Source of the DNA: Ignavibacteriaceae bacterium
GTDB taxonomy: Bacteria; Bacteroidota; Ignavibacteria; Ignavibacteriales; Ignavibacteriaceae
Assembly (NCBI GenBank): GCA_008933765.1
Contig: WBUK01000006.1
Coordinates: 85,404-149,403, forward strand
DNA: 64,000 nucleotides
Direction: 5' to 3'
Of the stretch, positions 1 through 64,000 are shown piece after piece. The translations under genes and the position numbers were made by a program. The stretch's first letter is position 1; each line of letters starts with the position of its first letter. A model generated the notes under the pieces. The model had not been told where the DNA came from. It ran no database searches and worked only from the letters and a program-made list of their open reading frames with translations.

Positions 1-2
1 TT

Positions 3-2648
3 AACGCACTGCCAAAAACCGTGAAGGTTATCGGCGTGCTTGACAGAACCAAAGAGCCGGGAGCGTCGGGAGAGCCTCTCTACTTAGATGTAGTTAATGC
101 TATAACGGAAACCTTCAACGACGGTGAACTGCCGTTTGACTTCCCAAAAATCTACGGCGGAAGATACGGCCTTTCATCGAAGGAATTTACACCCGCTATG
201 ATTAAAGCGGTGTATGATGAACTCGGGAAACCTAAACCGAAGAAACACTTTACCATCGGTATTAAAGAAGATGTTACCAACTCAAGCATCGATTTTGACC
301 CCTCGTTCTCTGTGGAAAACCCGGACACCTTCAAAGGAAAATTCTACGGGCTTGGCGCCGACGGTACCGTGGGTGCTAACAAGAACTCGATTAAAATCAT
401 CGGTGAAGGAACTGATTTCCACGCTCAGGGTTATTTCGTTTACGACTCGAAAAAATCAGGCTCAATGACCATTTCGCACCTCCGGTTTGGTCCTAAAAAA
501 ATTAAAGCAAGCTACCTGATTAACCGGGCTAACTTTGTTGCATGCCATCAGACAGTTTTCTTAGAAACTACGGATATGCTGCGGGATGCAGTCGAAGGTG
601 CTGCGTTTCTGCTGAACACACCCGCCTCAAAAGAAGAGGTGTGGGATACTCTTCCTGAAAAAGTGCAACGAGACCTTATAGACAAAAAGATGAAACTTTT
701 CATCATCGATGCTTACAAAGTTGCTAACGAAACAGGCATGGGCGGAAGAATCAACTCGATTATGCAGACCTGCTTCTTCGCTATTTCGAAGATTCTTCCG
801 AAGGATACTGCGATCGACATGATTAAAAAAGCGATACAGAAAACATACGGTTCAAAGGGCGAGAAGATCGTTCAGATGAACTTCGATTCTGTTGATAAAA
901 CGCTTGATAACCTCTACGAAGTTGAAGTGCCAAGTGAAATAACCTCAAAATATAACATTCGTGAAGCCGTTCCTGCAGACGCACCTGATTTCATCAGAAA
1001 TGTTACCGGGCAGATTATTGCCGGCTTCGGCGACGATGTTCCCGTCAGCGCTATGCCGATCGACGGAACATTCCCCTCGGGCACAACAAAATACGAAAAG
1101 CGAAACATCGCTTTGGAAGTGCCGGTTTGGGATTCCGAAATCTGTATCCAGTGTAACAAATGTGTACTTATTTGCCCCCACTCTTCGATCAGGGCAAAAA
1201 TCTACAAACCCGACGAGCTTGATAAAGCACCGGCAACCTTCAAATCGATGCCTTACAAGTCGAAAGAACACGGCGAAAACCTTCTCTATTCGCTGCAGGT
1301 TGCCGTTGAAGACTGTACCGGCTGCGGGCTGTGCGTCGAGTTCTGTCCGGTTAAAAACAAGAGAGAGGTTCGCCTTAAAGCCATCAATATGGAACCGCAA
1401 CTTCCGATTCGGGAAACCGAACGCGTCAACTGGGATTTCTTCCTTAACATTCCTGAGTGGGACAGAACGGACATCAAGCCGAACTCTGTGAAAGATTCTC
1501 AGTTTATGGAGCCGCTATTCGAGTTCTCAGGTGCGTGCTCAGGCTGTGGCGAAACTCCCTATGTTAAATTAGTCAGCCAGCTTTACGGCGACAGAGCAAT
1601 CATCGCTAACGCAACCGGCTGCTCTTCTATCTACGGCGGGAACCTGCCAACAACTCCGTGGACAAAGAATAAAGAAGGGCGGGGACCCGCATGGTCTAAC
1701 TCTCTGTTCGAAGATAACGCCGAGTTTGGTTTTGGATTCAAACTCTCTGTCGATCAGTTCAACGAGCAAGCGTGCAACCTTCTCGTGAAATTGAGAGAAA
1801 AAATCGGCGCTGATTTAGTTGATGCACTGTTAAATGCCGATCAAAAGGATGAAATGGGCATCATCGAACAGAGAGGAAGAGTTGCGGAACTTAGAGCAAA
1901 ACTCGATGAACTTCAGGCTGCCGCGAAGGATGAAGATGAAAAGTTCGATTATCTGAACCTTGCCTCCATTGCTGATTATTTGGTTAAAAAATCAGTCTGG
2001 ATTATGGGCGGTGACGGTTGGGCTTATGATATCGGTTACGGCGGTCTTGACCATGTGCTCGCCTCAGGCAAGAATGTGAATGTTCTCGTTCTTGATACCG
2101 AGGTTTACTCCAACACCGGTGGTCAGGCTTCAAAATCGACCCCACGGGCGGCGGTTGCCAAGTTTGCAGCTGCCGGTAAACCCGCAGCAAAGAAAGACTT
2201 GGCAATGATGGCAATGAGCTACGGAAATGTGTATGTGGCAAAGGTTGCGATGGGAGCAAACGACGCACACACTGTAAGAGCGTTCATTGAAGCAGAGGCA
2301 TACGACGGTCCTTCGCTGATTATCGCTTACAGCCACTGTATCGCACACGGTATTGATATGGGCACAGCAACAAGAAATCAGAAAGCGGCGGTTGATTCAG
2401 GCTACTGGCAGCTCTTCAGGTATAATCCGGATCTGGTTGAGCAGGGTAAGAATCCGTTCGTTCTCGATTCCAAAGGCTTGAAGATACCCGTTAAGGATTT
2501 CGCCTATATGGAAACCAGATTCAGAATGCTTACAAAAACACACCCCGAAGCGGCTGCAAAACTTATGGATGAGGCACAGGAGGATGTTCAGTCACGCTGG
2601 AAACTGTATGAAAATATGGCTTCTATGCCCGGCAGTTCAAACTCTTAA
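3..2648 (+). CDS. nifJ: Pyruvate:ferredoxin (flavodoxin) oxidoreductase, 5'-truncated by window edge
   Basis: Catalyses CoA-dependent oxidative decarboxylation of pyruvate to acetyl-CoA with reduction of ferredoxin or flavodoxin in the cytoplasm. The frame is open to the window edge: the codons before the GTG at 21 read NALPKT, which fits the conserved PFOR context before KVIGVLDRTKEPG, so this GTG is internal. About 880 of the usual roughly 1,190 residues are present; the N-terminal pyrimidine-binding domain lies outside. Visible in order: the gamma-type domain, a two-[4Fe-4S] ferredoxin module (CIQCNKC near base 1144, CTGCGLC near 1315), the third-cluster motif CSGCGETPY near 1535, and the thiamine-diphosphate site GDGWAYDIGYGG near 2008 followed by NTGGQASKSTPR. 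Forty bases separate it from a DHOD-like flavoprotein gene. It marks anaerobic or microaerobic pyruvate metabolism. Confidence 0.96.
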   Translation, partial: NALPKTVKVIGVLDRTKEPGASGEPLYLDVVNAITETFNDGELPFDFPKIYGGRYGLSSKEFTPAMIKAVYDELGKPKPKKHFTIGIKEDVTNSSIDFDPSFSVENPDTFKGKFYGLGADGTVGANKNSIKIIGEGTDFHAQGYFVYDSKKSGSMTISHLRFGPKKIKASYLINRANFVACHQTVFLETTDMLRDAVEGAAFLLNTPASKEEVWDTLPEKVQRDLIDKKMKLFIIDAYKVANETGMGGRINSIMQTCFFAISKILPKDTAIDMIKKAIQKTYGSKGEKIVQMNFDSVDKTLDNLYEVEVPSEITSKYNIREAVPADAPDFIRNVTGQIIAGFGDDVPVSAMPIDGTFPSGTTKYEKRNIALEVPVWDSEICIQCNKCVLICPHSSIRAKIYKPDELDKAPATFKSMPYKSKEHGENLLYSLQVAVEDCTGCGLCVEFCPVKNKREVRLKAINMEPQLPIRETERVNWDFFLNIPEWDRTDIKPNSVKDSQFMEPLFEFSGACSGCGETPYVKLVSQLYGDRAIIANATGCSSIYGGNLPTTPWTKNKEGRGPAWSNSLFEDNAEFGFGFKLSVDQFNEQACNLLVKLREKIGADLVDALLNADQKDEMGIIEQRGRVAELRAKLDELQAAAKDEDEKFDYLNLASIADYLVKKSVWIMGGDGWAYDIGYGGLDHVLASGKNVNVLVLDTEVYSNTGGQASKSTPRAAVAKFAAAGKPAAKKDLAMMAMSYGNVYVAKVAMGANDAHTVRAFIEAEAYDGPSLIIAYSHCIAHGIDMGTATRNQKAAVDSGYWQLFRYNPDLVEQGKNPFVLDSKGLKIPVKDFAYMETRFRMLTKTHPEAAAKLMDEAQEDVQSRWKLYENMASMPGSSNS

Positions 2649-2688
2649 ACGCTAAAGGATAAAATAACCTGATTTTAAGGAAAATAAA

Positions 2689-3681
2689 ATGGATCTGACA
2701 ACAACTTATCTTGGTATGAAACTTAAAAACCCGGTTGTCCCTTCGGCGGGCCCAATATCGCAGGAAGTCTCCTCGATTAAGGCGCTTGAGGATGCCGGTG
2801 CAGGCGCAGTCGTTCTCTATTCTCTGTTTGAAGAACAGATTGAACAAGAATCGCTCGCTAATTTCCACTATACTACGATGCACAACGAGTCCCACCCGGA
2901 ATCAACAACTTTCTTCCCGGAGTATGTTGAGTATAAATCAGGACCCGATGAGTATCTGGAGCTTATCAGAAAAGCAAAAGAGGCGACCGACATCCCGATT
3001 ATCGCGAGCCTTAACGGTGCTTCACTCGGCGGGTGGGTCAAATATGCGCATAATATGGAAGAAGCGGGCGCTGACGCTCTCGAACTGAATATCTATAAAA
3101 TAGCGACCGATTTCAACACCAATGGCAGAGAAATCGAGCAGCTATATATCGATATCGTAAAAGAAGTGAAGAAGAACATTAAAATACCTCTTGCGGTTAA
3201 ATTAAGCCCCTTTTTCAGTTCAACTGCGTGGATGGCTGACCAGCTTGACCGGGCAGGCGCCGACGGCTTAGTGCTCTTCAACAGATTCTATCAACCGGAT
3301 ATCGACTTGGAGAACTTGGAAGTGGTGCCCAATGTGCTTCTTTCAACTCCTATGGCGATGAGGCTGCCGCTTCGCTGGATAGGCATTCTCTACGGGCGTG
3401 TTGAGTGTGACCTCGCCGCCACTTCCGGAATCTACTCCGAAAAAGATGTGATCAAAACGATCATGGTCGGGGCAAAGGTAACGCAAATGATGTCCAGCAT
3501 TCTGAAATTTGGGCCGAACCACATCTCTGATGTGCTTGCAAAAATCCGTTTTTGGATGGAGGCTAACGAGTACAACTCGATTTCAGATATGCGCGGTTCG
3601 ATGAGCTACATGAATGTAGGCGACCCCTCTCAGTACGAGCGGGCAAACTACATGAAGGTGATAAGTTCAGTTAAATTGTAG
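2689..3681 (+). CDS. Dihydroorotate dehydrogenase-like FMN protein
   Basis: A 330-residue TIM-barrel protein of the dihydroorotate-dehydrogenase superfamily. The N-terminus (TTTYLGMKLKNPVVPSAGP) and the phosphate/FMN-binding half (KLSPFFSSTAWMADQL, GADGLVLFNRFYQPD) match the family. True PyrD enzymes carry an N-x-S/C-C-P-N catalytic loop after the central strand; here the same place reads ELNIYKIATD, so the catalytic Ser/Cys is absent. The substrate is therefore probably not dihydroorotate. The ATG at 2689 follows a purine-rich AAGGAAAATAAA stretch. It lies 40 bp after the PFOR gene with no terminator between, which suggests co-transcription and perhaps a redox-linked role; the function is unproven. 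Confidence 0.85.
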   Translation: MDLTTTYLGMKLKNPVVPSAGPISQEVSSIKALEDAGAGAVVLYSLFEEQIEQESLANFHYTTMHNESHPESTTFFPEYVEYKSGPDEYLELIRKAKEATDIPIIASLNGASLGGWVKYAHNMEEAGADALELNIYKIATDFNTNGREIEQLYIDIVKEVKKNIKIPLAVKLSPFFSSTAWMADQLDRAGADGLVLFNRFYQPDIDLENLEVVPNVLLSTPMAMRLPLRWIGILYGRVECDLAATSGIYSEKDVIKTIMVGAKVTQMMSSILKFGPNHISDVLAKIRFWMEANEYNSISDMRGSMSYMNVGDPSQYERANYMKVISSVKL

Positions 3682-3728
3682 TATATTATCATTTTTTGCC
3701 TTTTTTCCGGCAGATTTACTTTCTTACC

Positions 3729-3774
3729 ACCGGCTGTTTCATTAAATTGAGGCGGCCGGTTTTTGTTTTTTTTT
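3729..3774 (+). terminator. Rho-independent terminator after the PFOR/DHOD-like pair
   Basis: A near-perfect 13-bp stem starts with ACCGGC and closes with GCCGGT (bases 3729-3760), with a loop of about six bases. It is followed by TTTTTG and a further run of T. It sits 48 bp after the stop codon. Confidence 0.85.
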
Positions 3775-4009
3775 GCAAACCAAAATTTTTGGCTGAAACT
3801 GTTTTTTTGCTTTCACTATACTTTCAGGTGAAAAAGATTTTAACTGGTAACAGACTTTTAGGGAGAACGATTTTTAGTTACAACAGACTTTCAGGAGAAA
3901 CTGTTTTTTGCATGCAGCAAACTTTCAGGGAAGAGCAAACTTTCGCATATTTTGATTTTTACAAATAACGAAATAATCAACTAACTCATACAGAAAAAGC
4001 GGAGTATAA
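3775..4009. other. Intergenic DNA upstream of the OPT transporter
   Basis: AT-rich leader with three degenerate copies of an ACAGACTTTNAGGGAGAA-like element (about 3850-3935). A 90-codon frame crosses it but also runs through the terminator, so it is not called. No convincing gene is seen. Confidence 0.5.
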
Positions 4010-6013
4010 ATGAGCGGACACTCTACGGGCGAGGTCAAAGGACTTCCAAAAAACGCTTATTCCGAATTACAACCGGGCGAAAAGTATCATCCGATAATGT
4101 CGCCCCTGAGCATCGTGCCTGAAGTAAATGTTTACACAATTTCTTTGGGCTTAGTGATGGCAATTCTCTTTTCTGCCGCAGCGGCTTACCTTGGTCTGAA
4201 GATCGGGCAGGTTTTCGAGGCTGCAATTCCTATCGCCATTATTGCGGTGGGTCTCTCGACGCTTTTGAAAAGGAAGAACGCCCTCGGCGAGAATGTGATC
4301 ATCCAGTCTGTCGGTGCCACCTCCGGCGCTGTGGTTGCCGGTGCAATTTTCACCATCCCTGCGCTGTATATCCTCGATCTTGAAGCCACCTTTTTCCAGG
4401 TGTTTCTCTCTTCACTTCTCGGCGGGTTCCTTGGGATTTTGTTCCTGATACCATTCCGGAAATATTTCGTTGCCGATATGCACGGGAAGTTCCCCTTCCC
4501 CGAGGCAACTGCAACAACTGAAGTGCTGGTTGCGGGCGAAAAGGGGGGTGCGCAGGCGCTTGTTCTCGTTTCTTCAGGGCTTGTCGGTGGGTTATACGAC
4601 TTCATCATTGCAACTTTCGGGTGGTGGAGCGAAACCTTCTCAACACGAATCGTTCCTTTTGGCGATATGCTTTATGCCAAATATAAGCTCGTTTTCAACA
4701 TTAATATCGGCGCTGCCGTAACCGGGCTTGGGTTCATCGTTGGCTTGCGTTATGCTGCAATTATCGCTGCGGGGTCGTTTGTTTCGTGGTATCTGCTGAT
4801 CCCGGCGGTTTATTACATCGGGCAGTATCTTAGCAGCCCGATTGGTGCAAATATCAACGAGCTAATCGCAAAAATGAGTCCCGAAGCTATTTTCAAGAAC
4901 TATGTGAGGCACATCGGTATCGGCGGAATTGCAATGGCGGGAATTATCGGCATTGTTCGTTCTTCCGGAATTATTGCGGGTGCTTTTAAGCTGGCGGCAA
5001 AAGAAATCGGCGGCGGCAAGGCTGCAACGGCAAGCACTGTAAGAACCGAAAGAGACCTCCCCATGTTTGTTATCGTAAGCGGTATTATCGCTGTTGGGTT
5101 GGGGCTTCTTTTATTCTTCAACTTTGGTGTTACCGGCAATTTGGGGCACGCTTTCCTCGGGTTGCTCATTGTGATTATTATATCATTTCTCTTCACCACG
5201 GTCGCTGCAAACGCCATCGCGATTGTGGGTACTAACCCCGTCTCCGGGATGACTTTGATGACTCTGATCCTTTCTTCTATTGTCCTGATTTCTTTCGGAA
5301 TTAAAGGGGAAGACGGAATGGTGACGGCACTTCTGATCGGCGGAGCCGTTTGTACGGCGCTTTCCTGCGCCGGTGCTTTCATCACTGATTTGAAGATTGG
5401 ATACTGGCTCGGAAGCTCACCTTACAAACAGGAAACATGGAAGTTTGTCGGAACTGCTGCTTCTGCTGCTATCGTTGGTTTGGTAATTATGGTGCTTAAC
5501 GAAGCTTACGGGTTCAAGGGTGATAACGCACTTCAGGCACCTCAGGCAAACGCAATGGCTGCCGTTATCGAGCCGCTTATGTCGCAAAAACCTGCCCCCT
5601 GGCTGCTTTATATCGCAGGCGCTGCAATGGCTTTGATCTTAACAATGATTAAAGTTCCGGCTCTTGCTTTTGCGCTCGGGATGTATATTCCATTGGAACT
5701 GAACACCCCGATTCTTGTCGGAGGGATTATTGCTCACATTGTTTCTACACGCAGCAAAAACGAAGCTCTTAATAATGCCCGTCGTGAGCGCGGAACGCTT
5801 ATCGCCTCAGGTTTCATCGCCGGTGGGGCACTTATGGGTGTTATAAGTGCCGTGATGAAGTATTTAGAGTTTGACTTTATGGCGAAAGAATGGGCTGAAG
5901 GTGACGGAGCAATGTACCTCGGCTTGTTTATGTTTATCCTCCTGTGCGCCTATGTGATCTGGGATGCTATGAAAGCAAAAGCAGACCCTGATGAGGAAAA
6001 CGCAGAAGCTTAA
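4010..6013 (+). CDS. OPT family oligopeptide/metal-chelate transporter
   Basis: A 667-residue polytopic inner-membrane protein of the oligopeptide transporter (OPT) superfamily, which uses proton-coupled uptake of peptides or metal-siderophore conjugates. About 14-16 hydrophobic segments are visible across the length. The first half carries ENVIIQSVGATSGAVVAG and KFPFPEATATTEVLVAGE, typical of the prokaryotic OPT branch, and the C-terminal half has GTNPVSGMTLMTLI. The protein begins with a short hydrophilic cytoplasmic tail and ends in an acidic tail (DPDEENAEA). Length is normal for the bacterial family. The start ATG at 4010 follows GCGGAG. The gene appears monocistronic, between terminators. 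The substrate cannot be told from sequence. Confidence 0.93.
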   Translation: MSGHSTGEVKGLPKNAYSELQPGEKYHPIMSPLSIVPEVNVYTISLGLVMAILFSAAAAYLGLKIGQVFEAAIPIAIIAVGLSTLLKRKNALGENVIIQSVGATSGAVVAGAIFTIPALYILDLEATFFQVFLSSLLGGFLGILFLIPFRKYFVADMHGKFPFPEATATTEVLVAGEKGGAQALVLVSSGLVGGLYDFIIATFGWWSETFSTRIVPFGDMLYAKYKLVFNINIGAAVTGLGFIVGLRYAAIIAAGSFVSWYLLIPAVYYIGQYLSSPIGANINELIAKMSPEAIFKNYVRHIGIGGIAMAGIIGIVRSSGIIAGAFKLAAKEIGGGKAATASTVRTERDLPMFVIVSGIIAVGLGLLLFFNFGVTGNLGHAFLGLLIVIIISFLFTTVAANAIAIVGTNPVSGMTLMTLILSSIVLISFGIKGEDGMVTALLIGGAVCTALSCAGAFITDLKIGYWLGSSPYKQETWKFVGTAASAAIVGLVIMVLNEAYGFKGDNALQAPQANAMAAVIEPLMSQKPAPWLLYIAGAAMALILTMIKVPALAFALGMYIPLELNTPILVGGIIAHIVSTRSKNEALNNARRERGTLIASGFIAGGALMGVISAVMKYLEFDFMAKEWAEGDGAMYLGLFMFILLCAYVIWDAMKAKADPDEENAEA

Positions 6014-6236
6014 ACGGAAAAATAAACCGGAAAAACAAACTTAACAACCCGCATTGATTCGGGAAAAATCTGAGGTTAAAGCCGGAAAATAAAAAGAATA
6101 CAAGCTTTGATTAAAAAAAGAATCAGAGCCAAAACTGCAAAACAAAGTTGGAAACCGGCTCAGATAAAACGGTTCCTCTGTTTGGTTAACTCTAATCCCG
6201 GAGAAACCAAAAGTCTGATAAAAACCGGTTAATTTT
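6014..6236. other. A-rich spacer downstream of the OPT gene
   Basis: About 220 bp rich in A and C with scattered ACCGG words, between the OPT stop codon and its terminator. No frame of interest and no recognisable RNA fold. Confidence 0.4.
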
Positions 6237-6237
6237 A

Positions 6238-6273
6238 AAGGCTGCCCCTAATACTTGGGGGCGGCTTTTTTTT
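6238..6273 (+). terminator. Rho-independent terminator
   Basis: The stem AAGGCTGCCCC pairs with GGGGCGGCTT (with G-T wobbles) around a loop of about nine bases, followed by eight T. It is the likely transcription end for the OPT gene about 220 bp upstream. Confidence 0.8.
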
Positions 6274-6373
6274 AACAGACACTCAACCAAACTAATCGAA
6301 ATTCATCCGGACGATTGAAACACCGTTATTCTCGCAACTTTTTTACCCATAAACCACAGAAATCCATCGGTGG

Positions 6374-6480
6374 ATTCGTTGAAAATATCGTTGCCCTAAC
6401 CCGGAAAGAAATACAAGCCCGACTACCATCTATGCTTCTTTTGGTATTCGTTGAAAATATCGTTGCCCTAACCCGGAAAG
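6374..6480. repeat. Two 35-bp direct repeats separated by a 37-bp unique spacer
   Basis: The identical 35-bp unit begins ATTCGTTGAAAATATCG and ends TAACCCGGAAAG, at 6374-6408 and 6446-6480. The unit and spacer lengths resemble a minimal CRISPR repeat-spacer-repeat, but only two copies exist and no cas gene is present. The 72-bp period also keeps a 70-codon frame (6315-6527) open, so the peptide FVENIVALTRK occurs twice in it. Confidence 0.75.
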
Positions 6481-6547
6481 CCGGCTTTGTTTCTTTACAA
6501 TGCTCACCTTTTCCCTGTTCAAAATAATTAGTGCCGGTGAAATTTCG

Positions 6548-6555
6548 TATCTTTG
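6548..6555 (+). promoter_or_regulatory. Candidate Bacteroidota-type -7 box for proS
   Basis: TATCTTTG matches the TAnnTTTG -7 consensus used by the primary sigma factor of Bacteroidota and ends 33 bp before the proS ATG. A clear -33 TTTG is not visible. Confidence 0.5.
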
Positions 6556-6588
6556 TAATTCATTTTTTATAAATTTATTACGGAAAAG

Positions 6589-8283
6589 ATGCGACAGAGC
6601 AAATCATTTATCCCTACACTTAAAGAAGTTCCTAACGATGCAGTTGTTCCAAGCCATATTTTAATGCTGCGCGGTGGCTATGTGCGCGCACTTGCGGCGG
6701 GTATCTATTCATTCCTGCCTCTGGGTTACAGGGTTGTTAAGAAAGTTTGTGAAATTATTCGTGAAGAGATGGACGCTATCGGCGGGCAGGAGTTCCACCT
6801 CCCGGCGCTGAATCCGCGTGAAATCTGGGAAGAAACAGGGCGCGTGCAGGCTTTCGGCGATACGATGTATCACCTGAAAAACCGCGACTATGTGCTCGCA
6901 CCCACTCACGAAGAAATTATTACCTTCCACGCACGCAAAGTGGTGAAATCTTACAAAGATATGCCACAGACTTGGTATCAGATTCAAACCAAGTTCAGAA
7001 ATGAAGCCCGCCCCAGAAGCGGCGTTATCCGCGGGCGACAATTCCTGATGAAAGACTCATATTCGCTTGATGTGGATGAAGAAGCATTGAACAAATCGTA
7101 CCGGCTTCACGACGAAGCCTACAGAAAAATTTTCACCCGTGCCGGGCTTAACTTCTTTGTGGTCGGTGCTTCAAGTGGTGCAATGGGCGGAAGCGGCAGC
7201 GAGGAGTTTATGGTTCGCTCAGACGCAGGCGAGGATGTGGTGGCGCACTGCGAAGGTTGCGGTTATGCCGCAAATCTGGAAGTGGCTACCTCTAAAATCG
7301 ATCCCGTAGGCAGAGAAAAAGATTCACGCGAAATCTATGAAATTAGCACGCCAAATGTTAAATCAATCGATGAACTTTGTGCTTTTCTGAACATTAACGA
7401 GCGGCAAACTGCTAAATCCCGCGTCTATATCTGCGAAAACACCCCCGTGCTCATTTTAATGTCGGGTAACGACGAGGTAAACGAAACAAAACTTCAAAAA
7501 GCGCTCGGCGCCGATGTACGACCCGCCCACCCGGACGAACTGAAAGAAATTACGGGGGCAGATGCCGGCTCAATTGGGCCCGTTGGCTTTACCGGAAAAA
7601 TAATTGCCGACAACAGAATTAAAGAGAGCAACAACCTCTTTTCCGGAGCAAACAAGAACGATTTCCACATCGGCGGAATTGATTTTCTGCGCGATCTCCC
7701 AAATATTCAGTACGCAGACCTGCGGTCAGTTGAATCAGGCGAGGGGTGCCCTAACTGCGGGAAACCACTCGGTGTGTTCACCGCCATTGAACTGGGGCAC
7801 ATCTTCAAACTCGGCACTAAATATTCCGCTTCGATGGGTGCAAACTACCTGACGGAAGAAGGAGAAGAAAAACCGATAGTGATGGGAAGCTACGGAATTG
7901 GTGTTGAACGGGTTATTGCCTGCTCGATTGAACAAAGCCACGACGAGTACGGTATTGTCTGGCACAAGTCGATTGCGCCGTTCCAGGTGCACCTGCTCGG
8001 TTTGAACATGAAAAAAGAAGTTATCGTTGAAGCCTCCGAAAAAGTTTACAAACAACTCACCGACGCAGGCTTGGAGGTCCTTTTCGATGACAGGGAAGAC
8101 GCTCAGGCGGGCTTTAAATTTAAAGATGCGGACCTGCTCGGCATGCCCATTCAGGTGATTATCGGTGAGAAAAAACTTGCCGAAAATAAGGCTGAAATTA
8201 AAATAAGAAAATCGGGCGAGAGGCTCGAAGTTCCTTTGGAAAATTTAGCCGGCACGGTTAAAGAGCTGTTGGATAAGATTTAA
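6589..8283 (+). CDS. proS: Prolyl-tRNA synthetase (bacterial type, with editing domain)
   Basis: Charges tRNA-Pro with proline in the cytoplasm. At 564 residues it has the length of the bacterial ProS type 1 enzyme. Class II signatures are present: motif 2 around RSGVIRGRQFLMKDSYSLD (residues about 143-161) and motif 3 GSYGIGVERVIA (about 434-445), with the anticodon-binding domain at the C-terminus (VLFDDREDAQAGFKFKDADL). The region between motifs 2 and 3 (about 225-400) is the inserted Ala-tRNA-Pro editing (INS) domain, including GSGSEEFMV before it. The ATG at 6589 lies 33 bp after a TATCTTTG promoter box. It appears to be transcribed alone; a hairpin follows at 8373. Confidence 0.97.
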   Translation: MRQSKSFIPTLKEVPNDAVVPSHILMLRGGYVRALAAGIYSFLPLGYRVVKKVCEIIREEMDAIGGQEFHLPALNPREIWEETGRVQAFGDTMYHLKNRDYVLAPTHEEIITFHARKVVKSYKDMPQTWYQIQTKFRNEARPRSGVIRGRQFLMKDSYSLDVDEEALNKSYRLHDEAYRKIFTRAGLNFFVVGASSGAMGGSGSEEFMVRSDAGEDVVAHCEGCGYAANLEVATSKIDPVGREKDSREIYEISTPNVKSIDELCAFLNINERQTAKSRVYICENTPVLILMSGNDEVNETKLQKALGADVRPAHPDELKEITGADAGSIGPVGFTGKIIADNRIKESNNLFSGANKNDFHIGGIDFLRDLPNIQYADLRSVESGEGCPNCGKPLGVFTAIELGHIFKLGTKYSASMGANYLTEEGEEKPIVMGSYGIGVERVIACSIEQSHDEYGIVWHKSIAPFQVHLLGLNMKKEVIVEASEKVYKQLTDAGLEVLFDDREDAQAGFKFKDADLLGMPIQVIIGEKKLAENKAEIKIRKSGERLEVPLENLAGTVKELLDKI

Positions 8284-8372
8284 CCCATTTTGTTTTGAAA
8301 AAGGTTTAACTCCATACTGTTTAACCCGACAAGGTTTAACCAAAGAAGATTCAACCGCCTCTTTTGTGATAT

Positions 8373-8402
8373 AAACCCTCACAATAATATTGGTGAGGGT
8401 TT
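8373..8402. terminator. Hairpin downstream of proS, possible terminator
   Basis: A perfect 10-bp stem (AAACCCTCAC with GTGAGGGTTT) and 10-base loop, without a strong T tract on either strand, so it is a weak terminator or transcript-stabilising hairpin. Confidence 0.5.
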
Positions 8403-8555
8403 AACTTACTTTGTTGTAAATTTTGGGTGCATGCTTTTTTTAGCTGCATTTCAACAGTCGGATAGATGCAACCGGGTATAAGCGATAAAATTAAATGCTG
8501 ATTTTGCTGCCTCACACGGTTCATTTTGGCTGCACTTCAATTATCGGATGATGTT

Positions 8556-10394
8556 ATGAAAATTGCAAAACTTACTCTTTTTGTCCTCATTTTGGGTGTT
8601 TTTGCGGCGTTTGCGCAAAACCTGAAAATTGCCTGGATCAGCGATACGCACATCGGCGCGCCCGGCTCCGACACTACATTTCTGAAACATATCAATCTGA
8701 TGAATGAGACGCAAGACCTTGCTTTTCTGATTCATACCGGCGATGTTTCCGAAATTGGCTCGTGGGAACAACTCGAAAATGCCGAAAATATGCTCAAAAG
8801 CCTGAAAGTGAAATATTTTGCCGTGCCCGGAAACCATGATACGAAGTGGACGAATATGGGCGGGATGGAGTTTGTCCGGATTTTTGGCGATGATAAATTC
8901 AGATTCGATACTCTAAACTACTCGTTTATTGGGCTTAATTCAGGGATTATTTTGCGCGGCGGCGGGGGGCATTTTGCACCCGAGCAGATCGAATGGCTAA
9001 AGGCGCAGCTTAACACCATTTCCGATAAACAGGAAATTTATTTCTTCACGCACATTCCCATGAGCGATATCGATAACTGGTATAAAGTTGTTAACTTGTT
9101 GCGAAAAAAGAACTTAAAGGCTATTTTCGTCGGGCATGGGCACGCAAATAAAGATTCGGAAGTTGACATGATCCCGCAAATTCAGGGGCTGTGTTCAACT
9201 CCAAACCGCGGAACATACGGCTTTAACCTGATCGATATTTCAAAAGATGACCTGAAAATTACCACAGTCGGAGCCGTGAGAACCGATTCTTCATTCAGCA
9301 ACACCCAATTTAAATGGTACGATAAAAAGAAATTGGCGCGGGTGAACACGCTTCCTTCCGGCTCGAAAGATTTTACCGATTACAAAGTGGTTACAGTTCA
9401 CGATAAAATCGACCTTGACAAAACGATGTTAGTTTCGCCCGTTGTGCATAAAAACGGCTTTTTGGCGGCTACCTTAGATGGCGGGTTGTATAACTACAGC
9501 AAAAATATGAAGCGCTTGTGGGCGATTGATCTCGATGCAAGAATCGTTTCACGGCCGATTGTGGTGGGCGATTATATCTATGCCGGAACAGTTGACGGCG
9601 ATCTCTGCCAAATTGACTTCAATACGGGTGAAGTGCTGCAGACACTCGGTATTAACGAGCCGATTACTTCACAAATTGTCTCTTTCCCCATTTTTTTCAG
9701 GGAGAGGCAAACCACCGCAATCGTCTTCGGAACCGCTTCAGGTATCCTTTATGCTTACGAAGCAACCGAACTTACACCCGTCTGGAAAAGCAACGAAGCG
9801 AAAGGAAGAATTGAATCGATCCCCGTTGTGCTTAGCGACAGGGTAATCTACTCCGCTTGGGATGGCATGACCTACTGCTTGGATATAAGAACCGGCAAAC
9901 TGAACTGGAAATGGTCAGAAAATGTCAATTTCTACTACTCAACCGCTTCGTGTATGCCTGTTACAAACGGCGATTATATATGGTTTGTTTCCCCCGATAA
10001 AACAGTTTCCTGTGTTGATGTGTTGCTCGGTAAAACTCAGTGGAAATCGAAAGAGTTTACCGCCTGGGAATCGATCGGGCTAAGCGACGACGGTAAAACT
10101 ATATGGATTAAATCGCTTGAAAATGGGTTACATGCCCTTAATGCGCTAACGGGGAAGAAAATTAAATCATTCTCTACAAAGTGGGGCGTGGATACTAACC
10201 CCGTGCAGATCAGGCAAGTGGGCGATGCAGCAGTATTTGGGCTGCAAAACGGTTCGTTTATGGAATTTAAAAAGGATAAACTCAACGAACTTTTCTTCCT
10301 CGGGCAGGCGCGAGGGCTTTCAATTGAAAAAATGGGCGACCTTTTTATTGCTTCAAATATGGACGGCAGAATCCTCACATTTTCACTGAAATAA
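8556..10394 (+). CDS. Secreted calcineurin-like metallophosphoesterase with PQQ-type beta-propeller
   Basis: A 612-residue exported protein. I place the start at ATG 8556, because the 19-residue signal peptide MKIAKLTLFVLILGVFAAF-A begins there; a TTG 30 bp upstream would put ten polar residues in front. Residues about 22-250 form a metallophosphoesterase with all five metal-ligand blocks: SDTHIG, HTGDVSE, PGNHDT, FFTHIP and VGHGHAN. From about 290 to the end come repeated propeller blades (YIYAGTVDGDLCQIDFNTG, VIYSAWDGMTYCLDIRTG), the PQQ-like repeat type. Likely periplasmic or surface, hydrolysing a phosphoester; the substrate is unknown. The HAD phosphatase gene follows after 20 bp, so the two may form an operon. 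Confidence 0.88.
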   Translation: MKIAKLTLFVLILGVFAAFAQNLKIAWISDTHIGAPGSDTTFLKHINLMNETQDLAFLIHTGDVSEIGSWEQLENAENMLKSLKVKYFAVPGNHDTKWTNMGGMEFVRIFGDDKFRFDTLNYSFIGLNSGIILRGGGGHFAPEQIEWLKAQLNTISDKQEIYFFTHIPMSDIDNWYKVVNLLRKKNLKAIFVGHGHANKDSEVDMIPQIQGLCSTPNRGTYGFNLIDISKDDLKITTVGAVRTDSSFSNTQFKWYDKKKLARVNTLPSGSKDFTDYKVVTVHDKIDLDKTMLVSPVVHKNGFLAATLDGGLYNYSKNMKRLWAIDLDARIVSRPIVVGDYIYAGTVDGDLCQIDFNTGEVLQTLGINEPITSQIVSFPIFFRERQTTAIVFGTASGILYAYEATELTPVWKSNEAKGRIESIPVVLSDRVIYSAWDGMTYCLDIRTGKLNWKWSENVNFYYSTASCMPVTNGDYIWFVSPDKTVSCVDVLLGKTQWKSKEFTAWESIGLSDDGKTIWIKSLENGLHALNALTGKKIKSFSTKWGVDTNPVQIRQVGDAAVFGLQNGSFMEFKKDKLNELFFLGQARGLSIEKMGDLFIASNMDGRILTFSLK

Positions 10395-10414
10395 TTCAGA
10401 GGCGCGACGCTTTA

Positions 10415-11059
10415 ATGAGCCTGAAATACAAAATCTACATTTTCGATATCGACGGGACGCTTACCAGCACTAACAGGCTGATTTTCGACTCGTTTAACCA
10501 TATTTACGATAAATATTTCGGAAAAGTACTCACTCCCGAAGAGGTGATTGCGCTGTTTGGACCTACTGAAGAGGAGATAATCACCGAGCTTTTCGGCGAA
10601 AATGCCGAACAGGCTATTGTTGAATATTTCGACTATTACGAGAAAAACCACGGGATTGCCGCACTCCACGAGGGGATTGCCCCAATGCTCGATTTTCTGA
10701 TTTCGCAAGGTGCACGAATTGCCGCTTTCACGGGCAAAGGGCGCCGCTCGGCGGAGATTACGCTGAGGGAACTCGGCATTTTTGATAAAATTGAGTTGCT
10801 CGTCTCCGGTGATGATGTTACAAAACAGAAGCCTTCCGGCGAGGGAATTTCTAAGATTTTGGCGCATTTTCGGGCACCCGCCAATTTAGCGGTGATGATT
10901 GGCGATTCTATCTCGGATATTAAAGCCGCTCGGGAGTCCGGCGTCGAGGTCGCATCAGTTCTCTGGGATTGCTACGCAATAGAAGCCGTGAAAAAACTGA
11001 ACGGCGGGATGACTTTCAGCACTCCCGAGGAGCTTTTAGAGCATTTTACAGGAGGGTAA
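10415..11059 (+). CDS. HAD-superfamily phosphatase, phosphoglycolate phosphatase-like
   Basis: A 214-residue cytoplasmic HAD hydrolase. Motif I is FDIDGTL (nucleophile Asp near residue 10), motif II is AAFTGKG, motif III Lys lies around QKPSGEGI, and motif IV is IGDSISDIKAARESGV. An alpha-helical cap sits between motifs I and II, as in the Gph/PpaX group, so phosphoglycolate or a small phosphate ester is plausible; substrate is not decided by sequence. The ATG at 10415 lies 20 bp after the metallophosphoesterase gene with GAGGCG upstream. Confidence 0.87.
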   Translation: MSLKYKIYIFDIDGTLTSTNRLIFDSFNHIYDKYFGKVLTPEEVIALFGPTEEEIITELFGENAEQAIVEYFDYYEKNHGIAALHEGIAPMLDFLISQGARIAAFTGKGRRSAEITLRELGIFDKIELLVSGDDVTKQKPSGEGISKILAHFRAPANLAVMIGDSISDIKAARESGVEVASVLWDCYAIEAVKKLNGGMTFSTPEELLEHFTGG

Positions 11060-11320
11060 CCCTCTCCATTAGGCGGCGGGTGAAGTTTTGAGTTGTAACA
11101 GGGCGACATCTTTAAATGTTTACTGCCGGATAAAGCATTTTTTTTGTTGTTGAATTATGAGTTGTATTCGGGCGACATCTCGTTCTCTGAAACAGCTTTC
11201 TATGAAAGAGGGCGATTATAGTTCTTAATCGTTTTTTTTCGGGAGAATGGTGCCGTAATTCACAATTTCCTCTAAAAAGCCCGAATTATTGATTAGTTAA
11301 ACAAGAAAGATTAATTTAGA

Positions 11321-14300
11321 ATGTTCAAACCTTCCAACATAGAGTTTCAGAACGATGAAATTTCAGTCGCTCGGGCAACATTAATCGCCGAGGGCGAACG
11401 CCTTCTCTCTGAAGTGGTCCTCGAACAAGAAGGGGAAAACATTCTGCGCCGGCTTGAAGAACTTGACGGGCTTGCCGAAAAATTTGCCAATCAACCCGCC
11501 TCCCACTCACACAAAATTGTCGATGAAGTAAAAGCAACCGTTGCTTCTTTCACCCGGGAAGAAGCGGAAAAAGTTGCAAAAGCACTTTCGATTCGGGAAC
11601 TGATTACTACAGCCATTTCCGGGGGCGAATTTGTGCAATCAACCGGCAATTTATCAGAGCCGGAGGTGCTCTCTTTCGGCGCTTTCTGTGAAAATGGATT
11701 GGGAAGTGATATTTTAGCCCGTTCATTTGAAAAGTTAAAAGCTGACGGGTTCGATAGTAAAGGGATTGGGGAGCTGTTAAAATCAATTGAAGTTACCTCC
11801 GTTTTAACACCTCATCCCACTTGGGCTGATCGATATGAATCCTTAAAAAAAACGCAGGAAATCTGCCTGTTGCTGCAGAAAGCGGAATTTTTGGATCAGA
11901 AAATAAAGGCGGCTCTGACACTTTTATGGCAGATCGAGTGGCACAGGGATTGTGAAATTACCCCCGCTCACGAAGCGGAAAGAGCGTTTTTCTTCCTTAA
12001 AGAAACCGTTTACAAAGCCGTTGAACTGTTTTACAGGCAATTCTGTAAGGCTAAATCTGAAACCGGTTTAGAGTCAGGCAACGATTACACCTGCCCCAAA
12101 ATTAACTTCGGCTCGCTTATCTGCAGCGACAGGGTGGGCAACCCCGCTGTTACACCGCAATTAACTCGCGATTTTATGCAACTCCTTAGAGATGAAATAT
12201 TAAACCTTTACTTAGGTGAAATCGATTTTCTCATCCGGGAATTAACTCCGTCAGTTAAGGTTATTTCTGTATCCAAAGCCCTGAAATCCTCAATCAACAG
12301 CGATTTGAAGCAACCCCTGCTGAATGATTCTTCACTGTATTCATCCGAAAACTTCAATTTGCACCGGTTCGAAGGTCTGTTTCCGACACGGCTGAATGAT
12401 TTCTCTTCGCTTTCAACTGAAGGGGCTTTTAAGCGCTCGACGGATCAACTTTACCGCAAAAAATTGATAATTATAGCCGAACGCCTGAAAAGAACCCTGA
12501 ACCCCGAACCGGGGGGCTACACTTCACCCGATCAATTCATCGAAGACCTGAGACTGATTGATGAAAGTTTGTGCGAAAACAAAGCGGCCTCCGTTGCAGA
12601 ATTATGGGTTAAACCGCTGATTTACAAGGTTGAATCCTTCGGGTTCCATTTTGTGAAAACTGAGGTTAAGCAAAACTCACGAAGAATCCGCGACGCGGTT
12701 GAAGAACTCCTGTTTCAGACCGGCGTTGCCCCCGGTTTTCGCAAAATGAGCGAAGAACAAAAGGTTAAAGTTCTTCGCGATGAAGTGCTTTCGTCCCGCC
12801 CGCTGACCAACCAATTTTCGGTTTTAGCGCCGGAAACAGCGCAGATTATTGAGGAAATCGGAGTGATAAAATGGGCGTCGGAAAACATTTCAGCCGGCTC
12901 GGGCACCGACTATGTTTTTACCGACTGCTCCGCTTTCAGCGACCTTCTTTCCGCTCTTTTGCTCGCTAAAGAGGCCGGCTTGATCCGGGCGGAAGAGGGA
13001 CGAATTGCCGACTCACGGCTTGATATTGTGCCGCAATTTGAGCCTTCGGTTAACCCTGAAAAAGCAAAGGAAGTGTTGCGGGAGATGTTTGATTCCCGGC
13101 TGTACCGCCGGCATCTCCGCTTGCGCGGTAAAAAGGTGAAACTTCTGCTTGATTATACCGAGGCAGCAAAGCACTCCGGTGCCGTTGCTTCGGGCGTTCA
13201 GATGGTTCAGTTGCAAAAAGCGCTGACCGACCTCTGCAACGAATTTAAATTTGAACCCATTTTTTACCATGGAAAAGGAGGCGGTTTCACGGGTGATATA
13301 TTTGGCTCAGGTAACGGTATTGCCGGCGGTTACAAGGGGGATATACTCGGCTCCGGAAACGGCGTCACAGGTAGTGTCTCGGAGAATGTAATTAGCTTTG
13401 GTATTGGCTCGACCGGTAGTTGGGAGTTGGGTGGTGGTGTTGGTTTAGAAGCAGGTAATGCCGGGAGAAACGCAAACCGATTTTCCGCTAATATGATTTA
13501 CGACGCAATAACGGCAACTCCTTACAAATCTCTTTTTGGCAGAGTTAAATTTACAGAGCCGGGCGAAACGCTCGCTGCAAAATACGCCTTCCCCGAAACG
13601 GCCGCCGGTTCACTCGCCGGTTTGGTTGCTGCTGTTTTACTGAAAACAGCCGAAACATCTTCTGTGGCTTTGGATAAGGCAACTGATGCAACCTCCCCAA
13701 AAAGCAAGAAAGGCTCTAAAGTTAGGAAAACCTCAGAAGCCACAGAAGCTTCAAAAACCACGGAAGCCACGGAAGCTTCAAAAACTTCAGAGGCTACAGA
13801 AACTTCAAAAACCACAGAAGCCACGGAAATTGCAGAAATACCGGAAGTTGAAAGAGAGCCGGATGAAACTGCACCGCCGGCGAATCTCTCTTACACATCA
13901 CAATCCCTCAGCAGCACAGAGATTAACCTTCTGAGAACCATCGCCGGTTATGCCGAAGAAAAATACCGCTCTCTCGTCGAAACACAGGGGTTTTTTGATT
14001 ATTTCAGGCGTTTAACCCCCGTTGATTTAATTGAAAAATTAGAAAGCTCTCAAACCGACACTTCCGGCAGTTCACCAAAATCTGATTCTTCAGCGGGCTT
14101 CGTGGCTCCGGGAGTGGGAATATTCGGGAAAGATACCTCTGCAATTCGATCGGTTCCGTGGGCTTTCGCATGGGGGCTGCAACAGCTAAATATTTCACAG
14201 TGGTTCGGATACGGCACCGCTGTCGAAGAAACTATTTTGCACGAACACGCAACAGAAGCCGACCTTATCAGGCTTTATAATGGCAACCAAATCTTTAAAA

Positions 14301-14647
14301 ACACGACAAATCAACTGGAAATCGCTCTTTTTAAAACTGATCTCAGAATGGCAAAAGAGTTTACCACATCTCAGGGTGTGCCGGGAGCGGCTAAAATTTA
14401 CAAATTAATTAAGGAAGAGTTCGATAAGTCCGTTTCCGCCGTTCTGCTTCTTACGGGTGATAAATTTTTACTGAGCAGGAACCCACAACTTCAACGAAAT
14501 TTGTTAACGGCTAACCGCTATTTAGTGCCGCTCTCTTTTATTCGGCAGAAATTTTGGGAAGAGTGGCGCAAAAACGGCTCACCGGCAAATGATCCGCTCC
14601 TTCACCTGCTTCGGTTAACCGTAAAACCGGCGGTTGGGAAAAGTTAA
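11321..14647 (+). CDS. ppc: Divergent phosphoenolpyruvate carboxylase-like protein with low-complexity insertions
   Basis: A 1,108-residue homologue of PEP carboxylase, which makes oxaloacetate from PEP and bicarbonate; usual length is about 880-930. Clear family blocks: LTPHPTWADR with His165, SDRVGNPAVTPQ, FGFHFVKTEVKQNSRR, FYHGKGG with His650, FGRVKFTEPGE, and IRSVPWAFAWGLQQL. Some catalytic positions differ: the canonical VRQES reads VKQNS (Lys450), HGRGG reads HGKGG, the second GRGG of the mobile loop is missing, and GYSDSxKDxG reads DYTEAAKHSG. A Gly/Ser/Asn-rich insertion (about residues 655-720) sits right after the loop, and a Thr-Glu-Ala-Ser-Lys repeat tract (about 800-840) follows. 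Both catalytic histidines remain, so activity is possible but not certain. Starts at ATG 11321; no partner genes. Confidence 0.8.
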   Translation: MFKPSNIEFQNDEISVARATLIAEGERLLSEVVLEQEGENILRRLEELDGLAEKFANQPASHSHKIVDEVKATVASFTREEAEKVAKALSIRELITTAISGGEFVQSTGNLSEPEVLSFGAFCENGLGSDILARSFEKLKADGFDSKGIGELLKSIEVTSVLTPHPTWADRYESLKKTQEICLLLQKAEFLDQKIKAALTLLWQIEWHRDCEITPAHEAERAFFFLKETVYKAVELFYRQFCKAKSETGLESGNDYTCPKINFGSLICSDRVGNPAVTPQLTRDFMQLLRDEILNLYLGEIDFLIRELTPSVKVISVSKALKSSINSDLKQPLLNDSSLYSSENFNLHRFEGLFPTRLNDFSSLSTEGAFKRSTDQLYRKKLIIIAERLKRTLNPEPGGYTSPDQFIEDLRLIDESLCENKAASVAELWVKPLIYKVESFGFHFVKTEVKQNSRRIRDAVEELLFQTGVAPGFRKMSEEQKVKVLRDEVLSSRPLTNQFSVLAPETAQIIEEIGVIKWASENISAGSGTDYVFTDCSAFSDLLSALLLAKEAGLIRAEEGRIADSRLDIVPQFEPSVNPEKAKEVLREMFDSRLYRRHLRLRGKKVKLLLDYTEAAKHSGAVASGVQMVQLQKALTDLCNEFKFEPIFYHGKGGGFTGDIFGSGNGIAGGYKGDILGSGNGVTGSVSENVISFGIGSTGSWELGGGVGLEAGNAGRNANRFSANMIYDAITATPYKSLFGRVKFTEPGETLAAKYAFPETAAGSLAGLVAAVLLKTAETSSVALDKATDATSPKSKKGSKVRKTSEATEASKTTEATEASKTSEATETSKTTEATEIAEIPEVEREPDETAPPANLSYTSQSLSSTEINLLRTIAGYAEEKYRSLVETQGFFDYFRRLTPVDLIEKLESSQTDTSGSSPKSDSSAGFVAPGVGIFGKDTSAIRSVPWAFAWGLQQLNISQWFGYGTAVEETILHEHATEADLIRLYNGNQIFKNTTNQLEIALFKTDLRMAKEFTTSQGVPGAAKIYKLIKEEFDKSVSAVLLLTGDKFLLSRNPQLQRNLLTANRYLVPLSFIRQKFWEEWRKNGSPANDPLLHLLRLTVKPAVGKS

Positions 14648-14697
14648 AAGGGAAATTCCATTTTTCTACCCCCTCTGCTGACCCTCATTGAACCGGA

Positions 14698-15186
14698 TTA
14701 ACCGGAACCCACAGGCACCAACAGAAGCTTGTTATTTGGCTCAAACTGCACATATTCAATCCCTGCCAGATCAAACAATTTGCGCGAGGCAACCCAAATT
14801 GGGTCGTCGTGGTATTTATCTGACTCGTAAATAACTTTTGAAATACCATTTTGGATGATCGTTTTTGCACACTCGTTGCAGGGGAAAAGTGTTGCGTAGA
14901 GGGTGCATCCTTTAACGGGTTTGTTTGAGTTGTAAATTGCGTTTGCCTCGGCGTGCACAACATAGGCATATTTTGTCTCGGTGAATGCGCCGGTGCGCTC
15001 CCACGGAAGTTCTTCCTCGCGGATTTTCCTGGGGAACCCGTTATAGCCCAACCCTACGATTACTTTATTTTCATCAACAATCACTGCGCCGGCGCGCGTG
15101 TTCGGGTCTTTCGAGCGCATCGCAATCAGGTGCGCCATCTGCATAAAACACTCATCCCACGAAATTGGCTCTCTTGGTTCGGTCAT
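14698..15186 (-). CDS. dCMP/cytidine deaminase family protein (ComEB-like)
   Basis: A 162-residue zinc-dependent deaminase, most like deoxycytidylate deaminase, which converts dCMP to dUMP for thymidylate synthesis. Zinc and catalytic residues are visible in VVHAEANAI (His and proton-shuttle Glu) and LFPCNECAKTI (two Cys). The N-terminal block TRAGAVIVDENKVIVGLGYNGFP is also typical. I chose the ATG at 15186 rather than an upstream in-frame one at 15258, because AAAGGAGT sits 4-11 bases before it and the family normally begins close to the W-D-E-x-F motif. It converges with the PEP carboxylase gene. Confidence 0.92.
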   Translation of the reverse strand: MTEPREPISWDECFMQMAHLIAMRSKDPNTRAGAVIVDENKVIVGLGYNGFPRKIREEELPWERTGAFTETKYAYVVHAEANAIYNSNKPVKGCTLYATLFPCNECAKTIIQNGISKVIYESDKYHDDPIWVASRKLFDLAGIEYVQFEPNNKLLLVPVGSG

Positions 15187-15321
15187 TAAGACTCCTTTAA
15201 AATTTAAAAAAATGAAGTGTTGCCGTATCTCATGTTTGCACAAAAAGTATTGGGTCAATCGTTTGAGCTAATTTACCCGGTGCCCTGTTTGTGCTGAAAG
15301 TTCTCTGTATGTTTGCGGGTT

Positions 15322-15540
15322 GCACTTCTTCGCATTCAAATTGTATCAGCCAAAAGCAGGGAATCGCCTTTCCCTCTCCCACTTTTCACCGGCAGCACTT
15401 CTTAGCATTCAAATTGTATCAGCCAAAAGCAGGGAATCGCCTTTCCCTCTCCCACTTTTCACCGGCAGCACTTCTTCGCATTCAAATTGTATCAGCCAAA
15501 AGCAAAATTTCTGCCCGCAAAAGGCTCACCGGCAGCACTT
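15322..15540. repeat. Tandem 73-bp repeat, three full copies plus a partial fourth
   Basis: Units start with GCACTTCTT at 15322, 15395 and 15468, then a shortened, divergent copy closes at 15535. Copies are nearly identical. It fills the 369-bp gap between the mgtE 3' end and the deaminase 5' end and contains no recognisable gene; open frames through it are repeats of the same peptide. Confidence 0.9.
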
Positions 15541-15555
15541 CCGCCTTCCCAAATA

Positions 15556-16935
15556 TCACAAAAGCGTGCCGCGCAGAAAAATGGCGGCGCAGGTGAAGTA
15601 AATTATGATTCCGGTAACATCCACGAGCGTGGAAACGAACGGCGCAGATGAGGTGGCGGGGTCAAAACCTAAGCGCTTGAGAACCAACGGCAGCATCGAG
15701 CCGACAAATGTGCCCCACAAAACCACTCCTACCAACGCTGTTGATACACTTAGAGCTATCTGGAACCAATAATCAAGTTGGCTCATATCCAAAAATTCTA
15801 ATATTGCTATTCTGAAAAACCCGATTATCGCCAAAATCACCCCCAGTACTAAACCCGTTATGAACTCTTTGCGCATTACGCTCCACCAGTCGTGAATCGT
15901 TATTTCACCCAGCGAAAGCGCCCGCGTAACTAATGTTGCCGCCTGCGAACCCGAGTTACCTCCCGAAGCTATAACCAACGGAATGAAAAGCGAAAGTACA
16001 AGTGCCTTCTGAAGTTCTGCCTCGAAAATCCCAATCGCTGAAGCCGTTAAACTGCCGCTTATGAACAGCACCGCCAACCAGCCAACCCGCTTTTTTATCA
16101 TCTGAGGAATGGAAGTATCAACATAAGAATCCTCCAACGCCGAAACCGCACCGAGTTTTTGAATATCTTCGGTTGCTTCTTCTTCTGCCACATCCAGAAC
16201 ATCATCCACCGTTACGATGCCGATCAGAACACCCGCTGAGTCAACTACCGGCAGCGAAAGTTTGTCGTACTTTTTGAAAACTTCCACCGCTTCTTCCTGA
16301 TCGTCAAACGCACTGAGGGAGATGAAGTTGCTGTCCATTAAGTCATAAACCTTTTTGTGTAAAGGGTTTAGCAGGAACTCACGGATTCTTATATCATCGA
16401 CCAACTGCCCCTTCTCGTTGATTACATAGATGGTGTTCAGAGTTTCGGTATCTTCACCGTATTCCCGTATGTGATCCAGAACTTCTTTGATCGACCAGTC
16501 TTCTTCCACTGCAAGATAGTCGGGGGTCATAAGTCTTCCGACCGAGTTTTCGGGGTATCCAAGCAGCCGGCTGGCAACTGCCCGCTCTTCGTTTGAAAGG
16601 TAAGACATCATCTGCTTTGTTATATGCGCAGGAAGCTCTTCGAAGAAGGCGGTTCTGTCGTCGGGCGACATTTCGTTCAACACATTCGACACTTCCTCGC
16701 GCCCCATCGCTTTGATTATGCCGATTTGGTCGTCGGTGTCTAAATATTCGAAAGTTTCAATTTCAACATCTTTGGGGAGTACCCGGAAGAGAACCGCCCG
16801 ATCGTTGTCAGGCAGGCAGGAGATAAGGTCAGCCAGGTCCGCAGGGGTCCATTCATCTATTAATTCTCTGATCGGCGAAAGATTCCGTTGCTCTATCAGT
16901 TCGCTGATCTCTGGCTGAAGTATTTTTCCTATCAT
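15556..16935 (-). CDS. mgtE: Magnesium transporter MgtE
   Basis: A 459-residue inner-membrane Mg2+ channel. Domain order matches the family: an N-terminal superhelical domain (residues about 1-130, with NVLNEMSPDDRTAFFEELP), a tandem CBS pair (about 135-260, GRLMTPDYLAVEEDWSI and LPVVDSAGVLIGIVTVDDVL), a plug helix, and five membrane helices (about 285-459) carrying ASGGNSGSQAATLVTR and the pore segment DPATSSAPFVSTLVDV with its conserved Asp. Length is normal. The ATG at 16935 is preceded by GGAGAAGA. Gating by cytosolic Mg2+ through the N and CBS domains is established for the family. Transcribed alone. Confidence 0.95.
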   Translation of the reverse strand: MIGKILQPEISELIEQRNLSPIRELIDEWTPADLADLISCLPDNDRAVLFRVLPKDVEIETFEYLDTDDQIGIIKAMGREEVSNVLNEMSPDDRTAFFEELPAHITKQMMSYLSNEERAVASRLLGYPENSVGRLMTPDYLAVEEDWSIKEVLDHIREYGEDTETLNTIYVINEKGQLVDDIRIREFLLNPLHKKVYDLMDSNFISLSAFDDQEEAVEVFKKYDKLSLPVVDSAGVLIGIVTVDDVLDVAEEEATEDIQKLGAVSALEDSYVDTSIPQMIKKRVGWLAVLFISGSLTASAIGIFEAELQKALVLSLFIPLVIASGGNSGSQAATLVTRALSLGEITIHDWWSVMRKEFITGLVLGVILAIIGFFRIAILEFLDMSQLDYWFQIALSVSTALVGVVLWGTFVGSMLPLVLKRLGFDPATSSAPFVSTLVDVTGIIIYFTCAAIFLRGTLL

Positions 16936-17204
16936 TTCTTCTCCGGCGTTTTTTTTATGAGAAGGCGGGAATTATCGCGTGGTTTTCTCTGTTACATTGG
17001 TATCATCTGTTATTCAAATTTGCCTAAAGCAGACCACAAAATTAACAAATTTCACTCCGATTAAAAAATTTTTTGATCTGATCTGTCTGTTTATTATATT
17101 TACAGGCTAATTTTGAATTTTTATTCAATATTTAGTTTTTTATATGGGATCTTGTCATCGGTAATATAGCATTTCCGGACACCGGTGACATCCCACCCTT
17201 TTAC

Positions 17205-17276
17205 GGGTGCGTAGCTCAGGGGTAGAGCATCTGCCTTTTAAGCAGAGGGTCGGTGGTTCGATCCCACCCGCACTCA
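17205..17276 (+). tRNA. tRNA-Lys (anticodon UUU)
   Basis: A complete cloverleaf of 72 bases: acceptor GGGTGCG/CGCACTC, D-arm GCTC/GAGC, anticodon arm TCTGC-CTTTTAA-GCAGA with anticodon TTT, five-base variable loop, and T-arm GGTGG-TTCGATC-CCACC, then discriminator A. CCA is not encoded. A strong hairpin follows at once. Confidence 0.96.
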
Positions 17277-17282
17277 CAATTA

Positions 17283-17317
17283 CAACAAAGCCTTCGGTGA
17301 TCTCGAAGGCTTTGTTG
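17283..17317 (+). terminator. Terminator hairpin after tRNA-Lys
   Basis: A perfect 14-bp stem (CAACAAAGCCTTCG with its complement) and seven-base loop, followed by GTTTTAAAA. A near-identical hairpin closes the tRNA-like array at 18153. Confidence 0.8.
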
Positions 17318-17407
17318 GTTTTAAAAGGTAACCTAACTCAGTTGCGCCTCAACTTAAATAAAACTTGAAACTTTAACCCTTCTTCTTTTTAGAAAATTTC
17401 CGGGGAA

Positions 17408-17478
17408 AGGTGTTGTTTAACTTGTTAGAGCATTCCGATTAATCGGAAGAATCGGTGGTTCGATCCCACCCGCACTCA
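17408..17478 (+). pseudogene. tRNA-like unit 1
   Basis: About 71 bases. The 5' acceptor strand AGGTGTT can form about five of seven pairs with CGCACTC. The palindrome is at 17433-17448 and the variable loop reads GAATC. Followed by a 12-bp hairpin at 17485-17516. Confidence 0.6.
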
Positions 17479-17587
17479 CAAGTTAAGTCCTTGTAATTAA
17501 ATAAGTTACAAGGACTTCTTTGTATTAAAATAAATGTTCTCTTAAACTGAATACTTCACCCCTCTTCACTTTAAAAAATTTCCAGCG

Positions 17588-17660
17588 AAGTGTGTTATCT
17601 GATTTGTTAGAGCATTCCGATTAATCGGAAGGGTCGGTGGTTCGATCCCACCCGCACTCA
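17588..17660 (+). pseudogene. tRNA-like unit 2
   Basis: About 73 bases. The 5' strand AAGTGTG pairs with CGCACTC at six of seven positions. The anticodon-arm palindrome (17615-17630) gives a five-bp stem and six-base loop ATTAAT, one base short of a normal loop. Hairpin at 17667-17697. Confidence 0.6.
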
Positions 17661-17767
17661 CAAGTTAAGTCCTTGCACATAAAAAATGTAAGGACTTCTT
17701 TGTATTAAAATAAATGTTCTCTTAAACTGAATACTTCACCCCTCTTCACTTTAAAAAATTTCCAGCG

Positions 17768-17840
17768 AAGTGTGTTATCTGATTTGTTAGAGCATTCCGA
17801 TTAATCGGAAGGGTCGGTGGTTCGATCCCACCCGCACTCA
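17768..17840 (+). pseudogene. tRNA-like unit 3
   Basis: Identical to unit 2 over the whole 180-bp period, including the palindrome at 17795-17810 and the hairpin at 17847-17877. Recent duplication is implied. Confidence 0.6.
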
Positions 17841-17947
17841 CAAGTTAAGTCCTTGCACATAAAAAATGTAAGGACTTCTTTGTATTAAAATAAATGTTCT
17901 CTTAAACTGAATACTTCACCCCTCTTCACTTTAAAAAATTTCCAGCG

Positions 17948-18020
17948 AAGTGTGTTATCTGATTTGTTAGAGCATTCCGATTAATCGGAAGAATCGGTGG
18001 TTCGATCCCACCCGCACTCA
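17948..18020 (+). pseudogene. tRNA-like unit 4
   Basis: As units 2 and 3 but with variable loop GAATC, as in unit 1, and a changed tail after the hairpin (18027-18057). Palindrome at 17975-17990. Confidence 0.6.
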
Positions 18021-18089
18021 CAAGTTAAGTCCTTGCACATAAAAAATGTAAGGACTTGTTTATTTTAAAGGAAATTCCGATTTTCCCAC

Positions 18090-18146
18090 TTGTTAGAGCA
18101 TTCCGATTAATCGGAAGGGTCGGTGGTTCGATCCCACCCGCACTTA
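18090..18146 (+). pseudogene. tRNA-like unit 5, 5' part lost
   Basis: Retains TTAGAGC, the palindrome (18101-18116), the T-arm and CGCACTTA, but no 5' acceptor strand that would pair. The following hairpin (18153-18187) copies the genuine tRNA-Lys terminator with one mismatch. Confidence 0.55.
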
Positions 18147-18152
18147 CAATTA

Positions 18153-18187
18153 CAACAAAACCTTCGAGACCATCGAAGGCTTTGTTG
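18153..18187 (+). terminator. Hairpin closing the tRNA-like array
   Basis: CAACAAAACCTTCG pairs with CGAAGGCTTTGTTG with one mismatch around a seven-base loop. No T run follows, but it is homologous to the terminator at 17283. Confidence 0.55.
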
Positions 18188-18331
18188 TAAATAAATCATA
18201 CTCTTTTAATCGAGAGACTAAAAACTATATAAATAAAGTTAGAAATGAACTAATTTACACCGTTGAAAAATGTCTTAAAAATCAGAAATATGTTAAGAAT
18301 TTGCAAATATAAACAGTTCTTTCATCTATCT

Positions 18332-19033
18332 CTACTCTTGAGGTAGAGGATTTATTCCTAAAAATTTTACATTTTCAGGCCTAACGAAATACTGATCAAT
18401 CCAATTCATTTCTGCTTTTTGCGAAATCTCGACTAAGACTAATGCCTCCCGATTATTAATGGCAATATCTTTTAACTTTTTGATGTCTTCAGAATATTCA
18501 TTAGTTTTCAAAGGTAAGTATAAGGAATTCAATTTGCCATCATATAGCTCAATTCGATCATGGTCTTTGTCATACGAACTAAAGCTGAAGCTTTTGGCCT
18601 TAAATTTTACCTCTACCCAAAATTTCGTTGGGCCACTTAGACCAGCTTGACAATACTGAAGGAGATCAATTTTATTATAACCAATCATAGTTTTAAAATC
18701 GATTTTTTCCTTGTCCGCAACATTTGTTATAAGGAAATGCCTAATTTGAGTTTGTTCTTTATCAGATTTTTTCCTCAACCGTGTAACTTTAAACATAGAT
18801 GTATTTTCATCGATTTTCTTTTCAAAAAGGATTTCTTCAATACGATAATCAGCTTCTTCATCATAAAGATCACTTGGCTTGAGTCCATCAGCGTCCAAAA
18901 TAAATTCTTTTTTCTCTTCCCAAGTTTTTGCACCATAAAAATCCTTAATTACATAACCGGGTTCTTTTGAGCAACCGCTAAAAATTACTATTAGAGAAAT
19001 AACAAACATGTTAGTGAGTAGTTGTTTTTTCAT
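18332..19033 (-). CDS. Lipoprotein of unknown function
   Basis: A 233-residue predicted lipoprotein: the signal MKKQLLTNMFVISLIVIFSGC ends in a lipobox (FSGC) with the acylated Cys at 21. The mature part is lysine- and aspartate-rich, starting with GYVIKDFYGAKTWEEKKEFIL, and I do not recognise a domain; the opening is reminiscent of small immunity or DUF-type lipoproteins that begin with a helix and a NTF2-like core, but this is only an impression. Base composition is clearly more AT-rich than its neighbours and it lies between the tRNA-like array and decayed repeat DNA, which suggests acquisition with an element at the tRNA-Lys locus. Confidence 0.75.
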   Translation of the reverse strand: MKKQLLTNMFVISLIVIFSGCSKEPGYVIKDFYGAKTWEEKKEFILDADGLKPSDLYDEEADYRIEEILFEKKIDENTSMFKVTRLRKKSDKEQTQIRHFLITNVADKEKIDFKTMIGYNKIDLLQYCQAGLSGPTKFWVEVKFKAKSFSFSSYDKDHDRIELYDGKLNSLYLPLKTNEYSEDIKKLKDIAINNREALVLVEISQKAEMNWIDQYFVRPENVKFLGINPLPQE

Positions 19034-19271
19034 TTTGTACCTCTATTATTTTGGTAGTTTTAATGGGTTTGATTCACAGGTCTGGAACCATTTGATTTAT
19101 ACTTTTTTCCTTCATAACTTTCATGAAGATCAGCTTAATAATTAGTATATTTTCGAGATTATCAAGAAAATTCTTAATTTGAACTTCAGCCTAATTTACA
19201 TATTGGAAAATGATTAATTACCTTAACCAATTTTTTGAATCATTCCGCCAATATTTAATTCAGTGTAAACA

Positions 19272-19349
19272 AAAAACGGAAACCTACCGTTGGATGCACA
19301 CCTCAGCACAGCATGCCTTGGCAATAACCAAAAGTTAGTTTCCGTTTTT
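19272..19349. other. Long-stem hairpin element, possible structured RNA or miniature element
   Basis: A perfect 12-bp inverted repeat (AAAAACGGAAAC at 19272-19283 with its complement at 19338-19349) encloses 54 bases that contain further short pairings (ATGC...GCAT, CTTGG...CCAAAAG). A second small hairpin, GGGC...GCCC, follows at about 19356. No family recognised. Confidence 0.45.
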
Positions 19350-19553
19350 AGCGACGGGCTTTACTGCCCTTAAAAATCCTTAAAAGGTTGAAATCAACAA
19401 TTGTTTCCCAAGGACAATTTGCGATTTATAATAATTGAGTGTAAAAATTTTTCCGGTAATTTCCTTTTTTATTACAGACAATATTATGAATTATTTTGTA
19501 ATAAAACAAAATTATTTTTACAAACCGGTTTTAAAAATAAGTTGCGTTGTATT

Positions 19554-19595
19554 ATGAGACTGTTCAGAGTTTTAAGACATTGAAAATCAGGTTCT
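19554..19595. mobile_element. Possible solo insertion-sequence terminus
   Basis: ATGAGACTGTTCAGAGTTTT is repeated at 63872-63891, and similarity continues for about 20 bases. The GTTCAGAGTTTT...TGTGTAATTG style resembles ends of IS256-like elements. There is no transposase gene nearby. Confidence 0.35.
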
Positions 19596-19617
19596 TCAAT
19601 AGTTCTTTCCAAAAACG

Positions 19618-19688
19618 CGCTTTATTAATCGCTTTGCTAACTGCGTAGGCATAAATTTCCCGCAGAAAATTTAAATTTTTACGGTAAA
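19618..19688 (+). repeat. Dispersed repeat, third copy (core only)
   Basis: About 70 bp (CTTTATTAATCGCTTTG ... AAATTTCCCGCAGAAAATTT) closely matching 44078-44146 in the same orientation and 37650-37712 in the opposite one. Confidence 0.75.
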
Positions 19689-20364
19689 CTTGGCGTCAGA
19701 AAATAGGGAGTGTAAAAAATTTTGTGTAATTGGTTTAAAGTCCGGGGGATCAGTTTTTTTGGGGGGAGTCGGGTTAAGCAGTCAACTGTAATGGTACTAT
19801 ACAAGAAACTATAACCCTTTTGGATATCAATATTTTTATGACTCAAATGATAGAAGACATACTCTTTACCATCAATTTTAGGATGACATTTTAATTTTAT
19901 CTCTTTCCGGTTGAATAAATAACTTTAAGTACCACACTCTCAAATTGCGCTCTCCAAACAAATGATTACATTTAAGGTTAGTTTTTGCAAATTTTTGCGT
20001 GATGGGGTTGTTCTTTGCCGGTATCAACGGCATTCGATTGCGCCGGAGAACGGTTGGATATTAAATAATTGTTGAGGCGTAAAAGTCAATCCTGTGTTTT
20101 AAACTCTGTATTTGAGAGATCTAAGCAACTTGAGAAAATCTAATGAATAGAGGTCAACTTAAGAACGCCTGACAGTTAAAGAAAAACTTAAGAATATAAA
20201 GCAATTTTAAGCTAAATCAGCCAAAAACCAAAAACCGGCAAAACGCAAAACAACAAAAAAGCAACTAAAGCAACCAAGTAGCCGGCAAAAAACCAAACAG
20301 CCATAAAAGCCAAAAAAAACAACAAGTCATTTAACACAAAACAGGAAAGAAGATTAAAGCCTTA

Positions 20365-20793
20365 ATGAAACATAAAAACAGACCGGAAAACGCACGGGGT
20401 GTGTTTTTGTTGGCTTTTTTTTACATTGTTTTCAACATTCTCTCGCCGCATTTTCATCATCACCCGGGAGATGACGGCCACGAGGAGGCTGTGCTTCATT
20501 CGCATCTTTTGGCTTTGCTTGGCGGGGTTGATTCCGATGATCATCAGAGCATGGATTTGGAGGACCTTCACTCGCCCTACAGCACTATATCGGGGGATGA
20601 CCATCAGGTTTTCAGCCGCGACGATGTCGTTTCTCCCGTAAACGAAGTGTCGGTTGTTACGGTTTGTGTTTCCGTTCCTTCACCTTTTGTCGGCACACCG
20701 GAAATTTTAACGGAGCCACTTGTGCCCCGTCTTCTGTATCCGCGATTAACCCACACTGCGGGCAACACTTCACCCCCCACTTCGGTTATTTAA
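20365..20793 (+). CDS. Histidine-rich exported protein heading a metal efflux operon
   Basis: A 142-residue protein of unknown function. Residues about 11-28 form a hydrophobic segment (signal or anchor), followed at once by HFHHHPGDDGHEE and HSHLLALL, then two DDHQ motifs. The His/Asp clusters are suited to metal binding. The C-terminal third is Pro/Thr/Val-rich without a known domain. It lies 44 bp before the outer-membrane component of an RND efflux system, in the same direction. Short His-rich exported proteins at the head of Cus/Czc-type operons are known in Bacteroidota, so periplasmic metal binding or sensing is a reasonable inference. Confidence 0.7.
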   Translation: MKHKNRPENARGVFLLAFFYIVFNILSPHFHHHPGDDGHEEAVLHSHLLALLGGVDSDDHQSMDLEDLHSPYSTISGDDHQVFSRDDVVSPVNEVSVVTVCVSVPSPFVGTPEILTEPLVPRLLYPRLTHTAGNTSPPTSVI

Positions 20794-20837
20794 CCTAACA
20801 CCTTTTATTTCAATAATTCAGAATTAACGGAGGCACT

Positions 20838-22052
20838 ATGAGGCTCGTGGGTCTCATTCTCGCTATTCTGACGGTTTGCGCCACTGCGGTGCTGCCTCAG
20901 TATAAAGTAAGTTTAAATGACGCAATAGAAATGGCGCTGAAAAATAACGCCGAGCTGGCAGGTTACGACGCCGCTGTCAACAAAGCCAGGATCGAAATCA
21001 CCGGTGCGGAGCAAATCCCCAACCCATCGTTCAGCTTTGCGTGGGAAAACCTGAAACTTGCCGATGAATCCGCCGGTGAGTGGGTAGCAGCCGCTTCGAT
21101 GCCGCTTAATTTCCTGTGGGAGAGGCAACACGATATCGCTTCGAAAAACCAATTTTTCGAGGCGCAAAAGCTTCTTCGGGGGCAAGCTGAGGCTGAGCTT
21201 ATCATTCGTCTGAAAACCGCCTACATGAACTACCATCAGCTCGGCTTGCTTGTAAGTGCATACGACACGGCTGTGGCACTTTTCAGCGAGATCGAAAAGG
21301 CGGCAGAGTGGAGAGTAAAAGCGGGCGACATTTCGGAATATGAACTGCAAAGAATCAGGTTAGAAACCAAAAAGTACCGAAATGACCTTAAATTGCTGCA
21401 ACAGGAACGCGACCGCCTGCTGCTGGAACTTTGCGTAATTACCGGGGCACCCTCCGAACACAGAAGCTGGGAAACCGAATCGCTGCCGATTGACGAAATT
21501 GACCTGAGAGAAGATGAAATTATTGAACTGGCGCTCAAAAACCGCTTTGACCTGAAAGCAATTGACATGATGATTGAAAGCGAACGACGAAACCTCTCCC
21601 TAAGCGAAGTAAAAAAACTGCCCGATATCGGCCTGGAAGCAGGATACAAAAGGCAGTTCGATAACTTTGCGGGGCCCGTTATTCAGCTGAGTGTGGAAAT
21701 TCCGCTTTTCGATAAAAGCAAAAAAGAAACCGAACTTGCTAATGAGGAAATTAGAAACCTTAACCGCCATAAAACCCTGAAAACACAGGAAATTATCACC
21801 CGTATCCGGTTTGCATTAGCGAAACACCACAGTGCTCACGATGCATACGAGAGCGACCGTGTTGACTACTCACAAGGCATGCTTGCGACTGCTTCGCTTG
21901 CTTACTCGAAAGGCGAGCTTTCACTGGTCGAATTTTTGGACGGCGTTGATTCTTTCATCAGCGGTGTAAAAATGAACACGGAACTGATGATCAGGCTGAT
22001 CGAAGCGCATTATGAACTTGAAAACGCCGTAGGCATTAAAAACCTTAAGTGA
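20838..22052 (+). CDS. Outer-membrane efflux protein (TolC/CusC-like)
   Basis: A 404-residue outer-membrane factor of an RND tripartite pump. A signal peptide covers about residues 1-20 (MRLVGLILAILTVCATAVL). The mature part has two OEP repeats typical of the family: SLNDAIEMALKNNAELAGYDA with NPSFSFAWEN in the first half, and IIELALKNRFDLKAIDMMI with GLEAGYKRQFDNFAGPVIQLSVEIPLF in the second. The length is that of the CzcC/CusC group. A perfect GGAGGC lies before the ATG at 20838. It is second in the operon, 32 bp before the membrane fusion gene. Confidence 0.93.
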   Translation: MRLVGLILAILTVCATAVLPQYKVSLNDAIEMALKNNAELAGYDAAVNKARIEITGAEQIPNPSFSFAWENLKLADESAGEWVAAASMPLNFLWERQHDIASKNQFFEAQKLLRGQAEAELIIRLKTAYMNYHQLGLLVSAYDTAVALFSEIEKAAEWRVKAGDISEYELQRIRLETKKYRNDLKLLQQERDRLLLELCVITGAPSEHRSWETESLPIDEIDLREDEIIELALKNRFDLKAIDMMIESERRNLSLSEVKKLPDIGLEAGYKRQFDNFAGPVIQLSVEIPLFDKSKKETELANEEIRNLNRHKTLKTQEIITRIRFALAKHHSAHDAYESDRVDYSQGMLATASLAYSKGELSLVEFLDGVDSFISGVKMNTELMIRLIEAHYELENAVGIKNLK

Positions 22053-22084
22053 TTTAGATATAAGATTTTACGAAAAGAAATGTT

Positions 22085-23398
22085 ATGAAAAAGAGTAAAA
22101 CGAAAGTTAGCATAAAGAAACGAAATATAACCGGTTTTTATATTTTGAAATTAGCACTGCTGAGGTTAGCCACTTTAAAATTAACCCCTTCAAGGTTAGC
22201 CCCCGTAAGATTAATTCTTTCAAAGATAATCCTGCTAATGCTGTTTTTGGCTTTTGCCGGCTGCGGCGGAAGTGGCGCCAATAAAAAGACGGAAAACCCC
22301 AAAAAACAAAACGGAAAAACTTCCATTCAAGCAGACAACAATCAGCACGGTGAAAATGACGGGCTGATTACCTTAACAAAAGAAATTCAGGAGAAAATTG
22401 GCTTGGAAACCGATGAGGCAACCGAGAAAGAGATTCAGCAAACTATCTCTGCAACCGGTGAGTTTATTGCAAAACCCGAGGGGCTTGCCAAAGTGGTTTC
22501 ACCGCTAACGGGCATTATCTTAGCTGCGAAAAACAAGAATCTGCCGCGCGTGGGCACTTTTGTGAAAAAGGGTGCTGAGCTGATTTTTGTTTCGCCAACG
22601 GCGGATGCCGAAGTGTATCTGCAAAAAATTAAAAGTGATTATTTCTTAGCGAAATCGGAGTTGGAAAGGGTGCAGTTGCTTTACGATAACAATGCAGTTG
22701 CAAAAAAACGGCTTGATGAAGCTAAAACCGACTTTGAAAACAAGCAGGCTATTTACAACGCACTTTCCGAGCAGGTGAAAATTACCGGAAACGGCTACTC
22801 GATTGTGGCTCCAATTTCAGGATATGTTGAAGCTGTGCCCGTTTCGCTCGGAAGCCACATAACAGCCGGGCAGGAACTGATGACGATTATTAATTCTTCC
22901 CGACTGATTCTGCAGGTCAATGTGCCTGCCGCAAAATTTGAAGCCGCAAACCGGGCTAAAGAAGCTTCTTTTAAAGTTGAGGGACAGGATGAATTCTTTA
23001 AACTTTCTAAACTTGGCGGGAAGAAGGTGGCAGTTTCTTCAACCGTTAACTCTTCAAACCGCACCGTGCCGGTATTTTTTGAGTTCAGCAACCCCAAAAA
23101 TTCGATTAAAATAGGGATGTTTGCCGAGGTTTTTCTGAAATCGGGTGGTTCGGAGTTTGGCGTTGCGATTCCCGAAGAAGCGATCGTGGATGAAGACGGC
23201 GTAAGCACCGCTTTTGTGCGCATCGGGCCGGAACGGTTCGAGAAACGACCGGTTGAAATCGGGATGAAAAGCGAGGGATTCGTGCAGATTATTTCCGGCA
23301 TTAAGCAGGGGGAAGTGGTGGTGACAAAGGGGGCGTATCAGGTTCGTTTGGCGCAACTTTCGAACGGCGCTTTAGCGAGCGACGGGCACGACCACTAA
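22085..23398 (+). CDS. Efflux RND periplasmic adaptor (CusB/CzcB-like lipoprotein)
   Basis: A 437-residue membrane fusion protein linking the RND pump to the outer-membrane channel. The Cys of lipobox FAGC lies at about residue 60, so the N-terminal region before it is unusually long; it comprises a 15-bp tandem repeat (22145-22234) read as LKLALLRLATLKLTPSRL. After a low-complexity linker come the barrel-sandwich (LAKVVSPLTGIILAAKNK), a coiled-coil hairpin (about residues 175-245), the second half of the lipoyl-like domain (SIVAPISGYVEAVPVSLGSHI) and beta-barrel and membrane-proximal domains. No later start gives a usable signal peptide with positive charge, so I keep 22085. Confidence 0.92.
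   Translation: MKKSKTKVSIKKRNITGFYILKLALLRLATLKLTPSRLAPVRLILSKIILLMLFLAFAGCGGSGANKKTENPKKQNGKTSIQADNNQHGENDGLITLTKEIQEKIGLETDEATEKEIQQTISATGEFIAKPEGLAKVVSPLTGIILAAKNKNLPRVGTFVKKGAELIFVSPTADAEVYLQKIKSDYFLAKSELERVQLLYDNNAVAKKRLDEAKTDFENKQAIYNALSEQVKITGNGYSIVAPISGYVEAVPVSLGSHITAGQELMTIINSSRLILQVNVPAAKFEAANRAKEASFKVEGQDEFFKLSKLGGKKVAVSSTVNSSNRTVPVFFEFSNPKNSIKIGMFAEVFLKSGGSEFGVAIPEEAIVDEDGVSTAFVRIGPERFEKRPVEIGMKSEGFVQIISGIKQGEVVVTKGAYQVRLAQLSNGALASDGHDH
22145..22234. repeat. 15-bp minisatellite, six units, antisense reads as pentapeptide repeats
   Basis: Six 15-bp units of consensus TnAAGnTTAGCCnCT inside the 5' part of the adaptor gene. On the minus strand the same DNA reads INLTG-ANLEG-VNFKV-ANLSS-ANFKI, the A(N/D)LxG pattern of pentapeptide-repeat proteins. 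Confidence 0.7.
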
Positions 23399-23414
23399 CG
23401 AGAGGGGCAGAAAA

Positions 23415-23501
23415 ATGAAGAACTTGCTTCGGCTGACCATTAAGAAAATTTCAGCAGGGCAAAAGGGCGGCAAAAGGGGGGAGGAACTTAGCTATGTTTG
23501 A
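23415..23501 (+). CDS. Possible 28-residue leader peptide before the RND pump
   Basis: A short frame (MKNLLRLTIKKISAGQ...) starts at 23415 after GAGAGGGGCAG and ends with a TGA that overlaps the first codons of the pump gene. It could couple translation across the 95-bp gap. It is basic and has no known domain; it may be chance. Confidence 0.25.
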   Translation: MKNLLRLTIKKISAGQKGGKRGEELSYV

Positions 23502-26500
23502 TTATTTGATTCACTTCGCTCTTCAAAAGAGGGTGATTGTCCTGGTTTCTGCATTGATTTTGTTGATCGTCGGGACCTACACTGCGATAAAAATGCCCGT
23601 GGATGTATTCCCCGACCTAACGGCGCCCACAGTTGCCGTGCTTACCGAAGCGCCCGGAATGGCGGCGGAGGAAGTGGAGGCGTTGGTTTCGTTCCCGATC
23701 GAATCCGCAATGAACGGCGCTACCGATGTGCGAAGAGTGCGCTCTTCGAGTGCTCAGGGGCTTTCGATTGTGTGGGTTGAGTTCGATTGGGGCACGGATA
23801 TCTTCCTTGCACGGCAGATTGTTTCAGAGAAACTGCAGACTGCCTCAAGCGGTTTACCCGAAGGGGCCGAAAAGCCCGTTATGGCGCCAATTTCTTCGAT
23901 TATGGGGGAAATTATGTTGGTCTCAGTTTCCGTTGACCCTAAAAACAATCCGAATAAACTTACGGAAACTGACGCCAGAACGATTGCCGACAACGAAATA
24001 AGCCGCAGGCTGCTTTCCGTAGGCGGGGTTTCGCAGGTGATTCCGCTCGGCGGAAGTGTTAAGCAATATCAGATTTTAATTTCGCCTGAAAAGCTTTCCT
24101 CTTACGGCGTAACGCTTCAGGAGGTGATGGCTGCCGCACGGGGGCTGAATCAAAACTCTTCAGGCGGGATCTACGCTAATTCCGGCAGCGAGTACCTGAT
24201 CCGCGGTATCGGGCGTGTTTCCGATCTGAACGATATTAAAAAGAGCACGGTTGCCGTGCGCGACGGGGCGCCAATTCTGTTTGAAGATGTGGCGGATGTT
24301 AAAATCGGCGTGAAAGATAAAATTGGCATCGGGGCAAAAAACACCAACCCGGCGGTGATTCTTACGGTGCAGAAACAGCCGCAGGCGAATACAGTGGAGC
24401 TGACTGAACGGATCGAAAAAACGATTGAAGAGATTAAAACAACCCTGCCCGCCGGGTTGGTGATCGATTCAAAAGCATACAGGCAGGCGGATTTTATCGA
24501 AATTTCGATCGATAATGTGATGAGTGCGCTGCGCGACGGGATAATTTTGGTGATCGTGATAATTTTCCTTTTTTTGTGGAATTTCAGAACCACTTTCATC
24601 TCCGTTACCGCCATCCCCCTTTCGATAATTATCACGGTAATTGTGTTTAAGCTGTTCGGTATAATGATAAACACGATGACGCTCGGAGGTATAGCCATTG
24701 CAATCGGGGCATTAGTTGATGACGCAATTATCGATGTTGAAAATGTTTTCCGGCGCCTGAAAGAAAACAGCCAACTTCCACCGGAAAAGCGCTCGAACCC
24801 CCTTTCAGTGGTGTTTGATGCCTCGAAGGAAATCCGTGCGCCGATGGTGAACGCTACAATTATTATTGTTTTGGTCTTTCTGCCGCTCTTTTTCCTGAGT
24901 GGGGTTGAGGGAAAACTGTTAAGACCGATGGGCTATGCCTATATGACCTCCATTTTTTCCTCGCTGTTGGTTGCCCTGATGGTTACACCCGTGCTTTCGT
25001 GGTACTTTTTCAAAAACCCGGAAAAACTTGCGCACCAGGGGGATACAAAGTTGGTTGAGTGGCTGAAAAAACACTACAACAAAGTGCTTATTTTTACTCT
25101 TGATCACGCAAAAACGGTGATGGGCGTTGCACTTGTCGTTTTTTTGGGGACAATGGCGATAGTCCCGTTTTTGGGGCGGTCTTTTTTGCCGGCGTTCAGC
25201 GAGGGCTCTCTTACGATCGGGTTGGTTACACTTCCGGGAACTTCTTTAGAGGAGTCGGATAAGATCGGGCTGATTGCCGAACAGGCGATACTTTCGCACG
25301 AAGAGGTTACTTCAACCGCACGGCGGACCGGAAGAGCGGAGCTTGACGAGCACACGCAAGGCTCCAACAGTTCGGAAATTGAGGTGCGGTATGAACTGAA
25401 CGGCGGCACGCAGGAGGAGTTTTTGGCGCGCCTCAGGCACTCGTTGGAGACACTTCCCGGGACGAGCGTTACTATCGGGCAGCCGATCGGGCACAGGATC
25501 GACCACATGCTTTCGGGAACGCGCGCAAACATCGCCGTGAAGGTCTTCGGGAAAGAGTTACAACCGCTGCGCTCTTACGCAAAACTTGTGAAAAAAGAGA
25601 TGGAGGGGGTTGAAGGAGCGGTGGATGTGTCGGTGGAGCAGGAAACTGAGGTGCCACAGACACGGATTAAGTTTAACCGCCCGGTGCTTGCGCGTTACGG
25701 CATCACCATTTCCGGGATTTCTGAGGCGATTTCCGTTGCGTTTGGAGGTGAGGTTGCATCGCAAATAAGGGAGGGGCAGAATAAATTTGACCTTATTGTC
25801 CGTTACAACGAGCGCAACAGAGGAAGTATCGATAAAATAAAGGACGCTTTGTTTGACATCCCAACCGGCGGGAAAGTCCCCTTAACCGAATTGGCACAGG
25901 TGGTGAACGAAATGGGCCCCAACAGCATCAGCCGCGAAAATGTACATAGGAAAATTGTGGTGCAGGCGAATGTTGCCGGGCGCGACCTGAGAAGTGTTGT
26001 CGATGAAATGCGCGCAAAAATTGCGAAAAATGTGAAGTTTGAGCCGGGGTATTATGTCGAGTTCGGTGGGCAGTTCGAGAGCGAGCAGGAGGCTTCGAGA
26101 ATTATTACGCTTTTGAGCATAGTATCTTTTGCGCTCATTCTGCTGATTCTGTTTTTGCAGTTCGGTAATTTTAAATACGCATTTATCATTTTGCTGAACC
26201 TTCCTTTGGCGCTGATTGGCGGTGTGTGGGCTGTGTTTATTACGGATAAGATAATAAGTGTAGCCTCGTTGGTTGGTTTTATCACACTTTTTGGCGTGGC
26301 AACCCGAAACGGGATTTTGATGCTTTCGCACTACAAACACCTTATGGCAGAAGGGAGGGGGTTCAGAGAGACTGTTATACAAGGCTCGTTAGAGCGGCTG
26401 AACCCAATTTTGATGACCGCCCTGACCGCAGGGCTTGCGTTGGTTCCCTTGGTAATGGGAGGAGGCGAGCCGGGCAAAGAGATTGAAACACCGATGGCGG

Positions 26501-26592
26501 TTGTGATTCTGGGCGGGCTGATTACCTCTACACTGCTGAACATGATTGTTGTGCCCGCTGTATTTTATTTTGCAGGAGGGAAGAAGGAGTGA
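23494..26592 (+). CDS. Heavy-metal RND efflux transporter (CusA/CzcA family)
   Basis: A 1,032-residue inner-membrane proton antiporter of the resistance-nodulation-division superfamily. The opening IKMPVDVFPDLTAPTVAVLTEAPGMA and the porter-domain motif ATDVRRVRSSSAQGLSIVWV place it in the heavy-metal branch. Twelve membrane helices occur in the expected 1+5 / 1+5 pattern. TM4 carries GALVDDAIIDVEN with the charged residues of the proton relay. GGAGGAAC precedes the ATG at 23494. With the His-rich protein, OMF and adaptor upstream it forms a full efflux system, probably for Cu/Ag or Zn/Co/Cd; no regulator gene lies beside it. Confidence 0.95.
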   Translation: MFDYLIHFALQKRVIVLVSALILLIVGTYTAIKMPVDVFPDLTAPTVAVLTEAPGMAAEEVEALVSFPIESAMNGATDVRRVRSSSAQGLSIVWVEFDWGTDIFLARQIVSEKLQTASSGLPEGAEKPVMAPISSIMGEIMLVSVSVDPKNNPNKLTETDARTIADNEISRRLLSVGGVSQVIPLGGSVKQYQILISPEKLSSYGVTLQEVMAAARGLNQNSSGGIYANSGSEYLIRGIGRVSDLNDIKKSTVAVRDGAPILFEDVADVKIGVKDKIGIGAKNTNPAVILTVQKQPQANTVELTERIEKTIEEIKTTLPAGLVIDSKAYRQADFIEISIDNVMSALRDGIILVIVIIFLFLWNFRTTFISVTAIPLSIIITVIVFKLFGIMINTMTLGGIAIAIGALVDDAIIDVENVFRRLKENSQLPPEKRSNPLSVVFDASKEIRAPMVNATIIIVLVFLPLFFLSGVEGKLLRPMGYAYMTSIFSSLLVALMVTPVLSWYFFKNPEKLAHQGDTKLVEWLKKHYNKVLIFTLDHAKTVMGVALVVFLGTMAIVPFLGRSFLPAFSEGSLTIGLVTLPGTSLEESDKIGLIAEQAILSHEEVTSTARRTGRAELDEHTQGSNSSEIEVRYELNGGTQEEFLARLRHSLETLPGTSVTIGQPIGHRIDHMLSGTRANIAVKVFGKELQPLRSYAKLVKKEMEGVEGAVDVSVEQETEVPQTRIKFNRPVLARYGITISGISEAISVAFGGEVASQIREGQNKFDLIVRYNERNRGSIDKIKDALFDIPTGGKVPLTELAQVVNEMGPNSISRENVHRKIVVQANVAGRDLRSVVDEMRAKIAKNVKFEPGYYVEFGGQFESEQEASRIITLLSIVSFALILLILFLQFGNFKYAFIILLNLPLALIGGVWAVFITDKIISVASLVGFITLFGVATRNGILMLSHYKHLMAEGRGFRETVIQGSLERLNPILMTALTAGLALVPLVMGGGEPGKEIETPMAVVILGGLITSTLLNMIVVPAVFYFAGGKKE

Positions 26593-27003
26593 ATTTAAGT
26601 GTTGCTCTGTTATAGTGCTTTTTCCGGGCAGAGAGGGCTGTTGGAGGCTGCGCCGAAAACCGTGAGCTGTAAAAATATACCGGAGACAGAACCGGTATGT
26701 AAACTCCGATGCGGGCTGCCCTGATGGTGGTTGGATTTTTTGCGGGCAACTGCGGGTGGCGTAAAAAATATGAAGCTTGCTTAGCTTATGAAAGCGGTGG
26801 AAGCAGCTAATATTGCTGATGAAGCCGCAACAAGTTGTGCGAAAGCGATGAAGCTTGTTTAGCTTATAAAAGCAATGGTCCTGTGAAGCTTATGTAATGC
26901 GATGAAAGTTATGAAGCCTATGAAGCTGGTTTAATGTTTAAAAGGCACTTTTTCTTAATTTAAACTTAAGATTTTTAGATTTTGCAATTATCACTATTGA
27001 ATT
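26593..27003. other. Intergenic region with degenerate GAAGCTT repeats
   Basis: A short hairpin (ATACCGG...CCGGTAT, about 26677-26699) lies shortly after the pump gene. From about 26771 to 26935 run degenerate copies of ATGAAGCTTGTTTAGCTTAT. No gene seen. Confidence 0.5.
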
Positions 27004-28146
27004 ATGGAGACAAAAATAATCCACAGGGAGGTTATATCACTTCCTGAGCAGCAGCTTCAAATGCTTAGATCCGGGTGGGGCACGGAGGCAATTGACGGAA
27101 CTGTAACCGAAGCTATCACATATATTTCCGACGGCTGCGAGGTAACCGGCTTTTTCGCCTATCCGAAAGAATTGGCGGGCGTAGCTGCCGGGCTTCAGCC
27201 CTTTTTGGGCGGGGCAGAAGGTTCTTCCCTTAACGGCGGGCAGGGTTCAGGGGCGGTGGGCAATCGGTTTGGTGGTGGTTCTTTCGCTGACGGCGGGCAG
27301 GCTTCAGGGGTGGTGGGCAATCGGTTTGGTGGTGGTTCTTCTCCTGACGGCGGGCAGGGTTCAGGGGTGGTGGGCGCAGCAGCAACTTCAGCGGACAACG
27401 AAACAAACAGTGTTACAACAACCTCATCAGAAACCAAAGCAAAAACCGGAACCGGGGCGGGAACAGAAACCGATGCAAAAAATACAAAACTTCCCTGCAT
27501 AATCTGGAACAGGGGCGGCACAAAAGAGAGAGGCTTGATTGATAACTTCACCGCAAAAGGGATGTTCGGGCAATTAGCTTCGTGGGGCTTTGTGGTCTTC
27601 GCCTCGATGTACAGGCACGCTGCGGACGACGATAACCCCGACGAATTTGGCGGAAGTGAGCTTAACGACATTCTGAATCTGATGAAAATTGCTGAAGAAA
27701 TTCCTTTTGCTGACACTTCACGCTGGGCGATGGAAGGGTGGAGCCGTGGTGGGCTGATGGCGTATCTCGCTCTGAGAAAAAGACCCGATATTAAAGTGGC
27801 GGTAATCTCCGGAGGCATCGCGGATATCGCCGAGTGCTGCAACACGGTACCCAGAATTAACGAAATAATTCAAAACTTAGTGAAAACCGAAGGCACCGGC
27901 ACATACGAGGCGCGCTCTGCTGTCGCTTTTGCAGATCAACTCCCCCGAAACTGCAAATATCTGATTATCCACGGCACTAACGACACTGTGGTTCCGCCGA
28001 AACAGGCACTGAAAATCTCCGAGAAGTTCTTAGAATTTGGCTTTTTCTTCCGTATGATATTGATTGAAGAGGCGGATCACTTCCTTAAAGGCAAAAAAAA
28101 GGAGGTGGATGCACTCCGAAAAGAATGGCTGCAGAAGTATATCTAA
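27004..28146 (+). CDS. Alpha/beta hydrolase (prolyl-oligopeptidase type) with glycine-rich insertion
   Basis: A 380-residue protein with a serine-hydrolase fold. The nucleophile elbow is GWSRGG (about residue 246), the Asp region is IIHGTNDTVVPP and the catalytic His lies in EEADHF near the end; the oxyanion block is CIIWNRGGTKERG. No signal peptide is evident. Between the first strands and the core, about residues 65-150 form a Gly/Ser/Asn-rich insertion built on a 57-bp in-frame repeat (GGGSFADGGQASGVVGNRF and variants), then a Thr/Lys-rich linker. The insertion is absent from ordinary members of the family. Peptide or ester hydrolysis is likely; the substrate is unknown. Confidence 0.82.
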   Translation: METKIIHREVISLPEQQLQMLRSGWGTEAIDGTVTEAITYISDGCEVTGFFAYPKELAGVAAGLQPFLGGAEGSSLNGGQGSGAVGNRFGGGSFADGGQASGVVGNRFGGGSSPDGGQGSGVVGAAATSADNETNSVTTTSSETKAKTGTGAGTETDAKNTKLPCIIWNRGGTKERGLIDNFTAKGMFGQLASWGFVVFASMYRHAADDDNPDEFGGSELNDILNLMKIAEEIPFADTSRWAMEGWSRGGLMAYLALRKRPDIKVAVISGGIADIAECCNTVPRINEIIQNLVKTEGTGTYEARSAVAFADQLPRNCKYLIIHGTNDTVVPPKQALKISEKFLEFGFFFRMILIEEADHFLKGKKKEVDALRKEWLQKYI

Positions 28147-28207
28147 GACCGCAAGAGGTGGATGCACTCCGCAAAGAATTGTCGCAGAAGTATATCTAAG
28201 ACCGCAA
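28102..28207. repeat. 53-bp tandem duplication across the hydrolase stop codon
   Basis: GAGGTGGATGCACTCCG...ACCGCAA occurs at 28102-28154 and again at 28155-28207 with a few differences. The first copy contains the last codons and stop of the hydrolase gene; the second lies downstream of it. Confidence 0.85.
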
Positions 28208-28400
28208 TTTGAGTGAAAACATCATTTTTTCCAAATTTTGCACCCGGGTTATTTCCAAATTTTGCACCGGGCTGATAACCACGGCACACCCTTTGTTCAC
28301 CCGTTAAAAGCCTTAGCTCTCACTAAAAACACCCGTTAACACGGAAAAATTTCACATCTTGCAAAGATAATTTTTAATTTTTTGCGATAATTCTGATTAG

Positions 28401-29486
28401 ATGAAGAAAATATTATTAGTTGTGGGCGCCCGACCGAACTTTATGAAGGTTGCGCCCGTTTATAAGGAGTTCAAAAAACACCCCGATAAAGCAGAGGTGC
28501 GGCTTTGTCACACGGGGCAGCACTACGATGTGAAGATGTCGGATGTCTTTTTTCAGCAATTAGGGATTCCCGAGCCGGATTTCTACCTCGGCGTGGGGAG
28601 CGCATCGCACGCAGTTCAAACCGCAAACATTATGACCGAATTTGAAAAAGTTTGTTTGGAAATGCAGCCGGATGTTGTGCTGGTTGCTGGCGATGTGAAC
28701 TCAACCATTGCCTGCGGGTTGGTTGCCGTGAAACTCCACATTAAGTTGGGGCACATCGAAGCCGGGCTAAGAAGCTTCGACCGCACAATGCCCGAAGAAA
28801 TAAACCGTCTGCTGACTGATGCCATTTCCGATTACCTGTTTGTTACCGAAAAAAGCGGATTGGAGAACCTGAAAAATGAAGGCGTGCCGGATGAAAAAAT
28901 AATTTTTACCGGAAACTGCATGATCGATACTTTGGTTAACTTTCTGCCCAAAGTGGAAGAAAGCGACACTTCCGACAGGCTTGGCGTGAAACCGGGCGAG
29001 TATATTCTGCTTACTTTCCATCGCCCGGCAAATGTGGATACAGCGGAATTTTTTGTGAACTTGCGCGATTTTGTGGCTAAATATGGGCGAAATCATAAGA
29101 TTCTCTTCCCGATTCACCCCAGAACGCGCGCAAATATGAAGAACTTCGGCGCGGAAATTGACGATGAAAACCTGATTATGACCGAGCCGTTAAGCTACCT
29201 TGATTTTCTGCATGTTATGAGATATGCCAAGGTGGTGGTTACCGATTCAGGCGGTGTGCAGGAGGAAACGACTTATCTCGGCGTCCCCTGCATTACCGTG
29301 CGAGATAATACCGAACGCCCGATTACCGTGGAAGTGGGGACAAATATCCTCGCCGGGACAGATTTTCGGAATGTTTTCGCCGCGTTGGATGACCTGCTCG
29401 CCGGAAATGTGAAAAAAGGCGCAATCCCCGATCTGTGGGATGGACAGGCAGCCTCACGCGTTGTTGACGGGCTGCTTAACCGTTGA
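28401..29486 (+). CDS. wecB: UDP-N-acetylglucosamine 2-epimerase (non-hydrolysing)
   Basis: A 361-residue cytoplasmic enzyme interconverting UDP-GlcNAc and UDP-ManNAc for cell-surface polysaccharide. Conserved blocks: VVGARPNFMKVAPV at the N-terminus, HTGQHYD, IKLGHIEAGLRSFDRTMPEE with catalytic acids, HRPANVD, and the nucleotide-binding SDSGGVQEE followed by TERPITVEVGTN. Length is typical. No signal peptide. It stands alone here rather than in a polysaccharide cluster. The ATG at 28401 has little Shine-Dalgarno character. Confidence 0.95.
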   Translation: MKKILLVVGARPNFMKVAPVYKEFKKHPDKAEVRLCHTGQHYDVKMSDVFFQQLGIPEPDFYLGVGSASHAVQTANIMTEFEKVCLEMQPDVVLVAGDVNSTIACGLVAVKLHIKLGHIEAGLRSFDRTMPEEINRLLTDAISDYLFVTEKSGLENLKNEGVPDEKIIFTGNCMIDTLVNFLPKVEESDTSDRLGVKPGEYILLTFHRPANVDTAEFFVNLRDFVAKYGRNHKILFPIHPRTRANMKNFGAEIDDENLIMTEPLSYLDFLHVMRYAKVVVTDSGGVQEETTYLGVPCITVRDNTERPITVEVGTNILAGTDFRNVFAALDDLLAGNVKKGAIPDLWDGQAASRVVDGLLNR

Positions 29487-29759
29487 AACTGCCGCCCGGT
29501 TGGGCATATATGGGCAAGTTAAAAAAAAAGAGAGAAAAGAAAAAAAGTTGCAGCCGGGTTGAAAGGATAGGAGGGTGTAGCCGGGTTAAAAGGGCACAGG
29601 AGGGTGCCACAAAAGGATTTTAGGGCTCTTTAAAAAGAATGAATCATAAAAGTGCAGCCAAATTCAAGAAAAATTTCCGCTGAATTTCCACTAAAGCTTT
29701 CAGGACTTTTGAATTTTTAGGGCGTTTATATTGAAAAAATAGAATCATACATTTTTACG

Positions 29760-30320
29760 ATGAAGAAATTTTTTATATTATTTATTGCTTCCGTTGCTGT
29801 CACTCTCGGGCAGACGAACAAATGGTCAACACTTGAAGAGCTGACGCTTGTTCTCCCTGAACACGAAGCGCTCGCTCAGTTTGAGGGCGAGTGGGATGTT
29901 GACATCCGGTTTTACTTCGATGATGCGCAAAAAAAACCTCTGAAAGGAACCGGGCACGCAGAAAACAAAGTTGTTTTGGGCGGCAGGTTCATTGAATCCC
30001 GTTCACAGAACATAGCTTTTGGCATGTCGATCACCTCGATTGCATATCTGGGCTACGATATCCGATTGCAAAAATACACCCTTTATTCGATGGATGAACT
30101 GGGGAATTTTGCCATTTCCGCTTATGGGGATTATTCCGCAGGAGAAAACAAGTTTTTGTTCGAGGGAAGTACGATGGACTATGTTACACAGGAAAACCAG
30201 GAATTTAGAATTGTTTACGATTTTGAAAGCGATGACCTGATTAAATATTCAGTTGATTTTCTACTATCGGATGGCACCTTTAGGTCATATATTACCGCTG
30301 AGTTCAAACGAAAAAATTGA
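29760..30320 (+). CDS. DUF1579-family exported protein
   Basis: A 186-residue protein with an N-terminal signal peptide (MKKFFILFIASVAVTLGQ). The mature part fits the DUF1579 lipocalin-like fold: FEGEWDVDIRFYF near the start, NKVVLGGRFIES, SIAYLGYDIRLQKYTLYSMDELG and a final beta strand RSYITAEFKRK. The biochemical role of the family is not established. Expected in the periplasm. No obvious operon partner. Confidence 0.82.
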   Translation: MKKFFILFIASVAVTLGQTNKWSTLEELTLVLPEHEALAQFEGEWDVDIRFYFDDAQKKPLKGTGHAENKVVLGGRFIESRSQNIAFGMSITSIAYLGYDIRLQKYTLYSMDELGNFAISAYGDYSAGENKFLFEGSTMDYVTQENQEFRIVYDFESDDLIKYSVDFLLSDGTFRSYITAEFKRKN

Positions 30321-30477
30321 TTTTGGGTTTACCTGCGGGTGAGTAACAGTTAAAATCTAAGCACTGCGCGGTTAACAACTAAGACTGAACGACAAATATT
30401 TAGCACACAACAGTTAGCACCCCACATTGAACGACAAATATTTAACGCACAACGACTAACAAACATAGGAGATAACG

Positions 30478-30942
30478 ATGAACTACTGGCTTGTTAAATC
30501 TGAACCCGATGTTTTTTCAATCGATGACCTTGCAAATTCGCCGCAACAAACCACCTGCTGGGATGGTGTAAGAAACTATCAGGCACGAAATTTCCTGCGC
30601 GACTCGATGAAAATGGGCGATAAAGTACTTTTTTACCACAGCAATGCCGATCCGCTTTGCGTTATGGGATGGTGTGAAGTGGTGAAAGAGGGATACCCCG
30701 ACACTACTGCATTCGACCCCGATTCCAAGCACTATGACCCCACTTCAACTCCTGAAAAACCAACTTGGTTCATGGTGGACCTCAAACTGAAAGAAAAATT
30801 CAAAAGACCGGTTACTCTTCAGGAAGTTAAAGAAAATCCACTGCTGGAAGATATGATTTTAGTACGAAAAGGGAACAGACTTTCGGTCTTCCCCGTGAGC
30901 GAGAGCCACTTCCAAGAGATTCTTAAAATGAGCAAAGGTTAA
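30478..30942 (+). CDS. EVE-domain protein (thymocyte nuclear protein 1 / PUA-like fold)
   Basis: A 154-residue cytoplasmic protein of the EVE family, whose PUA-like fold binds modified bases in nucleic acid. The hallmark opening NYWLVKSEPDVFSIDDL is present, then WDGVRNYQARNFLRD, GDKVLFYHSN and WFMVDLKL. Length is exactly that of single-domain EVE proteins. ATAGGAGA precedes the ATG. EVE domains occur in some modification-dependent restriction enzymes; an mcrBC-like pair lies about 3 kb away on the other strand, but there is no sign of a shared transcript. Confidence 0.92.
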   Translation: MNYWLVKSEPDVFSIDDLANSPQQTTCWDGVRNYQARNFLRDSMKMGDKVLFYHSNADPLCVMGWCEVVKEGYPDTTAFDPDSKHYDPTSTPEKPTWFMVDLKLKEKFKRPVTLQEVKENPLLEDMILVRKGNRLSVFPVSESHFQEILKMSKG

Positions 30943-30991
30943 ACCGGCCTTAGCGCTTATATTTGCAGCAACCTCGTTCGCTTAATTTCTT

Positions 30992-30999
30992 TATCTTTG
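30992..30999 (+). promoter_or_regulatory. Candidate Bacteroidota-type -7 box
   Basis: TATCTTTG fits TAnnTTTG and lies 33 bp before the chosen start of the next gene, the same spacing as at proS. This supports the downstream start at 31032. Confidence 0.5.
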
Positions 31000-31031
31000 T
31001 AACTGTATTTGGTAATTTTTTAAAAGGTTCA

Positions 31032-31424
31032 ATGCTTTTTATTGATATCCTTGTTTTCCTGTTGCCGGCGGTTTTCAGCCTCGCAATTCTGAGTGCGTCT
31101 TATTTCGCTTTCAGAAACTACCGGAAACAAAAAGGCATGTCGGAAACCCCTGAAAGAGATTTTCAGCTGCCGATTGATAAACAAAAAAAATACCTGTACG
31201 GCTCTTATTACGATCCTGATTCCCCTATGCCCACTAGAAAGCGGTTCATCCCTTTCTTTCTTACTATCGTCATTCTGGAGGCGATTGCCTTAACGGGCTA
31301 CTTGAACGACCGGGTGATCTTCGCATGGCTTTTCACATTTCTTGTTCTTGCTGTTGCAATTTTTACCGGAATCAGGTTCTTCAAAGTTATCATCGACGAT
31401 AAAACCGCCCAAAAAATCAAATGA
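31032..31424 (+). CDS. Small membrane protein of unknown function
   Basis: A 130-residue protein with three hydrophobic segments (residues about 5-27, 72-90, 95-113) separated by a charged loop containing KQKGMSETPERDFQLPIDKQKKYLYG. I start it at ATG 31032 because a promoter-like box lies at 30992 and AAAAGG sits just before; the frame is open further upstream (TTG at 30963). No domain recognised. The upp gene begins 10 bp after its stop, so the two are probably co-transcribed. Confidence 0.7.
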   Translation: MLFIDILVFLLPAVFSLAILSASYFAFRNYRKQKGMSETPERDFQLPIDKQKKYLYGSYYDPDSPMPTRKRFIPFFLTIVILEAIALTGYLNDRVIFAWLFTFLVLAVAIFTGIRFFKVIIDDKTAQKIK

Positions 31425-31434
31425 ATGGAGTAGA

Positions 31435-32064
31435 ATGAACAATAATCTTACCGTTGTAAGCAACAACCTCGTGCTAAGAGATATTACCTACCTGCGAGAT
31501 AAAAACACACCGCACAGAGATTTCAGAACAGCGCTTGACAGAATTGCATATTCATTATGCATAGCGATGAGCGACCATATCAAGATGAGGGAAGTGGAGA
31601 TTGAAACACCTTTGGAGCTTACCCGTGGGAAAAAATTTGCCTCACCAATTGTGCTTGTGCCCATTTTAAGAGCAGGGCTTTCGATGGCTAACGCTTTCTT
31701 AGAATTGTTGCCGCAGGCGAAAATGGGGCACATCGGTATTAAGAGAAACGAAGAAACCTTAGAGCCGATCGATTATTACTACAAAACACCGAAAGAACTT
31801 GAACACTCACTCGTAATTATACTTGACCCTATGCTTGCAACCGGGGGAAGTGTTTCATCCGCTATTAAAATTCTCAAGGGAAATGGTGCCAAGCATATCG
31901 TTATCGCTGCAATTATTTCGTCTCCCGAGGGTGTGCAAAGAATTCTCAACGACCACAGCGATGTCTCGATATACACTGCTAATCTCGACAGAGGGTTGAA
32001 CGAAAAAGGATACATTGTACCCGGACTCGGCGACGCCGGTGACAGGGTTTTTGGTACCTTGTAA
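31435..32064 (+). CDS. upp: Uracil phosphoribosyltransferase
   Basis: A 209-residue pyrimidine-salvage enzyme making UMP from uracil and PRPP. The PRPP-binding loop DPMLATGGSV and the uracil-binding C-terminal GYIVPGLGDAGDRVFGT are both clear; LVPILRAGLSM is the third family block. The frame stays open to 31342 but I take the ATG at 31435: it follows TGGAG, gives the usual length, and the upstream extension overlaps the previous gene. A bidirectional terminator lies 150 bp downstream. Confidence 0.96.
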   Translation: MNNNLTVVSNNLVLRDITYLRDKNTPHRDFRTALDRIAYSLCIAMSDHIKMREVEIETPLELTRGKKFASPIVLVPILRAGLSMANAFLELLPQAKMGHIGIKRNEETLEPIDYYYKTPKELEHSLVIILDPMLATGGSVSSAIKILKGNGAKHIVIAAIISSPEGVQRILNDHSDVSIYTANLDRGLNEKGYIVPGLGDAGDRVFGTL

Positions 32065-32210
32065 ACGGCAGGATAACATTTTTTTGCTTTTTCGCCTGTT
32101 GGCTTCCGGGTAAAGATAATAGAATTTCGCAGCGGCTCTGCTGCAAAAGCTTGTTTTGTTTTTCCGAACTATTATCCACTCTTTGAAATCGCTCGTTTTT
32201 TTGAAGATAT

Positions 32211-32252
32211 AAAAAAAAGCACAGAAACTTAAATCGCTTCTGTGCTTTTTTA
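32211..32252. terminator. Bidirectional terminator between upp and the trans-sulfuration gene
   Basis: The stem AAAAAAGCACAGAA pairs with TTCTGTGCTTTTTT around an 11-base loop, with A-rich and T-rich flanks that suit both strands. It separates convergent genes. Confidence 0.85.
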
Positions 32253-32390
32253 TATTTTTGGTTCTTTTAATGCGCTTATAAAACCAACCGGATATGAATC
32301 AATTTAATTTGAATTAATTTTTCACCAAACTGTCGGTTGAAAATTAACCGGAAGTGAATCAATCCAATGTTCAGCGAAAAATCCCTGTCC

Positions 32391-33617
32391 CTATCTGAAC
32401 AGGTTTTTCTCCTGTTTAACAGTGAGCGCTTCGCCAACCTCATAGAGGGCGGCTTCCAAGTCTTTGATTATATCTTTGTAGTGTTCAATCCCTACGGAAA
32501 GGCGAACCATACCTTCGTCAATTCCGGCTTCTTTTCTGGCATCGGGTCCCATCGAGAAGTGAGTCATACTTGCCGGGTGCTGAATCAGAGTTTCAACTCC
32601 GCCCAAACTCACCGCTAACTGGCAAAGTTTAACCGAGTTCATCATAATTTCGCCCGCATCGTATCCCCCCTTAAGGTGGAAAGTAATCATACCGCCGTGC
32701 CCTTTATGCTGCTTCAGCCCCGTGAAATAGTGCGGGTGAGAGCGAAGCCCGGGATAAGTAACCGACTGAATCAAATCGTGCTTTTCGAGAAATTCTGCCA
32801 CTTTTTGAGCGTTTTCGCAGTGCCTTTCCATTCTTAAAGCGAGGGTTTTAATCCCTCTGTGAACCAAAAACGAATTAAATGGGTCAATAACACCGCCGGT
32901 TTGGTTCAACACTTTTTTAAGCGGCGAATAGTCCGAGGGCTCTTTCACCACGATTATCCCCGCCACTACATCTGCGTGCCCGTTTAAAAATTTTGTCATC
33001 GAGTGAACAACCACATCCGCGCCAAACTCGAACGGTTTTTGAAGTGCAGGCGACATAAAAGTGTTGTCAACGCACACTTTTGCGCCACCCTCGTGGGCAA
33101 TTTTAACAATTTCGCCCAAATCACTTATTGCAAGCGTTGGGTTACCCGGTGTTTCAATGTAAACCAATTTTGTCTCCGGGCGCATTGCCTCTTTTACTGC
33201 GTTGAGGTCAGAAGTGTCAACGAACGACACTTCCACGCCGAAGCGCGTGTAAACCGTTCTTAAAAGCGTGTTTGTGGGCCCGTAAACCGCTTGTGAGCAG
33301 AGAACATGGTCGCCCGCGGAAAGAAAAGTTGCGAAAACAACATTAATCGCTGCCATTCCACTTGCGCAACCTAAGGCTTTGGCGCCACCTTCTAACGCGG
33401 CAACGGAGTCTTCCATCGCTTCAATTGTTGGATTGCTCATCCGGGTATAGATATGTCCCTTCCCCTCGCCGGCAAAAAGTGCCGCACCGTGCTGAGCCGA
33501 TTTGAACTTGAAAGTTGAGGTCTGATAAATGGGCGGAACTACCGAACCAAACTCATATTCGTCAATCCCAGCATGCACACACATCGATTCAAAGCTAATA
33601 TTCTTGTGATCTTCCAT
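32391..33617 (-). CDS. Cys/Met metabolism PLP-dependent enzyme (cystathionine gamma-synthase/lyase or methionine gamma-lyase type)
   Basis: A 408-residue PLP enzyme of the trans-sulfuration family. The Schiff-base Lys lies in VVHSMTKFLNGH, the cofactor-phosphate block in GCASGMAAI, and the substrate-side motif in YTRMSNPT. Where methionine gamma-lyases have a Cys (YGCT) this protein has YGPT, so lyase activity on methionine is not secure; cystathionine synthase, lyase or O-acetylhomoserine sulfhydrylase remain possible. Length and start (RBS poor; ATG at 33617 before the conserved MCVHAG) are normal. It stands alone between repeat-filled gaps. Confidence 0.88.
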   Translation of the reverse strand: MEDHKNISFESMCVHAGIDEYEFGSVVPPIYQTSTFKFKSAQHGAALFAGEGKGHIYTRMSNPTIEAMEDSVAALEGGAKALGCASGMAAINVVFATFLSAGDHVLCSQAVYGPTNTLLRTVYTRFGVEVSFVDTSDLNAVKEAMRPETKLVYIETPGNPTLAISDLGEIVKIAHEGGAKVCVDNTFMSPALQKPFEFGADVVVHSMTKFLNGHADVVAGIIVVKEPSDYSPLKKVLNQTGGVIDPFNSFLVHRGIKTLALRMERHCENAQKVAEFLEKHDLIQSVTYPGLRSHPHYFTGLKQHKGHGGMITFHLKGGYDAGEIMMNSVKLCQLAVSLGGVETLIQHPASMTHFSMGPDARKEAGIDEGMVRLSVGIEHYKDIIKDLEAALYEVGEALTVKQEKNLFR

Positions 33618-33657
33618 TTGTATCTCTCAAAATTATTCAAAAAACTTATGCAATATA

Positions 33658-33840
33658 CAGAATTTCTCAAGTTTGATGTCTCAATTATTCTAAGCAATTT
33701 CTTCTGTCGGTTAGATACACCCGGCTAACCTGGCACTTCACTCAATCTGAATTATTCTGAGTCGCTTTTTTATAAGGGAACCTATCAATGCTAACTCGGC
33801 ACTTCACTTAATCTGAATTATTCTAAGTCGCTTTTTCTAC
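33658..33840. repeat. Degenerate tandem repeat, 66-bp period
   Basis: Two clear copies beginning GCTAACNNGGCACTTCACT at 33724 and 33790, with a third weaker one upstream sharing TCAATTATTCTAAG. It fills the gap between the PLP-enzyme gene and the mcrC-like gene. Confidence 0.75.
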
Positions 33841-33889
33841 AGGATAACTCATCCATGCTTATGCCACCCCTTATATTGCCATAATTTCC

Positions 33890-35257
33890 CTATGCTGCTT
33901 TTTCAGAGGGCAAAGATTTAATTATCATAAGAATTTCATCAACTACTTTTGCAGACTGGCCCAAATCGAACGGGACGCCAAGAAGTATAACACGGTTAAT
34001 GAAATCTCTCTGCAAACTATTGTATTTTAACTTAAAATGGTATGGTTCAGACGATGGGTAGCAAAGAAAAGCTGTTTTTTGGTTTGATTCTGGAAATTTT
34101 GTGAAAGAAGAGTAAGCCAGAATTTGATGAAGATCGTGCCGGTGTTCTTCTTTCAGTGAGTCTGTGGAAGAATCTGTATTATAAAGATGGGATTTGTATT
34201 TTGCATCGATCATTATTGTTTCATCTCTGGTTTCGTATATGATATCCGGGCTAAGGTGCTTTAATTTCCATCCTACCGGAGCCTGCCCCACTTCACGCAA
34301 TTGAGAATTATTAATAACTTTACCGCCATATCGTTGGCTGACCAATTTAAATATGTACTGAATGTATCTTTCATACAGTTCGGATAAATTAACCCGCCAA
34401 GCCAAAGATGAAACGAATTTGTTTTGCAGAATACGATTAGCGATCTCTTTACATTGTTTAACTATTGGTGGATCCGAAACCCTGGTTACCATTGCTGATA
34501 CCCTCATTGGGGGGATGAACTCCAATTTTTTGTCGATAAATTGAAGATCGTTAGAAACATTTAATCTAACTTTTAATGGTGTGTTGGTGGAAAGCAGTTC
34601 CTTTTTGCAAAGTTCATATACATATTTTATTTGGCAGTATTCAGGATGAAAAGATGAAAGTTCATTTTTCCTGCACAAGAATTTTAGTCTTCTCTCAACT
34701 TTGTATTCGTTCCGGGCGTAATCATCCCAATCGACATTCCCTGCCGGTTCATTCAATAACCGGGTTACTTGCCGAAATTTATTCCAGTTTTGGGTTACTA
34801 ATTGGCGCAGGGCATTTACAAACTTTATAGCCTCTAAAAACAACGGGGGTTCTAAAATTTTATTTGATTTTAGAATTGAATCTTTTTTGTACTCAATTAC
34901 TAAGTCGTGTTTAATTTTCTGAATAATATCTGTTATAGTCGTAAAATCTTTTGATTTTACATAACGAGGTGTAACCAAAAAGTCGGCTACAGGAAGCCCT
35001 GTACTGGATGAAATTATCGGCACTGCCCCGATATATTGTCCGGATTTGAAGTAAACAGAAACTTTATCGTCACTTCCCTCTGTGATACTTTCAACTCCCA
35101 GAAAATGCAGATTTTCTTTATTATATTGAATGAGTTTTAGGATAAGGTTCCCAACATCTCGTTTCTGAGAGTTTTTGAGATAGTTCTTTCTGATCTCCTC
35201 ACCTAAAAAAGCTTTTGATCGCTCTGTTAAGCATTCTATTTCAAAAAAGATATCCAT
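33890..35257 (-). CDS. McrC-like restriction endonuclease subunit
   Basis: A 455-residue protein resembling McrC, the nuclease partner of the McrB GTPase that cuts DNA with modified cytosines. The C-terminal half carries the PD-(D/E)xK signature as HLSPDIIYETRDETIMIDAKYKSH (Asp, then D-A-K), followed by HRHDLHQILAYSSF, the conserved helix with Gln. The N-terminal half is the usual beta-rich McrC domain. It starts six bases after the stop of the AAA+ partner, so they are co-translated. The region is more AT-rich than the housekeeping genes, consistent with an acquired defence module. Confidence 0.85.
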   Translation of the reverse strand: MDIFFEIECLTERSKAFLGEEIRKNYLKNSQKRDVGNLILKLIQYNKENLHFLGVESITEGSDDKVSVYFKSGQYIGAVPIISSSTGLPVADFLVTPRYVKSKDFTTITDIIQKIKHDLVIEYKKDSILKSNKILEPPLFLEAIKFVNALRQLVTQNWNKFRQVTRLLNEPAGNVDWDDYARNEYKVERRLKFLCRKNELSSFHPEYCQIKYVYELCKKELLSTNTPLKVRLNVSNDLQFIDKKLEFIPPMRVSAMVTRVSDPPIVKQCKEIANRILQNKFVSSLAWRVNLSELYERYIQYIFKLVSQRYGGKVINNSQLREVGQAPVGWKLKHLSPDIIYETRDETIMIDAKYKSHLYNTDSSTDSLKEEHRHDLHQILAYSSFTKFPESNQKTAFLCYPSSEPYHFKLKYNSLQRDFINRVILLGVPFDLGQSAKVVDEILMIIKSLPSEKAA

Positions 35258-35263
35258 AGGAAA

Positions 35264-36760
35264 TTACTCAAAAAGAGGAGTTTGAATTTCTTTCATAAAA
35301 AAGACATTAAATTCGTTAACTGCATCTAACAACAGCCCTTCGGCAACATATTCACGAATTAAAGGTAATAGCTCATACCGGAGACGGTCTTTCATTGCTT
35401 CATCTTCATTATCTCCTTCAGGTACTATAAAATATGAATGTCCGGGCTGCAAATTAAGCTCGTCATGGCTGGCATATTCGTAAAAGATATCAGCAATTCT
35501 GTCGAAATATTCCTTATAAAAAGTCATACCATCAGAAGTCTTCGTCTTTAAATCTTTTTTTGTCAAAACTCTTGGTTTCAAAGTGTACCACGCAAAACGC
35601 CTACGCAATGCAAAATCCACAACCGCTAAACTTCTATCAGCTGTATTCATTGTAGCAATAACATAAAAATTGTCAGGAAGGTTATGGACTTTTTTCCCAG
35701 GATACAATTCTATCCCATCAAAACCATCATTTTCACTATCTTTCTCTTTTCTCTGATATTCAAAAAGATAAAAGATAGGGCCCAGAACATTTGAGAGATT
35801 GGCACGATTGATTTCATCTATAATAAGAAGAACTTTTTTCTCGGATGTTTCATTTTTTGCTTTTTCAAAGGCTTCTATAAAAATACCCATATGTTCTTTG
35901 TAATTCACATTTTTCTCTTCAAGTCCGGGTCTTATTCCGTAAATAAAATCAGAATAAGTGGTTTCAGCATGAAATTGTGTGAAGAATGTCTCATATTTCT
36001 TCTCTTTCTTCTCTTTCTCCTTTTTCTCCTCTGCAATTTTCTTTGCAATATATGTTTTCCCTACACCTGGCGCCCCTTGAAGAACTATAAATTTTCTTTT
36101 TTCAAGTAAGTTTTTAATTTTATCAATTTCAGGTTCATTAGTTAAACCATGATCAGTAATTTTTTTTATCGCCTCATCAATTTCCTTGTCGTGGACTTGA
36201 TTACTTCTCCAATCCCTCATTTTCGCGTATGTGGCTAAAAATTCATCGAATATTTTTATTACATAAACTTTATCTTTCTTTTCCTCATTTTCTGGATCAG
36301 TAACAGTTTCTTCCCCCTCCCCTTTTTTTGGATCAAAAACTTCAGCAGCTAAGACCACCTTTTGATAACTATTAAAAGCTTCATAAACATCACTTTTATC
36401 TTCTTCTTCGAGAGCTAACTTTATTCCCTCAAGTGGGCGTTCAATATCCGTAAAATCCGATTTAATTAAACCATTTTTATGTGTAAGTATTGAAAATTTC
36501 CTTCGTGTACCTGGATGTTTTGCTAAAGTTTGATCATTTGCGAAACCCAAACTGCCGACGGCTAAACATACTACCCACTTTTTCTTGGGGTCACTTGAAG
36601 GAAAAACAACCAGACACAGATCATGATATTGTCCACTTCTGTCTTCTTGCGGAGAAATAAAACCAAAAAATTTCTTATTTTTTTTTCTTAGTATCTTTGT
36701 CTTCTGTTTCGTCTTCAATATTTTTTCTAAACGTATAATCGATCCCTTCCACCCCACCAA
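35264..36760 (-). CDS. McrB-like AAA+ GTPase, main reading frame (5' end out of frame)
   Basis: The motor of a McrBC-type restriction system. Walker A GAPGVGKT (about residue 233), Walker B KVLLIIDEINRAN, and the McrB hallmark MNTADRS are all present, followed by ALRRRFAW with the arginine finger. The N-terminal part (from FFGFISPQEDRSGQYHDL) would be the DNA-recognition domain. The nominal start at 36760 is a TTG with no ribosome-binding site, and the first 27 residues are Lys-rich and look out-of-frame. A second frame (36675-36905) overlaps and ends at an A9 tract on the coding strand (36678-36686); loss of one A joins them into one protein of about 545 residues. Confidence 0.85.
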   Translation of the reverse strand: MVGWKGSIIRLEKILKTKQKTKILRKKNKKFFGFISPQEDRSGQYHDLCLVVFPSSDPKKKWVVCLAVGSLGFANDQTLAKHPGTRRKFSILTHKNGLIKSDFTDIERPLEGIKLALEEEDKSDVYEAFNSYQKVVLAAEVFDPKKGEGEETVTDPENEEKKDKVYVIKIFDEFLATYAKMRDWRSNQVHDKEIDEAIKKITDHGLTNEPEIDKIKNLLEKRKFIVLQGAPGVGKTYIAKKIAEEKKEKEKKEKKYETFFTQFHAETTYSDFIYGIRPGLEEKNVNYKEHMGIFIEAFEKAKNETSEKKVLLIIDEINRANLSNVLGPIFYLFEYQRKEKDSENDGFDGIELYPGKKVHNLPDNFYVIATMNTADRSLAVVDFALRRRFAWYTLKPRVLTKKDLKTKTSDGMTFYKEYFDRIADIFYEYASHDELNLQPGHSYFIVPEGDNEDEAMKDRLRYELLPLIREYVAEGLLLDAVNEFNVFFMKEIQTPLFE

Positions 36761-36905
36761 AACCTTTTGCTCTTAGTTTAACCATTATTGCAATCGATTC
36801 AATCGAAAATTTTTCTTTTCCGTTGCCATTTTTAGTGGTTGCTCCCTTTTTTGGGATATCCTCCGAAGTCGAGTTACTGTTTTGATTACTTTCATCATTT
36901 GCCAT
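36675..36905 (-). CDS. Probable N-terminal piece of the McrB-like protein, frame-split
   Basis: A 76-codon frame starting at ATG 36905 (MANDESNQNSNSTSED...) and stopping just after DKDTKKKK at the A9 tract. Its middle, FSIESIAIMVKLRAKGFGGVEG, looks like real protein, while the overlapping frame does not. With eight instead of nine A residues the reading would run on as KKKNKKFFGFISP into the AAA+ protein. This may be a phase-variable switch, transcriptional slippage site, fixed mutation or sequencing error. Confidence 0.6.
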   Translation of the reverse strand: MANDESNQNSNSTSEDIPKKGATTKNGNGKEKFSIESIAIMVKLRAKGFGGVEGIDYTFRKNIEDETEDKDTKKKK

Positions 36906-38521
36906 CTTTTTACGCCAAGTTTTGATAATTTTTAAGTTTAATTATGTATTTATTCCCAGGTTAAATACTTCAACAGGGGTTTTCTGAATTTTCGAATTTT
37001 CACAAAAGATAAATTCGATAATCTCAAAATTATTAATTTTAGGTTGCGAATCCATACACATAAAAGTACTATTTCTGAGAGACTGTGCATAATTTTCTTG
37101 CCTCTTTAGAAAGGTTTGCAAACTAAAGCTTCAATAATGATTACATTAATTTTAACGACTAAAAATTAAACATCAGATAAAAAATCTTAAATTGCGTGGC
37201 AATGAAAACGACAGTTTTTGAACCACCAACTTTAACAAGTAAAATAACATATAAAAATATAATATTTATTTAATACAAAACTCCGGGATGTCACCACCCG
37301 ACATCCCTCGAAGATGGTGCGTTTAATTTTACCCTGAAGTCGGTGATAGTACTGTCTTATAATTTTTCCCTGTGCCTGTGAAGGCCTGATGATGCGTTAA
37401 CTTGCCCTGAGACCGTTATAGTTTTTAATTGTATTTCGTCCCCTTTATTCCGGTACCAATTTTGCAATTAGGATTTAACTGAACTTTATTGTAGTATTAA
37501 CTAAACCCCGTTGATAAACTCAATGAGTAGAGACAGAAATTTCCTGAGACCTGTTGTAGTTTTTGTTGAACCTCTTTTACATATTTGAGCCTGAGGAAAA
37601 ACTACCTTAAACCTGTTATGGCTCTGTTTTTTTCTAACCCTGAAATTCCCGTTAAAATTTAAAATTTCTGCGGGAAATTTATGTCCATGCAGTTGACAAA
37701 GCGATTAATAAACTCTGTTTTTAAGAATAGAAAAAGAAAAAAGTGTTCTATTTTTCGATTTTTTGCGCATATTTGGGCTTAAAATTCAGGTTTATAGAGA
37801 ACTTAACCGGAATCTCTTGATTTATATTTAAGGTTGGAGTAAATTTCAATAGATCTGAGAGGAAACAATCTGTGTCAACCAACCCTTAATTATGGATACC
37901 TTTGGGGGGTGTAAATTGAAAACTTATGAGGGGGAGCCAATCTGTATTCACTCTGTCCTTCAAAATGAAAATTCGTTGGCGGGTGTAAACTTGAAAATAA
38001 AGGTGGAGAAGCCAAAAGAGAACTCTCTTTCTGTAATATATTAAAGAGTGGATAAAAATTTGGGAGTGTAAGAGGGAGTGTAAGAAAATTTTAGTAATCC
38101 CTCCTATTCAAGATTTTTTATTCCTGTTTCATATTTTTTAATAAATCTTTAATATTTTTTTCACTTTTTATGCAGTTTGGGATATTTTTGGTACCCTCCC
38201 CTTTCGAGATACGAAAAAATTTCGTTGAAATTTGGCTGAAGTTGCGTTTTTTATTTAAACATCTCCATATTTTTTTATAATTTGATTGATATTTTGTTTT
38301 TTATTTAAATATCTGCATATTTTTTCATAATTTTGTGGTGAGGTTTTGTCTGAGGTTAACCGTACTTTTTGGGTTTGGTAATAACGCACTACAGAATAAG
38401 TTGGATTACGGCCGGTTATTACTGCTAAAAAGTATTTTTAGGGGTTAATTGTTTCATTTTAGTGCAATAATCATTAAATATTCATTTGATTTGTTGATTT
38501 AATATTCAGGGATGATATTAT
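36906..38521. other. 1.6-kb AT-rich region with repeat arm and no gene
   Basis: It contains the left inverted-repeat arm (37276-37795), degenerate GGGTGTAAANTTGAAAA repeats (about 37900-38010) and a 50-bp-period duplication (TTTTTTATTTAAANATCTNC, 38246 and 38296). No frame looks coding. Confidence 0.6.
37276..37795 (-). repeat. Left arm of a long imperfect inverted repeat
   Basis: The outer ~150 bp and the inner ~140 bp match the reverse complement of 44000-44383 closely; the middle is divergent. The outer end carries a perfect 8-bp hairpin (GGGATGTC...GACATCCC, 37285-37307). The core also matches 19618-19688. Confidence 0.85.
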
Positions 38522-38698
38522 ATGACCCTATCTAAAACCTCATCTGACTCAAAGGCTCTTTTTAACAGAAATGCCGATATTTTTACTTCATCCTTCCCTG
38601 CAGGGCAAAGTGCAACCGCAATAAACATACCGGGTAACAAAGAATCAGGAACAAAGCACAAAACCCTTCGTGCAGGGCAAAGTTCAAACACAATAAAC

Positions 38699-41131
38699 AT
38701 GCCGGTATCCTCAAAACATATTTTTTCAACTGTTATCATTGCCCTTTTTCTCTTTTCTTTTACTTCAGCACAAGTGAATTTCACCTGGTTAAACCCAAAG
38801 CCGATGGGTTACACAATCTACGGAGGCGCATCAATCCCCTCAACTGACACCGTTTACGGCGCAGGTACTAAAGGTGTAATCATTCAATCAACTGACTTCG
38901 GCAACTCCTGGAGATTGCTCTATTCCAACCGACAAATTACACTCTACTCAGTTTCATTTCCCTCATCCTCAGTGGGCTATGCAGCAGGAAGTGGCGGCAC
39001 GATTCTAAAAACCACAAATTCAGGGTTAAATTGGGAACCCACCACTTCGTCACCCTCATCTTTAGACCTTACAAAAGTGCAGTTTATCTCCGAAACTGTT
39101 GGTTTTGTAAATGTTAAGTTAAAAGGTAAAATCTTCAAAACAACCAACGGGGGAAATAGCTGGAGTCTGTTTGCTGAAAGTTCCTCGGGTTTTGTAAATG
39201 ATTTTGTTATGACCGGCGAAAACAACGGCTTTTATATAACTCAAGGCAAAGGCTTTGGCAGGATAACAAACGGCATACCCGGTGAAACTTCCCCTTTCGA
39301 GGATTACCAGATACCGACGGTTGTGGATTTTTTTAACGCCTCGATTGGAATTGTTGCCGGCAGTGGTTATGCATTCCGCACAACTGACGGAGGAAGCACC
39401 TGGGAGAAGGATAACGGCAGTTTTGACATCATTCCCTCAGCCGTTAAATATTTCACCGCTTCAAAAATCACCGCTGTAACCGGAGGCGGGGGTATTTATG
39501 TTTCAACGGATAACGGAGTTTCCTGGCAAGCCACCCCTATTCCGGGCACCCCTACACTTAATACCGTTGTTTTCAGGGACGGCACGGGCGGAATAGTGCT
39601 CGGTGGAAAAGGAGTGACTGTCATAACCACAAACGGGGGAAGTAACTGGAGCAGAACCGACACACAGGTACCGGGAGACAATGTCGTTCTTTACGGTATA
39701 ACAACACCCGACGGAACAAACTTTTGGGCGGGGGGAACAAACGGCATGATAATAAAATCAACCGATGGCGGCAGAAACTGGTCTGTTACGAACCGATGCT
39801 CAACACTAACTTTAAATGATATTTGCTTTACAACAACACAAAAAGGGTTTGCTGTCACTTCAACCGGGCTCTATACAACAACAAACGGGGGGACTACATG
39901 GGCGAACAAGTTTACAACTGCCTCAGGCTCCCAAAAAGTGGCATTCGCAACTGAGCAGAACGGATATTTCTGCGGAACCCAAGGTGTGGTACGCTACACA
40001 ACAGACGGCGGCACGAACTGGAGTACCCCGGGGACACTTCCTGCAGGGAGCTATTACGGAATTGGTGTTATCCCGGGCTCTTCAACAGCATATATCTGCG
40101 GAGTGGGTAAGGTGATAAAAACTACGAACAACGGGGCTAGCTGGTCGGATGTGTCATCAGGGCTGACAGGGAAGACTTTTTACGCAGCGGCATTTACCTC
40201 AAATCAGGTTGGAGTAGTAGTAGGTAAAGACGGAGTGATTTACAAAACCACGAACGGAGGGACAAGTTGGAGCCAAAGGACATCCAACACCGGTTCAACC
40301 CTCTATACGGTTAAGTTTTACGACTCAGAGCATGGAATTGCAGCCGGGGGAAGTGGGGGCATCATCCTTACGGCAGACGGAGGTGAAAGTTGGAGCCGTG
40401 CTGAAGAGATAAGTGAGAGTACTATCCGTGCGCTTACGATATTAAACGGCACTACTGCAATTTTCGCGGGGGATAAGGGTACCCTTTTGCTCTCGGAAGA
40501 CCTTCCGCTTCCGGTTGAACTTGTTGAGTTCACGGCAGTGTACACCGGCGGGAGTGTTCGCATAAACTGGAAGACAGCAACCGAGAAGGATAACAACGGT
40601 TTTGAGGTTCAGAGGATAAGACCGGGCATGGGTGGAAGCGGATGGTGGGAGAAAATTGGGTATGTGGAGGGGCACGGCACGAGTAACTCGCCAAAATATT
40701 ACAGTTTTACGGACAAACCCAAGGGGGCGGGCAAATACAGGTATCGGTTGAAACAGATAGATAACGACGGCTCGTTTGAGTACAGTTGGGAAGCGGAAAT
40801 AATGGTTGCCGGCGTGCCTGAGGGGTTTACTCTGGGGGAGAACTATCCTAACCCGTTTGGTGGTGGTGTTTCCGGGGATGGCACAGGAGGTATATCAGGA
40901 GATAACACGGGGACGAAGATACCATTTACAGTGAACGAGACCTCACCGGTAAAACTGACCGTTTACAGCTCAGCAGGTGCCTTGGTGGCAACACTGTTCG
41001 AGGGTACTGCTGAGGGGGGCAGGGAGTACACTATAACTTTCAACCCAAGGGAAGAGTCTTCGGGGGTCTATTTCTACCGCTTAGAGACGGACAAACACTC
41101 ACAAACAAGGAAAATGCTATATTTGAAGTAA
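38699..41131 (+). CDS. T9SS-exported YCF48/BNR-type beta-propeller protein
   Basis: A secreted surface protein. The frame opens at 38522, but I place the start at ATG 38699, where a standard signal peptide begins (MPVSSKHIFSTVIIALFLF...TSAQ); the 59 codons upstream contain a duplicated AGQS-x-x-x-INxP segment. The mature part has about a dozen blades of the type KTTNGGTSWS and STDGGRNWS, the YCF48/BNR signature. The C-terminus is a type A T9SS sorting domain: ENYPNPF, then KIPFTV, VKLTVYSSAGALVATLF and SGVYFYRLE...RKMLYLK. A Gly/Asp-rich insert (GGGVSGDGTGGISGDNTG) stands in place of the usual NPS-T after NYPNPF. Likely exported across the outer membrane and anchored or released. Confidence 0.85.
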   Translation: MPVSSKHIFSTVIIALFLFSFTSAQVNFTWLNPKPMGYTIYGGASIPSTDTVYGAGTKGVIIQSTDFGNSWRLLYSNRQITLYSVSFPSSSVGYAAGSGGTILKTTNSGLNWEPTTSSPSSLDLTKVQFISETVGFVNVKLKGKIFKTTNGGNSWSLFAESSSGFVNDFVMTGENNGFYITQGKGFGRITNGIPGETSPFEDYQIPTVVDFFNASIGIVAGSGYAFRTTDGGSTWEKDNGSFDIIPSAVKYFTASKITAVTGGGGIYVSTDNGVSWQATPIPGTPTLNTVVFRDGTGGIVLGGKGVTVITTNGGSNWSRTDTQVPGDNVVLYGITTPDGTNFWAGGTNGMIIKSTDGGRNWSVTNRCSTLTLNDICFTTTQKGFAVTSTGLYTTTNGGTTWANKFTTASGSQKVAFATEQNGYFCGTQGVVRYTTDGGTNWSTPGTLPAGSYYGIGVIPGSSTAYICGVGKVIKTTNNGASWSDVSSGLTGKTFYAAAFTSNQVGVVVGKDGVIYKTTNGGTSWSQRTSNTGSTLYTVKFYDSEHGIAAGGSGGIILTADGGESWSRAEEISESTIRALTILNGTTAIFAGDKGTLLLSEDLPLPVELVEFTAVYTGGSVRINWKTATEKDNNGFEVQRIRPGMGGSGWWEKIGYVEGHGTSNSPKYYSFTDKPKGAGKYRYRLKQIDNDGSFEYSWEAEIMVAGVPEGFTLGENYPNPFGGGVSGDGTGGISGDNTGTKIPFTVNETSPVKLTVYSSAGALVATLFEGTAEGGREYTITFNPREESSGVYFYRLETDKHSQTRKMLYLK

Positions 41132-41232
41132 AAACTAACCAAAAAATTGAAACCCAACACTTGAAATTAACAATTTAAGAAAATAATTTAGTAACTTTAA
41201 AAGTGAAAAATTAGAGATAACTAAAATTTACA

Positions 41233-41589
41233 ATGAGAGATATTCATAAGTTTATCGTTGTTGGTGATAAAGTTTTAGTAAAACCCCTCGAGGAAGAAGG
41301 CAGAACCCACGCAGGGCTGTATCTTCCCCCCGGTGTAACTGAGAAAGAAAAGGTGCAGAGCGGCTATGTGCTTAAAACAGGCCCCGGCTACCCAATTGCT
41401 CTCCCCAGTGATGACGAACCTTGGAAAGAAAAAGAGAGCACACGATACATTGGGTTGCAAGCTCAGGAGGGCGACATGGCTATCTACCAAAGAAAAGACG
41501 CTATTGAAATAGAATATGACCGTGAAAAATTGGTCATCGTTCCGCAAACGGCTATTTTACTTTTAATCAGGGACGATTTTACGGCTTAG
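41233..41589 (+). CDS. Stand-alone GroES/Cpn10-like protein
   Basis: A 118-residue protein with the Cpn10 beta-barrel: VVGDKVLVKPLEEEGRTHAGLYLPPG at the N-terminus and VIVPQTAILLLI at the end. It lacks a groEL partner here, and between the halves it has an insert (GYPIALPSDDEPWKEKESTRYIG) that replaces the normal mobile loop region. It may be a specialised co-chaperonin or a Cpn10-fold protein with another role. The HAD hydrolase gene begins one base after its stop codon, which suggests tight coupling. Confidence 0.82.
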   Translation: MRDIHKFIVVGDKVLVKPLEEEGRTHAGLYLPPGVTEKEKVQSGYVLKTGPGYPIALPSDDEPWKEKESTRYIGLQAQEGDMAIYQRKDAIEIEYDREKLVIVPQTAILLLIRDDFTA

Positions 41590-41590
41590 A

Positions 41591-42235
41591 ATGCTAAGAC
41601 ACTACAATTATATAATTTGGGACTGGAACGGTACGCTGTTCAACGATGTTGAAATGTGCCTTGATATCATCAACAGCCTGCTTGAAAAAAACAGTTATAA
41701 CATCCTCTCCCTTAAAAGATACCGCGAAATCTTCACTTTTCCGATTAAAGATTACTACGCCGCTGCAGGGGTTGATTTCAGCCGCAATCCGTTTGAAATT
41801 ATTGGCAAAGAATGGGCGGATATTTACGAAACCCGCAAACATGAGGCTGATTTGTTCAGTTCTGTTGAAAATGTCCTCCGGCGTGTGAAGGAACTCGGGA
41901 TAAAGCAGTATATTCTTTCGGCATACATGAAGAAAGAACTGCACGAGATAATCGAAAAACACCGCCTTTCGGGCTATTTTGAAGAAATTTACGGGTTAAA
42001 CGATGTTTATGCGCACAGCAAGTTGGAACTCGGGTTTGCCTTAGTCGAAAAACTGGGAAGCGGAAAACAGAGCGCTGTCTTGGTGGGCGATACCCTGCAC
42101 GATTTTGAAGTGTCGCGGGAAATGGGGGTTGACTGTATCCTTGTCGCTTCCGGTCACCAGAGCCGCGAGCGGCTGGAAACTGCGGGGATACCGGTTTTTC
42201 AGTCAATTAACGACTTAGTGGTGCATTTGGATTGA
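41591..42235 (+). CDS. HAD-superfamily hydrolase
   Basis: A 214-residue HAD phosphatase. Motif I reads WDWNGTLFND (nucleophile Asp, with Asn in the second catalytic position instead of Asp, a variant seen in some HAD groups), motif II YILSAYMK, and motif IV LVGDTLHDFEVSREMGVD. An alpha-helical cap lies between. Substrate unknown; reduced phosphatase turnover is possible given the Asn. It is coupled to the Cpn10-like gene by a one-base gap. Confidence 0.82.
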   Translation: MLRHYNYIIWDWNGTLFNDVEMCLDIINSLLEKNSYNILSLKRYREIFTFPIKDYYAAAGVDFSRNPFEIIGKEWADIYETRKHEADLFSSVENVLRRVKELGIKQYILSAYMKKELHEIIEKHRLSGYFEEIYGLNDVYAHSKLELGFALVEKLGSGKQSAVLVGDTLHDFEVSREMGVDCILVASGHQSRERLETAGIPVFQSINDLVVHLD

Positions 42236-42377
42236 TTTTCTTTTTTGGGGGGGGAATAGTTGTCACTCCGGTTTTTGAGTAAAAGGCACATTTTTTCTCA
42301 AGCATGCAAAGGTAGGTAGGTTTTTTAAGGGAGCAGATGAGGAATTTCTGTTTTTTTTACGAGTTTAAGAATCAGTT

Positions 42378-42550
42378 GGGTAGTGGGAGTTAAGAAAGAG
42401 GGCACCGGGTTTTTTGCGGGCAAGGATAGGCTGGGTGGTGGGAGTTAAGAAAGAGAGCACCGGGTTTTTTGCGGGCAAGGATAGGCTGGGTAGTGGGAGT
42501 TAAGAAAGAGGGCACCGGGTTTTTTGCGGGCAAGGATAGGCTGGGTGGTG
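42378..42550. repeat. 55-bp tandem repeat, three copies
   Basis: GGGTAGTGGGAGTTAAG starts units at 42378, 42433 and 42488, with a partial one at 42543. Copies differ at only a few bases. Each contains AGCACCGGGTTTTTTGCGGG. It lies between convergent genes. Confidence 0.9.
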
Positions 42551-42563
42551 GAAGGTATTAAAA

Positions 42564-42608
42564 GGTTTCCGGGGGCACTAAGGACTCATAAAGCACCCCC
42601 GGGAAACC
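42564..42608. terminator. Hairpin between convergent genes, probable bidirectional terminator
   Basis: GGTTTCCGGGGG pairs with CCCCCGGGAAACC (one bulge), extended by GGTA/TACC outside. T tracts are weak. Confidence 0.5.
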
Positions 42609-42619
42609 ATACCAACACT

Positions 42620-43621
42620 TCAATTTTTCAGCAATTCAGCAATCTTCTTAACAATCAGCGATCCGTTTGCCCCAAGCCGTGCGTATAACCACGCTTTCTG
42701 TCGGAGGATATTTTGCGAAACTGTATCGTCAGAACCGAGTTTATCCAGTGCGGAGATTGCGTCCGAATAGCATTTATTATCTTTCAGAATAAGTGCGGAA
42801 AGAAAAAGTTTGCTCTTTTCGTCTAACCCTTTATTTCCATTCACTTCGTCAAGTTCCGCATTTACTTTTTCGAAAACTTTAGAATCACCCAAAATCATCA
42901 CACCGGCAAGATCGTAACCTGCGCCAAGTTTTGGTTCTTTGCCCAAAGGATACACATCCCATTTATAACGGTTTTTCGAGTTGTTTATCTCAAATTTGAA
43001 GTTCGGAATAGTATATCTGACTATCGAGTTCGTGAACCCTTTGACAACACCTCTGAATACCTCGTTGTTTTTTGAATCCACCACAATAAGAACATATTCC
43101 GCTTCCGTTGCGGTTTCGGTTGCTGAAGAGTCAAACCAGGAAAACTCAGGGGTTTCCGAAATCACCAATCCTGCCGGAGCAAGTGTAACCACACCCTCGC
43201 CTCTGAAACTTGCCGGCGATGAAAGCTCTTTATCAATCTCGTTTTTAGAGGTTAAGTTCACATTTCTTTGCGAAAGGGAATTGTTGCCCGCCTGAAGCGC
43301 AAAACTCTGACCCGTAGCATCCTGAATTTTTGAATTTGCGGAAGAGCTACCGACTAAAAGCCTCTGCTTAGGCATAAGGTTAACAATCTCGCCATCCATA
43401 AAATAAAGAGTAATTTTTGCTTCCTCATCTAAAGAGATAATATCTCCCTCTTCGATAGTTGCACCCTGCTCCAATGCAATTTCTTCACCGGTGCCGGGTT
43501 TAATCAATTTAGGTGCCCCTTCCAGACCGGTTACCAGCGCAACCGGAGGCTTAGGGGAATCAGCCGCCAAAACAACGGCAAAGAGAAGTAAAACAGGAAA
43601 AAAGTAAAAAATTTTTTTCAT
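42620..43621 (-). CDS. FecR-domain exported protein
   Basis: A 333-residue protein with a signal peptide (MKKIFYFFPVLLLFAVVLAA). Residues about 25-110 form a FecR-like beta-rich domain: VTGLEGAPKLIKPGTGEEIAL, ATIEEGDIISLDEEAKITLYF. This is followed by an Ig-like beta section (PEFSWFDSSATETATEAEYVL) and a helical C-terminal repeat region resembling TPR (KLFLSALILKDNKCYSDAISALDKLG). It is not a membrane anti-sigma factor of the usual type, since no inner-membrane helix follows. Role unknown; periplasmic or outer-membrane scaffold is plausible. Confidence 0.75.
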   Translation of the reverse strand: MKKIFYFFPVLLLFAVVLAADSPKPPVALVTGLEGAPKLIKPGTGEEIALEQGATIEEGDIISLDEEAKITLYFMDGEIVNLMPKQRLLVGSSSANSKIQDATGQSFALQAGNNSLSQRNVNLTSKNEIDKELSSPASFRGEGVVTLAPAGLVISETPEFSWFDSSATETATEAEYVLIVVDSKNNEVFRGVVKGFTNSIVRYTIPNFKFEINNSKNRYKWDVYPLGKEPKLGAGYDLAGVMILGDSKVFEKVNAELDEVNGNKGLDEKSKLFLSALILKDNKCYSDAISALDKLGSDDTVSQNILRQKAWLYARLGANGSLIVKKIAELLKN

Positions 43622-44722
43622 TGGTGTTCCGTTTAAATTAATCGTACGGTTTTAACTGTAGTTGTCCGGTTATTGTTTCAGTTCCCGCCCTGTGGGTGTG
43701 ATGTTAATCAATCTTTCTTCGCACGGTGGAAGTGTTGCTCAACGAATCTTTCAGGTTATCTCTAATTAGCTGTCGCTTCTAATCCAGAGGTGCGTTTCTC
43801 ATTTTCTTACTCATATCAATTCCTTTCCGGTTCACCCCCGGTTTGAAGAGTACAGTAACCGAACAGCAATTGTAAATATTTCTTTATATATTCCTGCCAC
43901 TATATACAATTCTGCCACAACCACCACCAAAAAGCGGAATTTTTTAATTCACCCTCATCTGAAAGAAAAATCAGCCAATTTTTGTAAAATTTTCTAAAAC
44001 CCTGAATTTTAAGCCCAAATATGCACAAAAAGTTGAAAAATATCTCATTCTTTTCTTTTTTCAACCATAAAAACCGGCTTTATTAATCGCTTTGTTAACC
44101 GCATGAAGATAAATTTCCCGCAGAAAATTTAATTTTTAACGGTAAAAACCGGGGGTTAAAAAAAACAGAATTATAACGGGTTAATGGTAATTTTTACTTC
44201 AGACCAAAATAGATATAAAAGGGTTCAACTAATACTATAACAGGTCTCAGGGCAAGTTAACGCAACATCAAGCCTTCACAGGCACAGGGAAAAATTATAA
44301 AGCAGTATCATCATTAACTTCAGGGTAAAATAAAACGCACCATCTTCAAGGGATGTCGGGTGGTGACATCCCGGAGTTTTGTTCATTATCAAAACTATTC
44401 CACTCTATTAACAAAAATAATACACCACTTCAAAGCACCGGTTAAGCATTACTGTTTAACCAAAATTATTCCACCCAATTAACAATAAACTGAAGCGGGG
44501 CAATTTAACTTTTTAGAAAAGGTGGGGTTATAGCTTAATGTTAGTAATAAGAAACCATGAACAGTCTAAATAACATCACCACCGGCGCATTGGCACCGAT
44601 GGTGATGTTAAAAGGTGAGTTTATGCTGTCGGTTTATACAAAGTAGCCGGTTCAGTTAAAGGAAGCAATTTATATAAAATCAACACTTCAGCTAATCAAA
44701 CAGTTTTGATTAATTAACCGGT
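43622..44722. other. 1.1-kb gene-free region with right repeat arm
   Basis: It contains the right inverted-repeat arm (44000-44383). The rest is AT-rich without frames or recognised RNA. Confidence 0.6.
44000..44383 (+). repeat. Right arm of a long imperfect inverted repeat
   Basis: Reverse complement of the left arm, with the outer hairpin GGGATGTC...GACATCCC at 44350-44372. It shares the CTTTATTAATCGCTTTG core with 19618-19688. Confidence 0.85.
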
Positions 44723-45925
44723 TTATTTAAAGTAATCTGCCAGTTCATTTCCGAGTTTGTGTGTTAATTCTTCCACTGCTTGGTTAACCAAAATGTCTGA
44801 CGAAGGCGGATACTTTTCTTCATAGGAACAGAGCAGACTATAATAACTGTCAAGTGCGTTTTCGTTTCCTCTGAAACGGCCAAATTGAATCGATACATCA
44901 ACATCACCACTAACGGTTCCGGATTTGATAATAGTCCCCTTATTTGCGTCGATAATTTGATAACTGCATTTTACGGAAGCAGTTGCTTTTCTGGTTGTAA
45001 CGGTAACTAAGGCGGAGACAGTATAAGGATAGCCGTTTTTATTAGTATATGTTTTTTCCTGTGGTACCTGAACCTTTGTTTCGGGCGGTTGATTTAAAGT
45101 AACCGAATTGATTTTACCAAAGATGAAGTAATTAATACCAAGCACTTTACCGGCATCGGAAGCAGATTTAACATCTAATTTACCGGATTCGCCTAATTGT
45201 TTTTCAATCATTAGATTATCTAAGCGGTCGCGGGTGATAAATTCCAAAAACTCAAGATTTTTGTTATCACTCATCACCACGGATATGCATTGGTCGCTGA
45301 TATTTTCGCCAATCATTCCGAACTCGGTTTTACCACTGAGGTTTTCAAAGGGCATAACAGCCACTCTTTTAATCGCGTCCGAACGCATTCTTTCGTATCT
45401 TTCTTCAGCATCTTTGTAGCCGGGTACATACTCAATCGCTTTGGAGTACTCTTTCGCCGCCTCTTTCGATTTTGAAGAGTTTTCGAAACTAAGTCCCTTA
45501 TTATAATGTGCCTCAGCGGCTTTGTTAGTTGCGTTTTCTAACTCTTCAGATACATCGAGGGTTGCAAAAACAATTTTTTCTTTGGTATCTTCATTGATCT
45601 GAGGTGGGATTTTTGCAACCACCTCACCGAACCAAACTATATTTTTATAGATTAAGACAGCCTGATCCCAATCTTTTTTGCTCTCACTTACTTTCGACTG
45701 CTTTAGGTAGTCGTCATAAATCTCAGGTAAGACTTTTTGCAGAAAGAGGATTGCGTCTTCATAGTTTGGTTTTTCAACCAAAGTAGCAGCCGCCCATTGA
45801 ACAGCGGCGTGAATGTTTCCTTTTTTATATTCATCCTGAGACTGCTGCCATCCTTTTGGCGCGCATCCCCATAAGAAGAAGAAAGAAACAGTAAACAGAA
45901 GTGCGGAAAAAATTCGCGTTTTCAT
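44723..45925 (-). CDS. TPR/CsgG-like outer-membrane lipoprotein
   Basis: A 400-residue lipoprotein: signal MKTRIFSALLFTVSFFFLWGC with lipobox LWGC. Residues about 25-185 contain TPR-like helices (AEAHYNKGLSFENSSKSKEAAKEYSKAIEY). From about 190 a CsgG/penicillin-binding-protein-activator domain follows: RVAVMPFENLSGK, ISDQCISVVMSDNKNLEFLEFITRDRLDNLM, GKVLGINYFIFGKINSV. The domain is used by secretion channels and outer-membrane assembly proteins. AAAGGAG sits six bases before the ATG at 45925. No curli genes lie nearby, so function is open. Confidence 0.83.
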   Translation of the reverse strand: MKTRIFSALLFTVSFFFLWGCAPKGWQQSQDEYKKGNIHAAVQWAAATLVEKPNYEDAILFLQKVLPEIYDDYLKQSKVSESKKDWDQAVLIYKNIVWFGEVVAKIPPQINEDTKEKIVFATLDVSEELENATNKAAEAHYNKGLSFENSSKSKEAAKEYSKAIEYVPGYKDAEERYERMRSDAIKRVAVMPFENLSGKTEFGMIGENISDQCISVVMSDNKNLEFLEFITRDRLDNLMIEKQLGESGKLDVKSASDAGKVLGINYFIFGKINSVTLNQPPETKVQVPQEKTYTNKNGYPYTVSALVTVTTRKATASVKCSYQIIDANKGTIIKSGTVSGDVDVSIQFGRFRGNENALDSYYSLLCSYEEKYPPSSDILVNQAVEELTHKLGNELADYFK

Positions 45926-46817
45926 AAGAACTCCTTTAAGATTTTGATGGAATTATGGGTTATAGTTTGCATTGGTTTGTAAACTTCAAGTGTGCGATAA
46001 AATTTTAGATGTTGATCCGGCAGGCGCTGAGGATTAGTATTGTAGCGCTGTTTTATTTCACTTGTTGAATCTGAATTGTGGGTGCGAAAATCGCCACTTG
46101 AATAGCTGTTTTTTATGAAAAATTTATAAGAAGTGGTGGTTTGTAAATTAAAAGTGGTGTTCAGAGAAAAACAAGTAGTCGTCTGAGTATTGGAAATGGT
46201 GATCTGAGAAAAATAAGTGGTGTTCAGAGTATCAGAAATAGTGAACCGGGAAAAATAAGTAGTGTTCCGGGAATTAAAACCGGTGGTCTGCGGATTAGAT
46301 GTTGCGGTCTGAAAAGTTGCCCGGGAAGTTGTTTCTTCCCGTGTTCAGTTAAACCAGCATACGAGTATCTTTGGTGAAATTACTGAACATAAAGTTAATT
46401 TTTCCCAAGTTCAGTTAAACTTTCTTTCTGCAAAAATTTTCAGGCAGAAGTTAACTGAATAATTAATTTTTACTGATGTTAAACTAAAGTAAGTTTTTAT
46501 AAAATGGTATTAGCTGCGTCACATTTTTAGGGAACTTTCAGCAAATTCCAATAAAAAAAAAGGGCGCATGAACTTGATAAATGATAGTAACTCAAAAGAA
46601 TGTTCAAACTATTGGGGAGATATACTCACAAATGAAAAAACTTTTGTCTTTTGGAGTGTAACTGACGAAATTTCAAACTACCGGTGAAAAACAATCACAG
46701 ATGAAAAAACTTTCATCTTTTGGCGGTATAACTGATGAAATTTCACATTACTAATGGGATTCAACCTTAGTTGAAAAACCTATTATTTCGGCAGCTTGGG
46801 GGGTAAAACTTTTCAAA
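45926..46817. other. 0.9-kb gene-free region with two families of degenerate tandem repeats
   Basis: From 46130 to 46320 there are degenerate copies of AGTGGTGTTCAGAGAAAAATA. From 46560 to 46770 a 69-bp-period repeat contains ATGAAAAAAC (46632 and 46701). No gene. Confidence 0.6.
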
Positions 46818-47255
46818 CTACAGGTGCACTATTTCCAAGTCCGGATAAATTTCTTTCAGATGTTCAGCCGCCAAGCGCCGATGGCAATGGTCAGCCGTGG
46901 GTTCGAAACAGAGAAGTGCTGCATCTTCCAGAAGGTTTTTATCGATCTGATTTTTGAGGTCGCGCGTTTTCAGCAGTTCGTTGTAGCCATTTTTGAAAGT
47001 CTCCCACTCTTTGTAGCCACTATCGTGAAATTTCAGACGGATATCTTTGGTAGGGGCTAAAATTTTCAGTTCCTGATAGTCGATATTGCAAATTTCTTTC
47101 AGAAAGTAACCGATATTTTGCTTCATTGTGAACCCTGCGAAGAGGTTCGAGTTGCTCTCTCTGACATCCAGAATCCTTTTTACTCCGTTTTTTTTCAAAG
47201 TTTCAAAGAATTCCTGAGCGCTCTTTTTTGTGTAACCAATTGTGTAAAGTTTCAT
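46818..47255 (-). CDS. DUF488-family protein
   Basis: A 145-residue cytoplasmic protein of the DUF488 family. It starts LYTIGYTKKSAQEFFETL, has the RILDVRESN block, and ends with the family's Cys-His signature CFEPTADHCHRRLAAEHL. I take the ATG at 47255, since AGGAG lies seven bases before it and the family begins here; the frame extends 39 codons further upstream without family similarity. Function of the family is not established. Confidence 0.88.
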   Translation of the reverse strand: MKLYTIGYTKKSAQEFFETLKKNGVKRILDVRESNSNLFAGFTMKQNIGYFLKEICNIDYQELKILAPTKDIRLKFHDSGYKEWETFKNGYNELLKTRDLKNQIDKNLLEDAALLCFEPTADHCHRRLAAEHLKEIYPDLEIVHL

Positions 47256-47754
47256 GGTAAAACTCCTGAGAATTATTTCCTGCGTTTTCATTGCGTAGCT
47301 TCGCTCCACTTCCGACATAACTCTTCCTCCCCATTGTTCCGGTAGATTTTTCCCTCCCCACGGTGCCGGCATCAGTATTAATTATTTAGGCACAAGATCA
47401 ATTAAATTGTCAAAAAGAAACCACCGGTTTCATAGAAATCACTCTAAACAAATCGAAGTAATTCAATTAATTGACAGTTAATCTACCTACACTAAATAAA
47501 ACAAAAAAACCGGTGTTTTTCGTTCAATTTTTGCCGGCAACGCCCGGGTTTTAGGCTTTTTCATAACCGGATGATTGTAGAAAAATTGCACTTAACATTT
47601 CCTAAGTAAGCTTTATTTTAGAATTCCCCATAACCCAATAATTTCAGAAGCAACTTACTTAACATTTCTGAAATAAGAATTAGCTTAAACTTTCTTATAA
47701 CCCGGCGAATGCTTGTGAAAATTAAGAACTAAATCAGGTTCCGGTCTCCCCCCA
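47256..47754. other. Intergenic region without gene
   Basis: AT-rich; two degenerate copies of a CTTAACATTTCNNAA...CATAACCC segment about 65 bp apart at about 47590-47705. Confidence 0.45.
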
Positions 47755-48879
47755 TTATTTCGCATTAAGTGCAAGGGCAAAATCTGCCTCAGCCATAATT
47801 TTCACCAAGTCATCAAACTTTGTTTTTGCCTGCCATCCGAGTTCATTTTTAGCTTTTGCGGGGTTACCGATTAGAAGATCCACTTCCGTTGGTCTGAAGT
47901 ATCGGGGGTTTACCACCACCACTTCTCTTCCCGGAGTAAGCCCGTCGAAATCAACACTTCCTGAGAATTTCGTTTTATGTGTTTCGTAAAGTGCAGTCAG
48001 TTTTTCTTTATTCACGGATTTGATCACGCCTTTTTCATCGACACCTTCACCGATAAACTCAAGCTCAACTCCCAAATTTGCGAAAGTGCTTCTGCAAAAA
48101 TCCCTCACTGTGTTTGTTTCGCCGGTTGCTACCACAAAATCGTCGGCTTTCGGTGCCTGAAGAATTCTCCACATCGCCTCGCAATACTCGGGGGCGTAAC
48201 CCCAATCCCGCTTCGCTGAAAGGTTGCCGAGCGCAAGTTTATCTTCCCTGCCGCAAACGATATTTCCCGCAGCCATCGTAATTTTTCTGGTAACGAAAGT
48301 TTCACCTCTTCTTGGCGACTCGTGATTGAACAAGATGCCGTTTGAAGCGTAAAGATTGTATGATTCGCGGTAATTCACAATAATCCAGTAAGCGTAAATT
48401 TTTGCTGCGGCGTAGGGCGAGCGTGGGTAAAACGGCGTTTTTTCATCCTGCGGAATAGCCTGCACCTTGCCAAAAAGCTCACTCGTGGAAGCCTGATAAA
48501 ACTTTGTTTTCGTGCTAAGCCCCGTTTCCCTCATTGCGTCCAAAAAGCGAAGTGTACCCAAACCGTCAACCTGTGCGGTGTAATCGGGGATATCAAAGGA
48601 GACTTTCACATGGCTTTGTGCGGCAAGGTTATAAATTTCATCCGGTTCAATTTTATCGAGCAGTCGATTCAGGTTACTTGTGTCAACCATATCGCCGTGG
48701 TGAAGGAAAAATCGTTTATTTCTCAGTTCGTCGTTGTCGTATAAATGATCGATCCTGCCGGTATTAAAAGAGCTGCTTCTTCTAATAATTCCATGGACAG
48801 TATATCCTTTTTCAAGCAAAATTTCGGAGAGATAGCTCCCGTCCTGCCCTGTTATCCCTGTTATCAGTGCTGTTTTCAC
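47755..48879 (-). CDS. gmd: GDP-mannose 4,6-dehydratase
   Basis: A 374-residue extended short-chain dehydrogenase/reductase converting GDP-mannose to GDP-4-keto-6-deoxymannose for fucose or rhamnose-type sugars. The NADP-binding motif [19 protein letters not shown] is at the N-terminus, [15 protein letters not shown] follows, and the catalytic triad is visible in ASTSELFGK and [12 protein letters not shown] (Tyr-x3-Lys). [16 protein letters not shown] and [21 protein letters not shown] are specific to Gmd. Length is normal. Usual partner genes (fucose synthetase) are not adjacent. Confidence 0.96.
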
Positions 48880-49009
48880 GATTATTTCCTCATGTTATTG
48901 ATTATCAAAAAAAGATATTATTTAAAAATCTGTTTCGGATGACGCCCTGTGTACAATCAGGTTTATTATCAAAACAGATGATTTTATTTATAAACCTATA
49001 CAAAAAAAA

Positions 49010-49675
49010 TTATTCTTTCCAAATAAAGTCAAACAGCATATAGCTTGCAGTTGCCATTATCACATTGTAACTGACAAGAGCAAAAAATTCGGGCGCAATT
49101 TCCCCGAAAGCCACGCCGTCGCTGCATTTTTTGGTAATTTCCACCAACATCAACAAAAGTGGCAGAAGTATCGGGAACGATAAAACCGGGTACAGAGTCC
49201 CCTTCGAATTTGCTTTTGCAATTATCGAAGCAATTATGGTTGAAGCAAATGCAAGCCCTGTGTTCCCCAGAACAAAAGAAGCCAAAAACAAAAAGACATT
49301 TTTAAGCGCAAAGGCATCAAAAAGTGCCGAATAGAGCACCAAAATAACCATATTCATGGTGAAAACAAGTATCAGGTTATAGAACAGTTTTCCCGTAAGC
49401 ACCACAGTAGGCGAAGCGACTAATTGCAACAGCAGATTGGTACCCCGCTCTTCCTCTGAAACAAAAGCCCTTGAAAGCCCCGACATCGCCGAGAAGAAAA
49501 TGACTACCCACAACAACCCGGCTGCCAGTGCGTGTGAAATTTTTTCCTGCCCGATCGCAAAAAGTATTACGCTGATAGTAACTATAATGAACATCGCCAG
49601 CGCATTGATTGCATATCGGGTGCGCAGCTCGGAAACCAGGTCTTTGTTGAACAGCCAAAGTGCGCGTTTAATCAT
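49010..49675 (-). CDS. ccmB: Haem exporter membrane subunit CcmB
   Basis: A 221-residue inner-membrane protein of the cytochrome c maturation (system I) ABC module. Six membrane helices occur; FVSEEERGTNLLLQLVASPTVVLTGK after the second helix and the FPILLPLLLMLVE segment are typical. It follows ccmA by 61 bp, with GGCAAAGGT directly before the ATG. Other ccm genes are not in the window. Confidence 0.9.
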   Translation of the reverse strand: MIKRALWLFNKDLVSELRTRYAINALAMFIIVTISVILFAIGQEKISHALAAGLLWVVIFFSAMSGLSRAFVSEEERGTNLLLQLVASPTVVLTGKLFYNLILVFTMNMVILVLYSALFDAFALKNVFLFLASFVLGNTGLAFASTIIASIIAKANSKGTLYPVLSFPILLPLLLMLVEITKKCSDGVAFGEIAPEFFALVSYNVIMATASYMLFDFIWKE

Positions 49676-49760
49676 ACCTTTGCCTCTTTACCGGTGTGAT
49701 AAAACAACCGGTTACAGTTCTTTAAAAGCAGCCTGATCATACCTTTGCCCCTTTGCCTGT
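49676..49760. repeat. Small duplication at the ccmA-ccmB junction
   Basis: The end of ccmA (GGCAAAGGTATGATCA) recurs just before the ccmB start (GGCAAAGGTATGATTA), 62 bp apart. The first copy holds the ccmA stop codon and the second the ccmB start. Confidence 0.65.
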
Positions 49761-50393
49761 GTTGTTGTTCAGTTTATAGTCGTTTATGTTTAATACTTCG
49801 TTGCACATTGCCAGTTCATCTTCTTCGTTAGTTGCAAAGATAACCAATTTTTCGGCAGCGGCAATTTTTGCAAGTTCATAGACGCGTGCTTTCCCCTCTG
49901 AGTCAAGGTTAGCGGTTGGTTCATCAAGAATCACTAATTCCGGTTTGTGTGCAAAAGCCGAAATCACCTTAAGCCGTTGCTTCATACCTGATGAATAAGC
50001 GCGGACGGGGTCATTTTTTCGTTTCAGAAGCGAGAAGTGCTGCAAGAGTTCATCTACATACGCTTCATCAAACTGAAGCCCCCTTATTTTCATCGAAAAT
50101 TCTATGTTTTCTCTTGCTGAAAATTCATCGTAAAGCACCAAATAAGGTGAAGCGAACCCAAAATGATTTATCGCCTCGCCCGGCGAGAACTCCCGCCCCC
50201 CTGCCGAAAAAGCAACACTTCCCGAAGTTGGTGAAAGCAAACCGGTTATTACTTTAACTAAAGTTGACTTACCCGATCCGTTGGGGCCCGCCACACCAAA
50301 CAGCCCCGGTGCATCTTTAATCAGACTGATATTTCTGAAGATCACCCTTCTTTCGAAAATTTTGGTAAGTTCTTTAAGTTCTAATTTTATCAT
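49737..50393 (-). CDS. ccmA: Haem exporter ATP-binding subunit CcmA-like
   Basis: A 218-residue ABC ATPase. Walker A is GPNGSGKST, the signature is YSSGMKQRLKV, Walker B is LVILDEPTANLD, and the sequence between matches the CcmA/ABC-2 type. Its position just upstream of ccmB identifies it as the motor for that transporter, working in cytochrome c maturation. Starts at ATG 50393 with the typical MIKLELKELTKIF opening. Confidence 0.9.
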   Translation of the reverse strand: MIKLELKELTKIFERRVIFRNISLIKDAPGLFGVAGPNGSGKSTLVKVITGLLSPTSGSVAFSAGGREFSPGEAINHFGFASPYLVLYDEFSARENIEFSMKIRGLQFDEAYVDELLQHFSLLKRKNDPVRAYSSGMKQRLKVISAFAHKPELVILDEPTANLDSEGKARVYELAKIAAAEKLVIFATNEEDELAMCNEVLNINDYKLNNNTGKGAKV

Positions 50394-50707
50394 GCTTTAG
50401 TTGTAATTCTTTCTTCCGGGTTTGTCGTTGTTTTCACATTTTTTCCTGATTTTGCTTTTTTGTCTCTGTAATGGTTTTTTATTTCAGTAGCAGTTTTTTT
50501 TAGCTATGCTTTCTTCATGTAGTTATCGTCGTTACTCATTTCGGGTTGTTCAAAATCTCATTCTGTATAAAAAGCAGCCTTAATTTACAACAGTAATTTT
50601 GCTTTCATCACTTGCTTTGAAAAACAAGTTCAAGAAGCTGTCTCAATTCACTTTGATTATCTTGCTCAAATCACAAGCATCTCGAAAAAATATTTTCCGG
50701 GCCAACC
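50394..50707. other. Intergenic region before ccmA
   Basis: Rich in T and TTTC words. I see no gene, repeat or hairpin of note. Confidence 0.4.
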
Positions 50708-52348
50708 TCAATTCACTACGATTATTTTACCGGTTACTAAAGTGCCGCCCGATTTAATAATGTAAACATACACCCCGGTAGCCAACTTTTCTCCGAAATT
50801 ATCCTTCACGCGCCATTTGATTCGGTCTCGTAGCATCCCAAAAGGGGGGTGGCTGCCGCCGTAAACCAGATCGCCTCCTGCCGAATAAATCTGCAGGTCA
50901 GCCTCATTATCTTTTAAAAATTTGAAAGGGAAATATATCACATCCTCGGAAGTTTTCCCGTAAACAAACGGTGCAGGGTAGGGTTGTTCTGAAAATTGAT
51001 CGTTCCCGCCGCCTCTTTCAACCGGTTGATTGTTCAAAATAATCGCTGCTTTCCACTGTTGGTTTGCCTGTCCGGTAATCTTATCGTAATAACTGCCTGC
51101 AATTTGAGTACTTCCGCTTTCGTTATAGTTATAAAGGGTGTACCCGTAGTTTAGGTTTTTATCGGGTGAGTCTTCCCACTCGGCGAGCGAAAAATCGGTA
51201 ATAATGGTAACCAAAGTATCGTTAAAGCCCTGTTGGTTGTTCCAAATCGTTATTTGGTTATTGCTTACCGGGTGAGCCGCCACCGAAGCAGATGCGTTGT
51301 TACCAACCAAGCCCGCACGCACACTACTTTTGATTTCGGGAAAAAGCCCCGCATCCCTGAAATATTTGCCCGGCTGCGCCCTGTAGTTAGTGAAATAATT
51401 CCACACACCGAAAGTGTTCAGTTCAATTTCCGGCTCCGAACCTTCCTGCCTTATTGTGTTTGCAATCGCTTTGAGTGCGCGTTCGGTTGGCATCAGGTTC
51501 CACTGTTTTTTAATAATATCGATGCCAAACCGCTCGCTTAACATGAAGTTCCATGTGGCAAGGTTATAGCCGGAATATTTGGAAAAAGAGCGCCACGGCT
51601 CGTCGAAATATTCGTCAATATAGCCGATATAATCGTTAATTTCAGGGAAAACAAACTCTTCCATAGAAGTTGAGGTAAGCTCGTGAAAAAAAGAATCGGT
51701 ATATCGGAGAATATAATTTCCCATCTGAATAGCGTGATGGAACTCGTGCGCAGCGGTAACTTTAGCAGCGGGCAGTCCGGTTGTGTAGAACCCGGCAAAA
51801 TCGTTATCAATTTTCATATACGAAGTGAATCGGTCCGCACCCTGTTCGATTCGGCTTTCGGGTACCGTTTCACCGTACCAGAACTGAGATGCAACAATAT
51901 AAACATCATAAAGCGCGTCGCCACCGGCATCCCCATCGGAAGGCGGTTGTGGGTATCCTAAAAAATTAACTTCATACTCCCAAACTGAATCGAGCGCAGC
52001 CGCAAGGCTGTCGGGCGGATATGCCGGTTTTTCGTACCCCGAAAGATTGAAGTGCAGCCGGAATTTCCCCTTGGGTGATACAATGCTTGTATCCCGTACG
52101 GGTCTTTCGGCAAGTGTGCTGAAAATAGTTTGCTGCTCCGTTGATAGTTGTCTGAAGTGCAGAACTAACGGTGCGACCGAGGGAAGCCCGCACTTCTGTT
52201 TTCCGTTTTGCCCTTTGGGGTGGTTTATTTCCGGTAAGGCGCCATTTCTGTAGTTGATATATGCGTTGAAAACCGAATCGAGATCAATGGTTGTTTGTGC
52301 GGGAATTAGTTGGCTGAAAAACAGTAGCGCGAGAAGAATTTTTTTCAT
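50708..52348 (-). CDS. Secreted zinc metalloprotease-like protein (MXAN_6640 type) with T9SS-like tail
   Basis: A 546-residue exported protein; signal peptide MKKILLALLFFSQLIPAQ. The zinc motif is HEFHH (AAHEFHHAIQMGNY, about residue 205) followed by the downstream Glu in TSTSMEEFV, as in the MXAN_6640 family of putative metalloproteases. LYDVYIVAS and ISRYSGYNL-like blocks flank it. The C-terminal 80 residues (ADLQIYSAGGDLVYGG ... GVYVYIIKSGGTLVTGKIIVV) look like a Por-type sorting domain. Probably secreted through the type IX system. A thioesterase gene lies 39 bp upstream in the same direction. Confidence 0.83.
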   Translation of the reverse strand: MKKILLALLFFSQLIPAQTTIDLDSVFNAYINYRNGALPEINHPKGQNGKQKCGLPSVAPLVLHFRQLSTEQQTIFSTLAERPVRDTSIVSPKGKFRLHFNLSGYEKPAYPPDSLAAALDSVWEYEVNFLGYPQPPSDGDAGGDALYDVYIVASQFWYGETVPESRIEQGADRFTSYMKIDNDFAGFYTTGLPAAKVTAAHEFHHAIQMGNYILRYTDSFFHELTSTSMEEFVFPEINDYIGYIDEYFDEPWRSFSKYSGYNLATWNFMLSERFGIDIIKKQWNLMPTERALKAIANTIRQEGSEPEIELNTFGVWNYFTNYRAQPGKYFRDAGLFPEIKSSVRAGLVGNNASASVAAHPVSNNQITIWNNQQGFNDTLVTIITDFSLAEWEDSPDKNLNYGYTLYNYNESGSTQIAGSYYDKITGQANQQWKAAIILNNQPVERGGGNDQFSEQPYPAPFVYGKTSEDVIYFPFKFLKDNEADLQIYSAGGDLVYGGSHPPFGMLRDRIKWRVKDNFGEKLATGVYVYIIKSGGTLVTGKIIVVN

Positions 52349-52387
52349 TTTATGTTTTGGGGAAGCCTCGGGTTCCCGGGGTTTTAC

Positions 52388-52849
52388 TTATTTTAACCGG
52401 TTTTTCAGGCGTTGTTCCCTCCTTAAGCCGGCTTCTTCATATCTTCTTTTCTCTTCTTCTGTTTCCGGAATTATTTTGGGGGCGGGCACGGGGTTGCCGT
52501 CTTTATCAATCTTTACGAAAGTAAGGTAAGCGCTGTTCGTGTGGGTTTTTTCGGGCGAAGCGAAAGAATGCGCAAAAATCTTAACTCCGATCTCAAGTGA
52601 TGTTGAGAACACCCGGTTCACAGAGGCTTCAAGGGTAACCACTTCGCCGAGTTTTATCGGGTGGTGAAAATCAATCTTATCAACCGAAGCGGTCACGCAC
52701 ACGCTTTCACAGTGCTTTCCGGCTGCAAGTGCGGCACAAATATCGATCCATAGCATCAGCTGCCCGCCCAGAAGATGACCCAACTGATTTGTATGGTTCG
52801 GAAGAACCAACTCGGTCATTATTATTTTCGAATCATTGATTGTTTTCAT
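52388..52849 (-). CDS. Acyl-CoA thioesterase, YciA/BFIT hotdog type
   Basis: A 153-residue hotdog-fold thioesterase hydrolysing acyl-CoA. MTELVLPNHTNQLGHLLGGQLMLWID holds the catalytic Asn/Asp region typical of the BACH/YciA group, followed by DKIDFHHPIKLGEVVTLEASV. The C-terminal part is a charged helix rich in Glu and Arg. Likely in an operon with the metalloprotease gene. Confidence 0.92.
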   Translation of the reverse strand: MKTINDSKIIMTELVLPNHTNQLGHLLGGQLMLWIDICAALAAGKHCESVCVTASVDKIDFHHPIKLGEVVTLEASVNRVFSTSLEIGVKIFAHSFASPEKTHTNSAYLTFVKIDKDGNPVPAPKIIPETEEEKRRYEEAGLRREQRLKNRLK

Positions 52850-52904
52850 TTAATTTCCGTTGCTGATGCTTTGCCTTGTCAGTTTACTTTTCCGTGTTCA
52901 CTTA

Positions 52905-53010
52905 CCTTGTGATGTTAATTTGTATTTCGATATTAGTTCGCTTTGCTGTCTTAATTTGCGCTTCGATATTAATTTGTGTATCGGTATTAGTTTACTTTGC
53001 CGCGTTGGTA
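52905..53010. repeat. Degenerate tandem repeat between thioesterase and bamD genes
   Basis: Repeats of TTAATTTGNNTTTCGATATTAGTT with TTTGCTTTGC. A 60-codon frame through it (52876-53058) encodes a hydrophobic peptide but derives from the repeat. Confidence 0.6.
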
Positions 53011-53054
53011 TTTAAAATCCAAAATAATTTAAGTTCCCAAAAGGCTGCACCGGA

Positions 53055-53822
53055 TTAGTTTTGTGCCGAAAACTGAGGCATTTTCAAAATGTCATCCCTG
53101 ATTTTCTGTACGCTGCCGAGGTTGGGGTCATTTTTATACCTGCTGATGAAATTTTCGGTTTCTTTAAGTGCATCTTTGTACCGTTTCCGCTCGATCAACA
53201 GCACGATTTTTTTGTACGAAGCCCGCGGGCTGTACTGCGAGTCGTGGTATTTTTCAGTAACAAATCCGTAGTATTCAATTGCTGCGTTCAGCATGCCCAT
53301 ATTTTCGTAGGTCTCAGCGTTAGAAAAGAGTTTTTCGGCAAGTTTATCGTTCAGTTCGGCAATTTTTCGTTCTGCTTCTTCAACTTTTGGGTCAGTTGGG
53401 AAGAAATTAATGAACGCCTGAAACTCTTCGATTGCTTTTTCCGAGTATTTTTGGTCGAGCGCATAATTGGGAGACAGTTCATAATAGCAGTCAGCAATCA
53501 TAAACTGAGCATCTTTGATGAAATCACTTGTTTTCATTCTGTTAATCAGTTTGCTGAACTCGTAGGCGCCCATCAGATATTCACCTCTTTTGAAGCGTGC
53601 CATACCCAAATAGAACTGTGCGTTAGGAGCTATTGAAGAGCCGGGAAACTGAATAAGTATGCTTTCGAACTCCGAAACTGCGTCTAAATACGATTCATCA
53701 TTGTACAGAGACATTGCGTATTGAAATCTTTCTTCGGGCGTCATCGATGACCTGTCGATATCCGTTGCGCAACCCGTCAGAAATACCAACGCTATAAGTG
53801 CACTTAAGGCTGTTTTTTTCAT
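53055..53822 (-). CDS. bamD: Outer-membrane assembly lipoprotein BamD
   Basis: A 255-residue lipoprotein of the BAM complex. Signal MKKTALSALIALVFLTGC with lipobox LTGC. Five TPR-like repeats follow: RFQYAMSLYNDESYLDAVSEFESILIQFPGSSI, AQFYLGMARFKRGEYLMGAYEFSKLI, and later AIEYYGFVTEKYHDSQYSPRA. The ELSPNYALDQKYSEKAIEEFQAFINFFP block is characteristic of BamD. Length is normal. Confidence 0.92.
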   Translation of the reverse strand: MKKTALSALIALVFLTGCATDIDRSSMTPEERFQYAMSLYNDESYLDAVSEFESILIQFPGSSIAPNAQFYLGMARFKRGEYLMGAYEFSKLINRMKTSDFIKDAQFMIADCYYELSPNYALDQKYSEKAIEEFQAFINFFPTDPKVEEAERKIAELNDKLAEKLFSNAETYENMGMLNAAIEYYGFVTEKYHDSQYSPRASYKKIVLLIERKRYKDALKETENFISRYKNDPNLGSVQKIRDDILKMPQFSAQN

Positions 53823-54201
53823 TCTCTCGAATTATAATTTGTACAAACAACAAATTTACAAAATGTGTATCAGGTGCGAAAGACAATAATTCTTGGGGGA
53901 AGTGTCGGGGGATAACTGTACCATACATTTTGCTTTTTCGTTTTACATCAAATTATTGTATTTTGGTTGTTAACTTCCGAAGTATTTTAGAATTAAAACG
54001 CTCGGTTGAATTTGAATACGGGCAGCTTGAAAAGAAGAAACTGTATAAAATTATTAACATAACGATTCAATTTATTTTTTCCCAATTTATTATTTGCAGC
54101 GTCGGGAATTTGCAACAGTACCGGGAATCCAAGTTACTTCTGAATTTAAAAAGTATTAAAATATCAGAATACTAGCACCTAAAGTTGAAAATTAATTCAA
54201 A
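53823..54201. other. Promoter region between bamD and the XRE gene
   Basis: AT-rich divergent intergenic region. A 125-codon frame (53798-54175) crosses it but overlaps bamD and has no start signal; no other structure seen. Confidence 0.4.
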
Positions 54202-55377
54202 ATGAGCAGAAAAGCCTTTGTTACACCCGAATTATTGGTGTGGGCAAGAACTACCGCCAAATTTTCTGAAGAAAAAGCTGCTGAGAAATTAAAAATCTCA
54301 GTTGAAAAACTGAAGAGAATCGAATCCGGTGAAGAAACTCCCTCTTTTTCGCTGGCGGAAAAAATGTCAAAGTTATACAGACGCCCTTTGGCGGTATTTT
54401 ATCTTCCAGAGCCGCCGAAAGATTTCGATACTCTTAGAGATTTTCGCGGCAGAAGATTCGAAACTGAAATTAGCACCGCTTTAACATTTTTTATTCGGGG
54501 TATTCGAGAAAAACAAGACCGAATAAGTGAAATAAAAAAAGAAGAAGGCGATGAAAAACTCCGTTTTTTAAATAGGTTCAACACTAATAATAGTGAAATA
54601 GAGGTTGCTGAAAGTATTGTTCAAACCTTTGTGCCGGAGGATAAAAAAGGCTACAGAAAAAATTCGCTTAAGGAATGGATTACATGGGTTGAGCAAAAAG
54701 GGATTTTTGTTTCTGTTACGAAAAGTTTTCAAAACCAATATCCTATTGAAATTGATGATGCCAGAGGTTTTGCGATTTATGACCCATACGCACCTTTTAT
54801 TTTCATTAACGGAAGGGACTCAGAAAATGCGAAGATGTTTACTTTAATTCACGAATTAGCACATCTGTGGATTGGAGAAAGCGGAATTTCTGATATTAAT
54901 TTATATGAGCCCTCCGTTTTCGCGGAAGACGAATTTTCAAAAACTGAGAGATTTTGCAACAGGGTAGCTGCAAATGTTTTAATGCCGGAAACTTTCTTTA
55001 AAGAACAAAATAAAAGAGGTGTAATCTGGGATCACTCCGTGATTGAAGAGAACTCTAAAAAGCTTGGAGTTAGCTCGTACGCTATGTTGATCCGACTTTT
55101 CGAACTCAGAATGATAAACAAATCTGAGTTTAAGCTTCTTAAAGATATTATTCAGGATAAATATCAAAAGTTTTTACTGCAACAAGCTGAAAAATCAGCG
55201 GGTGCCCAGACTGATTATTATCGAGTTGTTATAAACAGAAACAGTAAAAGTTTTTCGCAGTTTGTTTATTACCTCTACAGAAGTGGAAGAATTCAAGGAG
55301 TTGAAGCCAGTAACCTTCTAGGGGTAAAACTTAACCTCTTTGATAAACTGAAAAGCAATTTGATAATTCAGGGATAG
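54202..55377 (+). CDS. XRE-family regulator with ImmA/IrrE metallopeptidase domain
   Basis: A 391-residue two-domain protein. Residues about 1-65 form a helix-turn-helix of the XRE type (ARTTAKFSEEKAAEKLKISVEKLKRIESGEETPSF). Residues about 150-300 are the zinc metallopeptidase, with HELAHLW (about residue 218) and the downstream Glu region EDEFSKTERFCNRVAANVLMP. The C-terminal helical segment (SFSQFVYYLYRSGRIQGVEASNLLGVKL) is usual in this group. Such proteins are often regulators of integrated elements or antitoxin-type partners of a toxin gene; here no toxin gene follows, as 355 bp of gene-free DNA separates it from dnaN. Confidence 0.88.
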   Translation: MSRKAFVTPELLVWARTTAKFSEEKAAEKLKISVEKLKRIESGEETPSFSLAEKMSKLYRRPLAVFYLPEPPKDFDTLRDFRGRRFETEISTALTFFIRGIREKQDRISEIKKEEGDEKLRFLNRFNTNNSEIEVAESIVQTFVPEDKKGYRKNSLKEWITWVEQKGIFVSVTKSFQNQYPIEIDDARGFAIYDPYAPFIFINGRDSENAKMFTLIHELAHLWIGESGISDINLYEPSVFAEDEFSKTERFCNRVAANVLMPETFFKEQNKRGVIWDHSVIEENSKKLGVSSYAMLIRLFELRMINKSEFKLLKDIIQDKYQKFLLQQAEKSAGAQTDYYRVVINRNSKSFSQFVYYLYRSGRIQGVEASNLLGVKLNLFDKLKSNLIIQG

Positions 55378-55519
55378 ATTTTTTGTTGATTGAAACTTTT
55401 AACAAACACTTCATCTCTCAAAACAACATAATTGCTTCCGGAACTGTTTCTCACTTGAGAATATTTTAATCATCTGTTCGTTTGTTAACTTTTGATGGAT
55501 ACTTCCGCTGCTTACTACT

Positions 55520-55609
55520 CTTTCCGCAACAAAGCACGCCTTTAACTCTGCCTTATATACCACTCTGTGTTAGTCAGCGAACTTCTTTCCGCAACAAAGC
55601 ACGCCTTTA
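55520..55609. repeat. Two 25-bp direct repeats before dnaN
   Basis: CTTTCCGCAACAAAGCACGC-CTTTA at 55520-55544 and 55585-55609, 65 bp apart. The 355-bp gap (55378-55732) has no gene, and no cluster of DnaA boxes was found. Confidence 0.7.
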
Positions 55610-55699
55610 GTCTCAAAAAAAGGGGCAAATAATAGCTTCTGTTAAAAAATTGCACGAAAATGGATGGGTTTCTACTGCAAAAATGTCGTAAAAAATGTG

Positions 55700-55707
55700 T
55701 ATTTTTG
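55700..55707 (+). promoter_or_regulatory. Candidate -7 box for dnaN
   Basis: TATTTTTG fits TAnnTTTG and ends 25 bp before the dnaN ATG. Confidence 0.45.
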
Positions 55708-55732
55708 GAATTCGGAAAAAGAGGAAATCATA

Positions 55733-56842
55733 ATGCAATTTACCATCAACAGTATAGCTTTTGATAAGCTGATAACCAAAGTTCTTCCCGCAGTTCCATT
55801 GCGCACACCGATGCCGATCCTCGAGAACATTCTGATCGAGTTCGGGGATGGTGAACTTACCCTCACAGCTAACGATCACGAAGTTGCAATCAGTGCTAAA
55901 GATAATGTAACTTGTGACGGAAGCGCAAGATTTATTGTAAAAGGAAAATTACTGAGCGAGTTTGTAAAATCACTCGGCGATACCTTAGTCAGGTTTATAG
56001 TTGAAAACGAAAAAATTGTCGCAAAGACCGATTCCGGGCACTACGATTTTAACTATGCTTCACCTGATAACTTCCCGGAATTTAAAGAGATCCCAACGGA
56101 AAAAACTTTGGAGATCGATGCAAAGGTGCTTAAGACTGCACTTCAACTTACTTCTTTTGCAATCAGTAAAGACAGCGCCCGAATCGCAATGACAGGCGTG
56201 CTGATCGATATGAGGGAAAACGGAACGCATTTTGTTTCAACCGACGCTCACAAATTGGTTAAATATTCGGCAACGGCGATTAAACACGAGGAACCCGTTT
56301 CAATCGTTGTTCCCGGTAAAACTGTTAACATCCTTCAAAAATTGCTGGAAGATGGGGTTGTTTATTTAAGATATACAGCCGGCGGAATGTTTGTTGAATC
56401 AGGCTCCACAAAGTTGGTTTCCCGCCTGATTGAGCATAAATTCCCCGATTATGTTGCCGTTATCCCTGCTGAAAACCCGAACAAACTGACCATCAGCCGG
56501 GCGCCGTTCCTTTCGGCTACAAGAAGAATGATTTTAATGAGCAACAAAAACTTCCAGCTCGTTAAAGTGTCGTTACAGCCCGATAAAATTGAACTGAACA
56601 CCGAAGATCAGGAAAGCGGAAGCCGTGCGGATGAATCGATCCAGGCTAACTACTTAGGCGAGCCGTTTACTATCGGGTTTAAAACAGAAAATCTTTTCGA
56701 AATTCTGAATAATATAGGTGGCGACGACCTCGTTGTCGAGTTGAATACCCCGCAAAAGGCAGCTATTTTCAAGCCGTTGAAGCAGGAAGAGAATGAAGAC
56801 CTCACAATGCTTCTGATGCCGACTCGCCTTAACACTTTATGA
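55733..56842 (+). CDS. dnaN: DNA polymerase III sliding clamp (beta subunit)
   Basis: A 369-residue ring-forming clamp with three DNA-clamp domains. QFTINSIAFDKLITKVLPAVPLRTPMPIL opens the first; the middle begins around EKTLEIDAKVLKTAL and the end carries LTMLLMPTRLNTL, the C-terminal strand and cleft. I take ATG 55733: AGAGGAAA lies just before, and the 23 codons upstream have no clamp similarity. Its TGA overlaps the recF ATG (ATGA), showing translational coupling. Confidence 0.96.
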   Translation: MQFTINSIAFDKLITKVLPAVPLRTPMPILENILIEFGDGELTLTANDHEVAISAKDNVTCDGSARFIVKGKLLSEFVKSLGDTLVRFIVENEKIVAKTDSGHYDFNYASPDNFPEFKEIPTEKTLEIDAKVLKTALQLTSFAISKDSARIAMTGVLIDMRENGTHFVSTDAHKLVKYSATAIKHEEPVSIVVPGKTVNILQKLLEDGVVYLRYTAGGMFVESGSTKLVSRLIEHKFPDYVAVIPAENPNKLTISRAPFLSATRRMILMSNKNFQLVKVSLQPDKIELNTEDQESGSRADESIQANYLGEPFTIGFKTENLFEILNNIGGDDLVVELNTPQKAAIFKPLKQEENEDLTMLLMPTRLNTL

Positions 56843-57942
56843 TTTTAAAGTCGCTGGAACTGAAAAATTTCAGGAAGCACAACGACTCGAAATATGAATT
56901 TGCACCCTCACTCAACTATTTGATTGGGGGCAATGGAGTGGGGAAAACCACGGTGCTCGAGGCTATTTACCTCATCAGCACCACGAAAAGTTTCAGATCC
57001 TCACCCGATTCCGAACTGACGGCTTTCGGGGCGGAGTCTTACGAGGTAATCTCATTTATAGAGAGTTTTACCTCGCATAAAGTGAGGATTTACTACAGTA
57101 AACAGGAGAATAAAAGAGTTTATTTTAACGACGGCAAACCGCTTGCGCGCAGCGCCGATATTATCGGCAAGTTCCCTGTGGTGGTGTTAACACCGGCGGA
57201 TTTGGAGCTTACACACGGCTACCCCGCTGACAGAAGAAGATTTGCCGATCAGGTTATTTCACAGGCAAGTCAGGCATATCTTAATATATTGCTTGACTAT
57301 AACAGGACACTAAAGCAAAGATCATCCCTCTTATTCAAATTGAAAGAGCAACGATCGAGATCATTTCTTGATCAACTTGAGGCATGGAACGAGAAGCTTG
57401 TCAACTCCGGCACTCAACTTGTCGAGTTCAGGCGAAGGTTCATCACAGATTTCAAAGATTACCTCACCGAATCCTACTCTAATATCATGAAGAAGCAAGA
57501 GACACCGCAGATCGAGTATGAATCGTTCGCGCGGCAGGATGATGATATTAAAAAGGTGTTTGCTGAAAAACTTGCGGAAAACCGGGAAAATGAACTCAGG
57601 CGTGCTTCCAACTTAGTGGGCCCGCACCGCGACGACTTTGTTTTCAGCATAAACGGCAAGTCGTTGCGCACTTACGGTTCGCAAGGGCAGCACAAAACCT
57701 TTCAGGTGGCGTTAAAGTTTGCGCAGTTTTTCTACCTGAAAGATTCGCTTAAAAACACCCCCTTTTTTCTGTTGGATGATGTTTTTGGTGAACTGGATAA
57801 GAAGAGGTCGCTTGCGATCAGCCGGTATTTAAAGGAAGTGGGGCAGGCGTTCATTACGCTCACTGATTTTTCGAACCACGAGTTCCTTTCGCACGATGAG
57901 AACGATGCCGCTATTTTTCTTTCGGAAGTGGCGGCGGGGTAA
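56839..57942 (+). CDS. recF: DNA recombination/repair protein RecF
   Basis: A 367-residue SMC-like ATPase that helps load RecA at gaps. Walker A is GGNGVGKTT, LKNFRKHNDSKYEF precedes it, the signature is TYGSQGQHKTFQVALKFAQ, and Walker B is PFFLLDDVFGELDKKR. SNLVGPHRDDFVF is a RecF marker. It starts within the dnaN stop codon. Length is standard. Confidence 0.95.
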   Translation: MILKSLELKNFRKHNDSKYEFAPSLNYLIGGNGVGKTTVLEAIYLISTTKSFRSSPDSELTAFGAESYEVISFIESFTSHKVRIYYSKQENKRVYFNDGKPLARSADIIGKFPVVVLTPADLELTHGYPADRRRFADQVISQASQAYLNILLDYNRTLKQRSSLLFKLKEQRSRSFLDQLEAWNEKLVNSGTQLVEFRRRFITDFKDYLTESYSNIMKKQETPQIEYESFARQDDDIKKVFAEKLAENRENELRRASNLVGPHRDDFVFSINGKSLRTYGSQGQHKTFQVALKFAQFFYLKDSLKNTPFFLLDDVFGELDKKRSLAISRYLKEVGQAFITLTDFSNHEFLSHDENDAAIFLSEVAAG

Positions 57943-57989
57943 TTGCTTTTAAAACATAACTAAGAGGGAGGTGTTTCGGGGCAGAATCC

Positions 57990-58250
57990 ATGACGGAAAG
58001 TGCGACGGGGTGTTGCTCTCAAAAACATAACTTTGGGGTGGTACTAAGAGCAAAACCAAGCGGCAAAACTAAGAGTCAAATGGAAAAGGCGGTACTAAGA
58101 AGCAGCAATAAGCCGCAGTGCCAAAAGGCAGAAGGAAGTGACAGAAACAAGGAGCAAAACCAAGCGGCAAAACCCAAAAAATCAACAGGAAGAAACACAA
58201 AACTGTTTCCGGCACCGAAAGAAACGAAAAAATGGCAAAAAAATTTGTAA
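57990..58250 (+). CDS. Doubtful low-complexity frame between recF and dciA
   Basis: An 86-codon Lys/Gln/Ser-rich frame with repeats of AAAACCAAGCGGCAAAAC in its DNA. It overlaps the dciA start by 19 bp and has no recognisable domain. More likely repeat-derived spacer than a gene. Confidence 0.2.
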   Translation: MTESATGCCSQKHNFGVVLRAKPSGKTKSQMEKAVLRSSNKPQCQKAEGSDRNKEQNQAAKPKKSTGRNTKLFPAPKETKKWQKNL

Positions 58251-58522
58251 CCTCAGTGGGTGAGGTGATAAAACAAGACCCTGCTTTCAGCAAGGTGAGG
58301 GAAGTGATGGAAAAAGAAGAGGTTTATGAAAATTTCTTCCTCATTTTTCCGGAACTTGCCGGGCATGTGCTGCCGGTGAAGTACGATAACGGCACTTTAA
58401 GCATTAAAGTTGATAATCCCGCTCTGAAAAATGAGCTGAAATTCAACGACGAACTCTTAGTGAACAGAATGAACACATGGTTCAAATCTGAAAAAATTAA
58501 GCAAATTAAGTTTTCACGGTAA
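58232..58522 (+). CDS. DciA-like replicative helicase loader (DUF721)
   Basis: A 96-residue DUF721/DciA-family protein, which in many bacteria helps load the replicative helicase. SVGEVIKQDPAF, FFLIFPELAGHVLPVKYDNGTLSIKVDNPALKNEL and INTWFKSE-like end (MNTWFKSEKIKQIKF) match the KH-like core of the family. The position just after recF and before gyrB is the usual one in Bacteroidota. The start codon is the ATG at 58232. Confidence 0.85.
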   Translation: MAKKFVTSVGEVIKQDPAFSKVREVMEKEEVYENFFLIFPELAGHVLPVKYDNGTLSIKVDNPALKNELKFNDELLVNRMNTWFKSEKIKQIKFSR

Positions 58523-58605
58523 TTGAAAAAACCATAACGACTAAAAAACTTTTAAAAACAAAACAAATTAAAACTAAGATTAGACAAACTAAATTTTTAA
58601 GATAA

Positions 58606-60714
<2,109 letters not shown>

Positions 60715-60911
60715 CTTAAATTTTAGATTTATTGCTTAAACTTCAGAGGCGTAGTTTATAATTCAGATGTATTTTAATAAAATACCGGTTGCCGCTGTTG
60801 GCGATTTTGTTTGATAACGGGTCTGTTCGCCTGCAGGCGCACCCGGTTAATCAAAAGCCCGGAAACGGGTAAAAACAGTTTTTGTTAATTATTTAGTGAG
60901 TTTGCAGTTTT

Positions 60912-63407
60912 ATGGCAAATATGTTCGATAAGATTATTCCAATTTCACTTGAAGAAGAATTAAAATCATCTTATATAGATTATTCGATGTCCGTCATCGT
61001 TTCCCGTGCGTTGCCCGATGTGCGCGATGGGCTTAAGCCCGTTCACCGCAGGGTGCTCTACGGGATGTACGAGCTGGGCTATTTCTACAACAGACCCTAC
61101 AAAAAATCGGCAAGAATTGTCGGTGATGTGTTGGGTAAGTACCATCCGCACGGTGACTCCGCCGTTTACGACACAATGGTGCGTATGGTGCAGGATTTCT
61201 CGCTTCGCTACCCGCTGATTATGGGTCAGGGTAACTTTGGCTCGGTCGATGGCGATTCCGCCGCTGCAATGAGATACACCGAAGCCCGTTTAGCAAGAAT
61301 TTCCGACGAAATGCTGCGCGATCTCGATAAAAACACCGTTGATTTCATGCCTAACTTTGATGAATCGCTGCAGGAGCCGCGCGTTCTTCCCTCTTATTTG
61401 CCTAATCTGCTGATTAACGGTTCGAGCGGCATCGCCGTAGGTATGGCTACCAATATCCCGCCGCACAACCTGAACGAAATTGTGCACGGCTTGGTTGCGC
61501 TGATCGAAAACCCCGAAATCACTATAGACGAGCTGATGACGCATGTTACAGCACCCGACTTCCCAACGGGCGGCATAATTTACGGCTACACGGAGGTTAA
61601 AAACGCCTACCACACCGGGCGCGGCAAACTTATAGTCAGGGCGAAAGCAAACACAGAAACTCTAAAAAGCGGAAGAACTCAGATAATTGTTACCGAACTT
61701 CCCTATCAGGTGAACAAAGCGGGGCTTATCGAAAAAATCGCTCAGTTGGTTAAAGAAGGGAAGATTCAGCACATCTCGAACCTGCGGGATGAATCGGACC
61801 GCGACGGCATGCGCGTGGTTATAGAACTTAAAAAAGACGCCCAGCCCGCCGTTGTGCTCAACCAGCTTTACAAACACACCCAGATGCAGGTTACTTTCGG
61901 TGTGATCATGCTTGCGTTGGTTAACGGCGTGCCGAAGGTTCTGAACCTGAAAGAGATGATGCACCACTTCCTTGAACACAGGATGGAAGTGCTGATCAGA
62001 AGAACAAAGTTCGAACTTGACGCTGCCGAGCGCCGGGCGCATATTTTGGAAGGCTACATCATTGCGCTTGATAACATCGACGAGGTAATCGCACTGATTA
62101 AGGCTTCGAAAGATACCGAAACGGCGAAAAATAACCTGATGAAGCGCTTCGGGCTTTCTGAAATTCAGGCGAAAGCCATACTCGATATGAGGCTGCAACG
62201 ACTGACCGGGCTGGAAAGAAAGAAAATTGAGCAGGAGTACAAAGAACTCCTGAAACTGATCGAAAAACTGAGAGGGATACTCGAAAGTGAAGAGAAGCGA
62301 TACCTCATTATTAAAGAAGAACTGCTCGTTCTTATCGATAAATACGGCGATGAAAGACGCACCGAAATAATTATCGACTACGAGAACTTCTCGCTTGAAG
62401 ATATGATCGCCGAAGAAGATGTGGTGGTCACCATTTCACACCGCGGATTCATCAAACGCTTCCCTGCAAGTGGCTACAGAAAACAAAAACGGGGCGGAAG
62501 GGGCGTTACGGGCGCCGGCACAAAAGACGGCGACTTTATCGAAACGATGTTTGTTGCCTCTACGCACCACTATATTATGTTCTTCACAGATAAAGGGCGG
62601 TGCTACTGGTTGAAGGTTTACGAGGTGCCGGATGTAGGCAGGTCAGCGCTGGGAAGGTCAATTCTTAACCTGATTGAGAAAACGCCCGACGAAAAAATTA
62701 CCGCTTTCGTTACTGTTAAAGAGTTCAGAAACGACCAGTACCTGGTGATGGTTACCAAAAACGGTATAATTAAGAAAACCGTTCTTTCCGCCTACGGAAA
62801 TGTCCGTCGCTCAGGCATTATCGCCCTTAATCTTAACGAGGGTGACTCGCTAATCAGCGCAAAACTTGCCGAACCGGGCGATAATATAATTATCGGAACG
62901 CACGACGGCATGGCTATCCGCTTTGACGAAGCAGTGGTTCGTGATATGGGAAGAGGCGCCACAGGTGTTATTGGTATCCGTCTCGGCAAGGGCGATTTTG
63001 TTATCGGCTCACTTGTTATCAAACGAACCAGCACCGTTATGGTGGTAACAGATAAAGGCTACGGCAAGCGCTCAGATGTTAACGACTACCGCGTTACCAA
63101 CCGTGGCGGTAAAGGTATCATAACCGTTAAAACTACCGAAAAAACCGGCAAATTAATGGCAATTATGGAACTTAACGATAACGACGAGCTTATCTGTATC
63201 ACTTCCGGCGGTATGGTAATCAAGATGGCTGCAAGGGATATCCGAACCATGGGCAGAAACACTCAGGGCGTTCGCGTTATCAACCTGAAAGACGGCGATT
63301 CAATCACCGACATCTCCAAAGTTGTTCCCGATGACGATGAAGAAAACGGTAACGATAACGGAAATAACAACGGCAACGGAGAGGATGCCGAAGAGCAGCT
63401 ACTGTAA
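60912..63407 (+). CDS. gyrA: DNA gyrase subunit A
   Basis: An 831-residue subunit that cuts and rejoins DNA. The catalytic Tyr is Tyr122 in [10 protein letters not shown]. The quinolone-determining region reads [11 protein letters not shown] with Ser83 and Asp87, the wild-type residues of E. coli GyrA. The C-terminal domain has a GyrA box (QKRGGRG), which marks gyrase rather than topoisomerase IV, and six propeller blades. The last 25 residues are an Asn/Gly/Asp-rich tail ([18 protein letters not shown]). It follows gyrB by 197 bp. Confidence 0.97.
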
Positions 63408-63871
63408 TCTGCCTTAAGTTGCCTTAAGTTGCTGTAATCTGCCGGTAATTGCCGCGAGTTGTTTTGAGACGCGGGAAGTGGTAATTTACTATAATTTTCA
63501 GTAAGTGGCAGTAATTCACTTTGAGGCACGGTAAGCGGTGGTAATCTGTGGCAATTTGCTGTAATTTTCGATAAACGACTGTAATTCGCTGTGAGTTGCG
63601 TTAAACGATAGTTGGTTGTAATCCGTAATAATTTGACGAAAGCGGGGGAATCATTGAAACTCTCCCGCCACCGGCTCTAACAATGCCTGCATTGCGGAAA
63701 GCTGCAACTGCCGTAGGTTTTGCAATTTGTGGAAATCTACTGTTTTGGTATCATTAAAATTATTACAGGTACAAAATTAAGAGACATATTATCCGGGAAT
63801 TGGGTCAGTGTTTATGAGAATCGAAATTAATTAATAACAAGGTTGTAAAAGCATCTGTTTTAAACTAATCG
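63408..63871. repeat. Degenerate short tandem repeats downstream of gyrA
   Basis: CTGTAATCTGCC, TTAAGTTGCC and GTAATTNGC words repeat in degenerate form to about 63620. The remainder to 63871 holds no gene. Confidence 0.55.
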
Positions 63872-64000
63872 ATGAGACTGTTCAGAGTTTTGTGTAATTG
63901 AAAAATAGGAGTTCATCGGTCTTCTCCGATTAACGAAGATATTTTTCAAATCTTTCTCCAAAAATTATTGTTAATTGAGTTACCATTATTCTCCAATCCC
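63872..64000. mobile_element. Possible start of an insertion sequence at the window edge
   Basis: ATGAGACTGTTCAGAGTTTT followed by GTGTAATTGAAAAA repeats the sequence at 19554. Such ends with GTTCAGAGTTTTGTGTAA resemble the terminal repeats of IS256-like elements; the transposase would lie beyond the window. Confidence 0.35.

Follow-up and report, generated by a model that had tools for sequence, protein, structure and literature searches.

The tRNA-Lys gene and its five derived units

The window, by which we mean the whole stretch of 64,000 nucleotides that was analyzed, belongs to contig C29 in the draft genome of an Ignavibacteriaceae bacterium, an assembly of 37 contigs that is about 90% complete. 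Its only tRNA gene, according to ARAGORN and to Rfam at gathering scores, is tRNA-Lys(TTT), which has a divergent mgtE gene upstream and is followed by its own terminator and an array of five tRNA-Lys-derived units (Table 1). An earlier note on this DNA, made from the sequence alone, had described these units, and all five are present in register. As it had also stated, each of them has the perfect 16-bp palindrome TTCCGATTAATCGGAA in place of the anticodon arm and keeps the T arm and 3' acceptor strand. The arm replaced is 17 nt long, and the 3' part of the D arm is likewise preserved. The spacing of exactly 180 bp that it had given for the first four units applies to the second and third steps and not to the first; successive unit starts are separated by 182, 180, 180, and 126 nt. 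We likewise found the hairpins that it had reported: those of units 1 to 3 have a T-rich tail, that of unit 4 has an altered tail, and unit 5 precedes a diverged copy of the terminator belonging to the true tRNA. Over 69 nt, the identity to unit 2 is 100% for unit 3, 91% for unit 1, 97% for unit 4, and 93% for unit 5.

Table 1. Features of the tRNA-Lys locus in the window
Feature	Coordinates	Strand	Basis or remark
mgtE, divergent, upstream of tRNA-Lys	15556..16935	-	Pfam; tblastn
Intact tRNA-Lys(TTT), parent gene	17205..17277	+	ARAGORN; Rfam RF00005, 70 bits
Terminator A of the intact tRNA-Lys	17280..17322	+	Inverted-repeat arm, T-rich tail
Unit 1, 3'-type tRNA-Lys copy; palindrome 17433-17448 replaces the anticodon arm	17413..17481	+	
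Terminator B hairpin and T-rich tail, 3' of unit 1	17485..17522	+	Read directly
Unit 2; palindrome 17615-17630	17595..17663	+	Near-cloverleaf MFE fold
Terminator B hairpin, 3' of unit 2	17667..17702	+	
Unit 3 (same sequence as unit 2); palindrome 17795-17810	17775..17843	+	
Terminator B hairpin, 3' of unit 3	17847..17882	+	
Unit 4; palindrome 17975-17990	17955..18023	+	
Hairpin with changed tail, 3' of unit 4	18027..18062	+	
Unit 5 (last); palindrome 18101-18116	18081..18149	+	No cloverleaf in the MFE fold
Terminator A', a copy of terminator A that has diverged	18150..18190	+	Repeat family D3, 89%

A 20-mer around the palindrome, with up to two mismatches allowed, occurs in the 3.36-Mb genome only at the five array sites. 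The shorter pattern CCGAN1-8TCGG matches the window at 15 places; the expected number was 6.9, and none of 100 shuffles reached 15. Units 2 to 4 had been said to fold into a near-cloverleaf. The MFE structure of unit 2, and hence of the identical unit 3, is indeed of this kind, with a 6-bp hairpin and a 4-nt loop at the anticodon position, but the fold z-scores of the three units folded are weak (-1.5 for unit 1, -1.8 for unit 2, and -0.6 for unit 5).

Two other features of the window lie outside the array. An open reading frame (ORF) for phosphoenolpyruvate carboxylase contains a low-complexity run of TEAT/SEAT-like residues at 13500-13930, and repeats just past the end of mgtE (15291-15600) produce recurring peptide motifs in ORFs that are probably spurious.

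Hairpin-bearing tRNA copies and a small GIY-YIG gene in related genomes

A search of related genomes had been proposed in the earlier note. When one unit was searched for in 59 genomes (the window's own and 58 relatives), hairpin-bearing tRNA-Lys copies were found in genomes G009, G019, G033, and G041. Between tRNA-Lys and a hairpin copy, G009 and G041 have a small ORF of about 85 codons. Its product is a GIY-YIG domain, as was found for three of three proteins (PF01541, 57.8 bits for the window genome's own protein and 63.2 and 65.4 bits for the G009/G041 proteins; cut-off, 22.6). Residues Y15 (of YIG), R25, H29, and E61, which we take to be the catalytic residues, are invariant in six of six Asp-type proteins. 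The median dN/dS was 0.076 and the maximum was 0.23 for the 58 of 119 pairs with 0<dS<2.5, pairs that share sequences and so are not independent. These low ratios indicate purifying selection on the nuclease ORF, which is kept as a protein.

The fullest cassette consists of a 5' hairpin-bearing tRNA copy, the intact tRNA gene, a terminator, the GIY-YIG ORF, and a 3' hairpin-bearing tRNA copy. Cassettes are at times found in tandem, and often one side or the ORF is missing. At several loci, the ORF reads into the 3' copy and has its stop codon there, in some cases within the D arm. Hairpin-bearing partial copies exist at more than 12 kinds of tRNA gene in the Ignavibacteria lineage and Bacteroidota. 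Of the 74 loci that were chosen for a unit sequence or a palindrome pattern, units are present at 40 as judged by flanking tRNA sequence; a GIY-YIG match is present at 19 of these (full at 15) and absent at 21, the ORF-less loci being overcounted because some lie at contig ends.

The window's own genome has three PF01541 matches, one of which is of the small type. This gene, the only small GIY-YIG ORF found there, starts 54 bp past tRNA-Asp, which is itself preceded by two 5' hairpin copies. At tRNA-Val (L059, G000:C30:58300-62300, minus strand), there are three 3' hairpin copies and no ORF. Since hairpin copies exist at tRNA-Lys, tRNA-Asp, and tRNA-Val, at least three tRNA genes are affected in this genome. 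Past the last copy at tRNA-Val, about 110 bp of downstream flank is repeated, with a TTTGGTTYAGA-like microhomology near the junction.

No GIY-YIG domain match was obtained at the array locus (L001), and no Lys-clade nuclease was found in the genome, which is about 90% complete. The array therefore does not itself encode the nuclease and is at most a nonautonomous derivative; because the window is without a nuclease, the enzyme was invisible to the earlier note. Two candidate remnants were rejected. (i) The best peptide score for a GIY-YIG remnant in the window spacers, 24, is at background (median, 22; 99% at 34; maximum, 40). (ii) The alignment of a decayed 5' copy upstream of the window tRNA-Lys is at chance, with 152 of 2,000 shuffles and 630 of 5,012 background windows scoring as high.

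Linkage of the nuclease to tRNA genes and their isotypes

For the linkage analysis, 110 locus-strands carrying a small-type GIY-YIG gene were chosen by Pfam match alone, regardless of tRNAs. They derive from the best PF01541 matches in the 59 genomes (30 automatic, 3 own-genome, and 80 further stretches), with rows already taken from other searches and some rows at the end of the list left out of the sample. Among the matches listed, a tRNA or transfer-messenger RNA (tmRNA) gene lies within 400 bp on the same strand in 57 of the 110 and on the opposite strand in none; 53 have no tRNA within this distance. Many isotypes are represented, and one locus is at the tmRNA gene. At this locus (L145, G038:C7:71000-73600), a small GIY-YIG ORF starts 17 bp past the tmRNA gene, and beyond it lies a copy of part of the tmRNA 3' end; GIY-YIG targeting may thus extend to tmRNA.

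Asp-type proteins were used to find loci in named genomes, and 80 such loci were among the matches listed. A same-strand tRNA lies within 400 bp at 55 of them, including one doubtful "tRNA-Stop," and an opposite-strand tRNA lies within that distance at one at least (L287). Thirty of the 80 are at tRNA-Ala(GGC), many of them in Flavobacterium, and at 60 an extra 12-nt exact piece of the nearby tRNA is present outside intact genes.

Nuclease clades follow the tRNA isotype. For the 136 distinct domains, a quick tree built on 77 columns left 55 of its 133 inner branches open. On it, the isotype label changes 27 times, compared with a shuffled mean of 80.0, and none of 200 shuffles was as low; "none" was counted as a label in this test, which near copies inflate. 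Because the labels change less often than when shuffled, the enzymes are seen to follow the tRNA. One clade joins the Lys and Val rows and two of the five Met rows, the tRNAs of which have similar arms, and 41 of the 136 domains are without a tRNA and form one clade. Several genes of this tRNA-free clade (L112, L117, L123, L106, and L127) are followed by other palindromic, REP-like repeats that are not tRNA copies. The palindrome start TCCCGA is common to many isotypes (113 of 196 units).

Empty and occupied sites

Empty and occupied alleles exist at the same site for two tRNA genes. The same-genus genome G002 has a plain tRNA-Asp, that is, an empty site, whereas in G003 the same upstream flank (102 of 102 nt of the query) leads into a 5' hairpin copy, the intact tRNA-Asp, the nuclease ORF, and a 3' hairpin copy, and in G001 it leads into the intact tRNA-Asp, the ORF, and a 3' copy. 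Alignment of the right flank of the empty site is limited to a terminator-like stretch. The intact tRNA-Asp is identical in the empty G002 and in the occupied G001 and G003, and the redundant copies are disrupted. Self-protection by recoding of the intact tRNA was considered and, for tRNA-Asp, rejected, since a gene that is identical in empty and occupied genomes has not been recoded for resistance.

The second case is tRNA-Lys, which has mgtE upstream in G009, G019, and G011 (tblastn) as in the window. At this locus, the stretch of G011 that was read contains no copies, and G009 has a full cassette, with two ORFs and copies. In G019, a copy has a C-terminal piece of the ORF before it (spacer peptide score, 91; highest background score, 40) and an N-terminal piece after it, and in the window there are copies alone; the order G011, G009, G019, window is a reading of states and not a dated history. 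In the same-genus genome G001, tRNA-Lys is followed by a similar terminator, and the contig ends just beyond (L017). In G002, the 14.6 kb separating tRNA-Lys from a 3' fragment (L018, C1:565272; L019, C1:579887) looks like an ordinary tRNA-integrated island.

Position of the hairpin and origin of the copies

We collected 196 distinct palindromic units flanked on either side by tRNA sequence (a match of 8 nt or more out of 9). Positions are given as the last tRNA base before the hairpin and the first after it; counts across positions are biased, because many loci were chosen by a pattern favoring palindromes just upstream of the T arm. The hairpin position is characteristic of the isotype. In 3' copies, it is 28/46 in 23 of 24 Val(TAC) units, 50-51/59-60 in 16 of 16 Asp units, 25/43 in 11 of 17 Lys units (3 others deviate by no more than one base on each side), and 27/45 in 13 of 24 Ala units, for which a second site, 57/63, is used in 8. 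For Asn, it is 21/33 in 4 of 6 5' copies and 35/47-48 in 5 of 10 3' copies, and for Met the positions are mixed. The hairpin thus stands in for the anticodon arm in Lys, Val, Pro, and Ala copies, which is why a near-cloverleaf was noticed in the window units. Its location in Asp copies (T arm) and Asn copies (anticodon/variable region) would break the cloverleaf.

An ungapped comparison of the 3' halves, possible for 93 of the 3' units, gave 85% identity to the local tRNA and 73% identity to tRNAs of the same isotype elsewhere. The local tRNA is the better match in 83 of the 93 and an equal match in 8. This pattern indicates that the copies derive from, or are converted by, the local tRNA gene; because the 3' halves are closest to the local tRNA, foreign homology arms are not visible.

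A probable selfish cassette homing into tRNA genes

On balance, the window array is probably a nuclease-less derivative of a selfish cassette that homes into tRNA genes and carries a GIY-YIG nuclease predicted to cut them. Several findings weigh against this reading: (i) the nearest 400 bp are without a tRNA at 53 of the 110 loci sampled among the matches listed, and the tRNA-free clade accounts for 41 of the 136 domains; (ii) no Lys-clade nuclease was found in the window genome, and the spacers hold no detectable ORF remnant; and (iii) the intact tRNA-Asp is identical at empty and occupied sites, a decayed 5' copy upstream of the window tRNA-Lys is unsupported, the 3' halves resemble the local tRNA, and the right flank of the Asp site aligns poorly.

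The closest known counterpart is SegB, a free-standing GIY-YIG homing endonuclease of T-even phages. According to the available part of the published account, the gene for SegB neighbors tRNA genes of many isotypes, the breaks have been mapped within tRNA genes of the phage, and SegB drives the tandem amplification of tRNA-Tyr and segB; its self-protection is called an open question by the authors (PMC13096335). The cassettes are like SegB, as described there, in pairing a GIY-YIG nuclease with tRNA genes of many isotypes and in forming tandem arrays, and unlike the phage-borne SegB in being chromosomal. They also have palindrome-bearing tRNA copies, a pairing of clade with isotype, and ORF-less arrays, none of which appears in that part of the account (PMC13096335). 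By our own comparison, the reported SegB motif, RAWTSGAAC (PMC13096335), fits the tRNA T arm.

By analogy, the cassette likely works as SegB does, and its cutting, mobility, and self-protection are inferred. The small nuclease would cut its tRNA gene in a naive genome, and the break would be repaired from a cassette-bearing copy, with tRNA halves as homology arms. The old tRNA gene would thereby be split into two outer copies, with a complete tRNA kept or brought in between. The predicted product, host flank, 5' half, complete tRNA and ORF, 3' half, host flank, is the arrangement seen in G003. The palindrome, by replacing part of the target, would make the redundant copies uncuttable and so prevent recutting, and recombination between copies could make arrays grow or shrink and delete the ORF.

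Transfer RNA genes are among the most conserved DNA in cells, and an element that targets them therefore has a site in every genome. More tentatively, and with somewhat less confidence than an even chance would warrant, we suggest that the cassettes form a class of selfish bacterial elements, widespread and as yet undescribed, that exploit tRNA genes. Such elements would combine tiny GIY-YIG nucleases specialized for one isotype or a few look-alikes, a rescue tRNA, split tRNA halves as cross-species homology arms, and a shared palindromic "lock," with ORF-less arrays as their nonautonomous offspring. A chromosomal counterpart of SegB with nucleases specialized by isotype would account for numerous small GIY-YIG genes and unusual tRNA pseudogenes of Bacteroidota and their kin. 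A literature search covering titles and abstract openings of the papers listed, with most subscription papers and preprints outside it, found no description of this system.

Two solved chains match the nuclease by sequence, the UPF0213 small GIY-YIG proteins 1ywl and 1zg2 of the PDB (E values, 4.7e-6 and 2.2e-4), which are named there merely as hypothetical proteins.

Other known elements share single features with the cassettes. In fungal mitochondria, homing endonuclease insertions duplicate the 3' end of a gene, so that there, too, a gene is split and then restored with an extra copy of one half; unlike the tRNA cassettes, those insertions affect protein genes and are not known to have such palindromes. 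Rickettsia palindromic elements and the REP/RAYT system place palindromes inside genes or spread them with a nuclease-like protein, and we know of no tie between them and such tRNA copies or GIY-YIG enzymes.

Alternative explanations

The palindrome could instead be the substrate of the nuclease: a structure-specific GIY-YIG enzyme acting on single-stranded DNA hairpins would move REP-like palindromes, and tRNA genes would be passive landing pads. We consider this unlikely, yet it stays alive because most of the 31 genomes examined show genome-wide enrichment of TCCCGAN1-8TCGGGA (15 matches versus 1 for the control in the window genome and 53 versus 1 in G010), with G042 (2 versus 5) and G048 (1 versus 2) showing no enrichment. 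It would also fit the several tRNA-distant GIY-YIG genes that precede other palindromic repeats, and a Neisseria GIY-YIG nuclease reportedly acts on single-stranded hairpin repeats. What speaks against it is that the nuclease clades follow the isotype, while one palindrome start serves many isotypes.

The units could also encode related small RNAs that resemble tRNA and act, for instance, as decoys or as the RNA antitoxin to a nuclease toxin. This was one suggestion of the earlier note, and the near-cloverleaf of units 2 and 3 and the terminator-like hairpin after each of units 1 to 3 are in its favor. We now regard it as improbable: a conserved tRNA-like fold is not supported, given the weak z-scores of units 1, 2, and 5 and a hairpin position in Asp and Asn units that is incompatible with a cloverleaf. 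Moreover, the stop codon of the ORF is often inside the 3' copy, and 21 of 40 unit-bearing loci, some of them at contig ends, have no nuclease match.

That the units are pseudogenes kept similar by recent duplication had been proposed as well. This is correct insofar as units 2 and 3 are identical and 3' halves track the local tRNA, but plain pseudogenes formed by tandem duplication, or an assembly artifact, are very improbable, since the same kind of unit exists at two other tRNAs of the window genome and in many further genomes, including the single-contig G004, G021, G028, and G056. The remaining proposal, a recombination or attachment-site array, came nearest, in that the tRNA copies are tied to a GIY-YIG nuclease. 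Although tRNA genes are common integration sites and G002 has 14.6 kb between tRNA-Lys and a 3' fragment, attachment sites of a tyrosine recombinase integrating in tRNA-Lys are hardly credible here, because that fragment retains the anticodon arm, which the array units replace, and no recombinase domain was found in the six window proteins neighboring the array (two of which have no Pfam family).

Distribution of the units and cassettes

A strict anticodon-arm pattern matched 19 of 395 genomes of the phylum, with none for the backward control among the matches listed. A looser pattern matched 91 of 164 genomes of the order, a number that includes chance matches, the backward control matching some genomes too. 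Both counts are a rough guide rather than a census. A tblastn search with the Asp-type protein of the window genome gave no match at or below 1e-5 in 50,697 phage and 72,556 plasmid records, a result that covers matches to this threshold and leaves more distant relatives possible.

Among the single-contig genomes, G021 and G004 each have five tandem GIY-YIG ORFs, evenly spaced by 450 bp after tRNA-Leu (L147) and by 315 bp after tRNA-Asp (L196), respectively. One hairpin copy (L003/L010) is called an undetermined tRNA by ARAGORN, and such units can therefore pollute tRNA annotation.
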